Source: Acholeplasmatales bacterium (GTDB lineage: Bacteria; Bacillota_I; Bacilli_A; Izemoplasmatales; Izemoplasmataceae). From it: 38,825 nt of DNA. The notes beneath the pieces were generated by a model. The model saw nothing but the letters and a program-made list of their open reading frames with translations. It made no database searches and had not been told where the DNA came from. Positions 1 through 38,825 of this stretch are shown here, one piece after another. Within the stretch, counting starts at the first letter, position 1. Each line of letters starts with the position of its first letter. The stretch is taken from the NCBI GenBank assembly GCA_007694145.1, contig RECF01000047.1, forward strand, positions 1-38,825. The letters are read 5' to 3'. Position numbers and translations under genes: made by a program.

Positions 1-1551
1 CATGACAGTCCTAAACCGCAAGAAAAAGCGATAGAAATAGCGGATACACTCATAAACTATGCGTCGCACTTTGCCAGGCATGCGGCTGTTTGGGCCACGC
101 GATGGCAACACCATGACATCACCATCGAAGGGGCCCTTGATGACCAAATTGCTTTGCGCTTCAACCTGTATCATGCCCTCATTGCCACACCGCGGCACAA
201 ACCGCTGCCCATCGGCGCACGGGGTTTGTCGTGTCAGGCCTATCAAGGCGCGGCCTTCTGGGATCAGGAAATGTACAATCTTCCCATGTACCTCTATCGC
301 GAGCCCCACATTGCCCGTCAACTGCTTCTTTATCGCTATCAGACTCTCGACGGGGCACGGCGTAAGGCACAAAAACACGGCTATGAGGGGGCTTTCTATG
401 CGTGGATCAGTGGCAAGACAGGTGATGAGCTTTGCCCTGATTTCTTCTTCAAGGATGTCCTTTCCGGACGCGATATCCGCAACCATTTCAATGTGTGGCA
501 AATCCACATTTCGATGGATATTGCCCATGCGGTTAGACACTATGAGCAGGTGACAGGCGATTGGGCCTTTGTAGAAGCGTATGGTGCTGAAATGGTTTTT
601 GAAGTCGCGCGCTTCATCGCATCGAGGGTGGACTACAAACCCCGTCGCAACCGCTATGAAATCATTCGCGTTCAAGGCCCAGATGAGTATCATGAAAATG
701 TCGATAACAACACGTTCACCAATGTGATGGCCCTTGAAGCCTTGAAGATTGCTGAATACTACTGGGAGACACTATCAGAGACGATCAAGAAGGGACTGAC
801 AAACCGTCTTGGTCTGACTGATGAAGATCGTGCCCTCTGGCGTGATATTGCCGAACGGCTTTTTATTCCCGAGCCTGACAAAAACGGCTTGATCGCACAG
901 TTTGACGGCTATTTCGACCTCGAGTCCATCGTGCCAGCGCGCAAGGTGACTGAACGCCTGATTCATCATGAGGAGTATTATGGCTGGCCCAATGGCATCG
1001 CCGTGTTCACACAATGTCTCAAGCAAGCGGACCTCATTCAACTCTTCAGTGTGCTGCCTGATCGTTACACGGCAGCGGTTATGCACAAGAACTACGCATA
1101 TTACGAACCCCGTACGTTGCACTTTTCATCCTTGAGTCCGTCTACGTACGCGATAGTTGCGGCGCGACTTGGCAAGACGGAAGAAGCGTATGCACTCTTC
1201 AAGCGGGCACTGACGATTGATTTGCTCAATACGAACGAAGCGGTCAGTGGGGGCACGTTCATCGGCGGCATGCATACCGCCGCCAACGGTGCGGCTTGGA
1301 TGATGGTCGTCATGGGATTTCTCGGCCTTCAGGTGACTTCTCAAGGCGTGGCTTTATCGCCGACTTTGCCCGCCACCTGGCGTCATCTCAAAACCCGCGT
1401 CATGTTGCAAGGTCAGACGGTTGAAATCGATGTGTCACGCGCGGCCATGACCCTCCGCAACATCTCGGTTTCCCCCGAGCCTCTTACCCTGAGAATCGCC
1501 GGTCGTGATGTCCCTATCACAGCGGCGGCCAAAACGATTCCGTTGACATAA
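1..1551 (+). CDS. Glycoside hydrolase family 65 disaccharide phosphorylase, C-terminal part (5' truncated by window)
   Basis: The reading frame is open from base 1, so the gene starts upstream; 516 residues are visible of a family usually about 750-800 long. GH65 enzymes phosphorolyse alpha-glucosides such as maltose, kojibiose, nigerose or trehalose to beta-glucose 1-phosphate plus sugar in the cytoplasm. The catalytic (alpha/alpha)6 barrel is recognisable. FWDQE lies at visible residues 86-90. GPDEYHE at 226-232 carries the expected general-acid Glu and is followed by VDNN. The phosphate-binding elements KQADL and HFSSLS follow, and then the small C-terminal beta domain (GQTVEIDVS and onward). 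The substrate-determining N-terminal domain and part of the loop region are missing or not diagnostic, so maltose versus kojibiose or nigerose specificity cannot be set. It is probably the last gene of a sugar-utilisation operon, because a strong terminator follows directly. Confidence 0.9.
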   Translation, partial: HDSPKPQEKAIEIADTLINYASHFARHAAVWATRWQHHDITIEGALDDQIALRFNLYHALIATPRHKPLPIGARGLSCQAYQGAAFWDQEMYNLPMYLYREPHIARQLLLYRYQTLDGARRKAQKHGYEGAFYAWISGKTGDELCPDFFFKDVLSGRDIRNHFNVWQIHISMDIAHAVRHYEQVTGDWAFVEAYGAEMVFEVARFIASRVDYKPRRNRYEIIRVQGPDEYHENVDNNTFTNVMALEALKIAEYYWETLSETIKKGLTNRLGLTDEDRALWRDIAERLFIPEPDKNGLIAQFDGYFDLESIVPARKVTERLIHHEEYYGWPNGIAVFTQCLKQADLIQLFSVLPDRYTAAVMHKNYAYYEPRTLHFSSLSPSTYAIVAARLGKTEEAYALFKRALTIDLLNTNEAVSGGTFIGGMHTAANGAAWMMVVMGFLGLQVTSQGVALSPTLPATWRHLKTRVMLQGQTVEIDVSRAAMTLRNISVSPEPLTLRIAGRDVPITAAAKTIPLT

Positions 1552-1591
1552 AAAGCACCCGCATCAGGCTTTTGCCAGATGCGGGTGCTTT
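1552..1591. terminator. Bidirectional intrinsic terminator between GH65 gene and rarA
   Basis: A perfect 14-bp stem (1552-1565 with 1578-1591, arm AAAGCACCCGCATC) has a 12-base loop. Its A/T-rich ends serve both converging genes. Confidence 0.85.
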
Positions 1592-1593
1592 CT

Positions 1594-2832
1594 TCATTCG
1601 CTGTCCAAAATCTTTTTCAGCGCTTTGTTGCGAGCCTTTAGGGCAGCTTCGTACTGGCCTGTTTCGGCCCCTTCATAGTAACGGGTTCCGACCAACTCAT
1701 CCGGCATATAGCGCTGTGCAACGACATGATTGGGATAACTGTGCGGGTAAAGATAGGGTGTTTTGTCTTCGAAGTTTTCGATGTTGATGAGATGGTTTGG
1801 TATTTTGCCCATTTTCCCGTCTTCAAGGTCTTTGAGCGCTTTGTCGATGGCGGCGCAAGCTGTGTTTGACTTAGGTGAGAGGGCTAGGTCGATCACTAAG
1901 GCACTCAAGATAATCCGCGCTTCGGGAAAACCGACCCGCAGACAGGCCTGTGCCGCCGCTTCAGTCTTTGTAAACACGCTTGGATTGGCCAAACCGACGT
2001 CTTCGTAGGCGATGACGCTCAATCGCCTCAAAATGCTGTCAAGGTCTTCCATGGCAATCAACCGTGCTAAGTAATGCAAACTGGCATCCACATCGCTGCC
2101 CCGAATCGACTTTTGGAAGGCGGAAAGAACATTGTAATAGTTGTCTTCGTCTTTGTCTAGCGTCAGGGAAGGTTTTTGCAAGATGTGTTCAGCTTGAGAT
2201 AACTGGATGGATTCACCGGGAAAAGTATGGTTCAACAGCTCAAGCCGGTTGATGGCGGCGCGGATTTCTCGGTTGCTGATTCGGGCGATGTAGTCGAGTA
2301 CTTCGGGTGAGAACGTGGCGGTGATTTCATCAGAATAGCGCGCAATCAGCGTTTCAAGGTAGCCTACAAGCGTATCGTGAGGGATGGGATGCAGCTTGTA
2401 GACGTGCGCTCTAGAGCGGATGGCGGCGTTGACGCTGTGGTAAGGATTGTTGGTCGTCAGACCGATCATGATAATCAGGCCGCTTTCAACATGTGGCAAC
2501 AGATAGTCCTGAATATCCTTTTTCATGCGGTGTATCTCATCGACTATGAGGAGCGCGCCATAATGGCGTGCTTGCTCAATGACCGCTTTCAGATTAGCTT
2601 TGCTGTCAGTTGAAGCGTTGAATGTGAACGTATTCAGTCCAAATGACGCCCCGAGCACATGTGCAATGGTCGTTTTGCCAATTCCGGAGTCGCCATAGAG
2701 AATCAAGCTAGTATAATGGTTTGTTTCAACCATTTTGCGCAAAACGGCACCTGGACCGACCAAATGCGTCTGCCCGATAATCTCATCAAGTGTTGTTGGA
2801 CGGGCCCGATAGGCCAGTGGTTGGGTTTGCAT
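1594..2832 (-). CDS. rarA: Replication-associated recombination AAA+ ATPase RarA/MgsA
   Basis: This 412-residue protein belongs to the RarA/MgsA/WRNIP1 family, AAA+ ATPases that act at stalled or gapped replication forks with SSB and recombination proteins. Walker A is GDSGIGKT at residues 47-54, and Walker B is LLIVDEIH ending near 101. Sensor 1 is the GLTTNNP region, followed by an arginine-finger segment (IRSRAH). The C-terminal part (AFQKSIRGSD, LIAMEDLDSILRR, YEDVGLANP) matches the family tetramerisation region. The frame extends further upstream, but the ATG at 2832 is the better start: AGAGGTGAG lies just before it and the RarA N-terminus PLAYRARPTTLDEIIGQ begins there. The last base of Walker A spacing is ordinary apart from Asp-Ser replacing the common Pro-Pro. 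It faces the GH65 gene across a shared terminator and is transcribed alone. Confidence 0.95.
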   Translation of the reverse strand: MQTQPLAYRARPTTLDEIIGQTHLVGPGAVLRKMVETNHYTSLILYGDSGIGKTTIAHVLGASFGLNTFTFNASTDSKANLKAVIEQARHYGALLIVDEIHRMKKDIQDYLLPHVESGLIIMIGLTTNNPYHSVNAAIRSRAHVYKLHPIPHDTLVGYLETLIARYSDEITATFSPEVLDYIARISNREIRAAINRLELLNHTFPGESIQLSQAEHILQKPSLTLDKDEDNYYNVLSAFQKSIRGSDVDASLHYLARLIAMEDLDSILRRLSVIAYEDVGLANPSVFTKTEAAAQACLRVGFPEARIILSALVIDLALSPKSNTACAAIDKALKDLEDGKMGKIPNHLINIENFEDKTPYLYPHSYPNHVVAQRYMPDELVGTRYYEGAETGQYEAALKARNKALKKILDSE

Positions 2833-2853
2833 GCTCTCACCTCTTTCAATGGT

Positions 2854-2862
2854 ATTGTAGCA
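2854..2862 (-). promoter_or_regulatory. Putative extended -10 promoter for rarA
   Basis: Reading the minus strand, TGCTACAAT is an extended -10. No good -35 is visible. The resulting 5' UTR would be very short, just covering the ribosome binding site. Confidence 0.4.
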
Positions 2863-2910
2863 TGAAATCGGCCTTATTTGGGTATGAACCCGATTGAAAT
2901 GCCAAAAGTG

Positions 2911-2919
2911 TGCTATACT
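2911..2919 (+). promoter_or_regulatory. Putative extended -10 promoter for the PHP phosphatase
   Basis: TGCTATACT matches an extended -10 element. TTGAAA upstream is only 14 bases away, too close for a normal -35. It would leave a leader of about 170 bases. Confidence 0.35.
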
Positions 2920-3094
2920 TATCGCAAGTATGGACCCGAAATGGGACAAGTACTCAAAAAATGCGGTTTTTTAACGTTTAATCGCGTTTCATCACGTCAA
3001 GTGCAAAAGGACGAACCAATTACATTTAAGACGATGAGAATGCAATTTTGCTGGTCTATACGATAAACAACCTTACATGAAGAGGTGTCAAGTT

Positions 3095-3883
3095 ATGAAA
3101 ACCAACTATCATACCCACCACGAACTTTGCGGGCATGCGGTCGGTCGTGCCGAAGACTATGTCAAGGAAGCGATTCGACATGGCATGACAGACTTGGGAT
3201 TTTCCGATCATGCGCCAAGTCAAGCGATTGAAGATGTCAGAGTGAGAATGCGATATGACGAACTTCCTGAGTATATTGCCGATGTCCGTGCAGCTCAAGA
3301 AAAGCATCGTGAAGTGATCACTGTGCATCTCGGGCTTGAATGCGAATACTTTGACACCAATCCTAGCTATTACCGGGAACTGCTGAGTCAAGTCGATTAT
3401 CTCATTCTCGGCCAACATTATGTGCACATGCGCAACCCCCGACACGGGCTTTTATCATCGTTCTCGCTGCGTCAAGGAGAAGAAGTTGTCCGATACGCCC
3501 GTTCGATAGAAAGAGCGCTCCAAACGCCGTTTTTCAGCCTTGTCGCACATCCTGACCTCTACATGTGCGGGTATGACCGGTTCGACGATGCCGCGGAAGA
3601 AGCCGCCCATATTATCTGCGAAGCCGCGAAAGAGGCGGGCATTCCGCTTGAGTTCAATGCCAATGGCATGCGGCGGGGGCAAGTAAAGACCTCGACAGGT
3701 TGGCGTCACCCTTATCCAGTCGCCGCGTTTTGGGAGATCGCCAAAGCGACAGGCTGTCAAGTCATGTTGAGTTCCGATTGTCATGAACCGTCCTTGCTGC
3801 ACGATGCGACGATTTCTGAAGCAAAGGCCGAGATGAACCGACTTGGACTATCGCCTATCACCCATCTGACCTTCAAACGCTGA
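3095..3883 (+). CDS. HisJ-type histidinol-phosphatase (PHP domain)
   Basis: This 262-residue PHP-superfamily metallophosphoesterase most resembles HisJ, which removes phosphate from L-histidinol phosphate in the cytoplasm. The metal-binding motifs appear in order: HTHHELCGHA at residues 6-15, GFSDHAP near 39-45, the LECEYF Glu, GQHY, VAHPDLYM, EFNANG and SSDCHEP near the C-terminus. The ATG at 3095 is preferred over the in-frame ATG at 3077, because AGAGGTG sits between the two and is well spaced for the second. No other histidine-biosynthesis gene is nearby. The protein may therefore be a generic PHP phosphatase whose true substrate differs; family membership is sure, substrate is not. Confidence 0.85.
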   Translation: MKTNYHTHHELCGHAVGRAEDYVKEAIRHGMTDLGFSDHAPSQAIEDVRVRMRYDELPEYIADVRAAQEKHREVITVHLGLECEYFDTNPSYYRELLSQVDYLILGQHYVHMRNPRHGLLSSFSLRQGEEVVRYARSIERALQTPFFSLVAHPDLYMCGYDRFDDAAEEAAHIICEAAKEAGIPLEFNANGMRRGQVKTSTGWRHPYPVAAFWEIAKATGCQVMLSSDCHEPSLLHDATISEAKAEMNRLGLSPITHLTFKR

Positions 3884-3915
3884 ACCGCGAAATTTGCGTT
3901 CTCAGCGTTTTTTAT
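3875..3915 (+). terminator. Intrinsic terminator overlapping the end of the PHP gene
   Basis: AAACGCTGA (3875-3883, including the stop codon) pairs with TCAGCGTTT (3902-3910), followed by a T-run. Confidence 0.7.
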
Positions 3916-4124
3916 TTAGTCGATGTGAATTACCCCGCGCTATGGTGATAAATGCCAAGAGAACGCAAATTCAGTTCCGCCCTAAAACAGGTTAAAAGAG
4001 GTCTAAAAAAACATAGTCATCTGCGCTCGATGAATACGATTGGGCGCGTCGAGTCACGCAAACAAGTGCGGGAAACATGGTTAACACACTCAAATGTCGC
4101 TGGTTCTTGGAAAAAGCACCGGTT

Positions 4125-4153
4125 TTGTTTTGATTCGTATAGCTTCCTATAAT
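4125..4153 (+). promoter_or_regulatory. Putative promoter TTGTTT-17-TATAAT
   Basis: A perfect -10 (4148-4153) lies 17 bases from a weak -35 (4125-4130). It could be an upstream promoter of the asparaginase gene with a leader of about 225 bases, or it could drive an untranslated RNA. Confidence 0.4.
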
Positions 4154-4337
4154 ATACATTATGTTAAGTTATGATAATACAGTATTAAAGGCGTGGACGA
4201 CGATTCGTGTGTAAATGTTCATTGTTGTTTTTTCCGATGGGGTGTGTGTGCTATCTTTCGTATCAAAAACGCGATTTTTTGTCGTTTGTCCCTGCGAAAA
4301 TTGCTGTATTTGAAATAGTCGGTTTTAGCAATATGTT

Positions 4338-4367
4338 TTGCGACGAATCAAACAGGTGTGATACAAT
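4338..4367 (+). promoter_or_regulatory. Promoter TTGCGA-18-TACAAT for asparaginase gene
   Basis: The -35 is at 4338-4343 and the -10 (TGATACAAT, extended) ends at 4367, immediately before the GAGGTGA ribosome binding site at 4375-4381. Confidence 0.6.
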
Positions 4368-4384
4368 GATGACGAGGTGAGTCT

Positions 4385-5356
4385 ATGAACAAGATCGCGT
4401 TAATCTTTACGGGTGGGACCATTGCCATGAAAGTCTCTTCAAAACAACAAGGTGCCGTACTCGGGCTCAGTCCGGATGAAATCGTCGATACGTTGCACAC
4501 CCTGACGGATTTCGAGCATCTTGTGCCCCATGCATTTGCTGATCTTCCAAGCCCTTCGATCACCCCTGTGCGCATGGTGGCGCTTAAACAGGTGATTGAT
4601 TCTTACTTGAAAGATTCCGAGTTTGCAGGTGCTGTCATCATTCACGGTACGGATACCCTTGAAGAAACCGCGTTTTTTCTAGATGTTGTCTCAACGAGCC
4701 CCAAGCCCGTTGTTTTGACCGGCGCGATGAAAAATGCAAGCGAGATCGGTTATGACGGCATGACGAACCTCATATCGAGTATTCGCGTGGTCATGGAGTC
4801 CCATTCCCATGGCAAAGGTGTTCTCGTCGTGATGAACTATGCCATCAACGCCGCATGTGAAGTCATGAAGACGCATACTTTGAATCTAGATACGTTTAAG
4901 AGCCTTGATTTTGGACCTTTGGGCATCATCGACGATGAAGATGTCATCTATTTTCGCAACCAGACACAACGCAAGGACTATCGACTGAGACCGGCCATCA
5001 GTCCGGATGTCTTCTTAATTAAGTGTTATGCAGGCCTAGACGGCCGCCTCATCGACTTTCTAGTTGACACCGGTGCGAAGGGGCTCGTTCTTGAAGCGCT
5101 AGGACGCGGCAACGTCCCGCCGGACATGATGCCCGCCATCACGAGGGCGTGTCACCAAGGCATACCGGTGGTCATTGTATCCCGCTCACCGGGCGGCCGT
5201 GTACTCGATACGTATGGGTATCCTGGTGGCGGTAAAGACCTGATTCGTGTCGGTTGTATGCTAGGCGGTAGTTTATCCGGTCCCAAAGCGCGTATTCTCT
5301 TAATGTTGGCCCTTGGCAATGGTTTTGATCGTGAGGGTATCCGTCATCTCTTTTGA
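4385..5356 (+). CDS. ansA: Type I (cytoplasmic) L-asparaginase
   Basis: This 323-residue enzyme hydrolyses L-asparagine to aspartate and ammonia. The N-terminal signature TGGTIA at residues 9-14 holds the nucleophilic Thr12. The second catalytic segment HGTDTLEETA at 87-96 holds the Thr-Asp pair, and LTGAMK at 111-116 holds the Lys of the second triad. There is no signal peptide, and the length suits the cytoplasmic type I branch rather than secreted type II. The C-terminal allosteric-type domain (KGLVLEALGRGNVPP and onward) is complete. The ATG at 4385 follows GAGGTGA with ideal spacing. It is monocistronic between its own promoter and a bidirectional terminator shared with ruvA. A transamidosome-associated or glutaminase role cannot be excluded but is less likely. 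Confidence 0.93.
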   Translation: MNKIALIFTGGTIAMKVSSKQQGAVLGLSPDEIVDTLHTLTDFEHLVPHAFADLPSPSITPVRMVALKQVIDSYLKDSEFAGAVIIHGTDTLEETAFFLDVVSTSPKPVVLTGAMKNASEIGYDGMTNLISSIRVVMESHSHGKGVLVVMNYAINAACEVMKTHTLNLDTFKSLDFGPLGIIDDEDVIYFRNQTQRKDYRLRPAISPDVFLIKCYAGLDGRLIDFLVDTGAKGLVLEALGRGNVPPDMMPAITRACHQGIPVVIVSRSPGGRVLDTYGYPGGGKDLIRVGCMLGGSLSGPKARILLMLALGNGFDREGIRHLF

Positions 5357-5357
5357 C

Positions 5358-5405
5358 AAAAAAAAGCCTGTATGACCGTTTTAAGACGGCCTGCAGGCTT
5401 TTTTT
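5358..5405. terminator. Bidirectional terminator between ansA and ruvA
   Basis: AAAAAAAGCCTG pairs with CAGGCTTTTTTT around an inner CCGT/ACGG hairpin. A-runs and T-runs on both sides serve both converging genes. Confidence 0.85.
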
Positions 5406-5413
5406 ATGGGATT

Positions 5414-5971
5414 TCATTGTGCAATGAGGCGTAAGGCATCCTTGATGAGTGTCGCCGTATCCTTGGAGGCATCGAGTTTTTTGGTAATCCGCTCGATTTC
5501 ACGTGCTTTGTAGCCAAGGGCGCGCAACGCATCCTCAACCTCACTCAGCCGGGTAGCTTTGGTCAACGTCATCGGACCTAGTGAAATCTTGCCTTTCAGA
5601 TCCAGTATAATCTGTTGGCTTGCTTTGGGACCAATACCCGGAAAACGGTTTAGATACTTCGCATCCGCGCTTTCAATCGCTTTGACTATTTCTTCAACCT
5701 TGGCGCTTGCTAAAACAGCGAGGGCGCTTTTAGGGCCAATCCCTTTGACACTGAGCAACTGCATGAACAGTTGTTTTTCTTTTTGTGTCTTGAAACCATA
5801 CAATGTGATGTCATCTTCACGGACGATCTGGAGAACAAAGACTTTGAGTGCTTTGCCGGCTTCGTAATCATAGGGATTCGGTGTCACAATCTGGTAGCCG
5901 ACGCCCGCTACATCAATGGTGATATTGGTGGGCTCAATTTCAGTGATGGCGCCTTGAATATAGTTGTACAT
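5414..5971 (-). CDS. ruvA: Holliday junction branch-migration protein RuvA
   Basis: This 185-residue RuvA binds Holliday junctions as a tetramer and recruits the RuvB motor. Residues 1-62 form the OB-fold domain (MYNYIQGAIT, DDITLYGF). Two helix-hairpin-helix motifs follow: LLSVKGIGPKSALAVLA near 72-88 and FPGIGPKASQQIILDLKGK near 110-128. The C-terminal domain III (VEDALRALGYKAREIERI) contacts RuvB. The start at 5971 is fixed by an AGGAGG site; the longer frame upstream is not needed. ruvB does not follow: ruvA is the last gene of the obgE-mgtE operon and ends at a terminator, so ruvB must lie elsewhere. That is less usual for Firmicutes, where ruvA and ruvB are normally adjacent. Confidence 0.94.
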   Translation of the reverse strand: MYNYIQGAITEIEPTNITIDVAGVGYQIVTPNPYDYEAGKALKVFVLQIVREDDITLYGFKTQKEKQLFMQLLSVKGIGPKSALAVLASAKVEEIVKAIESADAKYLNRFPGIGPKASQQIILDLKGKISLGPMTLTKATRLSEVEDALRALGYKAREIERITKKLDASKDTATLIKDALRLIAQ

Positions 5972-5986
5972 GGGGAACCTCCTGTG

Positions 5987-6000
5987 GTTCGTGTACGAAC
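5987..6000. promoter_or_regulatory. 14-bp palindrome GTTCGTGTACGAAC upstream of ruvA
   Basis: GTTCG and CGAAC arms flank TGTA in the 38-base mgtE-ruvA gap. Near copies occur at 8797-8810 and 13708-13721. It has the form of a dimeric-repressor operator, but it is not the Firmicutes LexA box (GAAC-N4-GTTC). Confidence 0.35.
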
Positions 6001-6009
6001 AGTATAGGG

Positions 6010-7377
6010 TCAGGATATGAGTATCATGATGAGGCTGCTTAAAAGGACGATGACAAACAGCTGTGATCCGGCTTGTAGCCAAGCGACGCTGAGGCTGCTA
6101 GGATTGCGCCCTAGCGCTTTGAGGGCCGCTGGGAGGACGGATGCAAGAAAACTAGCAAACAAGATGCCGATGAACACGACTAAAGCGATTAGGGCCGCTT
6201 GCACGGTCGCATCGAAACGGCTTTGTGTACTGCTCAAGTCAAGACCTATGATGATCAAGAATGTCAAGGTGCCGACAATCAGGGCCATCCCAGCCCCCAG
6301 CCATGTGTCAATCAGGACGTGCCGTATGCGTTCTTTATCAAGGTGTAAATCGGCGATGGTGGTTGCTAAGGATTGGCTTGCGGCGACGGCTGTGGTCATC
6401 AAAATCAAGGGCAACAGTATCCAAACGGGCGGGATTTCGTCCAACCTTTGCCACATACCACCTAACAAGACCCCGATTAAGGTGAACAGCAGCGCAGGGC
6501 CCAGCAGGCTCTTTATACGATATAGAAGGTGTTCGTACCAGGTGCTCATCTTGTATGTGTCGCGTAGACCGACAAACCCCAAAGTGTCGACCCGGCTCTC
6601 CTCTTGAATGATGTCGAGGACGTCATATAAGGTGATGATGCCTTCGATGTGCTTGCCCTCATCAAGCACCGGCATGGCAAGAATGTCGTATTTGCGCATG
6701 GCATCGACGACATCTTCAATTGAGTCCGCCATGTCGACACTGAAATAGTCCTGGTGCATGATTGTTTTGATCTTTTTGGTTTTTCCGCTCCTGAGCAATT
6801 CTTCGATTACGACAAAACCACAAACAACCCGATCAACGTCGGTCACAAACAGTGTTTCAAAGAGTTCAAGGGCATCAAGTTTCGTCTTGAGAAGCGTCAA
6901 TGCATCGTGTACTGTCATGTCGGGTTTTAGTAGCAACAACCGCGGGTTCATGTGTCCTGCGGCGGTGTGTGGGTGATGTCGCAATGTTTTTTGCAAGAGG
7001 TTCCGGTGCGTATCAGACACGCGCTGAAGGCACGCTTTTCTACGGGATTCGCGCATGTGCCTTAACACATCCGCGGCATCATCGGGTTCCATGTGCTCGA
7101 TGATGTCGGCGGCAAGGGGGCTATCGATGTCGTCGAGTCGCTTAGCAGCTTGAGCGGGCGGCATGTCTGCATGAAGACGCGATAGTTTGTGCGGATGCGT
7201 TTCTAGCAAGCGCACCATCCTGTCATAGTCCTCAGAAGACATGTTCAAAGCAGCCATGGCCAAATCAAAGGGTCTCGCTGCTAGCAATTTGCTCCTCAGC
7301 ATGCGTTCGCGATCTTCGTTTTTGAGCCATTTAACGATCTCTAAGGCCCTGTTTCGCTTTTTAAGTGGCGTTGTCAT
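6010..7377 (-). CDS. mgtE: MgtE-family magnesium transporter, divergent paralogue 1
   Basis: This 455-residue protein has the full MgtE layout. It has an N-terminal alpha-solenoid (about 1-140), two CBS domains (about 150-270, e.g. KTIMHQDYFSVD and MPVLDEGKHIEGIITLYDVL) and five C-terminal membrane helices (about 290-455). MgtE is a dimeric Mg2+ channel gated by Mg2+ in its cytosolic domains. The pore part is unusual. The region normally reading GNxGxQS is AVAASQSLATT. The Asp of the last helix that forms the selectivity site in the Thermus protein appears to be replaced by Gln in the segment VAWLQAGSQLF. The start follows a GGAAGGAAT site. It lies 19 bases after the second mgtE, so the pair is co-translated. 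I infer a subunit of a heteromeric or altered-selectivity channel, or a regulatory partner. Confidence 0.88.
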   Translation of the reverse strand: MTTPLKKRNRALEIVKWLKNEDRERMLRSKLLAARPFDLAMAALNMSSEDYDRMVRLLETHPHKLSRLHADMPPAQAAKRLDDIDSPLAADIIEHMEPDDAADVLRHMRESRRKACLQRVSDTHRNLLQKTLRHHPHTAAGHMNPRLLLLKPDMTVHDALTLLKTKLDALELFETLFVTDVDRVVCGFVVIEELLRSGKTKKIKTIMHQDYFSVDMADSIEDVVDAMRKYDILAMPVLDEGKHIEGIITLYDVLDIIQEESRVDTLGFVGLRDTYKMSTWYEHLLYRIKSLLGPALLFTLIGVLLGGMWQRLDEIPPVWILLPLILMTTAVAASQSLATTIADLHLDKERIRHVLIDTWLGAGMALIVGTLTFLIIIGLDLSSTQSRFDATVQAALIALVVFIGILFASFLASVLPAALKALGRNPSSLSVAWLQAGSQLFVIVLLSSLIMILIS

Positions 7378-7396
7378 ATTGGATCATTCCTTCCCG

Positions 7397-8749
7397 TTAC
7401 AGCCATGTGCTGACGGCCCAAAAGAGCCCAATCGTCAACGGCACATCCATCAAGCCACGCAAAAGATGTCCTGAAGCCCAAATCGGCCGAATGTTGTAGC
7501 GATAGAGTAGTATGGGAACAAGACTGCCCATAAGCCCTGCACAAGACATGCCGACAAAGAGCGTCGCACCCGCGAGGCCTGCGAAGGCAACATCAAGGGC
7601 TTCAAATGGGACCAGTCGACCAGCCAACAACATCAAGCCAACTAGGACCAGGCTGTAAAATAGACCGTTCAATGAGTTGATGGCCCATTCCGTGAGCACA
7701 CGTGCCACCCGTGAGCGGCCATCGGGAAGTTGCTGGTTTTGAAGTGCGTGAACCGTGACGGTTTGCGTTTGCAGAATCGCCTGACCGGTGAGACCGAGGA
7801 TGAGCGGCCATACGACAAAAAGGGCAATCAAGGTTGTCGGCGGTGGGCTGAATGTCGCAACAAGAACACTGAGCATTAAGGCCAATGCGCCTAAGAACCC
7901 CATCCAAAAAATCCGTCTGCTCATGCTCACCCCAAGCGGCATTTTTGTAGAGAGCCCGCCTTGTACAGCATAGGTGCGCCTTGATTGACGCCATAAAACA
8001 CCGGCTGCATCATCCATGGTGATGACACCCAGCAGACAAAACTGACTGTTGACCACCGGCAATTGGTTGATTTGGTAGTTATGGATTAGGTGAATGACGT
8101 AATCAAGGCGGTCCGCCACTTGTACCGTAATCATATCCGTGTGCATCAGGTCGGACAAAGGGGTCGAGGCCTCCGCACCAATCAAGGCGCGCAACTCCAC
8201 CACACCTTCTAAAAAGCGGTTGTCCGCAGCGACATAAATCCGATGAATCGTTTCCATGACATTGGCGTCATGGGCAATTTGCCGCAAAGCCTCCGCAGTT
8301 GTCGTGTCACCAGGCAAGATGACGCAGTCACTTGTCATCAAAGCGCCGGCCGTGGACTTCTTGTACGTTGTCAAGGCTTGAAGGGCTTGGGCGTGGTTTG
8401 GATCCAAATGTTCGTAAATGGCCCCTCGGGCAGCCTTTGACAGACCATGGAGAATGTGGGCCACGTCATCTGGGGGCATGACCTCAAAGACGTGCGCGGC
8501 CTTGTCCGGGTTTAAGAGGGCCACCTGTCTAGCGGCAAGCGATGCGTCCATATGGATAAAGAGCGCGGCGAGTTGATGAAAATTAAGCGACATGATAACA
8601 AACGCGCGCTCGGTATCTCCAAGAGTCATGAACACGTCCGCAACATCTGAAGGATGATGGGCGCTGAGTTGTTCCTGCATCATCCGTGGTGAAGCTTGCT
8701 GGATGATGCTTAAAATGGCATCATGCTTAGCGTGCGAGGTTTTCGACAT
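7397..8749 (-). CDS. mgtE: MgtE-family magnesium transporter, divergent paralogue 2
   Basis: This 450-residue MgtE homologue has an N-terminal domain (about 1-130), two CBS domains (from MTSDCVILPGDTTTAEAL and from MHTDMITVQVADRLDYVI) and five membrane helices from about residue 275. The last helix keeps the conserved Asp (HLLRGLMDVPL). The GNxGxQS pore motif is degenerate (LTGQAILQTQTVTV). The ATG at 8749 is chosen over the ATG nine bases upstream, because the AAAGGA ribosome binding site directly abuts the upstream one. It precedes the other mgtE by 19 bases and follows obgE by 68 bases. There is no room for a full M-box riboswitch upstream; the gap instead holds a 24-bp near-palindrome, a possible operator. 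Confidence 0.9.
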   Translation of the reverse strand: MSKTSHAKHDAILSIIQQASPRMMQEQLSAHHPSDVADVFMTLGDTERAFVIMSLNFHQLAALFIHMDASLAARQVALLNPDKAAHVFEVMPPDDVAHILHGLSKAARGAIYEHLDPNHAQALQALTTYKKSTAGALMTSDCVILPGDTTTAEALRQIAHDANVMETIHRIYVAADNRFLEGVVELRALIGAEASTPLSDLMHTDMITVQVADRLDYVIHLIHNYQINQLPVVNSQFCLLGVITMDDAAGVLWRQSRRTYAVQGGLSTKMPLGVSMSRRIFWMGFLGALALMLSVLVATFSPPPTTLIALFVVWPLILGLTGQAILQTQTVTVHALQNQQLPDGRSRVARVLTEWAINSLNGLFYSLVLVGLMLLAGRLVPFEALDVAFAGLAGATLFVGMSCAGLMGSLVPILLYRYNIRPIWASGHLLRGLMDVPLTIGLFWAVSTWL

Positions 8750-8791
8750 GCGAAACATCCTTTCGAACCGTTCAATTCTTAAATAATCACT

Positions 8792-8815
8792 ATTAAGTTT
8801 GTATACGAACTTAAT
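8792..8815. promoter_or_regulatory. 24-bp near-perfect palindrome between obgE and mgtE
   Basis: ATTAAGTT (8792-8799) and AACTTAAT (8808-8815) flank TGTATACG, with one mismatched pair. There is no T-run, so it is not a terminator. It is placed as an operator or internal promoter element for the mgtE pair. Confidence 0.5.
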
Positions 8816-8817
8816 AA

Positions 8818-10101
8818 CTAATCAATAAACTCAAACTCATAACCACATAATCTGACCGTATCGCCATGTTGGACCCCTTTAGCGCGCAAGGCTTCATCGA
8901 CGCCGAGACTTCTCAGCTGCCGGGCAAAGCGCTGCACGGATTGATCCCGCTTGAAATTGGTCATTTCAAGTAAGCGTCTGAGCGCTTCACCCTCGACCTC
9001 ATAGACATTGTCAGAACCAAGGGTTATCTCAAAGTCAGCGGCTTCCGCTTCAAAAGTATAGTTGACAACGTGGTCTTTCTCAGCATCATCATACAAGTCA
9101 TAGACTGGGGCATTTTCAAGTAAATCAGCTGTTTTCAAGACTAAAAGATCGATGTTCTCACGGGTTGCAGCACTGATGGGGATAATTTCTGCTGCACCGG
9201 TATAGCGTTGCTGGAAACGTTCTAACTGTTCTGTAGCATCCGTCATGTCCATCTTGTTAGCGACAATGAGTTGCGGCCGATCAATCAAACGGTGACCATA
9301 CTGACGCAGTTCGTTTTGGACGGTTTCATAGTCTTCAAGCGGATCGCGGCCTTCGAACCCACCCATGTCGATGACATGCAAGATGACGCGTGTCCGTTCG
9401 ATATGTCGAAGAAACTGCAAGCCAAGGCCGTGGCCTTGCGAAGCCCCGGCAATCAGCCCTGGCAAGTCGGCGGCCACGAAACTGCGGTGATCTTGTGTGC
9501 CGACCACGCCGAGATTGGGGGTCAGTGTTGTAAACGGGTAGGCGGCGATTTTCGGCCGACTTTTTGAAATGACGCTGATTAACGTGCTTTTGCCGACACT
9601 CGGCAAGCCAATGATGCCGACATCGGCGAGCAACTTGAGCTCGATGCGTACGGCAAGCGATTGGCCCGGTTCGCCGTTTTCGGCGATTTCCGGCGCTGTA
9701 TTGCGGCTGCTGGCAAACTTGACATTGCCGCGGCCACCGCGGCCACCTTTTAAAATGACCACTTCTTGGTTGTGTTCGGTAATGTCGGCCAATACTTTGC
9801 CCGTTTCTTCATTGAAGATTGACGTACCAACCGGTACGCGGACGCGCAAATCAGGACCATCCTTGCCATCCATACGACGACTTTTGCCATGCACACCATC
9901 TTCTGCCTTAAGGACGCGGTTATAGCGCAACTCAAGCAATGTGCTCAACCCTTCATCACCCACAAAGACCACATGCCCGCCACGACCACCGTCGCCACCG
10001 GCCGGACCGCCTCTAGGAACATATTTTTCACGCCGAAAAGCGACCATTCCATCGCCGCCTCGACCACTGTGTAACTGAACTTTCACTAAATCGACAAACA
10101 T
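8818..10101 (-). CDS. obgE: Essential GTPase Obg/CgtA
   Basis: This 427-residue Obg GTPase is linked to 50S subunit maturation, (p)ppGpp response and cell-cycle control. The Gly-rich Obg fold spans about 1-158 (HSGRGGDGMVAFRREKYVPRG). The G domain follows with G1 GLPSVGKS at 165-172, the PFTTLTPNLG switch, DLPGLI and NKMD. The C-terminal OCT domain typical of Firmicutes runs from about 350 to 427 (FEITLGSDNVYEVEGEALRR). The AGGAGG site fixes the start. It is the second gene of its operon, 10 bases after the GNAT-kinase fusion. It is separated from rpmA, its usual operon partner, by a terminator-promoter element and the fusion gene. Confidence 0.97.
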   Translation of the reverse strand: MFVDLVKVQLHSGRGGDGMVAFRREKYVPRGGPAGGDGGRGGHVVFVGDEGLSTLLELRYNRVLKAEDGVHGKSRRMDGKDGPDLRVRVPVGTSIFNEETGKVLADITEHNQEVVILKGGRGGRGNVKFASSRNTAPEIAENGEPGQSLAVRIELKLLADVGIIGLPSVGKSTLISVISKSRPKIAAYPFTTLTPNLGVVGTQDHRSFVAADLPGLIAGASQGHGLGLQFLRHIERTRVILHVIDMGGFEGRDPLEDYETVQNELRQYGHRLIDRPQLIVANKMDMTDATEQLERFQQRYTGAAEIIPISAATRENIDLLVLKTADLLENAPVYDLYDDAEKDHVVNYTFEAEAADFEITLGSDNVYEVEGEALRRLLEMTNFKRDQSVQRFARQLRSLGVDEALRAKGVQHGDTVRLCGYEFEFID

Positions 10102-10111
10102 GATAGCCTCC

Positions 10112-11107
10112 TCAAAGCTGACTGAACCAGCGCATCATGCTTTGCCGGTCCTTAAAGCGGTACAGTTTTTTGCGACCCGTGTAACGCGCGGTCGTCGCAA
10201 TGATTTTTTGCAGTTTCTTCTCGAAACGATAGACATATTGCAGGAAAATCTGGTCGATCTGCTCGAGGCAACCTTCGGCCATGTCGCTTCGATAACGGTG
10301 TTTGTAAGCCGCTTCCCGGTCGATGATGCCTTTGAGCGACATATTTAGGTCGTATTCAAGGATGATGATGGTATCCGCTAATTCAAGACGTTCGATAAAT
10401 AAATGATTCGTGTAGTTGCCATCCATTACATAGCGATGGTGACGGGATGTAAACGCGCGCATACGGCGGGCGAATGTCTCAGCATCGACCGCTTGCCAGT
10501 CTTTGTGCCAGTACACGGAGTCTAAATGCAAATAAGGCAAGTCGAGTTTTTTTGCCAACATTTTGGCAAGGGTCGTCTTGCCCGTGCCCGGACTACCGAG
10601 AATGATGATGCGTCGCGGTGAGGCGGACTCGATGAGGCGTTCATAACCGATGCGATGCATGGGTGCAATGTAGTCAAGCTCATGAAAATGGTGCTTTTTC
10701 AGAAAGGCACGCATTTTGTAGTTGGCGGGGTGGGTGTCGATTTTGAGAGATTGGTATCCGTTGTTCTTGCCGTATTGCAAAGCATAATCAAGCAACGCCG
10801 ATGCGATGCCGCGCTGTTGGTTGTTCGGTGCGATGAGTAAACGGTGCAAGACGATGCTCCGATCACGAAGCCAGGTGATGCTTCGGTAAGGTGGATCGTT
10901 TTCTTCATAGAGGACCATCGCACCAAGCAAGTCGTCATCATGTTCAAAAACATAGAGCGCACCGCGTTCTACATCGTGTTGAAAGTGCTTTTTACGAGGA
11001 TAGTTTTCCGTCCATTGTGCGATGCCCGCCGCCTGCATGGCTAAAATGGTTGCCAAGGCGAGGGCATCGAGACGGTCTAAGTCTTGCAGCGTGGCTTTGC
11101 GAATCAT
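10112..11107 (-). CDS. Fusion of GNAT acetyltransferase and adenylate-kinase-like P-loop kinase
   Basis: The protein has 331 residues and two domains. Residues 1-155 form a GNAT N-acetyltransferase (HRLLIAPNNQQRGIASALLDYA is the acetyl-CoA binding motif A region; the tail is FLKKHHFHELDYI). Residues 166-331 form a small P-loop kinase of the kind annotated as DNA topology modulation protein or FlaR-like. Its Walker A is GSPGTGKT at 171-178, followed by LPYLHLDSVYWHKDW, the lid-like YVMDGNY segment and a basic C-terminus. The two are normally separate proteins. The substrates of both halves are unknown. The start follows AGGTGA with six-base spacing. It leads the obgE operon, just upstream of obgE, and has a strong promoter of its own. 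A link to nucleotide or ribosome modification is only a guess. Confidence 0.85.
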   Translation of the reverse strand: MIRKATLQDLDRLDALALATILAMQAAGIAQWTENYPRKKHFQHDVERGALYVFEHDDDLLGAMVLYEENDPPYRSITWLRDRSIVLHRLLIAPNNQQRGIASALLDYALQYGKNNGYQSLKIDTHPANYKMRAFLKKHHFHELDYIAPMHRIGYERLIESASPRRIIILGSPGTGKTTLAKMLAKKLDLPYLHLDSVYWHKDWQAVDAETFARRMRAFTSRHHRYVMDGNYTNHLFIERLELADTIIILEYDLNMSLKGIIDREAAYKHRYRSDMAEGCLEQIDQIFLQYVYRFEKKLQKIIATTARYTGRKKLYRFKDRQSMMRWFSQL

Positions 11108-11140
11108 ATGCGGTCACCTGGTTTTCTTGATTCAAGCCCT

Positions 11141-11169
11141 ATTATACAACTGTCAAAAAAAAATGGCAA
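11141..11169 (-). promoter_or_regulatory. Strong promoter TTGCCA-17-TATAAT for the GNAT-kinase/obgE/mgtE/ruvA operon
   Basis: On the minus strand the -10 (11141-11146) is a perfect TATAAT and the -35 (11164-11169) matches five of six. The -35 lies in the 3' arm of the rpmA terminator hairpin and the terminator T-run is the spacer. Confidence 0.75.
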
Positions 11170-11185
11170 ACACCGTTTGCCATTT
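11155..11185 (-). terminator. Intrinsic terminator after rpmA
   Basis: An 11-bp stem (11161-11171 with 11175-11185) has a three-base loop, followed on the minus strand by a run of nine T. It overlaps the next operon's promoter. Confidence 0.85.
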
Positions 11186-11188
11186 GGG

Positions 11189-11473
11189 TTATTGCGGGTA
11201 AACTGAAGCGCGCTTTCTATCTTTACCTACGCGTTCATAACGCACGACCCCATCAACTTTGCTGAAAAGGGTGTCGTCGCTGCCGATACCGACATTCACG
11301 CCGGGATGGACCTTGGTTCCACGTTGACGATAAATGATAGAGCCCGCACTACAGTGTTGCCCATCTGACAGTTTTGCACCGAGACGTTTTGATGCAGAAT
11401 CGCGACCATTTTTGGTCGATCCGACACCTTTTTTTGATGCCATACACAGCATCATATCGATGTTAAACAACAT
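11189..11473 (-). CDS. rpmA: 50S ribosomal protein L27, N-terminally extended
   Basis: This 94-residue bL27 sits near the peptidyl-transferase centre. The mature core [20 protein letters not shown] is clear, and the rest ([20 protein letters not shown]) is normal. As in Firmicutes, the core is preceded by an extension, here [11 protein letters not shown]. That extension is normally removed by the protease Prp at a site ending in Phe-Phe or Phe before Ala. The usual LNLQFF-like motif is changed here. The start at 11473 is fixed by GGAGGTGG, which is badly placed for the internal Met before ASKKG. No prp (ysxB) gene lies between rplU and rpmA, which are only 26 bases apart, although that is its usual place. 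Confidence 0.95.
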
Positions 11474-11499
11474 GTGTGCCACCTCCGTTCAATTTTTTT

Positions 11500-11808
11500 T
11501 TAGGCGTTGATGCCAGTGATTTGAAGTTTTGTGTAAGGTTGTCTATGTCCTTGCTTACGCCGATATTTCTTTTTTGGCTTGTACTTGAAAACAATGATTT
11601 TCTTCTGTTTGCCGTGTTTGACAACATGCGCTTCAACCGTCGCGCCTGCGATAAGTGGATTGCCAACAGTCAAGCTGTCGCCACCGATCATGAGCACTTT
11701 GTCGAGCGTTACAGCTTCGCCTTCAGCGACGTCTAGCTTCTCAACATAAATCTCCGAGCCTTTGCTGACGCGATATTGCTTGCCGCCTGTTTCAATAATT
11801 GCATACAT
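11500..11808 (-). CDS. rplU: 50S ribosomal protein L21
   Basis: This 102-residue bL21 is a 23S rRNA-binding protein of the large subunit. The N-terminus [20 protein letters not shown] and the C-terminal [18 protein letters not shown]-type basic tail (here [18 protein letters not shown]) are diagnostic. The start has a perfect AGGAGGTG site. It is the first gene of the rplU-rpmA operon, behind a consensus promoter and a likely L21 leader RNA that may mediate feedback by L21. Confidence 0.98.
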
Positions 11809-11903
11809 AAAAGCACCTCCTCATCTTGTAAGACTCGCCATCGCAGGTGACAGTGCCAAAGCACCGTGCTTGAACCTTTTCCGTGCGGTGTGCTGCGTAC
11901 AGC
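11809..11903 (-). promoter_or_regulatory. 5' leader of rplU, probable L21 leader RNA
   Basis: The roughly 95-base untranslated leader can form GC-rich hairpins (for example AGCAC with GGTGCT) and sits where Firmicutes carry the L21 leader. Assignment rests on position and base-pairing potential, not on a covariance search. Confidence 0.5.
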
Positions 11904-11909
11904 GTTACA

Positions 11910-11938
11910 ATAATACCAAAACAAACGGACTTTGTCAA
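11910..11938 (-). promoter_or_regulatory. Promoter TTGACA-17-TATTAT for rplU-rpmA
   Basis: Minus-strand -35 at 11933-11938 is perfect and the -10 at 11910-11915 matches five of six. Confidence 0.8.
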
Positions 11939-11978
11939 TCTTGAACCCTTCAGAATCGCAAGTATTTTCAGACGGAAC

Positions 11979-12659
11979 TCAGCTGAGAAGCTTGTGTTCA
12001 CGAAATGAGTAGTATCGTCCCTTGCCGACAATGATGTGATCGACGACGGGAATGTCCATCAGTCGTCCGTTTTCAGCCATGACTTTGGTGATCTTGATGT
12101 CGCTTTGCGAAGGTTCTGGGTGACCGGAAGGATGATTATGGACCATGATGATACTCGATGCACTGAGCGTTACAGCATGCTTGAACACTTCGCGTGGGTG
12201 GACAATCGCAGCACTGAGTGAGCCAACGAAGAGCAACTGTTTCTTGATGAGATGGGATTTGACATCGAGATAAAGGGCATAGAACATTTCTTGTGTGAGC
12301 ATCTCAAGGTCGGGTTTCATGTAGTCAAAAACGTGTTGCGGTCGGTTCATCGGTGTTTGGACAGGGAAAGTTTCTTCGTATAGCCTTTTGCCGAGTTCAA
12401 GCGCGGCAAGCAGCTGGATGGCTTTGGTTTTGCCCACACCCTTGAGCTGTGTCAACTCCGATACGGTCGATTGGTTGATAGCTTTGATTGAAGCGTACTT
12501 GTAATAAATGTTTTTCGACAGTTCAAGCACGGAACACTCTTTGGTACCCGTGCGCAAGATGATGGCAATCAGCTCATGGGTGGCTAGAGCCTCCTTGCCA
12601 TAATGCAAAAACCGTTCACGCGGTCGTTCCTTGAAAGGCATTTCTCTGATGAGATACAC
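11979..12659 (-). CDS. radC: RadC family JAB/MPN-domain protein
   Basis: The protein has 226 residues. The N-terminus (MYLIREMPFKERPRERFLHYG) and a helix-hairpin-helix-like segment (ELTQLKGVGKTKAIQLLAAL) precede a JAB/MPN domain. That domain has the metal motif HNHPSGHPEPSQSD and an upstream conserved Glu. RadC proteins are often called DNA-repair proteins, but their biochemical function is unresolved. The start is GTG at 12657-12659: GGGTGA lies six bases before it and the typical N-terminus begins there, while the overlapping ATG is out of frame. It follows mutY by 53 bases on the same strand and is probably co-transcribed. Confidence 0.93.
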   Translation of the reverse strand: MYLIREMPFKERPRERFLHYGKEALATHELIAIILRTGTKECSVLELSKNIYYKYASIKAINQSTVSELTQLKGVGKTKAIQLLAALELGKRLYEETFPVQTPMNRPQHVFDYMKPDLEMLTQEMFYALYLDVKSHLIKKQLLFVGSLSAAIVHPREVFKHAVTLSASSIIMVHNHPSGHPEPSQSDIKITKVMAENGRLMDIPVVDHIIVGKGRYYSFREHKLLS

Positions 12660-12712
12660 GCATTATCACCCGTTTCATTCGTTTGCCTGATGATACATGT
12701 GAGAGCGTGTCT

Positions 12713-13747
12713 TTACTTTTTCAAGCGATCAAGTATTTTCCGGTGGGCTTTGCTGAGCGTCCCCGGAAGATTCTCGAGTTGATGATAATCGAGTGTTGGT
12801 GTGCCAGCTAGCGTCGTGGCCATGACTTGCATTTCCCATATGATGTGTGTAAAGACATGTCGAACGGAGAACAGGGATTCGGTTTGACTCACTTCTAGAC
12901 CAAAATCTTCTTCTAGTGACGCTTGGGCTTGCGCAAGTGTACCAGCATATTGCGGTAGTTGCAACAAACCCCCAAGCAAGCCATGTTCCGGCCGTGTTTG
13001 AAAGACATAACCCTTTTGATGGTCCCCTAGCAGAAAAACATGATAGGCTTGCGAAGTTTTGGCAGGCTTCGCGGTTAGGACTGGATAATCATTTGTTTCA
13101 TCGGTCGCAAAAGCCCGGCAATGGGTTTTAACAGGACACATGTCACAACGTGGTTTCTTTTGACAGACTAAGGCACCGAGTTCCATCAGTGCTTGCGTGA
13201 AATCAGCGGGTGTATCATAGCGAATAAGCTGCTCGAGATAACATTCTAGTTCCCGAACCGTCTTGCGCCGACTAAAATCACGGGCATCTGCAAGCACCCG
13301 GCTCATCACGCGAATCACGTTGCCATCGACTGCGGGTGTTGGTTGGTTGAAGGCGATGGAAGCAAGCGCACCGGCGGTATAGTCGCCAATGCCTGGTAAC
13401 CGTCTTAGTGCGGTAAGCGTTTCAGGAAAGTGGCCACCATGTTCATGGACAATCGCTTGAGCGGCTTGATGCAAATAGCGTGCTCGGCGATAATACCCAA
13501 GCCCTTCCCAAGCTTTCAGCACCGATTCAGACGGGGCGGCGGCCAGAGCGTGGACGTTGGGGAATTGCTCGATGAATCTTAAGTAATAGGGAATGACGGT
13601 ATCCATCTGGGTTTGTTGCAGCATCAGTTCACTGACAAGAATTCGGTAAGGATCGCGCGTTTCACGAAAAGGTAAAAGCCGCTTGTTGGTTCGATACCAG
13701 TCACATAATTCGTGTACGAACTTTTTAGGGTGGTTCAATGGATTCAT
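12713..13747 (-). CDS. mutY: A/G-specific adenine DNA glycosylase MutY
   Basis: This 344-residue enzyme removes adenine mispaired with 8-oxoguanine. SELMLQQTQ holds the catalytic Glu, and LPGIGDYTAGALASIAFNQ is the helix-hairpin-helix. PAVDGNVIRVMSR contains the catalytic Asp. The iron-sulfur loop reads CQKKPRCDMCPVKTHC, giving spacing C-X5-C-X2-C-X5-C; the first spacer is one residue shorter than the usual X6. The C-terminal NUDIX-like 8-oxoG recognition domain (about 235-344, with FSVRHVFTHIIWEMQV) is present. AGGAGG fixes the start. It is divergent from the M28 peptidase gene and upstream of radC. Confidence 0.95.
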   Translation of the reverse strand: MNPLNHPKKFVHELCDWYRTNKRLLPFRETRDPYRILVSELMLQQTQMDTVIPYYLRFIEQFPNVHALAAAPSESVLKAWEGLGYYRRARYLHQAAQAIVHEHGGHFPETLTALRRLPGIGDYTAGALASIAFNQPTPAVDGNVIRVMSRVLADARDFSRRKTVRELECYLEQLIRYDTPADFTQALMELGALVCQKKPRCDMCPVKTHCRAFATDETNDYPVLTAKPAKTSQAYHVFLLGDHQKGYVFQTRPEHGLLGGLLQLPQYAGTLAQAQASLEEDFGLEVSQTESLFSVRHVFTHIIWEMQVMATTLAGTPTLDYHQLENLPGTLSKAHRKILDRLKK

Positions 13748-13799
13748 CGTAAAGACCTCCTGAGGACAAATGAGCGGCTCAAGGTATGCGCCAACAGGA

Positions 13800-13828
13800 T
13801 TGTCGGCGGGCGGGACTCATGATACAAT
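13800..13828 (+). promoter_or_regulatory. Putative promoter TTGTCG-17-TACAAT for the M28 peptidase
   Basis: The -35 at 13800-13805 matches four of six. The extended -10 TGATACAAT ends at 13828, and the gene starts 53 bases further on. Confidence 0.5.
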
Positions 13829-13880
13829 AATACCATACTGTGGATTGAACCCCGATAAAACTTGAAAATGAGGCGATAAC

Positions 13881-15077
13881 ATGGCAAAACAAACCCTACC
13901 ACGCGCAATGCGCCAAAAAATCTTTGCTCAGATGAAGGTCCTGATTGCCGAAATCGGACCTAGACGAGCCGGAACAGCCGCTTCGCTAGAAGCCGCGAAG
14001 CGACTTGAAGCACTGATGGCTCCCTATGCAGACACGGTTGTTCGAGAACCCTTCAAGGTTCATTCAGGGGCCTTCTTAGGATGGATTCGTCTATTGGTGA
14101 TTGCATATGTACTTGGGACAACGGCTTTTTGGTTCAACATGCCCTATGTGACAATCGGGCTTATGCTAGCTAGCTTGTTTATTTTAATATTGCAGTTTAT
14201 TTTCTATGTGCCCTTGCTAGACCGCTTTTATCCCCGGCGTCCGGCAGAAAATGTTATCGCGACCATCGAGCCTAAGCAAAGCGTCAAAGAGACAGTAATT
14301 TTCAGTGGCCATCACGACAGTGCCCGCGTCTTTAATTTCTTGGTCCACCAACCCGCCCTATATCAAGCGCGTGTTACTGGTTCTATCGCCTTTGTCATGT
14401 TGCTTCTCTTTGGCTCGATATGGCAGTTATTCCAACCCGAACTCGGCCAGCAACACCTAGGCATTGTCTTCAGCGTGGGGGCGGTTTGGGTGGCGCAAAT
14501 GTGGTTTTTCGCGGGCAAGCGGGCTACACCAGGTGCCGGCGACAACTTGGCGTCTACACTAGTTGCCGTGGCATTGGGTGAATATTTTTCAGAAAACCGT
14601 TTGCAGCATACACGGGTGATGATAGTCAGTTTCGATGCCGAGGAGGAGGGATTGCGGGGTGCCCGTGCCTTTGCCGCAAGACACCGTTTAGACTTGCAAG
14701 CCCAACCAACGTATATGCTCAACTTCGAATGCCTCTATGACGACAAGGTACGCACGTTGCTTACAAGTGACATCAATGGGACGGTCAAACTGGATCAACG
14801 TCTCGCTCAAGACATGCAAAGGGTTGCCGTGACGCAAGGCATTTCGATTGACCTTAAACCGATTGCATTTCTAACGGGCGGAACCGATGCGGCGGAACTT
14901 GCTAAAGTCGGTGTCTCTGCGACGACGCTCTTTGGCATGGTCTGGAGCAACTCAAGTCGTGCAAGTGTGTATCATACCATGCAAGATGTACCGGAAAATG
15001 TTTCTAAAAAGGCGATTGAGCAGGCTTTTACCCTCGGACAAGTTTATGCTGAAAACCGTGACCGGAACCTCAAGTGA
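13881..15077 (+). CDS. Membrane-bound M28 family zinc metallopeptidase
   Basis: This 398-residue protein has the peptidase M28 zinc-site motifs: FSGHHDSA (His144/Asp146), GAGDNLAS (Asp221), DAEEEGLRG (about 252-260), FLTGGTDAAEL and VYHTMQDVPENV with the last His. Four hydrophobic helices interrupt the sequence: two at about 66-112, before the HHD motif, and two at about 165-210, between the HHD and GAGD motifs. This embeds the catalytic fold in or at the membrane. M28 enzymes are aminopeptidases or related amidohydrolases. The substrate is unknown, and whether the active site faces in or out is not clear. There is no signal peptide beyond the internal helices. The gene is monocistronic, with a GAGGCGAT ribosome binding site and a long hairpin after the stop. 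Confidence 0.85.
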   Translation: MAKQTLPRAMRQKIFAQMKVLIAEIGPRRAGTAASLEAAKRLEALMAPYADTVVREPFKVHSGAFLGWIRLLVIAYVLGTTAFWFNMPYVTIGLMLASLFILILQFIFYVPLLDRFYPRRPAENVIATIEPKQSVKETVIFSGHHDSARVFNFLVHQPALYQARVTGSIAFVMLLLFGSIWQLFQPELGQQHLGIVFSVGAVWVAQMWFFAGKRATPGAGDNLASTLVAVALGEYFSENRLQHTRVMIVSFDAEEEGLRGARAFAARHRLDLQAQPTYMLNFECLYDDKVRTLLTSDINGTVKLDQRLAQDMQRVAVTQGISIDLKPIAFLTGGTDAAELAKVGVSATTLFGMVWSNSSRASVYHTMQDVPENVSKKAIEQAFTLGQVYAENRDRNLK

Positions 15078-15078
15078 T

Positions 15079-15127
15079 TTCATAAAGTAAAGAAAAGGAC
15101 GCGTTGTCCTTTTCTTTACTTTATGAA
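15079..15127. terminator. Long hairpin after the M28 gene
   Basis: The perfect 22-bp inverted repeat (15079-15100 with 15106-15127) has a five-base loop. It starts one base after the stop codon. The purine-rich and pyrimidine-rich arms supply a T-rich 3' side, suiting termination in the + direction. Confidence 0.7.
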
Positions 15128-15160
15128 GCCTAATCATCGTAATGGCGGTTTCAAACCAAT

Positions 15161-15181
15161 AAAAAACGGAGCCATGCTCCG
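15161..15181 (-). terminator. Intrinsic terminator after tRNA-Arg
   Basis: On the minus strand a CGGAGC-ATG-GCTCCG hairpin is followed by six T. Confidence 0.85.
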
Positions 15182-15217
15182 CATATGTTAGCAACGTACA
15201 ACGTACGTGAAATGACA

Positions 15218-15294
15218 TGGCGTTCCGGAATGGACTCGAACCATCGACCTACAGCTTCGGAGGCTGTCGCTCTATCCACCTGAGCTACCGGAAC
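15218..15294 (-). tRNA. tRNA-Arg (anticodon CCG)
   Basis: The 77-base cloverleaf is complete. The acceptor stem GTTCCGG pairs with CCGGAAC. The anticodon arm ACAGC-CTCCGAA-GCTGT gives anticodon CCG, which reads CGG. The T-loop is TTCGAGT, the discriminator base is G and CCA is encoded. It stands alone with its own promoter and terminator. Confidence 0.96.
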
Positions 15295-15323
15295 AAGAAT
15301 TAAGGTGGTTTGACACTGCACCT

Positions 15324-15351
15324 ATTGTACCATAAGGTTGCTAGTTTGCAA
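15324..15351 (-). promoter_or_regulatory. Promoter TTGCAA-16-TACAAT for tRNA-Arg
   Basis: Minus-strand -35 is at 15346-15351 and -10 at 15324-15329, about 30 bases upstream of the mature 5' end. Confidence 0.6.
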
Positions 15352-15397
15352 GAGGGCAAATGCAATTTGACCTAACAAGCATGATGGGCTCAATGTC

Positions 15398-16696
15398 TTA
15401 AACATCTTCTTGTGGGTGGGGTGTTTCATGCATGATGCGCATAATCTCCTCATCGGTGATACGCATGCCTTCTCGGGCGAGACGGGTCACATTGGCTAAA
15501 GTGGCCTCGATTCCTTTGGCAATGATCCCATCGCCACCTAAAAACTCTTGACCGTTCTCATACATGTGGTGACCAAGGATACCGGCCTCAACCGCCATGG
15601 CGATTTTAGCCGCGCAAGAAGGTTTGGCCCCATCGCAAATCATCCCCGATAAAATGGCTAGGGCATTGACAATCGTGTGCGCGATGGCGTTGTAATCGCC
15701 GCCGAACAAATACGTGATGCCGGCACCGCTTCCCGCCCCGGCAAAGACGACGCCACAATAAGCTGAAAGGCTACCGATGTCGCGTTTTTGATGGATAGAC
15801 ACAAGATTGCCGACGACGAGGGCGCGATATAGACGTTCGCGACTGATCTGATGGTGCCGTGCATACACGATGATTGGCAGTGAAGCGGTGAGGCCTTGAT
15901 TGCCACTTCCTGCGACAATCGTCACGGGCAGTTTTGAGCCACTCATGCGGGCATCACTTGCCGCAGCGGCGTAGGCTTTAGCCTGATTGGCCACATGTGA
16001 CCCATAAGCTTTAAGAAGTACTGAACCCACATTGGCACCATAGTCTTGTGCGAGGCCTTCTTCAGCGATGGCCATGTTGTTGGCGATTTGCGTGTCAAGC
16101 AGATTACGCACATCCTCGATGTCGACATGATCGGCAAAGGCGACGATATCTTCAACCGTCAAGTCTTGTTTCAAATGATCATCGACTGCTTGATCAGCGA
16201 CGTAGTCTTTAGCTAACAGGACCTGACCATCCTGTTCTGCTAAGACAATGTTGGTGTGGTGATTGATAATGCGAATGCGTGCTGAATGTTGTCCTTTGGT
16301 AAGCGTAACATCAATATCGAGCACATACGGTGAAGGGCTTGCCGATACTGTGACTGAATGGGTTTTGAGATAGGCTTCGATGTGTTTCTTCGCATGATCG
16401 GGCATGCTGAGAATGACCTCAAGACCTTTCTCGTATTGGCCAAACAAGACGCCGGCTACGAGGGCGGCACGTATGCCTTTGAGCCCACCGGCATTGGGAA
16501 CATGAACGCTTTTCGCATTTTTCATTACGTTGCCACTCACCCTGACAGCAATGGCATCGGCAACGCCTGGCAACAGCGACTGGGCTTTTGCGGCCGCAAA
16601 GGCCAGTGCACCGGGTTCTGTGCATCCGGAAGCGGACTGCATTTCCTCTTTGAGGATACTGAGATATATTTGATAGGTTCGGTCTGTTTTTTGCAT
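15398..16696 (-). CDS. UPF0597 / CyuA-type L-cysteine desulfidase (serine dehydratase alpha-like)
   Basis: The 432-residue protein belongs to the UPF0597 family, which includes E. coli CyuA (YhaM) and archaeal L-cysteine desulfidase. These cytoplasmic iron-sulfur enzymes break cysteine into pyruvate, ammonia and sulfide. ASGCTEPGALA holds Cys25. The C-terminal part (SAYCGVVFAGAGSGAG, GMICDGAKPSCAAKI) holds the other conserved cysteines expected to ligate the cluster and forms the serine-dehydratase-alpha-like domain. The start at 16696 follows GGAGGCG. There is no cysteine transporter or regulator next to it, unlike the cyuPA arrangement, so a serine or other beta-elimination substrate is possible. 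It has its own promoter and is divergent from the ADP-ribosylglycohydrolase-like gene. Confidence 0.85.
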   Translation of the reverse strand: MQKTDRTYQIYLSILKEEMQSASGCTEPGALAFAAAKAQSLLPGVADAIAVRVSGNVMKNAKSVHVPNAGGLKGIRAALVAGVLFGQYEKGLEVILSMPDHAKKHIEAYLKTHSVTVSASPSPYVLDIDVTLTKGQHSARIRIINHHTNIVLAEQDGQVLLAKDYVADQAVDDHLKQDLTVEDIVAFADHVDIEDVRNLLDTQIANNMAIAEEGLAQDYGANVGSVLLKAYGSHVANQAKAYAAAASDARMSGSKLPVTIVAGSGNQGLTASLPIIVYARHHQISRERLYRALVVGNLVSIHQKRDIGSLSAYCGVVFAGAGSGAGITYLFGGDYNAIAHTIVNALAILSGMICDGAKPSCAAKIAMAVEAGILGHHMYENGQEFLGGDGIIAKGIEATLANVTRLAREGMRITDEEIMRIMHETPHPQEDV

Positions 16697-16734
16697 GGGC
16701 GCCTCCGTGCAGACTCGGTTGGGGGAACATGTTT

Positions 16735-16763
16735 ATTGTAACGCAACAAAGCGCGCCGTGCAA
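16735..16763 (-). promoter_or_regulatory. Promoter TTGCAC-17-TACAAT for the cysteine desulfidase gene
   Basis: Minus-strand -35 is at 16758-16763 and -10 at 16735-16740. The same pair of hexamers and spacing occurs upstream of the cotH operon. Confidence 0.55.
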
Positions 16764-16818
16764 GGTCTTCTTGAGGCGAAATGTAAGCACATACAACCTG
16801 CGCGTACTGAAAACCTCG

Positions 16819-16824
16819 TATAAT
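16819..16824 (+). promoter_or_regulatory. Putative -10 TATAAT for the ADP-ribosylglycohydrolase-like gene
   Basis: The -10 is perfect and lies 34 bases before the start codon. The -35 region is poor. Confidence 0.4.
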
Positions 16825-16858
16825 TTAATTAGATACTGAATATTTGAGGAGGAAGCCA

Positions 16859-17722
16859 ATGCATTATCTAGAATGGGCATTGCTCGGCAATGCCGCGAGT
16901 CTTGGGTATCACTGGATCTATGACCGTCCCTTGCTAAAACAGTATGCAGCAAAACAGTCCTTGTTGTTTCACGCACCGGATAAAGCCTTTTATGACCAGG
17001 CTAAAAGTGCATATTATGCGTATCCGAATGCCAAGGTTAATGATGTGTCGGTGCAAGGGGAAATTGTCCGTTGGCTTTATGAAGCATTACGGCATGACAA
17101 AACCTTTGATCGTGACGACTATCGCACCATGCTCCTGAAAGCTTTCCAACCAGGCGGTCATTACTTGGGTTATGTCGAATCTTATGGTCGAAAGCTGGTG
17201 CTTGAAGCCTTGGCAAGTCAACAAAAAGTCACCGTGTCCCTTGAACATGATGACGATCAGTTAGTCGGCTTCGCGCCCTATATAGCTTGCAAAGCCGTTG
17301 GCTTAAGTATCGATGATGCTTGGCGATTGGCTCAGCTGCTTACCCACCGACCGATCTACTTAAGCGCATACCGTTGGCTTGATGCGATTTTGTCGTCTGA
17401 AACCACCCGAAGTAAACAGGTGGTGCTTGAAGAAACCCGCCATCATCTTGGTGAGTACTTTACCGATCGCTTTGAAGCAGCAATCAGTGTATCCGATACC
17501 GATGTCTTTATTCGTGATTATGTCAACACCGCTTGTCACATCGATCATGCACTGCCACTTATTTTGCATATCGTCTACCACACAAATAGTTTTGAAGCAG
17601 CTTTGTCATTAAACACAGCAATTGGCGGTGCAAGTGCCGACAGAGGACTACTCGTAGGTCTCCTTGCCGGTCATTTTAACACCCCACCGGCATCCTTTGC
17701 CGCTTACTTGAAAAAGGATTAG
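16859..17722 (+). CDS. ADP-ribosylglycohydrolase-superfamily protein with altered metal-site motifs
   Basis: This 287-residue all-helical protein resembles the ADP-ribosylglycohydrolase (ARH/DraG) superfamily. GNAASLGYHWIYD near residues 11-23 corresponds to the N-terminal G-D-A-x-G region, and NTAIGGASADRGLLVGLLAG near the end corresponds to GGDTDTIAAIAG. Family enzymes remove ADP-ribose from proteins using two Mg ions bound by Asp pairs. Here the usual C-terminal D-x-D is A-x-A-D and the TDDT segment reads VNDVSV, so several metal ligands seem to be replaced. It may bind without classical catalysis, or use a rearranged site. The start at 16859 follows AGGAGG; an in-frame TTG further upstream lies inside that site. 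Monocistronic. Confidence 0.7.
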   Translation: MHYLEWALLGNAASLGYHWIYDRPLLKQYAAKQSLLFHAPDKAFYDQAKSAYYAYPNAKVNDVSVQGEIVRWLYEALRHDKTFDRDDYRTMLLKAFQPGGHYLGYVESYGRKLVLEALASQQKVTVSLEHDDDQLVGFAPYIACKAVGLSIDDAWRLAQLLTHRPIYLSAYRWLDAILSSETTRSKQVVLEETRHHLGEYFTDRFEAAISVSDTDVFIRDYVNTACHIDHALPLILHIVYHTNSFEAALSLNTAIGGASADRGLLVGLLAGHFNTPPASFAAYLKKD

Positions 17723-17732
17723 TGCTTTTAAG

Positions 17733-17777
17733 ACAAAGAAAAGACAACAACCGGGACAATTGTTGTCTTTTCTTTGT
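17733..17777. terminator. Long hairpin after the ADP-ribosylglycohydrolase-like gene
   Basis: A perfect 18-bp stem (17733-17750 with 17760-17777) has a nine-base loop. Its AAAGAAAAG-type purine arm is shared with the hairpin at 15079-15127. Confidence 0.75.
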
Positions 17778-17792
17778 TCAGGGGAAGGGGAT

Positions 17793-17828
17793 AGTGTGTT
17801 GTGAAACACATGCTTAATATAACACACT
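17793..17828. repeat. Inverted repeat AGTGTGTT/AACACACT between converging genes
   Basis: Arms at 17793-17800 and 17821-17828 enclose a second small hairpin (TGTGTT-GTGA-AACACA). It may act as a weak terminator for the response-regulator gene; no T-run is present. Confidence 0.35.
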
Positions 17829-17875
17829 GACCTTACGACTGGATTACATTTTCATGAATGTTTCCTTAAATATGC

Positions 17876-18565
17876 TCAGGCGCGACTGCCGAGACGGTAA
17901 CCAACCCCTCTTACCGTGAGAACAAGGGTCGGCTTCGAAGGATTATGCTCGATTTTTTCTCGTAGTCTACGGATGTGAACATTGATGATGTTCTCATCGG
18001 AAAAATAGTCATCATGCCAAACGGCACGATAGATTTGATCTTTTGACAAAATGGCATTCGCATGCTCAATCAGCAACTTGAAAATCTCGAACTCCTTGTT
18101 TGTAAGCGCAATGGACGCATGGTCACGATGGACTTCGCGTGTTTTGAAGTTAATGATGAGATCTTGGATGATGAAAGTCTCTTGTTCAAGGTCGCTGGTT
18201 ACCTTCATGCGCCGTAAAACGGCTTTGATGCGGGCGATCAGTTCGATATTGGAAACGGGTTTGGTGACGTAATCATCGGCACCGAGTCCAAGATGAACGG
18301 CCTTTTCTACATCGCTGTCTTTTGACGAGATGATAATAACAGGAATATTTTTGCCTTGCCGGATTTCTTTGAGAACGTCTTCACCAGTACGGGTTGGCAA
18401 CATCAAATCAAGTAAGACAAGATGAATCATGTTTTTGTTGATGTCTTCGATGACATTCGCGCCGGTTTGATTGATGATCACGTTGTAACCTTCGCGACTC
18501 AAAGCCGCTGAAATGGCTTCACATACGAGTGGATTATCCTCGATAATCAGAATGTTGTACTTCAT
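17876..18565 (-). CDS. OmpR/PhoB-family response regulator
   Basis: The 229-residue protein has a receiver domain (1-120) with acidic pair Glu9-Asp10, phospho-acceptor Asp53 in LVLLDLMLP, Thr/Ser in IIISSKDS and Lys in DDYVTKPVS. A C-terminal winged-helix DNA-binding domain follows (about 130-229, ALTNKEFEIFKLLIEHANAI, NVHIRRLREKIE, VRGVGYRLG). The start at 18565 follows GGGGGAA and begins MKYNILIIEDNP; a longer frame upstream adds only unrelated residues. It is 81 bases downstream of the hybrid kinase and is the obvious final acceptor of that kinase's phosphorelay. Targets are unknown; the operon's own transporter and DJ-1 gene are candidates. Confidence 0.93.
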   Translation of the reverse strand: MKYNILIIEDNPLVCEAISAALSREGYNVIINQTGANVIEDINKNMIHLVLLDLMLPTRTGEDVLKEIRQGKNIPVIIISSKDSDVEKAVHLGLGADDYVTKPVSNIELIARIKAVLRRMKVTSDLEQETFIIQDLIINFKTREVHRDHASIALTNKEFEIFKLLIEHANAILSKDQIYRAVWHDDYFSDENIINVHIRRLREKIEHNPSKPTLVLTVRGVGYRLGSRA

Positions 18566-18646
18566 GATTTTCCCCCAAACAATGCTAAGGATGATAGGTC
18601 TATGATACATCATTTGCACGATAAGCGCTAGTAACAATGAGACATG

Positions 18647-21600
18647 TTAGCTTTTCTGTTCGTCTAAAAAACCAGTTAATGCCTTCTCAGTATCCACGAA
18701 GATATCCTTCAAAGCGCTGAGTGCAGACTGAATCAAACGGATTTTGCGCTCTTTAGCTGCGTCATCGATGACTTTGCATAAGTAGGCCATCCGGGCGGCC
18801 CCAGAATAAGCACAGGAGCTTTTGAAATAGTGGGCATAATAAGCAACTTGTGTCAAATCGCGTTGTTCAAATGCTTTGACAATATTGGCGACATCCTGCG
18901 GCGCTTGTTGCAGGAAGTTTCTTATGATTGACAAGCCGGTATCCATGAACTCTTTGTACTGTTTGGTGAATGAAACCGCATCAAAGTAAGGAAGGTGCTT
19001 GGGTAAAGCCAAGGTGGTCTTACTGCGCCAATGGGCGACAGGGCGTCCTTCAATGACGTCGATGAGGCGTTGGACACCGAATGGTTTTGTCAAAACGTCT
19101 GTCGCACCCCCTTCAAGAAAGTGGTCGATATCATCTTGGAGGGCATGTGCCGTCAACATGAAAATCGGTATCGTTTCATACGTGCCACCGCGTGCGCGAA
19201 TAAGCTTGAGTGCTTCAAAACCATCCATTCCCGGTAATTGGACATCCATGAGAATCGTATCGAAGTGCATCCTTGTAAGCATCTCAAAAGCTTGTTCGGC
19301 ATGGTTGGCCGTTACGACATCATAACCACGTCTTTCAAGAATTTCATGCATGGTTTGTCGGCTCAGTGGATTGTCTTCGACATAGAGCACTTTCTTGTGA
19401 CCCGTCTTGCCTTGAGCCAGCACATCGGTGGATTCGGCGAGCAGGGTCTTGACAAACATCTCATGCAAAAAGTGCGGGGTCACAAGCGTCGTGGATTGAA
19501 AATCACTGTAATCGTCCACTGGATCAAGCGCGTGGTTCGATACGATTTGATGAATCATTTGCGGTGGGTAGTCCTTCAACCAGGCCCGCTCATCTTTTGA
19601 GAGATCTGAGGGCACCAAACAAAGCGAGACTGGCGAAACATCTCTAAAAGGCGGCTGTGTAAAGGTGAAGCCGAGCTGTTCCCAGGCCCGCTTGACCTTA
19701 AGCATCGCTTCATCCATCACGCCAAGCATCAGGGCAAGGCGTCCCTGGTAAGGTTGGTTTACCGAGGTTGATTGCATCTCGCTTAAAGGCATGTCAAGGA
19801 CAAAGCCAAAGCGGTTTCCATGATCGTCATGTCGGTGAATATCGAGGGCGGTATCAAAGAGTTTCAGCAATTCGACGACAATGGAAAGGCCAAGGCCTGT
19901 TCCTTCAATGCCGACATCATCTTTACCTCGGTAGAAACGATTGGCAATGAGGGACTGTTCAGCTTCGGTAATCGGCCGTGCATGATCATCGATTGCAAAA
20001 TGGATGCGGGCATTGGTATCGTGTTTTTCAAGCAGTTCGACACGCAAAATCACCGAACCGCTCGGAGTGAACTTGATGGCATTGCTCAACAGATTGTTGA
20101 TGATGCGTCCCAGTCTGTTTTCATCAAAGACAACCAGGTTTGACAAGTTTCTATCATAATCGAACTCGAGACTCAAGCCATTGTCGGCGGCAGTCTGTTC
20201 CTGCATTTTGACCAGTTTGAACAACGACTTCTCTAGATTGAACGTGTCATGCTCAAGGGTCATCATCCCCGCTTCGATTTTCGACAAGTCGATGACATTG
20301 CTTACAAGACCCGCGAGTGACTCAAGTGCTGAATCGAGAATGCCGAGATATTCAAGGTTGTAAGAAGGTTGCGCCCGCGTTCTCAAAAGTTCAGTGACGT
20401 TTTGCATAATGCCAAGTGGTGTGCGGATATCATGGCTGATGCTTGCGAGAAAAAGGCTTTTGGCCTGATTGGCCCGCTCAGCGGTTTGCTTTGAAGCGAC
20501 CAGAGCCTCTGCTTGTCGTTTTCTGACAAGAAGGTTGGTGATGATTTGTGCGAGGAAACGAAGCAACCGTCGTTCTTCCTCTTGCCAGGTTCTGACAGAG
20601 CGTACATCATCAAAACCTACAAAACCCAGGCAGTCGTTGTCATTGAGAAGTGGCAACGTAATCAAGGATTGGATCGCTTGCATGGATAGTGTTTCATAGA
20701 GCAAGCTATCTTTAGGCAACTCGGCCACATTCTCGATGATGACGGCCTTGTCTTGTAGATGCAAATCGACCCAATCGGTCTGAAAGTCCGAAATTGCCAT
20801 GTACCGCAAGTTGTCAATCTCTGGTGAAATGCCCTCGGCACACCACTCATAACGATATTCAATCATATCATGGTCAAAATCATAAAGAAAGACGTAGACC
20901 CGATCGACCCCGACAAAATCACCCGTCAGTCTGAGCGCTTTGTCAACGGCGGCATCTTCGGCACCGGGTGCGACATTGATAAACTGTGAGGCAAGTTGGG
21001 CCAGCATCTTTTGAAAGGCATAAAAGCGACTCATTTCCGCTTCATGTTTTTCAACAGTTTCCATATCTCTTGAGATGGATACGATGCCTTGTAGCGCGCC
21101 CTCTGCATCCCGCACTTGTGCGCGAATGCTGTCAACGTTCACATAACCGTCTTTTGTCTTGACAGAAATGTGGCGTCGGACTGGGGTGTCATGTTCAAGC
21201 GCTTCGGCATCGAGTTTCCGGACGATGACGGCATCTTCATCTTGGTACACCTCATCAATACGCTTGCCCGTCAAAGGCATGTCATAATGATCACGCGCAG
21301 CCTGATTGACGAACTGATAGGTGCCATCAAGTGTTTTGAAACTGATCAAGTCGGGAATACTGTCAAGGATGGTTCGGTAAAGGTTGTTTTCATTGAGAAG
21401 ACTCAATTTTTGTGAATGCTTGATTTGGTGGTCTACCAACAAGGAAAAAAGTGGCAAAATAACGGGTAAAGAGTCACGGATGTCTGGGTTGACGGGCGCG
21501 CTGAAGGCGACCACCAAACAGCCCGATGTTTGGATGCTGAAAGCGAAATAGTGCGTTGCCTCCGCGACCCAATCAAATACTTTTGCCTGCTCGCGTAGCC

Positions 21601-21799
21601 TTTTTACTACGTCGTGCTCGCAAGGCGCGTGCTTTGAAGAGGGATAGGAAACAACCCTTTGAGATTGCCCGAAGTTAGCGGGTTCGATGTAGTGGATTTC
21701 TTGCGCGCCGAGCATTTCGGCAAACTGTTTTAACCATACACCCGGTTTTTGCGCCGGTGCGGGTTCTTCTTGTACATGATGAAAGAAGGTGTCAATCAT
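18647..21799 (-). CDS. Soluble hybrid sensor histidine kinase with degenerate receiver, receiver and Hpt domains
   Basis: The protein has 1050 residues and no membrane helices. Its order is: an unassigned N-terminal sensor (about 1-130), PAS (about 135-250, ILDSIPDLISFKTLDGTYQFVN), GAF (about 260-425), and HisKA with phospho-His in SISHDIRTPLG near 455. The HATPase follows (NNLLSNAIKFTPSG, GTGLGLSI). Next is a receiver-like domain lacking the phospho-Asp (about 695-805), then a full receiver (KKVLYVEDNPLSRQ, TILMDVQLPGMDG, VLTKPF) and an Hpt domain (AHYFKSSCAYSGA). The usual DTGxGI box is DDHARPI. The layout implies a four-step phosphorelay ending at the adjacent regulator. The ATG at 21799 lies one base after the eamA stop; an in-frame TTG at 21817, better spaced from AGGAGG, is an alternative start. 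Confidence 0.9.
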   Translation of the reverse strand: MIDTFFHHVQEEPAPAQKPGVWLKQFAEMLGAQEIHYIEPANFGQSQRVVSYPSSKHAPCEHDVVKRLREQAKVFDWVAEATHYFAFSIQTSGCLVVAFSAPVNPDIRDSLPVILPLFSLLVDHQIKHSQKLSLLNENNLYRTILDSIPDLISFKTLDGTYQFVNQAARDHYDMPLTGKRIDEVYQDEDAVIVRKLDAEALEHDTPVRRHISVKTKDGYVNVDSIRAQVRDAEGALQGIVSISRDMETVEKHEAEMSRFYAFQKMLAQLASQFINVAPGAEDAAVDKALRLTGDFVGVDRVYVFLYDFDHDMIEYRYEWCAEGISPEIDNLRYMAISDFQTDWVDLHLQDKAVIIENVAELPKDSLLYETLSMQAIQSLITLPLLNDNDCLGFVGFDDVRSVRTWQEEERRLLRFLAQIITNLLVRKRQAEALVASKQTAERANQAKSLFLASISHDIRTPLGIMQNVTELLRTRAQPSYNLEYLGILDSALESLAGLVSNVIDLSKIEAGMMTLEHDTFNLEKSLFKLVKMQEQTAADNGLSLEFDYDRNLSNLVVFDENRLGRIINNLLSNAIKFTPSGSVILRVELLEKHDTNARIHFAIDDHARPITEAEQSLIANRFYRGKDDVGIEGTGLGLSIVVELLKLFDTALDIHRHDDHGNRFGFVLDMPLSEMQSTSVNQPYQGRLALMLGVMDEAMLKVKRAWEQLGFTFTQPPFRDVSPVSLCLVPSDLSKDERAWLKDYPPQMIHQIVSNHALDPVDDYSDFQSTTLVTPHFLHEMFVKTLLAESTDVLAQGKTGHKKVLYVEDNPLSRQTMHEILERRGYDVVTANHAEQAFEMLTRMHFDTILMDVQLPGMDGFEALKLIRARGGTYETIPIFMLTAHALQDDIDHFLEGGATDVLTKPFGVQRLIDVIEGRPVAHWRSKTTLALPKHLPYFDAVSFTKQYKEFMDTGLSIIRNFLQQAPQDVANIVKAFEQRDLTQVAYYAHYFKSSCAYSGAARMAYLCKVIDDAAKERKIRLIQSALSALKDIFVDTEKALTGFLDEQKS

Positions 21800-21800
21800 C

Positions 21801-22760
21801 TCAAACAGCTTCCTCAACAGCCACGCCTCCTTTCTCGATAATCGACGTATCCATGATTGGTGTCATTGGTTTGTGTCGACTGTAATAGACCGTACCATAG
21901 ACGCCCAAGAGAATGCATAACGCGCCTAGGATATGGATGAGATTGAGTTGTTCTTGCAAAAAAATCACCCCAGCTGCCATGGCAATAACGGTCGCAAGAT
22001 TGGCGTAAATGCTGATGACATGCGCTTCAAGGTGTTTCAAAGCCGTGTTGACAAGGAAGAAAGCAATCACTGACGACATGACGCCGAGGTAGAGGACAGG
22101 GAGCAAGACAGTGAAACTCGTCAAGGGCTGAAAATACAGTCTGAGTGTACCAGCGTGTAGCCGCTCCACCGTATGGACCGCATTGAAGAGCACGGCGCCC
22201 GATGCCATCATGCAGTAAGTGAGTGCGAGGGGTTCAATGGTGCGCGAAGCGACCCTTGAAGCGATGTTGAACAAAGCTGCAGCCATGACAGCCCCCAGCA
22301 ACAAACCAAAACCAAGCCGATCAAAAGACAAGGCTTGTCTTGATGCCATCTGAACCACCCAAATCCCCAAGACACTCATCGCAATGAAAACAAGTTGCTT
22401 GCGGTGCGGGCGTTCTTTGAGTAGCCAAGTGCCAAAGAGTGCCGTGAAAACAGGAATCAAGGCAATCATGATACCCGCTTCTACACTCGCCATACGCGCG
22501 AGTCCAAGTGTTTCAAACACAAAGTACAATCCGGGCTGTAATAGGATAACCCAAGATGCCGCGCGCCAGGTGTGTTTCGAAAGCTTGACGTCGATGAGCT
22601 TGACACGCCGCAACCCTTCGATAAACAAAAAAGCAATCATGAAACGATAAGCCAACAAGCCCATGGGACTGACATGACCTAAAACGGTTTTTGAAGACAT
22701 GAAGGAAAAGCCGAAAATCGCTGCAAAGGCAATGCCTGATAGGTGGGCTTTTTTGACCAT
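21801..22760 (-). CDS. EamA/DMT-family transporter
   Basis: This 319-residue integral membrane protein has about ten hydrophobic helices arranged as two EamA repeats (about 5-140 and 150-290). The family's typical features are present: IFGFSFMSSKTVLG at the start, LKERPHRKQL after helix 4 and FLQEQLNLIHILGALCILLGVY at the end. DMT proteins export or exchange amino acids, nucleotide metabolites or drugs; the substrate here cannot be told. The AAGGAG site fixes the start. It is preceded by the DJ-1 gene at 22 bases and followed directly by the histidine kinase, so transport and sensing are probably linked. Confidence 0.9.
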   Translation of the reverse strand: MVKKAHLSGIAFAAIFGFSFMSSKTVLGHVSPMGLLAYRFMIAFLFIEGLRRVKLIDVKLSKHTWRAASWVILLQPGLYFVFETLGLARMASVEAGIMIALIPVFTALFGTWLLKERPHRKQLVFIAMSVLGIWVVQMASRQALSFDRLGFGLLLGAVMAAALFNIASRVASRTIEPLALTYCMMASGAVLFNAVHTVERLHAGTLRLYFQPLTSFTVLLPVLYLGVMSSVIAFFLVNTALKHLEAHVISIYANLATVIAMAAGVIFLQEQLNLIHILGALCILLGVYGTVYYSRHKPMTPIMDTSIIEKGGVAVEEAV

Positions 22761-22782
22761 AAGTTACTCCTTGTGGATTAAA

Positions 22783-23328
22783 TTAGAAAACGATGGACTC
22801 AAGCAAAGCTTGGGCTGATTTCTCCCCCATGAGATATTTGATGATTTGATAGGCAAACTCATAGACCGCGCCCGCGCCTCTGGCTGTAATGATCATGCCG
22901 TCGGTGACGGCTTTCAAGTCTTGACGCAACTGCCCGGTGGGCATATCGACTTCTGAACCGGGGAATGCGGTGTACTGTCGACCATCGAGCAATCCGGCCC
23001 GCCCAAGAAACCGTGGACCCGCGCAAATAGCGGCGACCATTTTCTCCGCCTCGACAAATGTCTTAGTGAGGGTGGCAATTCCTGGATCTTGATCAATCGT
23101 TTCAGCCACATAGCCACCACCGGGAACCACCAGGCAATCATAGCGGTCTATGACGATTTGATTGCATGAGACATCGGCCTGAACCGGCAGACCAAAGGCA
23201 CTTGTCACCGATAACGAAGGCGCAAATGTGCCCAGTTCGACCGTGACTCCGGCACGCATAAGCAAAGCACGTGTAGCGAGACTTTCGACATCTTCCATAT
23301 TGTTGCTGATGACCATTAAAGCACGCAT
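22783..23328 (-). CDS. DJ-1/PfpI-family protein (class I glutamine amidotransferase-like)
   Basis: The 181-residue protein has the DJ-1/PfpI fold. The conserved Cys102 lies in the nucleophile elbow AAICAGPRFL, a conserved acidic residue lies in NNMEDVES near 12-15, and VVPGGGYV precedes them. DJ-1 homologues act in oxidative or carbonyl stress, as chaperones, glyoxalases or amidases. Which applies here is unknown. It is the first gene of the DJ-1 - eamA - histidine kinase - response regulator operon. Its ribosome binding site is AAGGGATG. Confidence 0.9.
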   Translation of the reverse strand: MRALMVISNNMEDVESLATRALLMRAGVTVELGTFAPSLSVTSAFGLPVQADVSCNQIVIDRYDCLVVPGGGYVAETIDQDPGIATLTKTFVEAEKMVAAICAGPRFLGRAGLLDGRQYTAFPGSEVDMPTGQLRQDLKAVTDGMIITARGAGAVYEFAYQIIKYLMGEKSAQALLESIVF

Positions 23329-23372
23329 TGTTTCACATCCCTTTTCGATTGGTTGAGTCGTTGTATAGCCTT

Positions 23373-23381
23373 ATTATATCA
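23373..23381 (-). promoter_or_regulatory. Extended -10 TGATATAAT promoter for the DJ-1/kinase operon
   Basis: On the minus strand a perfect TATAAT (23373-23378) is preceded by TGA; no clear -35 is visible. It lies in the 62-base gap below the upstream membrane-protein gene. Confidence 0.5.
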
Positions 23382-23390
23382 CGAGAAACA

Positions 23391-23915
23391 CTAGACATCC
23401 GCCGCTGACCGTTTCTGCAAGATTCCCACGAAAAAACGCAGCACGCCATACAATGCTAGACAAGCGGTGATCGTAATAATCACCCATTTACCAGCGGTCA
23501 CAAAACCTGCCACATGTGCTGCGGGATCGGTCGCAGCGGGAAAACGAAGAAACACGATACTGACTAAGCTGTTTTCAAGCAGGTCAAGTGCGACTGCTAA
23601 CCAAGGCAGCCACAAGAGACGACGATGATGCGGCCACGTCACATAAAGCAGGTGCCAAAAAAAGAGTCCATAGACCAGCGGCCAAAGAATGTCAAATCGG
23701 ACGCGGCTTTCAATGTAGGCTTGCCGCCCGGCTTCGCCATAAGCTTCAGCGAGCGCGTACAGTTCGTTACGGCTGTAAAAAAAAGTCGTATCCGGCGATT
23801 GTGACATTTGTGCCTTTGACGCTAAACGTGCGGCTTCACGTGGCAGGACCCATCCCATGAAAGCAGCCATGAAAAACGTAGGAACCATGTGACGAAGCTT
23901 AAAGAGTAGTTTCAT
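23391..23915 (-). CDS. Uncharacterised membrane protein with four helices
   Basis: I do not recognise the family. The 174-residue protein has hydrophobic helices near 10-28, 73-95, 98-122 and 138-165. A soluble segment between the first two (about 29-72) contains SRNELYALAEAYGEAGRQAYIESRVRFD (given here only as the region rich in Tyr, Arg and acidic residues). LDLLEN in the third helix is distinctive and may be functional. GAGGTGC lies before the ATG. It may share a transcript with the downstream DJ-1 operon, though that has its own promoter. Confidence 0.75.
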   Translation of the reverse strand: MKLLFKLRHMVPTFFMAAFMGWVLPREAARLASKAQMSQSPDTTFFYSRNELYALAEAYGEAGRQAYIESRVRFDILWPLVYGLFFWHLLYVTWPHHRRLLWLPWLAVALDLLENSLVSIVFLRFPAATDPAAHVAGFVTAGKWVIITITACLALYGVLRFFVGILQKRSAADV

Positions 23916-24003
23916 ATGATCAGCACCTCACGCAGCCTGTCGACTGCATCTTAGAGAGAAAAAAGTAATCGCGCGTAAGTTTTGCGTCTGACAGGCGGTT
24001 TTT

Positions 24004-24032
24004 TTGTTTTATCACAGCGTATCTAGTATAAT
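24004..24032 (+). promoter_or_regulatory. Promoter TTGTTT-17-TATAAT for the thioesterase gene
   Basis: Perfect -10 at 24027-24032 with a weak -35 at 24004-24009, 58 bases before the chosen start. Confidence 0.5.
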
Positions 24033-24089
24033 AACGATAAAGAGAAGTCATGGCTTTCCATGTCATGGCGACAAGGATGGGTGTACATC

Positions 24090-24812
24090 ATGTTTACCAA
24101 AACATACCAGCTCGATGCACTGTGCAAGAAGGACGCCGCGGCCGTTCATCCCGGTGACCTTTTTCATGTCTTGAATGATGTCATGCGTGCACATACGGCT
24201 TCGATTGGTCTTGATCACCACTATCATGCGCAACGTAACTTGATGTGGGTGTTGACAGCGTATGATCTTGAACTGAACCATATGCCACAAGACAACATGG
24301 CGCTTGTGGCTAAAACCGCTCCGTATGCATTTAAAAAAATGTACGGCTACCGGCGCTACGAACTGACTACGCTTGAGGGGGTGCACATCGGTACCGCTAA
24401 GGGTCGGTTCGTTCTCGTCGATACGGTATCCGAGCAGTTGACCGTGCCAGATGAGACCCTGTTAAAGCGATTTGATCCTGAACGACGCGAACCAGCGGCT
24501 TTGCCAATGTTCAAGCCACCTGCGTTGCCTGTCACGCCACCTGAGCATCGACAAGAAATTGTGGTGACGTCCGCTCACATCGATGTCAACGGTCACGTCA
24601 ACAATGCTTTTTACCCGGAGTGGGCGTGGTCACATTTTCCAGCTGAAGTCCCTATTTTCAAGGGGCCGATATTTATACATGTGCAGTTCAAACGGGAAGT
24701 GTTCATAGAAGAAACTGTCTCGCTTGATTACCACAGTCTTGAAGCGGGTTGGGATATTGTGATGCGAAAAGGCGACACCTTGGTCGCCCGGGTTATCATC
24801 TTGCCTGCATGA
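24090..24812 (+). CDS. Acyl-ACP thioesterase
   Basis: This 240-residue double-hotdog enzyme resembles bacterial acyl-ACP thioesterases, which release fatty acids from acyl carrier protein in the cytoplasm. The first hotdog spans about 1-125. The second (about 145-240) opens with VTSAHIDVNGHVNNAFYPEW, where the Asp-x-Asn-x-His motif carries the catalytic residues. The ATG at 24090 follows AAGGATGG and gives the usual family N-terminus; an in-frame ATG at 24060 adds ten residues and has a poorer site. No fatty-acid synthesis genes are adjacent. It converges with the small membrane-protein gene, leaving only three bases between the two stops. Confidence 0.88.
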   Translation: MFTKTYQLDALCKKDAAAVHPGDLFHVLNDVMRAHTASIGLDHHYHAQRNLMWVLTAYDLELNHMPQDNMALVAKTAPYAFKKMYGYRRYELTTLEGVHIGTAKGRFVLVDTVSEQLTVPDETLLKRFDPERREPAALPMFKPPALPVTPPEHRQEIVVTSAHIDVNGHVNNAFYPEWAWSHFPAEVPIFKGPIFIHVQFKREVFIEETVSLDYHSLEAGWDIVMRKGDTLVARVIILPA

Positions 24813-24815
24813 CGA

Positions 24816-25115
24816 TCATTTTTTGTCAAAAGGGTCATCGTCATATTGTTTGAAAAAATCATCATCAACATCAAAGAAATCATCATAGTCTTTTGTGAAA
24901 TCGTCTTCTTTTCGACCAGCGGTCCCTGATTTAAGGCTATCCGCTTTGACCTGCTTGATGGGTGATTGACGTGATGGTTCCTTCTCAAGCGTTGTTGGAA
25001 TGAGTTTGTCAGAGCGGCTCTCCATACTGGCGCGTTTGGCTGCCCGGTTACTCCAGTCAATAAACAAACCAATCACGACGACCACGATAATCATGGGTGT
25101 CAGCAACCAAATCAT
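24816..25115 (-). CDS. Small membrane-anchored protein with Asp/Phe-rich tail, unknown function
   Basis: The family is not recognised. The 99-residue protein has one N-terminal hydrophobic helix (about 2-20) followed by a basic patch (NRAAKRASMESRSDK), so the rest is probably cytoplasmic. The last 30 residues are strikingly acidic and aromatic, with repeated Asp-Asp-Phe-Phe groups (DDFFDVDDDFFKQYDDD). Such tails often form short linear binding motifs or metal-binding segments. A GAGGTG site and a good promoter support it as a real gene despite its size. Confidence 0.75.
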   Translation of the reverse strand: MIWLLTPMIIVVVVIGLFIDWSNRAAKRASMESRSDKLIPTTLEKEPSRQSPIKQVKADSLKSGTAGRKEDDFTKDYDDFFDVDDDFFKQYDDDPFDKK

Positions 25116-25145
25116 GTCTTAGCACCTCTACTTTCCACATGATTC

Positions 25146-25174
25146 ATTATATCAAAAATGGCACGTTATTTCTA
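25146..25174 (-). promoter_or_regulatory. Promoter TAGAAA-17-TATAAT for the small acidic-tail gene
   Basis: Minus-strand -10 at 25146-25151 is perfect and preceded by TGA; the -35 (25169-25174) matches four of six. Confidence 0.55.
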
Positions 25175-25254
25175 GGTAAAACCGCATTTATCGCTTATTG
25201 ACAACGATTTTTTTGCAACCTGTCTAAAATGAGGCGCAAGATGCCATGTCCTTA

Positions 25255-25284
25255 TTGCATGCTTTTTCTATTATCATTTATACT
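25255..25284 (+). promoter_or_regulatory. Promoter TTGCAT-18-TATACT for first ABC/FtsX gene
   Basis: -35 is at 25255-25260 and -10 at 25279-25284, giving a leader of about 35 bases before the ATG at 25325. Confidence 0.5.
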
Positions 25285-25324
25285 TAATGTAACTATGATG
25301 TTCCGCGCGAAAGGAGTGATTGCC

Positions 25325-27625
25325 ATGCTCTCGCTCAAGCACATATGCAAGTTCTATGATGACAACCATCACCGTGTTGTCGCTCTTGATAACATCAACT
25401 TGACGATGGAAGCCGGGGAGTTTGTTGCTTTGCTCGGTCCTTCAGGTTGTGGGAAGACGACGTTGTTAAACATCATCGGTGGTTTGGATACCTACTCGCA
25501 ACATGATTTTTATGAAACGGGAAAAACCTTTCTGACATTCAGAAAGAGTGAACTGACGATATCAGGCAGAGCTACGCGTAATTTCAGTGAACGAGAATGG
25601 GATCGCTATCGAAACAACCATGTCGGCTTCGTTTTCCAACACTATAATCTCATTCCTCATCTCACCGTCTTAGACAATGTGATGCTGGGCATGACTTTGT
25701 CAGGGGTTGACAAAGCCACCCGTCGCACCCGCGCTGAGACGGTGCTGAAACAGGTGGGACTCCTTGACAAGGCGCAGACGAAAAACGCCCAACTTTCGAG
25801 CGGACAACGTCAAAAAGCGGCCATTGCCCGCGCTTTGGTGAATGAACCGGATATTTTAATTGCGGACGAACCGACCGGCGCATTGGACTCTGAAGCGGGT
25901 CGCGACATCATGCAACTCTTAAGGGAAATCGCACAAGATAAGCTTGTGATTATGGCAACGCATAACGAAGAACTTGCTCAAGCATATGCGTCAAGAATCG
26001 TGCGCATGAAAGATGGACAGGTCGTTGAAGATACGACGCTCCGTACGTTTGAAAAGCAACCTGAAAGCTTGGTACAAGGCTTTTCACCGATTGCCATGCC
26101 GATTAGCGCGGCTGTTCACTTATCGTTGAAAAATCTACGGATGAAACGCGCGCGTTCGTTTCTTGCAGTCTTAGCCGGGGCGGTCGGAATTGCCGGTGTG
26201 GCACTGGTTTTAAGTATCGCCAGCGGTCTAGGACGAGAGATTGAGCGGATCGAAGCGGAGACACTGGCGGCCATGCCCATTGCCATCCACCGCTTCCCTA
26301 GCACGCAAACCAACTTGCCGCTTATTGACGGCCGTGATTTCAGTTATAACTTTGCACCGTGGTTTGAACCCGTTGTCGGAGGGTCACGGACACACACCAA
26401 CTTGATTACGCAGGAATATGTGGACCATTTGCATGCGATGCAGTCTGAATGGCTGAATGGTATCTCGTTTTTGCATGGTGTACGGATGCCTTTCGTTGCT
26501 TTTGATGAAGACGGCGCGCGGAACAGTTTAACCGAGGGTGTTCTCTTTCAGCCCCTGCAAAGCAGTCGCATTTATCTTGAGAGTCAATATTCATTGCAGG
26601 CAGGTCGTTACCCTGAGGCTGACGATGAACTGGTCATCATTGTCGATGCACTCAACCACATCGACGCAGGCATTCTTGAGTTTCTCGGTGTCGAACAAAC
26701 TGGAAGTCGCTTTTTTTTCCGCGAGGTCCTTGACACGGAAGTGCTGCTTTTCTTCAATGATGGGCAACATATCGAATATGATCTACTCACCGGGACAATC
26801 GAGCGAAGCTTCATTGAGTCTGCCACCGATCACCAACTCGCGATGACGGTGGTCGGTGTGCTTAAAGGTCGTCCTAACAGTCTAGAAACTAGCACGTCTG
26901 GCATTTTCTATCTTGATACCTTAGAAAAGACCTTCATCCAAAACAATCAGCCGTCGGCATTTTGCGAAGTCCTCGCAAACATTGATTTACGTGATGCGAC
27001 ACGCGAACGTCGTACCGAGGTGCTTGAAATACGACGGATGCACGGATGTCAAACGTTGCCCACTGTTATAAATATTTATCCGCGATCACTTGAGACAAAA
27101 CGGTCGGTCATCGCGCACTTAAATGACTACAATGCGGGGCGCGCTGAAGAACAACGGATTCAATACACCGATTTATCGGCTGTCTTGTCTGGATTACTGG
27201 GCACAATCAGCACCAATGTGACGACGGTACTCTTTGCCCTTGGGGTGGTGGCGGTCCTTGTATCGGCTAGTCTTGTGGCCATGCTCGTTTATAACGGTCT
27301 CGTCGAACGAACCAAAGAAATCGGCATCCTGCGCAGTTTAGGGGCCCGCCGCCGGGATGTGGCCCGGATGTTTAATGTCGAGGCACTGCTCATTGGACTG
27401 TTAGCGGGCATCGTAGGCATTGGGTTCGCGTATCTGCTGAGTATCCCCATCAACCGTACCTTGAGCAACATCTTGGTTGGGTTTGACCGTGTGGTCCGCT
27501 TACAGCTGCCCATCATGTTGATGCTGGTATTGTTCAGTGTTGTCATCACATTTTTGTCAGGCCTATTGCCAGCATTAGCCGCTGCTCGTCGCCATCCCGC
27601 TGCCGCCTTACGTCATCATGACTGA
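25325..27625 (+). CDS. MacB/FtsX-type ABC transporter, ATPase-permease fusion (copy 1)
   Basis: The protein has 766 residues. The N-terminal ATPase (1-235) has Walker A GPSGCGKT at 38-45, Q-loop near 105, signature LSSGQ at 157-161, Walker B ILIADE at 177-182 and an H-loop in MATHNEE. The FtsX/MacB permease has one helix near 275-300, a large extracellular domain (about 300-640) and three C-terminal helices, with the cytoplasmic coupling sequence ERTKEIGILRSLGARRRD. Such mechanotransmission transporters expel peptides, act on lipoproteins or sense antimicrobials. About 15 extra residues (57-72) lie between Walker A and the Q-loop compared with copy 2, and the signature has Ser in place of the usual first Gly. 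AAAGGAGTGAT fixes the start; the frame upstream is not coding. Monocistronic. Confidence 0.88.
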   Translation: MLSLKHICKFYDDNHHRVVALDNINLTMEAGEFVALLGPSGCGKTTLLNIIGGLDTYSQHDFYETGKTFLTFRKSELTISGRATRNFSEREWDRYRNNHVGFVFQHYNLIPHLTVLDNVMLGMTLSGVDKATRRTRAETVLKQVGLLDKAQTKNAQLSSGQRQKAAIARALVNEPDILIADEPTGALDSEAGRDIMQLLREIAQDKLVIMATHNEELAQAYASRIVRMKDGQVVEDTTLRTFEKQPESLVQGFSPIAMPISAAVHLSLKNLRMKRARSFLAVLAGAVGIAGVALVLSIASGLGREIERIEAETLAAMPIAIHRFPSTQTNLPLIDGRDFSYNFAPWFEPVVGGSRTHTNLITQEYVDHLHAMQSEWLNGISFLHGVRMPFVAFDEDGARNSLTEGVLFQPLQSSRIYLESQYSLQAGRYPEADDELVIIVDALNHIDAGILEFLGVEQTGSRFFFREVLDTEVLLFFNDGQHIEYDLLTGTIERSFIESATDHQLAMTVVGVLKGRPNSLETSTSGIFYLDTLEKTFIQNNQPSAFCEVLANIDLRDATRERRTEVLEIRRMHGCQTLPTVINIYPRSLETKRSVIAHLNDYNAGRAEEQRIQYTDLSAVLSGLLGTISTNVTTVLFALGVVAVLVSASLVAMLVYNGLVERTKEIGILRSLGARRRDVARMFNVEALLIGLLAGIVGIGFAYLLSIPINRTLSNILVGFDRVVRLQLPIMLMLVLFSVVITFLSGLLPALAAARRHPAAALRHHD

Positions 27626-27649
27626 TTCATAGAGAAGAAACCATCCGAT

Positions 27650-27702
27650 AAAAAACCACCTTGAACCGTTCTTGTTATGTCAAGAGGTCAAGGTGGTTTT
27701 TT
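27650..27702. terminator. Bidirectional terminator after the first ABC/FtsX gene
   Basis: The 15-bp stem (27650-27664 with 27688-27702) is AAAAAACCACCTTGA paired with its complement, and its loop is 23 bases. It serves the ABC gene and the converging zinc lipoprotein gene. Confidence 0.8.
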
Positions 27703-27750
27703 CATGGAAAGTTTTAAGTAGCGCTTAAAGCGTTTTACGCGTTAGGCGTC

Positions 27751-29829
27751 TTAATTGTGTGGTGTGTATCGCAAGCCGATGCGGAGTTGTTCAAGGTTGT
27801 GCTGCATCATCTCAAAGAGCGTCATCCCACGCTGATAATCAACGCTTGGGACGTTTTCCAACGCATAGAGATAAAGAATCTCGGCACCAGTTTCCTGGGC
27901 AATCGCTTGGGCGACATGCGGTGCAATCATTTTTTCAGAGAATAGATGTTCGATACCAAAAGCAGTCATCGTGTCAATCATGTTAGCTAAAGCTTGTGGC
28001 GTTGGTTCGGCATCGGTAGAAAATCCACGATAAGGATTCACGTACCCAAAGCTATAACGATGAACGAGGTATCCGAGAACATTATGACCCCCATACATGA
28101 TGACATTGAGTTCGGCATGCGCACGCAAGTCAAGGAAATCCTCATGTAAGGCATCGAGATCATTGAGATAGTTGTGGGCGTTGATTCGCAATGTACTTTC
28201 ATGTTGAGGAAGCAGTTCGATAAGGGCATCACGCACTTCAAGCATCATGATAGCAAGATTGAGCGGATCCATCCAGATATGCGGATCAAACGGACCGTCA
28301 AATTGCGGCTCATCGCTGACTGTGACATTCATCGGGGGTGTCGTGTAACGTAACTCACCACGGTGAACCCACGAGAAGACAACTTGAGTTTGACCATTTT
28401 GCAGACCGCGGATGTGAACATGGTCACCATGATTGACAAGTTCGACAATGCCTTCTGACGCACCGTGTGCGAGGGATACAGTTAGGGCGTTCACTTCACC
28501 TTCGCTGTCTAAATCGCGTTCCCGACCATCTGCGGACATGATGAAGGCACCGAGTGAAAGGTGTTCATTGACCGCGACACCTGGCAAGCCGCCATGCCAA
28601 TGGGTACCATGGACATAAGCGATTTTCGCGCCGTCATCTTGACGGTTGAGCAGTTCAAATGCACCGATTTCCGGTTGATGGACATGACTGCCGACCGTAA
28701 CGGTCATCGGCGGTGTCGTGTAGCGTAACTCACCACGGTGAACCCAAGAGAAGACAACTTGAGTTTGGCCGTTTTGCAAACCGCGAATATGAACATGATC
28801 ACCATGGTTGACAAGCTCGACTATACCTTCTTCCGCACCGTGTGCGAGCGAAACGGTCACTGCGTTAACTTCACCTTCGCTGTCGAGTTCACGTTCGCGA
28901 CCATCGGCTGAGACAATATGTGCGCCAAGCGACAGATGGCTGTCTACATCAACGATGGGTAGTGAACCGTGCCAATGAAGACCATGGACATAGGCGATTT
29001 TCGACCCGCCATCTTGACGGTTGAGCAGTTCAAAGGCACCGATTTCTGGTTGATGATCATGATCACCAACCGTGACTGTCATCGCCGGGGTGGTGTAGCG
29101 AACCTCACCGCGGTGAACCCAAGAGAACACCACGTGCGTGTGACCATCCTGCAAACCACGGATGTGCACATGGTCACCGTGGTTGACAAGTTCGACAATG
29201 CCTTCTGCTGCACCGTCTGCAAGGGAAACCGTGACGGCGTTGACGTCACCATCAAGCTCGCGTTCTCGATCGTCTGCTGAGACAATGTGCGCCCCAAGTG
29301 ACACGTGGCTGTCCACATCGATGTTTGGTAATGAGCCATGCCAATGGCCACCATGGACGTAGGCGATTTTCGCCCCACCGTCTTGACGGTCGAGCAGCTC
29401 AAATGCACCAATCTCATCCTCATGTTCATGATCGTGGTCATGGTTGTGATCATCAGGCATTGTGGTGCTTGCTTGAAAACCGATGAGGTGGACATTACGA
29501 CTGAGGTCAAGGACACGTAGGCGTCGGTTTTGCGTCGGACTGATGAGATTGGCGACCCATGGCTCCATGGTATCGCCGGTATATAGCAACAAATCCGCAT
29601 CCAAGATTTCTACGAGTTTTCTTGGTGTTGGTTCAAAGGTGTGTGCATCGGCACCTGGTGGCAACAACAACTCTAGGTCAATCAGGTCACCCGCCAAGGC
29701 TCTGGCAATATCATACTGGGGGAAGAGTGTGGCCAACACAACAGGCTTTTCGCGTTCCTGCTCTACAGAACAAGCGGACAATCCAGCTAAGAGAAAGACA
29801 GTCATCAACAACAACATTATTTTTTTCAT
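27751..29829 (-). CDS. ZnuA/AdcA-type zinc-binding lipoprotein with three inserted His-rich domains
   Basis: The 692-residue protein is far longer than the usual 300-320. It begins with a lipoprotein signal peptide (LAGLSAC, Cys20). The substrate-binding fold is split. Residues 28-120 carry DAHTFEPTPR with the first zinc His, and residues about 508-692 carry DPHIWMDP, YGGHNVLGYL and the remaining ligands. Between them, where ZnuA proteins have a short His loop, lies DDHNHDHDHEHEDE and then three tandem domains of about 123 residues (139-504). AAGGAGG fixes the start. No znuB or znuC neighbours it, so it must serve permease components encoded elsewhere, or act as a surface zinc scavenger. A Zur-like inverted repeat covers its -35. 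It may bind Mn, but the His content favours zinc. Confidence 0.9.
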   Translation of the reverse strand: MKKIMLLLMTVFLLAGLSACSVEQEREKPVVLATLFPQYDIARALAGDLIDLELLLPPGADAHTFEPTPRKLVEILDADLLLYTGDTMEPWVANLISPTQNRRLRVLDLSRNVHLIGFQASTTMPDDHNHDHDHEHEDEIGAFELLDRQDGGAKIAYVHGGHWHGSLPNIDVDSHVSLGAHIVSADDRERELDGDVNAVTVSLADGAAEGIVELVNHGDHVHIRGLQDGHTHVVFSWVHRGEVRYTTPAMTVTVGDHDHQPEIGAFELLNRQDGGSKIAYVHGLHWHGSLPIVDVDSHLSLGAHIVSADGRERELDSEGEVNAVTVSLAHGAEEGIVELVNHGDHVHIRGLQNGQTQVVFSWVHRGELRYTTPPMTVTVGSHVHQPEIGAFELLNRQDDGAKIAYVHGTHWHGGLPGVAVNEHLSLGAFIMSADGRERDLDSEGEVNALTVSLAHGASEGIVELVNHGDHVHIRGLQNGQTQVVFSWVHRGELRYTTPPMNVTVSDEPQFDGPFDPHIWMDPLNLAIMMLEVRDALIELLPQHESTLRINAHNYLNDLDALHEDFLDLRAHAELNVIMYGGHNVLGYLVHRYSFGYVNPYRGFSTDAEPTPQALANMIDTMTAFGIEHLFSEKMIAPHVAQAIAQETGAEILYLYALENVPSVDYQRGMTLFEMMQHNLEQLRIGLRYTPHN
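28318..29415 (-). repeat. Three tandem His-rich domain repeats inside the zinc lipoprotein gene
   Basis: Repeat 1 is 29047-29415, repeat 2 is 28672-29046 and repeat 3 is 28318-28671. Each begins EIGAFELL, contains VHGxHWHG, HxSLGA, NHGDHVHIRGLQ and SWVHRGE, and ends in a TTPxMTVTV strand. Eight His are kept in all three. Repeats 2 and 3 are closest at the DNA level, while repeat 1 lacks two codons, suggesting stepwise duplication. The beta-rich ending resembles an immunoglobulin-like fold, which is an inference. Confidence 0.9.
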
Positions 29830-29859
29830 TCTAAAAACCTCCTTATTTTTTCACACTTT

Positions 29860-29887
29860 ATTATACACGTCTTTAAAGCAAATGCAA
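29860..29887 (-). promoter_or_regulatory. Promoter TTGCAT-16-TATAAT for the zinc lipoprotein gene
   Basis: Minus-strand -10 is at 29860-29865 and -35 at 29882-29887. The -35 lies within the operator-like repeat at 29881-29899. Confidence 0.65.
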
Positions 29888-29899
29888 ACCATTCGCATT
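29881..29899. promoter_or_regulatory. Zur-like operator overlapping the zinc lipoprotein promoter
   Basis: The 19-bp inverted repeat AATGCAAA-CCA-TTCGCATT has one mismatch. Its position over the -35 suits repression by a Fur-family zinc sensor. The sequence is not identical to the Bacillus Zur or streptococcal AdcR box as I know them. Confidence 0.5.
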
Positions 29900-29910
29900 A
29901 AAATATGCAA

Positions 29911-29939
29911 AAAGAAAACGCGCATCGTTGTGCGCGTTT
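29911..29939 (-). terminator. Intrinsic terminator after udk
   Basis: On the minus strand AAACGCGCA pairs with TGCGCGTTT, followed by a T-rich run. Confidence 0.75.
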
Positions 29940-29946
29940 CACGGTC

Positions 29947-30567
29947 TTAATCAATCAAGTATTGACGAATCTTTGTGACAATTAAATCAACGGCCTTGTC
30001 ATGACGACGGTCATTGGGAATGATGACATCAGCGTATCGCTTTGTGGGTTTGATGTACTTGTGAAACATCGGTTTGACGGTTGTCTGATATTGCTCGATG
30101 ATGCTTTCAAGTGTCCGGCCGCGTTCATGTAAGTCACGAAGCATGCGGCGAATAAAGCGTGTATCATCATCGAGTTCTACATAAAGGCACATGTCAGCGA
30201 GGGCGCGGATGTCAGGGTGATCGAGAATGAGAATTCCTTCGACAATAATGACGCTTTTAGGAGAAACCGTCTCCGTATTCGGGCTACGATTGTGGTTGAC
30301 AAAATCATAGGTCGGCTTGTTGACGGTTTGGCCGTTAAGCAACTGATGCAAATGCTCAAGCAAGAGGTCATTGTCAAGTGACTTGGGATGATCGTAGTTC
30401 ATTTTGGCACGTGTGGCCAAATCGTAATCGCTCTGGTCATGATAATAATCATCATGACGGATGATCAGCACATCATCAAGTCCCGCTTTGTCGAGAATCT
30501 CTTCAACAACCGTGGTTTTGCCCGATGCAGAGCCACCTGCGACAAGAAACAACAGTGGTTTGCGCAC
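29947..30567 (-). CDS. udk: Uridine kinase
   Basis: This 206-residue kinase phosphorylates uridine and cytidine to UMP and CMP in pyrimidine salvage. The Walker A is GGSASGKT near 11-18. RHDDYYHD holds the catalytic Asp, and NYDHPKSLDNDLL and TYDFVNHNR form the nucleoside site. VIIVEGILIL and the RMLRDLHERGR lid follow. The start is GTG (30565-30567), supported by GGGGGA five bases upstream and by the family N-terminus RKPLLFLVAGGSASGK; no nearby ATG is in frame. Transcribed alone between its own promoter and terminator. Confidence 0.94.
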   Translation of the reverse strand: MRKPLLFLVAGGSASGKTTVVEEILDKAGLDDVLIIRHDDYYHDQSDYDLATRAKMNYDHPKSLDNDLLLEHLHQLLNGQTVNKPTYDFVNHNRSPNTETVSPKSVIIVEGILILDHPDIRALADMCLYVELDDDTRFIRRMLRDLHERGRTLESIIEQYQTTVKPMFHKYIKPTKRYADVIIPNDRRHDKAVDLIVTKIRQYLID

Positions 30568-30608
30568 AAGAATCCCCCATTCTGTAACACGTCGAAATCA
30601 TTGATGAT

Positions 30609-30617
30609 ATTGTATCA
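30609..30617 (-). promoter_or_regulatory. Extended -10 TGATACAAT promoter for udk
   Basis: Minus-strand TACAAT lies at 30609-30614 with the TGA extension; the -35 is weak. Confidence 0.45.
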
Positions 30618-30671
30618 TATAATGGCGCGTTTTGCCTATGAAAATTGCTTCAAAACAACAGGGACTTACGG

Positions 30672-32231
30672 CTACATCCAATCGGGTGGATCAAAAGTTT
30701 GTGCCGCATTGTTGGTGGCACCGGGCGTCAGGTGCACACCTTCAAAGTAAGCCCAGGTACTACTACCATCAGGCCACCGGCCGTAAGACATGTTGCGTGG
30801 TATGAACACAGGCAATGTCTGATCGATACGCGTCACACGATCGGCATGGGTCAGTACAATAGACTGACCGCTTTGACTGATGCTGAAGTTTGTGTGTAGC
30901 CACGCATCGGGGTTACGCCGATCTTTTCCAGAAGCGTAGACAACCAAATGGCTATGCGCTGCCAGCGTGATGCCATTTGGAAACTGCCATTTCAAGGGGT
31001 CATCGGGATCATCAGATAGGAAGAAACCCGATAAATCCATGGCTTGATCATGCGGATTGAACAGTTCAATCCAATCTTCAAAATCGCCATCTTCATCTGG
31101 GAAAACTTGGCCGTTAGAACTCATGATTTCGTTGATGAAAAGCGTTTGGGTTAGTGGCTGGGGAAGATGGTGTGGTCGCCGGTAAGTAATGGCAGACCAG
31201 TACGCATCTAACAGTGCGTAGCCACTTTGATCGTCTTGTGTGGTCAAAGGGATCGGATTGTCGCGAATATCAATTTCAGCCAACTTGTTCGAAGCCGGGT
31301 CGTCTTGCAGTGCACCCGCTGCCATCAGCTGAGCGAGGACGTCGACGGATGTGATCCCCGTATTGCGCAAGTTCAGTCTTTGCAAGCGTGTCAGCGGTTC
31401 AAGTTGGTCGATTTGTTCACCAACAGGCACATGTTGCATAATCAGTGTTTCGAGATTTACTAGGTTGCGTAACGGTGACACATCATTGATTTCCGTGTTT
31501 GAATGTAGGTTCAGGTAGGTCAACGCTTGCAAATCATCTAAGAAGGCAAGGGTGCGCAAAGCAGTTTCACGTAAGTTGAGATATTCTAGTCGACTAAGCA
31601 TGCGCAACGTTTCAGCAGCGATGAGATGATCAAGAGGGTTTTTACTGAGATCAAGACGCCGCAAGTTCGTCAAACCTTGAAGTGGGCTGATATCAACGAT
31701 GTGGTTGTCACGCAGTTCTAGCGTCTCAAGAGACGTCAGGCTTTCAAGCAAGGTCAAATCCTCAAGACGAAACTGAAAGCTTAGATTGTCCGGGTTCGGG
31801 CGTAACACATTGTGTCGCAGGTTCAGATGGCGCAAAGGTACATCATGCAAGGCCGCAAAACCAATCGCTTCGAGACTGGTGATTTCGTTGTTGCGCAAAC
31901 TCAGTTCTTCAAGATGTCTCAATGTTGCAAGCGGGGATACATCGGTGATGAAGTTGTCTTCGAAGTCAAGGACGCGGACATAGCGCAACGCTTCAATCCC
32001 TTCTAAGTGTGTGATGCCCCGATTTCTTGCGTCAAGACGCGTCAACTGCTCGACCTCAAAGCGCCTGAGCGGGTCCTCTTGATTATTAAGGGCATCGCGC
32101 ACAGCTGCCTCAAGACCTTGATCGGTAAAGGTCACAACACTGTGTCGTCGATGCAACATCAAATAAAACGCCCCAAGGAGCAGGCCGCTTAATATAAGGA
32201 TAATCAGTAGTCGCGTCACACGAATTTTCAT
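30672..32231 (-). CDS. Membrane-anchored leucine-rich-repeat protein with lamin-tail domain
   Basis: The 519-residue protein has an N-terminal hydrophobic anchor (about 7-27) without a lipobox. A run of LRRs of about 22 residues each follows (about 60-335, repeats of the LxxLxxLxLxxNxI type such as LETLELRDNHIVDISPLQGL). Then comes a lamin-tail domain (about 362-470, FINEIMSSNG, DFEDWIELFNPHDQAMDLSG, FLSDDPDDPLKWQFPNG). The product should be displayed outside the membrane. Lamin-tail domains often accompany CotH kinases in bacteria, sometimes in one polypeptide. Here it is the last gene of the cotH - DUF4956 - VTC operon, 26 bases after VTC. Its function is unknown; I infer a structural or recognition partner of the CotH lipoprotein. 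GAGGTGA fixes the start. Confidence 0.85.
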   Translation of the reverse strand: MKIRVTRLLIILILSGLLLGAFYLMLHRRHSVVTFTDQGLEAAVRDALNNQEDPLRRFEVEQLTRLDARNRGITHLEGIEALRYVRVLDFEDNFITDVSPLATLRHLEELSLRNNEITSLEAIGFAALHDVPLRHLNLRHNVLRPNPDNLSFQFRLEDLTLLESLTSLETLELRDNHIVDISPLQGLTNLRRLDLSKNPLDHLIAAETLRMLSRLEYLNLRETALRTLAFLDDLQALTYLNLHSNTEINDVSPLRNLVNLETLIMQHVPVGEQIDQLEPLTRLQRLNLRNTGITSVDVLAQLMAAGALQDDPASNKLAEIDIRDNPIPLTTQDDQSGYALLDAYWSAITYRRPHHLPQPLTQTLFINEIMSSNGQVFPDEDGDFEDWIELFNPHDQAMDLSGFFLSDDPDDPLKWQFPNGITLAAHSHLVVYASGKDRRNPDAWLHTNFSISQSGQSIVLTHADRVTRIDQTLPVFIPRNMSYGRWPDGSSTWAYFEGVHLTPGATNNAAQTFDPPDWM

Positions 32232-32257
32232 GGGGTCACCTCACAATGCCAAGAAGT

Positions 32258-32998
32258 TCAACTGTCATGGACGGCGGGAAAATGCAACATGTGGGGCCGA
32301 ATGACTTCAATGCCTTGGACGTACTTGCTGTTGGGTACGGCTTTCAGACTGTGGGTGCGAACGATTCGCTTGAGCCAGTCAGGCGTCGACATGCCGCACT
32401 TAATTTCGAGAATTATTCTTTTCGGTCGGTGATAGCGCATTGCGGGCGCTATAGGAAACAGCACGTTCGCCCGGCTGCTTTGCACCCCGTGATCAAACGT
32501 AATCCTGAGCGGTTCACGCGTGCGGGACATGTAACCTTCGCGTGTATACTCAACCAAGAGTTGCGGTTGCAAGCTACGAACATGAAGTAAACGAAGAAAC
32601 TCCTGCCAAACCGGATCAGGGGCTTCAGGCATGACATCACGGTCAAACCAAGCTGAAAACACATCATAATCGATCAAGCTAGCATGTTTAATCATGGCCG
32701 CGCCTCGCTTGGTCTTGAGTTCGATGGAGACCTGTTCGCATTGCGCTACTGTATCCACGTAACTGCGCACACGGATTTTGATACGACCAAATTGCCCGTC
32801 ATCCCGTTCATGAAAGGCGTGAAGCGCATGCGTGTCGTAGTAAAGACTTCGCACTAGATAACGACTGTTCGGTGCTTCCTCAGTATAAAAGTCACGTGTC
32901 ACAAACGGCGCCAACGCGTGTTTGACAGCGTAGTATTGAGAAAGTGACAAGACATACTTGTATTCAAAACGTTCCGAAGTCCGAATCATGGGCCTCAC
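32258..32998 (-). CDS. VTC-domain (polyphosphate polymerase-like) protein
   Basis: This 246-residue protein is a triphosphate-tunnel-type VTC domain, related to the catalytic subunit of yeast polyphosphate polymerase. Tunnel residues are visible in order: RFEYKYVLS near the N-terminus, LVRSLYYDT, KIRVRSYVD, ELKTKRG, LLVEYTREGY, LRITFDHG, ILEIKC with the metal-binding Glu, and SKYVQGIE. There is no membrane helix; the DUF4956 partner may anchor it at the cytoplasmic face. The gene starts with GTG at 32998, overlapping the DUF4956 stop (GTGA); an in-frame ATG at 32989 is an alternative with a close GAGG. Overlap implies translational coupling. Polyphosphate synthesis is known for the family; it is inferred here. 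Confidence 0.9.
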   Translation of the reverse strand: MRPMIRTSERFEYKYVLSLSQYYAVKHALAPFVTRDFYTEEAPNSRYLVRSLYYDTHALHAFHERDDGQFGRIKIRVRSYVDTVAQCEQVSIELKTKRGAAMIKHASLIDYDVFSAWFDRDVMPEAPDPVWQEFLRLLHVRSLQPQLLVEYTREGYMSRTREPLRITFDHGVQSSRANVLFPIAPAMRYHRPKRIILEIKCGMSTPDWLKRIVRTHSLKAVPNSKYVQGIEVIRPHMLHFPAVHDS

Positions 32999-33675
32999 AT
33001 CGGCAACGCCAGCTGTGGCGCTAGTAGCGAGACTTTGTGAACCCCTTCTGCGGCTTGAAGTAGGTGGACGGTGTCATCGATACTACTTAGTTTCGTTTTG
33101 TCAAATCGAAGCTCGAAGATAATCTCATACCGATCGCCCTCTTGCTCACGACTACGCAACTGCACATCGATGCCACCCATGTCGGCCAACGTCTTCATCG
33201 GTGTATCGTCAAAGCGTCGCTCGCCGCTGATGATCAAAATATACTCCGCATGGATCGGACGCCCATACTTGATCAAGTAGAAGACCAACATCAGTGCGCC
33301 GAGGATGAGCGTGGCCAAAACAGCGATGGTCCAGTTTTGTGTACCGATGCCAAGCCCGATGGCGATGGTCCAAAACAGAAAAGCCATGTCACGGGTATCT
33401 TTGATGGGTGTACGAAACCGGATGATTGACAAAGAGCCCACCAAACCAAGTGATAAGACGAGATCCCCCTGGATGAAAAACATCACCAAGGTCACAATGG
33501 GGGATAAAACCACGAGGGTTGGTAGAAATGAACTTTCATAATTGAGACCGCGGTGGGTATGGCGATAGATCAGGGCAATGGCTGTACCGAGTACAATCGC
33601 AAGAAACATGGAAAAGACAAAAGTAAGCAAGGTTTCAGAAGGGATGATAATCTGATCGATTAGGGTTGTCATCAT
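32995..33675 (-). CDS. DUF4956 membrane protein
   Basis: The 226-residue protein has four hydrophobic helices (about 15-40, 50-70, 75-95 and 105-140). The family signature GLVGSLSIIRFRTPIKD leads into AFLFWTIAIGLGIG. A soluble C-terminal domain follows (about 150-226, alpha/beta). DUF4956 proteins have no known biochemistry but are commonly encoded beside VTC and CotH genes. It is preceded by cotH at 32 bases and overlaps the VTC gene by four bases, so it is likely to work in a complex with VTC. GAGGTGC places the start at the ATG at 33675, with a second ATG directly after. Confidence 0.9.
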   Translation of the reverse strand: MMTTLIDQIIIPSETLLTFVFSMFLAIVLGTAIALIYRHTHRGLNYESSFLPTLVVLSPIVTLVMFFIQGDLVLSLGLVGSLSIIRFRTPIKDTRDMAFLFWTIAIGLGIGTQNWTIAVLATLILGALMLVFYLIKYGRPIHAEYILIISGERRFDDTPMKTLADMGGIDVQLRSREQEGDRYEIIFELRFDKTKLSSIDDTVHLLQAAEGVHKVSLLAPQLALPM

Positions 33676-33707
33676 GATGCACCTCATATTCTATGAATTG
33701 GCGGGTT

Positions 33708-35246
33708 TCAGTCAAAGAAACCATATTGGTAGTCGTTGGAGTGAACGGTGAAATACATCCAGGTCGAGCGCGTTTGAAGATAATCGATTAAAAAATCGCC
33801 ATGTTCTTGGTGGGTATGCAAAGCGACAAGTTCAGGTGTGTTCGGCCACACGTAGTGGGTCAAAATCGGCCACCGATTGAAGTTGTTCGCTGCCATGTCC
33901 GCAAGACTTTCGGTCATGACTGGAATCGCCTCGAGCAAGACCGGCAAGAACACGTTATGGACGGTCGCATACCGTTCCCTGAATCGGTTCCTGACCTCAG
34001 GAATTTGCATCATCAGTGTAAACCAACGATTTTTGTCCCGCATGCCATGAAACCCTTCAGGACCATAGCCAAAAGACATGTAGTACGCATTACCAATCGC
34101 TAGATCGAAGTCCCATATCGGTCCCATTCGCAACGGTTCACCAGGCTGCTTATACATAAAGACGCTGCTCCAGCCCACATCGACATTCTTGAACAACTCA
34201 TGGATGATGAAGTAGTCGATGAAATTATCGATGTCCATGTAGGCCTCGTAACCGGTGCGCGCGATCATCGCGGCTTCCATTTCCACGATATGGTTGCGCA
34301 TGAACGCGTTGTACGCTTGCATGGTCGCAGTGTTGTTTGAGGAAGGAACCTTGATGTTGTAAGGGATACCAGCAACCGTAAACCAATCGGTTCCCGTCAC
34401 GTGGCCATGCTCATAAAAACGTTGATCCAGTTCCATGAAGTAGCCAACATCTAGGCCCATGTCACCAACAGGCGACTTGAGGGCGAGTTTGTTCGGATGG
34501 GCTTCGATATGCTCGGTAAGCACATAGACGCCCTCATAATGACCGTTAACGTAGAGTTCGACATAGCGCGTTGACACAGCATGGTCAAGATGATCAAAGA
34601 AATGGGTGAACCAATGAACAACCGTGTTGCGCATCAGTGATTTGTCCGCATACTCAGCAAGTAGTACGTAGTTGCGCGCTTCAGGTAATCCCAGTAATGA
34701 TGCCGCGTCACCTAGACGGATACGGAAAGGTTTCTTCGGCATGAACCAAGTCGAGTTGCCCCGACCCCTGAGCTCGGCATTGTGGGTTTCAAAAAGCTCA
34801 GTATGTACCCCGTTGACTCGACCACTTAAACTGAGTGCAGCCCCGACATACGTGTCGCGATTGATCTGGCTGATCGATTCAGCCATCTCAATTTCAAGCA
34901 CATAGCGATGCCGACCAGATTCAGGGGCAAGCAGCCGTAACGGATAGGTGACATCCATTGTACCGCTTCCTGACAGTCTAATGGTGGCTTCTAACTCAAT
35001 CTGCGTATCAAAAAGCGGTGGTTCATAGAGAAAAAACCTGTCTAAAACTTGGTCATTCAAGCGCCATTCAATGACCGCATCCGGATGAACAGGCAATACA
35101 AAGTCGGCATTGACGTCGCTTGGAAGCTGAAACTTGATTGCAGCACTGACTTGATCGAGTGCTTCTTGATCGACGGGCGTATTCAAGCAACCCATGAGTC
35201 CAAGACTAAACGCAAGGAGCGTCACCATGCACCATACTCTTTTCAT
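33708..35246 (-). CDS. CotH-like kinase lipoprotein
   Basis: The 512-residue lipoprotein has a signal peptide ending in LGLMGC (Cys20), followed by a beta-rich N-terminal region (about 25-150) and a CotH kinase domain (about 155-450). Landmarks are ELRGRGNSTWFMPKKPFRIR, NYVLLAEYADKSLMRN, YVELYVNGHYEGVYVLTEHI, NFIDYFIIHELFKN and the metal-binding MGPIWDFDLAIGN. CotH of Bacillus spore coats is an atypical protein kinase that phosphorylates coat proteins. Here the enzyme should sit outside the membrane, where ATP supply is unclear. The start at 35246 follows GGGGGATTCG; the frame upstream is not required. First gene of its operon, with an apparently dedicated promoter. Confidence 0.9.
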   Translation of the reverse strand: MKRVWCMVTLLAFSLGLMGCLNTPVDQEALDQVSAAIKFQLPSDVNADFVLPVHPDAVIEWRLNDQVLDRFFLYEPPLFDTQIELEATIRLSGSGTMDVTYPLRLLAPESGRHRYVLEIEMAESISQINRDTYVGAALSLSGRVNGVHTELFETHNAELRGRGNSTWFMPKKPFRIRLGDAASLLGLPEARNYVLLAEYADKSLMRNTVVHWFTHFFDHLDHAVSTRYVELYVNGHYEGVYVLTEHIEAHPNKLALKSPVGDMGLDVGYFMELDQRFYEHGHVTGTDWFTVAGIPYNIKVPSSNNTATMQAYNAFMRNHIVEMEAAMIARTGYEAYMDIDNFIDYFIIHELFKNVDVGWSSVFMYKQPGEPLRMGPIWDFDLAIGNAYYMSFGYGPEGFHGMRDKNRWFTLMMQIPEVRNRFRERYATVHNVFLPVLLEAIPVMTESLADMAANNFNRWPILTHYVWPNTPELVALHTHQEHGDFLIDYLQTRSTWMYFTVHSNDYQYGFFD

Positions 35247-35301
35247 CGAATCCCCCATTATCAAAATGTTAACACGATATTATCACAATTTAACGAAAGT
35301 C

Positions 35302-35330
35302 ATTGTACCATGAATACGCAGGATGTGCAA
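35302..35330 (-). promoter_or_regulatory. Promoter TTGCAC-17-TACAAT for the cotH/DUF4956/VTC/LRR operon
   Basis: Minus-strand -35 is at 35325-35330 and -10 at 35302-35307, about 55 bases upstream of the cotH start. The same hexamers and spacing precede the cysteine desulfidase gene. Confidence 0.55.
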
Positions 35331-35398
35331 CCTTGACCCCTCGCATAGGGTTTTCCGATGTCGCGTTAACAAAATCGGTACGATTATGATGACTGTGT

Positions 35399-35404
35399 TA
35401 TAAT
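35399..35404 (+). promoter_or_regulatory. Putative -10 TATAAT for the aldo/keto reductase gene
   Basis: A perfect -10 lies about 90 bases upstream of the start codon; the -35 is poor. Confidence 0.4.
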
Positions 35405-35496
35405 TAATAAGGATGCGCACGACCATGATGTGCGAGTCCTTAGTATCTGTTTTAGTTGTCGTATATCAATCGTCAATATCTAAAGGAGGCCACATA

Positions 35497-36327
35497 ATGA
35501 AAACCATGCACCAAACGTATACGTTGTCAAACGGCGTTAAAATGCCGAAAATCGGCTTTGGAACTTGGCAAATTGCAGCGGGAGAGTCCGCCTATGAAAG
35601 TGTCCGTGATGCGTTGCGTGCTGGGTATCGCCACATTGATACTGCTGCAGCCTATCAAAATGAAGAAAGTGTTGGCAAAGCGATTCGCGATTCGGGATTA
35701 CCACGTGAAGAGATTTTTGTAACCTCGAAGTTGCCCTCGCACATCAAGACATACGACGGGGCGCTTGAAGCGTTCGAACAGACGATGTCAGCCATTGGTT
35801 TGGAATATTTGGATCTTTACTTGATTCATGCGCCTTGGCCATGGCATGACATCGGCAGCGATCACCGCGCTGGAAACGTCGAGGCATTCAAAGCGCTGGA
35901 AACGATTTATCGTGAGGGTCGTTCTCGCTCGATTGGTGTATCGAACTTCTCCCCTGAAGACCTTGACAATATTTTAGCACACTGTAAAACGGTGCCTCAT
36001 GTCAACCAAATCGCCTTTTTTATCGGCAAGAATCAAGCCGAGACACAGGCATACTGTCAACGGCACAACATCCTTGTGCAAGCTTATTCACCGCTTGCCT
36101 TAGGTTATGCCCTGAGCAATGAACTTATCGGCAAGATGGCTGAAAAGTATACGGTCACACCAGCGCAGATTTGCGTTCGTTACTGCATTCAAAAAGGTAC
36201 AGCCCCCTTACCAAAGACTACGCGATACGAACGCATGGTTGAAAATGCGGCGGTGGATTTCACCATTGATGACGCCGATATGGCGCAACTTGATGCCGTT
36301 GAAGAAGATCCGCGACGCTGGGGTTAG
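35497..36327 (+). CDS. Aldo/keto reductase
   Basis: This 276-residue NADPH-dependent oxidoreductase belongs to the AKR family (AKR5-like, 2,5-diketogluconate or methylglyoxal reductase type). GFGTWQI precedes the catalytic tetrad: Asp and Tyr in HIDTAAAYQNEE, Lys in FVTSKLPS and His in YLIHAPWPW. SIGVSNFSPEDL and the C-terminal cofactor region (PLPKTTRYERMVENAAV) complete the barrel. The C-terminus is normal. AAAGGAGG lies before the ATG at 35497; the open frame further upstream is leader sequence. The likely role is reduction of reactive aldehydes or sugars, but the substrate is not set. Confidence 0.92.
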   Translation: MKTMHQTYTLSNGVKMPKIGFGTWQIAAGESAYESVRDALRAGYRHIDTAAAYQNEESVGKAIRDSGLPREEIFVTSKLPSHIKTYDGALEAFEQTMSAIGLEYLDLYLIHAPWPWHDIGSDHRAGNVEAFKALETIYREGRSRSIGVSNFSPEDLDNILAHCKTVPHVNQIAFFIGKNQAETQAYCQRHNILVQAYSPLALGYALSNELIGKMAEKYTVTPAQICVRYCIQKGTAPLPKTTRYERMVENAAVDFTIDDADMAQLDAVEEDPRRWG

Positions 36328-36341
36328 TTATCACTAAACAT

Positions 36342-36372
36342 AAAGCGATGTGTTCATGACACATCGCTTTTT
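36342..36372 (+). terminator. Intrinsic terminator after the aldo/keto reductase gene
   Basis: AAAGCGATGTGT pairs with its complement across a five-base loop, followed by five T. Confidence 0.85.
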
Positions 36373-36421
36373 GCATGATATTTCCATGTGGTGCAAGTTA
36401 CCGATTTACAAGGTATTCTCG

Positions 36422-36450
36422 TTGCATGCCATAGCGTATTCATCTATAAT
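36422..36450 (+). promoter_or_regulatory. Promoter TTGCAT-17-TATAAT for second ABC/FtsX gene
   Basis: -35 is at 36422-36427 and a perfect -10 at 36445-36450, 27 bases before the start codon. Confidence 0.7.
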
Positions 36451-36476
36451 GAATGCAATAAGAAAGGGCGAAGTGT

Positions 36477-38780
36477 ATGCTGCAACTGACTGGTATAACC
36501 AAACGATACGAAATCGGTACTTTTAAGCAAACGGCACTTGACGGCGTCGATTTGGCGTTTCGATCTAAAGAGTTTGTCTGCATTCTTGGGCCGTCAGGTT
36601 CGGGCAAAACCACCTTGTTGAATATGATCGGGGGTTTGGACCGTTATGACGCCGGTGACTTGTTGATCAGCGGCAAGTCGACACGTCATTTCAAAGCATC
36701 TCAATGGGATAGTTATCGAAACCATGCCATCGGGTTTGTGTTTCAAAACTACAATCTGATCACGCACACCAGTGTACTGGCCAATGTCGAAGTCGGTTTG
36801 ACTTTGAGTGGTCTGAGTGCTGAGAAGCGACGCGAACGCGCACTAGAAGTCCTCGAACGCGTCGGCCTGATTGATCATGTTTACAAAAAGCCCAATCAAC
36901 TTTCAGGCGGTCAAATGCAACGGGTGGCGATCGCGCGGGCGCTGGCCAATGATCCCGATATCATTCTCGCGGATGAACCGACGGGGGCAATCGACAGTGC
37001 AACCAGTCGGCAGATCATGTCGCTGATTCAAGAGATTTCACGAGATAAACTGGTCATCATGGTGACCCATGATGAACAGATTGCCCATACCTATGCGAGT
37101 CGTGTTGTCACCCTTCGTGATGGGCAAGTACTCCACGACAGCGACCCCTATGTACCCGAGCAAAGCACGACGGATAAGTTGTCTTTCAAACGTACCTCGA
37201 TGGCCTTTTTGCAAGCACTACAGCTCTCATTCAGCAATCTCAAAACCAAGAAGTTCCGAACACTCATCACCGCCTTTGCCGGCAGTATCGGCATTATCGG
37301 TGTGGCGCTTGTGTTATCTTTAGCCAATGGCTTAAATCAGGAGATTGACCGTTTGGAAATGACGACACTCGCTGAGTTTCCTATTCAAATCGAGACAGTC
37401 GCCTTTGATTTAGCAGCGGCTAGGCAAAGTGGTCCACCCACGGGCCGGCCGAGTGATGCCGGCGATTTCGAGCAGTTTCCGGATGTGCGCACCATCTTCC
37501 CATTCCAACGATCTTTATCACCTGTGCAACATGTCAATATCATCAGTGACGATTATATGCAGCATATTGATGCACTGAATCCGATCTATTACCATGATAT
37601 TTTGATTAACCGCAGTGTGAACATGAACATCTTACATCGCCGGCCTAATGATCAAGTCAATCGCATCAATACGGGAACCGTCAACTTCGAACCGATGCTT
37701 GGCAACCCGGATTTCTTTTCAGACAATTATGATGTGTTAGAAGGCCGTTTGCCGGAAAACCATCAGGAACTCCTGTTGATTGTCGATGCATATAATCGTT
37801 TGAACGTCCGGTTCTTTACGGAGCTAGGCCTAGACCCCAATGCGATTGAATATGATTTTGATGTATTCTTGAATCGTTCATTCCAAGTGGTACTTCACGA
37901 TGACTACTATACGTATGACGCCGCAACCAACCGCTTTTTCCAACCGACAAACCTTACCGCTTTCTATGGAGAAAATCGAGGAATCGATTTGAGTATCGTA
38001 GGGATTGCCCGCGTCAGTGAGGGCGCCTTGTCTAATGTATTGAGTCAGGGCATCAAGTATCATCCCGATCTTGCCGCTCTGTACCTTGAGCATGCTGCGA
38101 CCTCTGAAATTGGTCTTGCGCAACTGGCATCGCCAGAACGGAGCCTGATAACCGGCAGTACGATTACACCACAAACCCACCAATCTCTCTTACGCTCACT
38201 TGGTGTTGACAGCACACCCTCTTCGATTGCCATCTATCCAGTTAGTTTTGAGGCCAAGGAAGCCATACGCGACCATCTCGATGCTTTCAATGTCGATCGT
38301 TCAGACGCGGAGCGCATCATTTATACGGACTTAGCGGCCATCGTCACCGAACTGACGAGCGATGTCATCAACGGCATTTCCTACGTGCTCATCGCATTTT
38401 CATCGATATCACTGATCGTCTCGTCCATTATGATTGGAATTATCACCTATGTTTCGGTGCTTGAGCGGACGAAAGAAATCGGCATTTTGCGCAGTCTCGG
38501 TGCTCGGAAACGTGATATAGCACGGGTGTTCAATGCGGAAACAACCCTCATTGGACTCGTCGCCGGGTCACTGGGTGTGGCCATCGCCTTTTTGCTCACC
38601 TTTCCCATTAATGCCATTATCGGCAACTTGGTCGATCAGCTCGATCGTCTGGCCGTCATGCCCATCCAAGCAGCCTTTGCGCTGATTGTAATCAGTGTCA
38701 TCCTTACCTTGATTGCCGGACTCATTCCTTCAAGCATCGCCTCAAGAAAAGATCCGGTCGCTGCACTTAGAGTCGACTAA
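36477..38780 (+). CDS. MacB/FtsX-type ABC transporter, ATPase-permease fusion (copy 2)
   Basis: The 767-residue protein is a paralogue of the one at 25325-27625. The ATPase has Walker A GPSGSGKT at 38-45, Q90, canonical signature LSGGQMQR near 142, Walker B IILADE and an H-loop in MVTHDEQ. The permease has a helix near 262-285, a long extracellular domain (about 290-630) and three C-terminal helices with the ERTKEIGILRSLGARKRD coupling sequence. MacB-type fusions in Firmicutes are often linked to bacitracin-type peptide resistance, peptide export or lipoprotein handling; the substrate is not evident here. No two-component system or accessory gene is adjacent. AAAGGGCG precedes the ATG at 36477. 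Confidence 0.9.
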   Translation: MLQLTGITKRYEIGTFKQTALDGVDLAFRSKEFVCILGPSGSGKTTLLNMIGGLDRYDAGDLLISGKSTRHFKASQWDSYRNHAIGFVFQNYNLITHTSVLANVEVGLTLSGLSAEKRRERALEVLERVGLIDHVYKKPNQLSGGQMQRVAIARALANDPDIILADEPTGAIDSATSRQIMSLIQEISRDKLVIMVTHDEQIAHTYASRVVTLRDGQVLHDSDPYVPEQSTTDKLSFKRTSMAFLQALQLSFSNLKTKKFRTLITAFAGSIGIIGVALVLSLANGLNQEIDRLEMTTLAEFPIQIETVAFDLAAARQSGPPTGRPSDAGDFEQFPDVRTIFPFQRSLSPVQHVNIISDDYMQHIDALNPIYYHDILINRSVNMNILHRRPNDQVNRINTGTVNFEPMLGNPDFFSDNYDVLEGRLPENHQELLLIVDAYNRLNVRFFTELGLDPNAIEYDFDVFLNRSFQVVLHDDYYTYDAATNRFFQPTNLTAFYGENRGIDLSIVGIARVSEGALSNVLSQGIKYHPDLAALYLEHAATSEIGLAQLASPERSLITGSTITPQTHQSLLRSLGVDSTPSSIAIYPVSFEAKEAIRDHLDAFNVDRSDAERIIYTDLAAIVTELTSDVINGISYVLIAFSSISLIVSSIMIGIITYVSVLERTKEIGILRSLGARKRDIARVFNAETTLIGLVAGSLGVAIAFLLTFPINAIIGNLVDQLDRLAVMPIQAAFALIVISVILTLIAGLIPSSIASRKDPVAALRVD

Positions 38781-38825
38781 AAAAAGTTTGCCGTATGGAA
38801 CGTACACAACGGCAAACTTTTTTTT
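38779..38825 (+). terminator. Intrinsic terminator after second ABC/FtsX gene
   Basis: AAGTTTGCCGT pairs with ACGGCAAACTT, with A-run and T-run flanks. It reaches the end of the window. Confidence 0.85.

Follow-up and report, generated by a model that had tools for sequence, protein, structure and literature searches.

The histidine triad protein PhtD is encoded in the same operon as the zinc SBP AdcAII and passes zinc to it, a transfer followed by NMR; its triad is split over two successive strands, one carrying the first His and the following one the second and third, and a Glu is the fourth ligand (PMC3842936). AdcAII itself holds its metal with His65, His141, His205 and Glu280 (PMC8416893). 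In AdcA, a ZnuA core is joined to ZinT, and this extra zinc domain is proposed to pass zinc on via the His loop (PMC7858048). Corynebacterium diphtheriae ZnuA is a zinc-regulated SBP with His ligands far apart in the chain (H63, H317, H383) and an HxD/HxH motif, and its companions ZnuE, ZnuF, ZnuG and CmrA are surface proteins with one to three copies of this motif (PMC12445094). In cyanobacteria, the Zur-regulated extracellular zinc protein ZepA has an Ig-like domain, a conserved Glu and the motif H-x2-9-H-[FY]-H (PMC10957091).

The gene analyzed here belongs to an Izemoplasmatales bacterium, a relative of the mycoplasmas with a genome of 1.86 Mb (G000), and lies in a stretch of 38,825 nucleotides, hereafter called the window (Table 1). 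A preliminary description of this DNA had placed the gene at the right coordinates and overlooked that it runs on the minus strand, where it starts with ATG; the plus strand over the same interval is rich in stops. The 692-residue product is best explained, from its sequence, as the binding lipoprotein of a zinc importer of the ZnuABC/AdcABC type. The model PF01297 (ZnuA, cluster A-I zinc SBP) matches both lobes with 214.9 bits against a cut-off of 29, and residues 139-505 split this match into two stretches, so that the ZnuA-like fold is indeed broken by three homologous tandem units, as first described. All four transport ligands are intact in the core, namely H63, H517 (in DPHIW), H582 and E632, which align with the ligands in the AdcA and YcdH structures. 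SBPs of the same branch without units carry a plain His/Asp-rich loop at the insertion point, inside a stretch of 45-77 residues. The units therefore take the position of the ZnuA His loop, as proposed earlier, and the short His stretch said to precede the first unit is also there and is acidic. Elsewhere in the window, a minus-strand gene row at 30672-35264 encodes an LRR and lamin-tail-domain protein, a VTC-domain protein, a DUF4956 protein and a CotH kinase-like protein. Two plus-strand genes of like build (25229-27625 and 36477-38780), each an ABC ATPase fused to an FtsX-type permease, flank the SBP region.

Table 1. Features of the SBP gene and its upstream region, in window coordinates.
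Feature	Position	Strand	Basis
Gene for predicted ZnuA-type zinc-binding lipoprotein with three inserted His-triad units, 692 aa	27751..29829	-	ORF, translation; Pfam ZnuA E=1.8e-63
Signal peptide, lipobox LSAC, residues 1-20	29770..29829	-	sequence
N-terminal ZnuA lobe, residues 21-125; metal ligand H63 at 29641-29643	29455..29769	-	Pfam and PDB alignments
Remaining acidic His stretch DDHNHDHDHEHED, residues 126-138	29416..29454	-	sequence; His/Asp-rich loop at this point in sister SBPs
Unit 1, residues 139-261; triads HGGHWH (29338-29355) and HGDHVH (29164-29181)	29047..29415	-	alignment
Unit 2, residues 262-386; triads HGLHWH (28969-28986) and HGDHVH (28789-28806)	28672..29046	-	alignment
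Unit 3, residues 387-505; triads HGTHWH (28594-28611) and HGDHVH (28414-28431)	28315..28671	-	alignment
C-terminal ZnuA lobe, residues 506-692; metal ligands H517, H582, E632	27754..28314	-	Pfam and PDB alignments
Palindromic operator AAATGCAAACCATTCGCATTA (plus strand), probable Zur-type box	29880..29900	.	score 30.9; maximum 13.4 over 20 shuffled windows
Promoter: -35 TTTGCA (29883-29888) within the operator, 17-bp spacer, -10 TATAAT (29860-29865)	29860..29888	-	sequence

The three units are 123, 125 and 119 residues long and share 79-87% identity in protein and 76-79% in DNA. Between units, dS exceeds 1 and dN/dS is 0.05-0.13; the copies are not recent, given this dS, and the units are old and under purifying selection. 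The alignment bears out the claim that eight His are in register in all three units (positions 21, 24, 26, 37, 81, 84, 86 and 103 of unit 2). Among 32 homologous units, H24 is invariant, H21 and H26 are found in 91% and H84 in 94%, while H81, H86 and H103 are kept in 66-72%; H37 is genus-specific (25%). E6 is likewise invariant (32/32), and the W of HGxHWH occurs in 31 of the 32 units. The motifs first noted, VHGxHWHG and NHGDHVHIRG, are real, but that description missed that they contain two HxxHxH triads per unit. This makes six triads in the protein, whereas residue shuffling expects 0.29 (maximum 3 in 2000 shuffles), and the six triad columns have a mean conservation of 0.86 compared to 0.61 for the whole unit.

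Neither a single unit, searched against Pfam, NCBIfam and the PDB, nor a profile of the 32 units, searched against the PDB, gave a significant match. AlphaFold2 models were poor: one unit (five-row alignment) reached a pLDDT of 46 with strands weakly formed in its C-terminal half only, and the whole protein (two-row alignment) had a pLDDT of 29 and was unusable. In the weak unit model, strands 76-80 and 85-89 flank triad 2, and the best Foldseek matches of this model were mostly Ig-like, none of them below E 0.001. The unit profile also aligned by hhalign with the Ig-like repeats of a mollicute protein (L062) at a probability of 90 over unit positions 32-110. We infer that triad 1 lies on a first segment of about 30 residues and triad 2 on a hairpin of the Ig-like part that follows (about residues 32-119). 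Each module would thus probably offer two zinc sites, one in the short N-terminal segment and one on the hairpin of the Ig-like part. The module is best explained as an undescribed, lineage-specific family of about 120 residues, the last 80 or so of which are predicted to be Ig-like.

The arrangement resembles Pht/AdcAII in its repeated HxxHxH triads with an HGDHxH core and in pairing a zinc SBP with a surface protein produced alongside it. Moreover, two relatives encode a free module lipoprotein beside the SBP, much as phtD stands with adcAII (PMC3842936). The invariant E6, a candidate fourth ligand for triad 1, sits 15 residues before it, whereas the acidic fourth ligand of Pht lies about 20 before its triad. 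However, the unit here is about 120 residues long, partly Ig-like and equipped with two triads, and the triads in the window protein are inside the SBP itself. Homology to Pht domains was suggested by matches of 4 of the 32 units to PF04270 (Strep_his_triad), all below the cut-off (best E 0.027). In a profile alignment with a Pht-like protein, the probability was 8.3 over 11 columns and the motif alone was aligned. We therefore regard the likeness as one of motif, with homology unproven. The Pht-like protein used (L101, G196:C23) is a lipoprotein with several HGDHxH-type motifs from the same class, outside the order. Overall, by analogy, the window protein would unite the functions of Pht and AdcAII in one chain, although by the tests made its unit is not a Pht domain. 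The earlier view of a modular elaboration of the loop is correct in that the units are in the loop; they are better described as a Pht-like partner protein within the SBP chain.

C. diphtheriae ZnuA and its companions are the nearest parallel in layout, but their motif differs, with HxD and HxH placed around about 150 residues. None of the 32 units matched the anchored-repeat models of NCBIfam (TIGR03772 and related), and TIGR03772 scored 56 bits against the whole window protein (cut-off 350), the score coming from the core lobes. Like AdcA, the window protein is a lipoprotein zinc SBP with extra, in this case predicted, zinc-binding domains. In AdcA, however, ZinT is a different domain fused at the C-terminus, while the domains here are repeated and inserted in the loop; Pfam finds no ZinT in the window protein, and the AdcA model gives 127 bits against a cut-off of 700. 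ZepA, compared by its description, differs as a soluble, unrepeated exoprotein whose second domain has a new fold, and its motif does not fit the unit, in which HGxHWH has W in place of F/Y.

A palindrome was first spotted by eye among the upstream sequences and scored afterwards. Its 21-bp consensus AAATGCRAAYNRTTYGCATTT has a 7-1-7 core as in Fur-family boxes, and the site before the window gene matches the pattern with zero mismatches. The operator lies upstream of the 22 module-bearing or znuC genes examined, and 21 of these 22 sites score above every shuffle. The window genome has two sites with at most one mismatch in its 1.86 Mb, one before this SBP gene and one before a znuC-znuB-fur operon on contig C84. 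Across 14 genomes, 20 of the 21 sites with at most one mismatch are at module or znuC genes, and a reversed-pattern control gave 0. As the pattern was derived from these very promoters, its occurrence there is by construction, but its scarcity elsewhere is not. One close match lies outside such genes, at G039:C83:4506-4524. The consensus boxes of Bacillus Zur, Fur, PerR and AdcR showed no consistent match upstream of these genes.

No transporter genes stand beside the window SBP gene. Conversely, the znuC-znuB-fur operon (G000:C84:10141-12236; L096 4142-6237), which shares the operator, has no adjoining SBP gene, and the same SBP-less arrangement is found in G065, G041 and G042. The operon on C84 is thus likely the partner transporter of the window SBP, a prediction made from gene content and operator. 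The genome also contains a second ZnuA-like SBP with an ATPase, two permeases and an adjoining DtxR/MntR-family gene (G000:C26; L097 3570-8164). This system lacks the operator and probably imports Mn or Fe. The repressor acting at the operator is probably the Fur-family protein of the znuC-znuB-fur operon. Its best PDB matches are Fur, the zinc regulator FurB comes fifth, and its sequence fits either Zur or Fur; we consider it probably a Zur, with Zur-type control of these genes.

The unit is present in 14 of 90 genomes of the order Izemoplasmatales, all from seven genera of the organism's own family. Sampling 395 genomes of the class and 392 of the phylum yielded no convincing further unit, and the sole match outside the family was the weak one to L062 (E=5e-4). 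Searches by tblastn gave no match among plasmids; among phages, one phage (two records) was hit at E 0.06 on the strand opposite an annotated coat gene, which we took as chance. A search of open-access papers turned up no description of such a system in Izemoplasmatales.

Within these genomes, the unit occurs in one to three copies inside the SBPs of zinc importers and in two or three copies in free lipoproteins without ZnuA lobes (G036:C7, G039:C112, G040:C49, G044:C140 and G072:C35, with gene ends in G064 and G069). In G040 and G072, the free lipoprotein gene is immediately upstream of SBP-ATPase-ZnuB. G064 and G069 have a contig-end fragment of it upstream of the same genes and probably share this order, while in G036, G039 and G044 it lies away from the SBP. 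A unit-bearing SBP gene is followed by znuB in eight genomes (relatives), and a Fur-family gene stands 3' of znuB in most of these with a long enough contig, with none seen in G072. In Candidatus Izimaplasma isolate CSBr16_137, of the same genus (L004, SKGI01000012.1), the orthologous SBP has two units. In the weakly resolved unit tree, unit 3 of the window protein pairs with the second of these and units 1 and 2 fall near the first, so that an expansion from two to three units within the genus is likely. Module-bearing SBPs are clustered in the SBP tree, which fits one or more origins of the insertion. In G035, a single-unit SBP (L050 10721-11866; G035:C165) has lost the middle of its unit from inside triad 1 to beyond triad 2; the genome of this decaying form also encodes a two-unit SBP.

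The state of triad 2 divides along these settings. It is intact in 11/12 units of free lipoproteins, in 8/13 units of multi-unit SBPs and in 0/7 single-unit SBPs, while triad 1 is intact in all seven single-unit SBPs and in 8/12 free-lipoprotein units. The seven genomes that encode a free lipoprotein are also those with single-unit SBPs; G039 has in addition an SBP with two units, and triad 2 is broken in each of them. In the seven genomes where a free lipoprotein was not found (G000, G035, G041, G042, G065, G067 and G068), the SBP units read HGDHVH or YGDHVH and keep at least the last two His of triad 2, the deleted remnant in G035 aside. No SBP unit of the free-lipoprotein genomes has the last triad-2 His, whereas the other group keeps it (Fisher p=0.0006, counting genomes as independent despite their relatedness, with several of them incomplete). 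Broken triad-2 forms fall in about four places of the unit tree. As the loss of triad 2 tracks the free lipoprotein, we read this triad as a site that the partner can supply. We lean, by a small measure, towards a module family that moves between a free lipoprotein and the SBP loop of the importer, with triad 2 as a capture site that the SBP gives up each time a free lipoprotein provides it. The idea of a loop elaboration falls short as the whole story: it left out the free-standing form, on which the number of units in the SBP and their triads depend.

The units might instead be mainly Ig-like spacers or adhesive domains, with the His serving fold stability or an incidental metal site and the core transporting alone. 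This agrees with the Ig-like character of their last 80 or so residues, with how common such domains are among surface proteins, and with the G035 SBP that lacks most of its unit, which shows that a unit can be dispensable. However, the triad columns are conserved well above the rest of the unit, units are found only in zinc-type SBPs and in lipoproteins with the same operator, and triad-2 loss goes with the presence of a partner lipoprotein, so we consider a spacer role unlikely.

Two further alternatives accept metal binding. The captured metal could be iron, manganese, nickel or cobalt, with a true Fur as regulator, as the PDB ranking of the Fur-family protein would allow and as HxxHxH can bind several metals. 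We judge this improbable, since the three His and one Glu of the core, together with the His-rich loop, are a zinc-type set and the genome has another ZnuA-like system, next to a DtxR/MntR-family gene. The many candidate sites per protein could also serve to buffer an excess of zinc, or of another metal, by storing or masking it, and not to feed the importer through the proposed hand-over. Yet the operator is held in common with an uptake operon that carries a Fur-family gene, which fits expression in shortage, and the units are located in the SBP itself; a protective store seems very improbable.

We thus think it probable, going by sequence and gene context, that the window protein is a built-in Pht-like device for zinc capture and hand-over, with three modules in the His loop and Zur-type control. 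The earlier proposal of a zinc buffer that loads a single transport site is partly borne out in this form: capture at several putative sites, probably of zinc, feeding the transport site is the best reading of the conserved triads, the operator common to znuC-znuB-fur and the His loops of sister SBPs. During zinc shortage, the Fur-family repressor, probably Zur, would leave the common operator, and its release would allow the SBP and the separately encoded ZnuC-ZnuB to be made together. The triads of the modules would then capture zinc outside the cell and pass it through the His stretch to the H63/H517/H582/E632 site, from which it would be delivered to ZnuB. Capture by triads with hand-over to the core is modelled on PhtD/AdcAII (PMC3842936) and AdcA (PMC7858048). 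In some relatives, the same task may be done in two pieces, by a free lipoprotein of two or three modules and an SBP with one. With the module either in the SBP loop or in a separate partner protein, it is probably a zinc-loading helper that can be separate or built in.

The finding bears on how zinc, once bound by capture proteins on the surface, reaches the transport site, a question that also concerns Pht/AdcAII and AdcA/ZinT. The same module is found free, as a single insert and as two or three tandem inserts, in one importer type, among close relatives and under one operator. These settings would therefore make it possible to tell cleanly which triad captures zinc and which passes it on, and whether fusion alters uptake. 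If triad 2 is indeed given up whenever a free partner supplies it, these genomes would amount to a natural experiment on what separating or joining a metal-capture protein and its transporter does. For this largely uncultured group, a new domain family comes to light, together with a candidate zinc regulon.

Follow-up and report, generated by a model that had tools for sequence, protein, structure and literature searches.

A near-obligate VTC-DUF4956 gene pair with exchangeable surface partners as a candidate membrane polyphosphate synthase

The genes for a VTC-type tunnel domain protein and a DUF4956 membrane protein form a near-obligate pair in bacteria, and the surface protein encoded beside them is exchangeable. 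We propose that the pair is a membrane polyphosphate synthase that probably exports its product and is tied to the exchangeable surface assembly, a reading drawn from sequence and predicted structure to which we give an even chance of being right. PPK1 and PPK2 are the enzymes to which polyphosphate synthesis in bacteria is normally attributed. If our proposal is true, a VTC-type enzyme, an MgtC-like membrane protein and surface proteins would make up a second polyphosphate route, with a reason for its location at the membrane, and it would bear on the phosphate supply of kinases outside the cell, which for CotH has not been settled. The recurrence of this core in many bacteria with varied surface partners suggests a little-studied phosphate-chain route for the cell surface, and the pairing, the partner exchange and a genome without detectable PPK or Ppx open the idea to direct tests.

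A four-gene operon on the minus strand

We analyzed a window of 38,825 nucleotides from an Acholeplasmatales bacterium (GCA_007694145.1, contig RECF01000047.1), in which an earlier note had described a CotH-DUF4956-VTC-LRR/lamin-tail operon of four minus-strand genes. Open reading frames and Pfam matches agree with that description (Table 1): the four genes span 30672-35246, and the matches of all four products exceed the curated Pfam cut-offs (30.6 bits for DUF4956, PF16316; 23 bits for VTC, PF09359). The DUF4956 and VTC genes overlap by 4 bases and 26 bases separate VTC from the LRR/lamin-tail gene, both as previously described, while the 32 bases given between CotH and DUF4956 hold when counted from the second DUF4956 start and become 20 from its first ATG. 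A TTG start could extend the CotH gene to 35264. Since another genome of the same family carries the same four gene types in the same order, chance grouping is ruled out. The claim of a shared promoter stands in part: a candidate site of the extended -10 type lies about 55 bases upstream of the CotH ATG, but a second promoter-like site, also a consensus match, occurs at 33715-33688 (minus strand), and a single promoter for the whole operon is likely. The only strong terminator-like hairpin downstream of the operon lies past a uridine kinase gene.

Table 1. Features of the operon and its candidate transcription signals, in window coordinates
Feature	Position	Strand	Details
CotH-family kinase lipoprotein (putative)	33708..35246	-	512 aa; Pfam CotH (PF08757) 144 bits, 9.5e-42
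DUF4956 membrane protein	32995..33687	-	230 aa; Pfam 57 bits, 2.6e-15
VTC-type tunnel domain protein	32258..32998	-	246 aa; Pfam VTC 122.3 bits, 3.1e-35
LRR + lamin-tail-domain (LTD) protein, membrane-anchored	30672..32231	-	519 aa; Pfam LRR_4 98 bits, LTD 60 bits
Candidate operon promoter	35302..35329	-	TGCACA-16-TACAAT, TG ahead of -10; consensus match only
Terminator-like hairpin	29915..29940	-	after uridine kinase gene; consensus match only

The VTC-DUF4956 pair

VTC adjoins DUF4956 in 78 of 80 loci of a non-random sample gathered by peptide patterns, both exceptions being contig ends, and the median gap between the two genes is about 22 bases. The sample covers Bacillota, Chloroflexota, Spirochaetota, Caldisericota, Elusimicrobia and Actinomycetota; it is biased because the alignment used had no stretch conserved enough for the scan and the scan pattern came from a closer subset. 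Conservation of the neighborhood in other genomes had been set beforehand as a check that could refute the idea of a joint system, and the neighborhood proved to be conserved. When we surveyed 245 genomes across the phylum, DUF4956 was found in 43 and VTC in 45, with VTC present in all 43 of the DUF4956 genomes (Fisher p 6e-46, relatedness ignored), and the partial distance correlation was 0.73 for DUF4956 and VTC compared to 0.08 for VTC and CotH. The two genes behave as one unit. Acetobacterium wieringae, a cultured, non-pathogenic clostridium, is among the carriers of the module. Single-sequence phmmer searches with VTC or CotH retrieved little, and profiles were required. A search for DUF4956-VTC fusions returned none, the DUF4956 open frames being about 225-300 aa in length except for one of 145. 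One single open frame that joined VTC, LRR-LTD and CotH, considered as an inside-outside fusion, was rejected as the frame crosses a stretch of N.

The VTC protein is a stand-alone domain (no SPX, no membrane segment, no further Pfam match), unlike the polymerase subunit of the eukaryotic VTC complex (Vtc1/Vtc3/Vtc4), with which it shares the tunnel fold and catalytic residues. Its family profile matches Vtc4 at 2.3e-16, and its predicted structure (pLDDT 93.4) aligns with Vtc4 at Z 20.5 across 226 residues. R10, K14, R76, R78, K95, K104, R153, R165, E198, K200 and K225 align with Vtc4 R196, K200, R264, R266, K281, K294, R361, R373, E426, K428 and K458, respectively, and all 11 are invariant across 41 sequences, such that every mapped Vtc4 catalytic residue is retained and the tunnel, whose failure the earlier note had named as a refutation, appears intact. 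Judged by these residues, the VTC protein looks able to make phosphate chains; in the literature searched, no bacterial VTC of this kind is reported to have polymerase or export activity. PPK1, PPK2 and Ppx gave no match in this genome, which is 92.6% complete, so their absence could reflect assembly gaps. As none of them is detectable, VTC would be the only known polyphosphate polymerase of the genome.

The AlphaFold2 model of DUF4956 (pLDDT 87.7) predicts four to five membrane helices followed by a cytoplasmic ACT-like domain; the invariant residues R90-F91-R92 and K96 lie close to what is predicted to be the inner mouth. The best structure matches of the C-terminal domain are the C-terminal domains of MgtC (Z 10.8 and 10.3), other ACT-like folds rank next (Z 9-10), and the Foldseek and VIA matches cover only this ACT-like part. 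By its predicted structure, DUF4956 is MgtC-like, sharing with MgtC/SapB proteins the succession of membrane helices and an ACT-like C-terminal domain. On the other hand, it differs from them in an MgtC equivalog score far below the cut-off (21.1 bits compared to 214), in its invariant RFR motif and in its fixed pairing with VTC. The putative membrane partner of this VTC is MgtC-like and not, by any match found, Vtc1-like as in eukaryotes.

Surface partners and related systems

Among the 80 loci, 62 carry CotH beside the pair, 10 carry a Cthe_2159 beta-helix protein and none carries both, and the combined VTC and DUF4956 tree requires 5 switches between these partners. Other pairs sit with GH16/ABC-transporter genes and have no CotH nearby. 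The operon CotH carries a lipobox (LMGC) near residue 20, and a hydrophobic N-terminus is present in 61 of 63 CotHs linked to VTC-DUF4956. A profile built from 21 CotHs matches B. cereus CotH 5jd9 at 2.2e-39, and D356 and D379, invariant in these 21 sequences, occupy the motifs of B. subtilis D228 and D251 with a spacing of 23 residues in both (PMC7821199). The operon CotH shares the CotH domain and both catalytic aspartates with the Bacillus spore-coat kinase but is instead a lipoprotein encoded beside VTC-DUF4956, outside the spore-coat gene set. The LRR-LTD protein has a single N-terminal membrane segment, and in relatives its homologue is the N-terminal portion of an LRR-LTD-CotH polypeptide. 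Since LRR-LTD and CotH form one polypeptide there, the suggestion that the LRR/lamin-tail protein serves as a scaffold gains some support.

Recurrence of a CotH/PPP/DUF4956 cassette is already published for Pel loci (PMC7112168). Gram-positive Pel loci (CotH-PPP-DUF4956(-DUF4832), PMC7112168; Streptococcus intermedius SIR_1592-1594, PMC12345266) hold the same three families in one operon, with a secreted CotH and a DUF4956 that has four membrane segments plus an ACT domain inside the cell. The operon described here is alike, with CotH, PPP (VTC) and DUF4956 contiguous, but it differs in the absence of a Pel locus and in the added LRR-LTD protein: PelG was found in 0 of 61 genomes (this genome and 60 relatives), and the operon is not contiguous with pelDEADAFG. 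Although a 2025 paper found no such cassette outside Pel loci (PMC12345266), a restriction of the triad to Pel loci does not hold, as it often occurs in genomes that lack PelG. What is new relative to the known cassette is its Pel-free form, the partner exchange, the replacement of CotH and the absence of any other detectable polyphosphate enzyme. The operon CotH is closest to the CotHs of glycosyltransferase clusters such as C. perfringens NELoc-2 (PMC2879425), a VTC/CotH/chitin-synthase-like cluster in which VTC, CotH and small membrane proteins also occur together; in contrast to NELoc-2, no glycosyltransferase adjoins the operon.

Proposed mechanism and alternatives

In the mechanism that we propose, VTC would polymerize phosphate from ATP at the cytoplasmic face of the membrane, where the MgtC-like DUF4956, with its invariant basic patch, would anchor VTC in a complex and probably pass or regulate the phosphate chain. 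Its partner at the surface would be exchangeable; in this operon the role would fall jointly to the CotH-type kinase lipoprotein and the LRR/lamin-tail membrane protein, which may assemble or modify the cell envelope by acting on or with the product. The yeast VTC complex moves the growing chain across the membrane (PMC4641920). Given the conserved neighborhood, the behavior of DUF4956 and VTC as one unit and the intact tunnel residues, the membrane-bound polyphosphate synthase suggested by the earlier note is a reasonable inference. Points on the other side are the acidic residue E12 of VTC, the lack of DUF4956-VTC fusions and the S. intermedius VTC deletion, which left every measured trait unchanged (PMC12345266). 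A bolder form, toward which we are tentative and on balance doubtful, would make VTC-DUF4956 a widespread bacterial machine that synthesizes polyphosphate independently of PPK and exports it; outside, surface proteins that can replace one another (CotH kinases, Cthe_2159 beta-helices and LRR/lamin-tail proteins) would bind or attach the polymer or draw phosphate from it.

Alternatively, VTC-DUF4956 could serve to store polyphosphate in the cytoplasm or to maintain phosphate homeostasis. The MgtC-like protein would then be a sensor or regulator, no polymer would leave the cell, and CotH would share no more than the regulation of the pair. The ACT/MgtC-like C-terminal domain fits this explanation, as MgtC regulates phosphate and ATP metabolism according to work cited in PMC12345266, and OmpR-type two-component genes flank some of the loci. 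We consider it rather unlikely, however, since the genome has no detectable Ppx to use such a store and no detectable PPK, and since the pair is steadily linked to surface proteins of unrelated folds.

The earlier note proposed that the external CotH could draw its phosphate from polyphosphate delivered by way of DUF4956, the LRR/LTD protein being its scaffold or substrate; we regard this as improbable. The lipobox places CotH outside the cell, its catalytic aspartates are retained, it is the neighbor at most of the loci, and where CotH in spores obtains its ATP has been posed as an open question (PMC7821199). However, CotH labels substrates from ATP in vitro (PMC7821199), and the proposal is weakened by the loci that have Cthe_2159 or other genes in place of CotH and by S. 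intermedius, in which deletion of VTC changed nothing that was measured while deletions of CotH and DUF4956 gave phenotypes with opposite effects on the amount of Pel (PMC12345266).

It is similarly improbable that the VTC-domain protein is a tri-/polyphosphatase or another triphosphate enzyme of the functionally diverse tunnel superfamily (PMC4641920) and not a polymerase. In favor of such an enzyme, the conserved, acidic E12 occupies the metal-binding glutamate position of tunnel hydrolases at metal site 2, where Vtc4 has T198. Against it, the two other acidic-patch positions, R10 and K200, are basic as in Vtc4, K225 corresponds to the catalytic Vtc4 K458, whose counterpart is dispensable in a plant tunnel hydrolase (PMC4641920), Pfam gives no CYTH match, and structural comparison of the VTC model gives Z 17-20.5 with yeast VTC proteins but at most 14.3 with tunnel hydrolases.

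Operon layout and transcription signals

The four minus-strand genes lie where the earlier note placed them, and all of their named domains are confirmed by Pfam. We found short junctions throughout, with 20 bases between CotH and DUF4956 (32 with a second start), a 4-base overlap between DUF4956 and VTC, and 26 bases from VTC to LRR-LTD. About 55 bases upstream of CotH is a promoter-like site that has an extended -10. The single promoter proposed for all four genes is likely, but short of proof because a promoter-like site inside the operon precedes DUF4956. Downstream, no strong terminator-like hairpin occurs until after the next gene, which encodes a uridine kinase.

Coordinates of the operon genes and of other features discussed (L, numbered locus in a compared genome; G, numbered genome; C, contig)
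Feature	Location	Positions	Strand	Support
CotH	window	33708-35246	-	Pfam, well above cut-off
DUF4956	window	32995-33687	-	Pfam, well above cut-off
VTC	window	32258-32998	-	Pfam, well above cut-off
LRR-LTD	window	30672-32231	-	Pfam, well above cut-off
ZnuA-type lipoprotein	window	27751-29829	-	
LRR-LTD-CotH, 883 aa	L046, window's genome (G000:C26)	11080-13731	-	
DUF4956	L033, G026:C12	8941-9606		
OmpR-type response regulator and histidine kinase genes	L066	7022-8910		
OmpR-type response regulator and histidine kinase genes	L067	7208-9158		

The DUF4956-VTC pair and its surface partners

Both the gene set and its conservation hold up. VTC adjoins DUF4956 in 78 of 80 loci from several phyla, a non-random set comprising the best 80 of 579 that a peptide-pattern scan drew from GTDB species genomes; the two exceptions are at the ends of contigs. 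Among the window's genome and 60 relatives, each gene occurs in 22 of 61 and both in 21; across 245 genomes of the phylum, VTC is present in all 43 with DUF4956 and in 45 overall (Fisher p 6e-46, uncorrected for relatedness). DUF4956 and VTC distances are correlated (partial 0.73), and those of VTC and CotH hardly so once DUF4956 is allowed for (partial 0.08). The single clear exception among relatives is G026, where DUF4956 is divergent from a CotH gene in a genome without any VTC.

The surface partner is exchangeable. Using family models built from the window proteins and the Cthe_2159 protein of locus L028, anchored to Pfam, we found CotH within three genes in 62 of the 80 loci, Cthe_2159 (PF14262) in 10, and both in none. 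Within the window's order, the surface part is a single LRR-LTD-CotH polypeptide (G007, G040), a CotH gene and a separate LRR-LTD gene, which is the window's own arrangement (G021), CotH by itself (G008, G011, G020, G022, G029) or Cthe_2159 (G037, G046, G054), while in G058 and others VTC/DUF4956 sits in a GH16/DUF5696/ABC-transporter setting. The CotH/Cthe_2159 state requires five changes on the VTC+DUF4956 tree.

The window VTC and DUF4956 are nearest to those of G021 and the fused LRR-LTD-CotH loci (nearest 56-66% identity). The window and G021 CotHs do not group with the fused ones but with CotHs of clostridial loci (99% SH-aLRT), two of which (L058, L093) contain glycosyltransferase genes. 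This is most simply read as a swap of the CotH part around a retained VTC-DUF4956 core, for which the evidence is moderate because the branches are long. A second CotH in the window's genome, at L046, falls on a separate branch and has neither VTC nor DUF4956 beside its gene. Window-type DUF4956 (48-57% identical) is also found with LRR or LRR-CotH proteins in MAGs assigned to Spirochaetales, Chloroflexi and Caldiserica (L048, L051, L054, L055), which suggests transfer between phyla.

A candidate membrane polyphosphate synthase

The bacterial VTC profile matches yeast Vtc4 (2.3e-16) more strongly than Vtc2 or Vtc3 (about 1e-6). The tunnel residues are intact: the window VTC has the same residue as Vtc4 R196, K200, R264, R266, K281, K294, R361, R373, E426, K428 and K458, all invariant in 41 sequences. 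K458 is the catalytic lysine; a plant hydrolase that shares the fold can do without the equivalent residue (PMC4641920). The hydrolase acidic-patch positions mappable by motif give a mixed picture, since R10 and K200 are basic like Vtc4 and E12 is acidic. The VTC model (pLDDT 93.4) is closer to Vtc4 (Z 20.5, rmsd 2.8, 226 residues) than to the top hydrolase (Z 14.3).

In the DUF4956 model (pLDDT 87.7), membrane helices lead into a beta-alpha-beta-beta-alpha-beta domain. Among solved structures, this domain is matched best by MgtC C-terminal domains (Z 10.8 and 10.3), with unrelated ACT-like domains only slightly below. R90, R92 and K96 are invariant; invariance of pattern residues within the 80 loci is partly built in by the scan, and the DUF4956 RFR is invariant also in an independent profile-found set. 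Should the C-terminus face the cell interior, the orientation given for its S. intermedius counterpart (PMC12345266), these residues would lie at the inner end of a helix and may form a basic mouth for a polyanion.

The window's genome (completeness 92.6%) gave no match to PPK1, PPK2 or Ppx, and a clear PPK1 is present in only three VTC-bearing relatives (G022, G029, G032). Provided that VTC functions as predicted, it would be the sole known polyphosphate polymerase in this genome, with no Ppx found to draw on a store.

Our best-supported reading, which we hold to be about as likely as not, is a membrane polyphosphate synthase coupled to a surface assembly. The synthase part of the earlier proposal stands better than its second part, in which polyphosphate would be the phosphate donor of CotH. 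The donor role is possible but improbable: loci that lack CotH have the core too, and the deletion phenotypes in the literature do not fit a single linear pathway. In S. intermedius, Pel rises on DUF4956 deletion and falls on CotH deletion, both deletions reduce aggregation, and VTC-gene deletion has no reported effect (PMC12345266).

Relation to Pel loci and neighbouring genes

Pel loci in Gram-positive bacteria are known to carry CotH, a polyphosphate polymerase and DUF4956 as accessory genes (PMC7112168), and the authors of the S. intermedius study did not find the arrangement elsewhere (PMC12345266). In contrast, PelG is absent from all 61 genomes (the window's and 60 relatives), and the window module therefore stands without Pel. 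VTC and CotH genes are also present in C. perfringens NELoc-2 (PMC2879425).

In L066 and L067, genes for an OmpR-type response regulator and a histidine kinase flank VTC-DUF4956-CotH, and many other clostridial loci have neighbours of similar size, a possible clue to regulation. Near the window operon, the ZnuA-type zinc-binding lipoprotein carries three tandem His-rich repeats of ~100 residues each (motifs NHGDHVHIRGLQ... and YVHG.HWHG), inserted at the site of the usual ZnuA His-rich loop.
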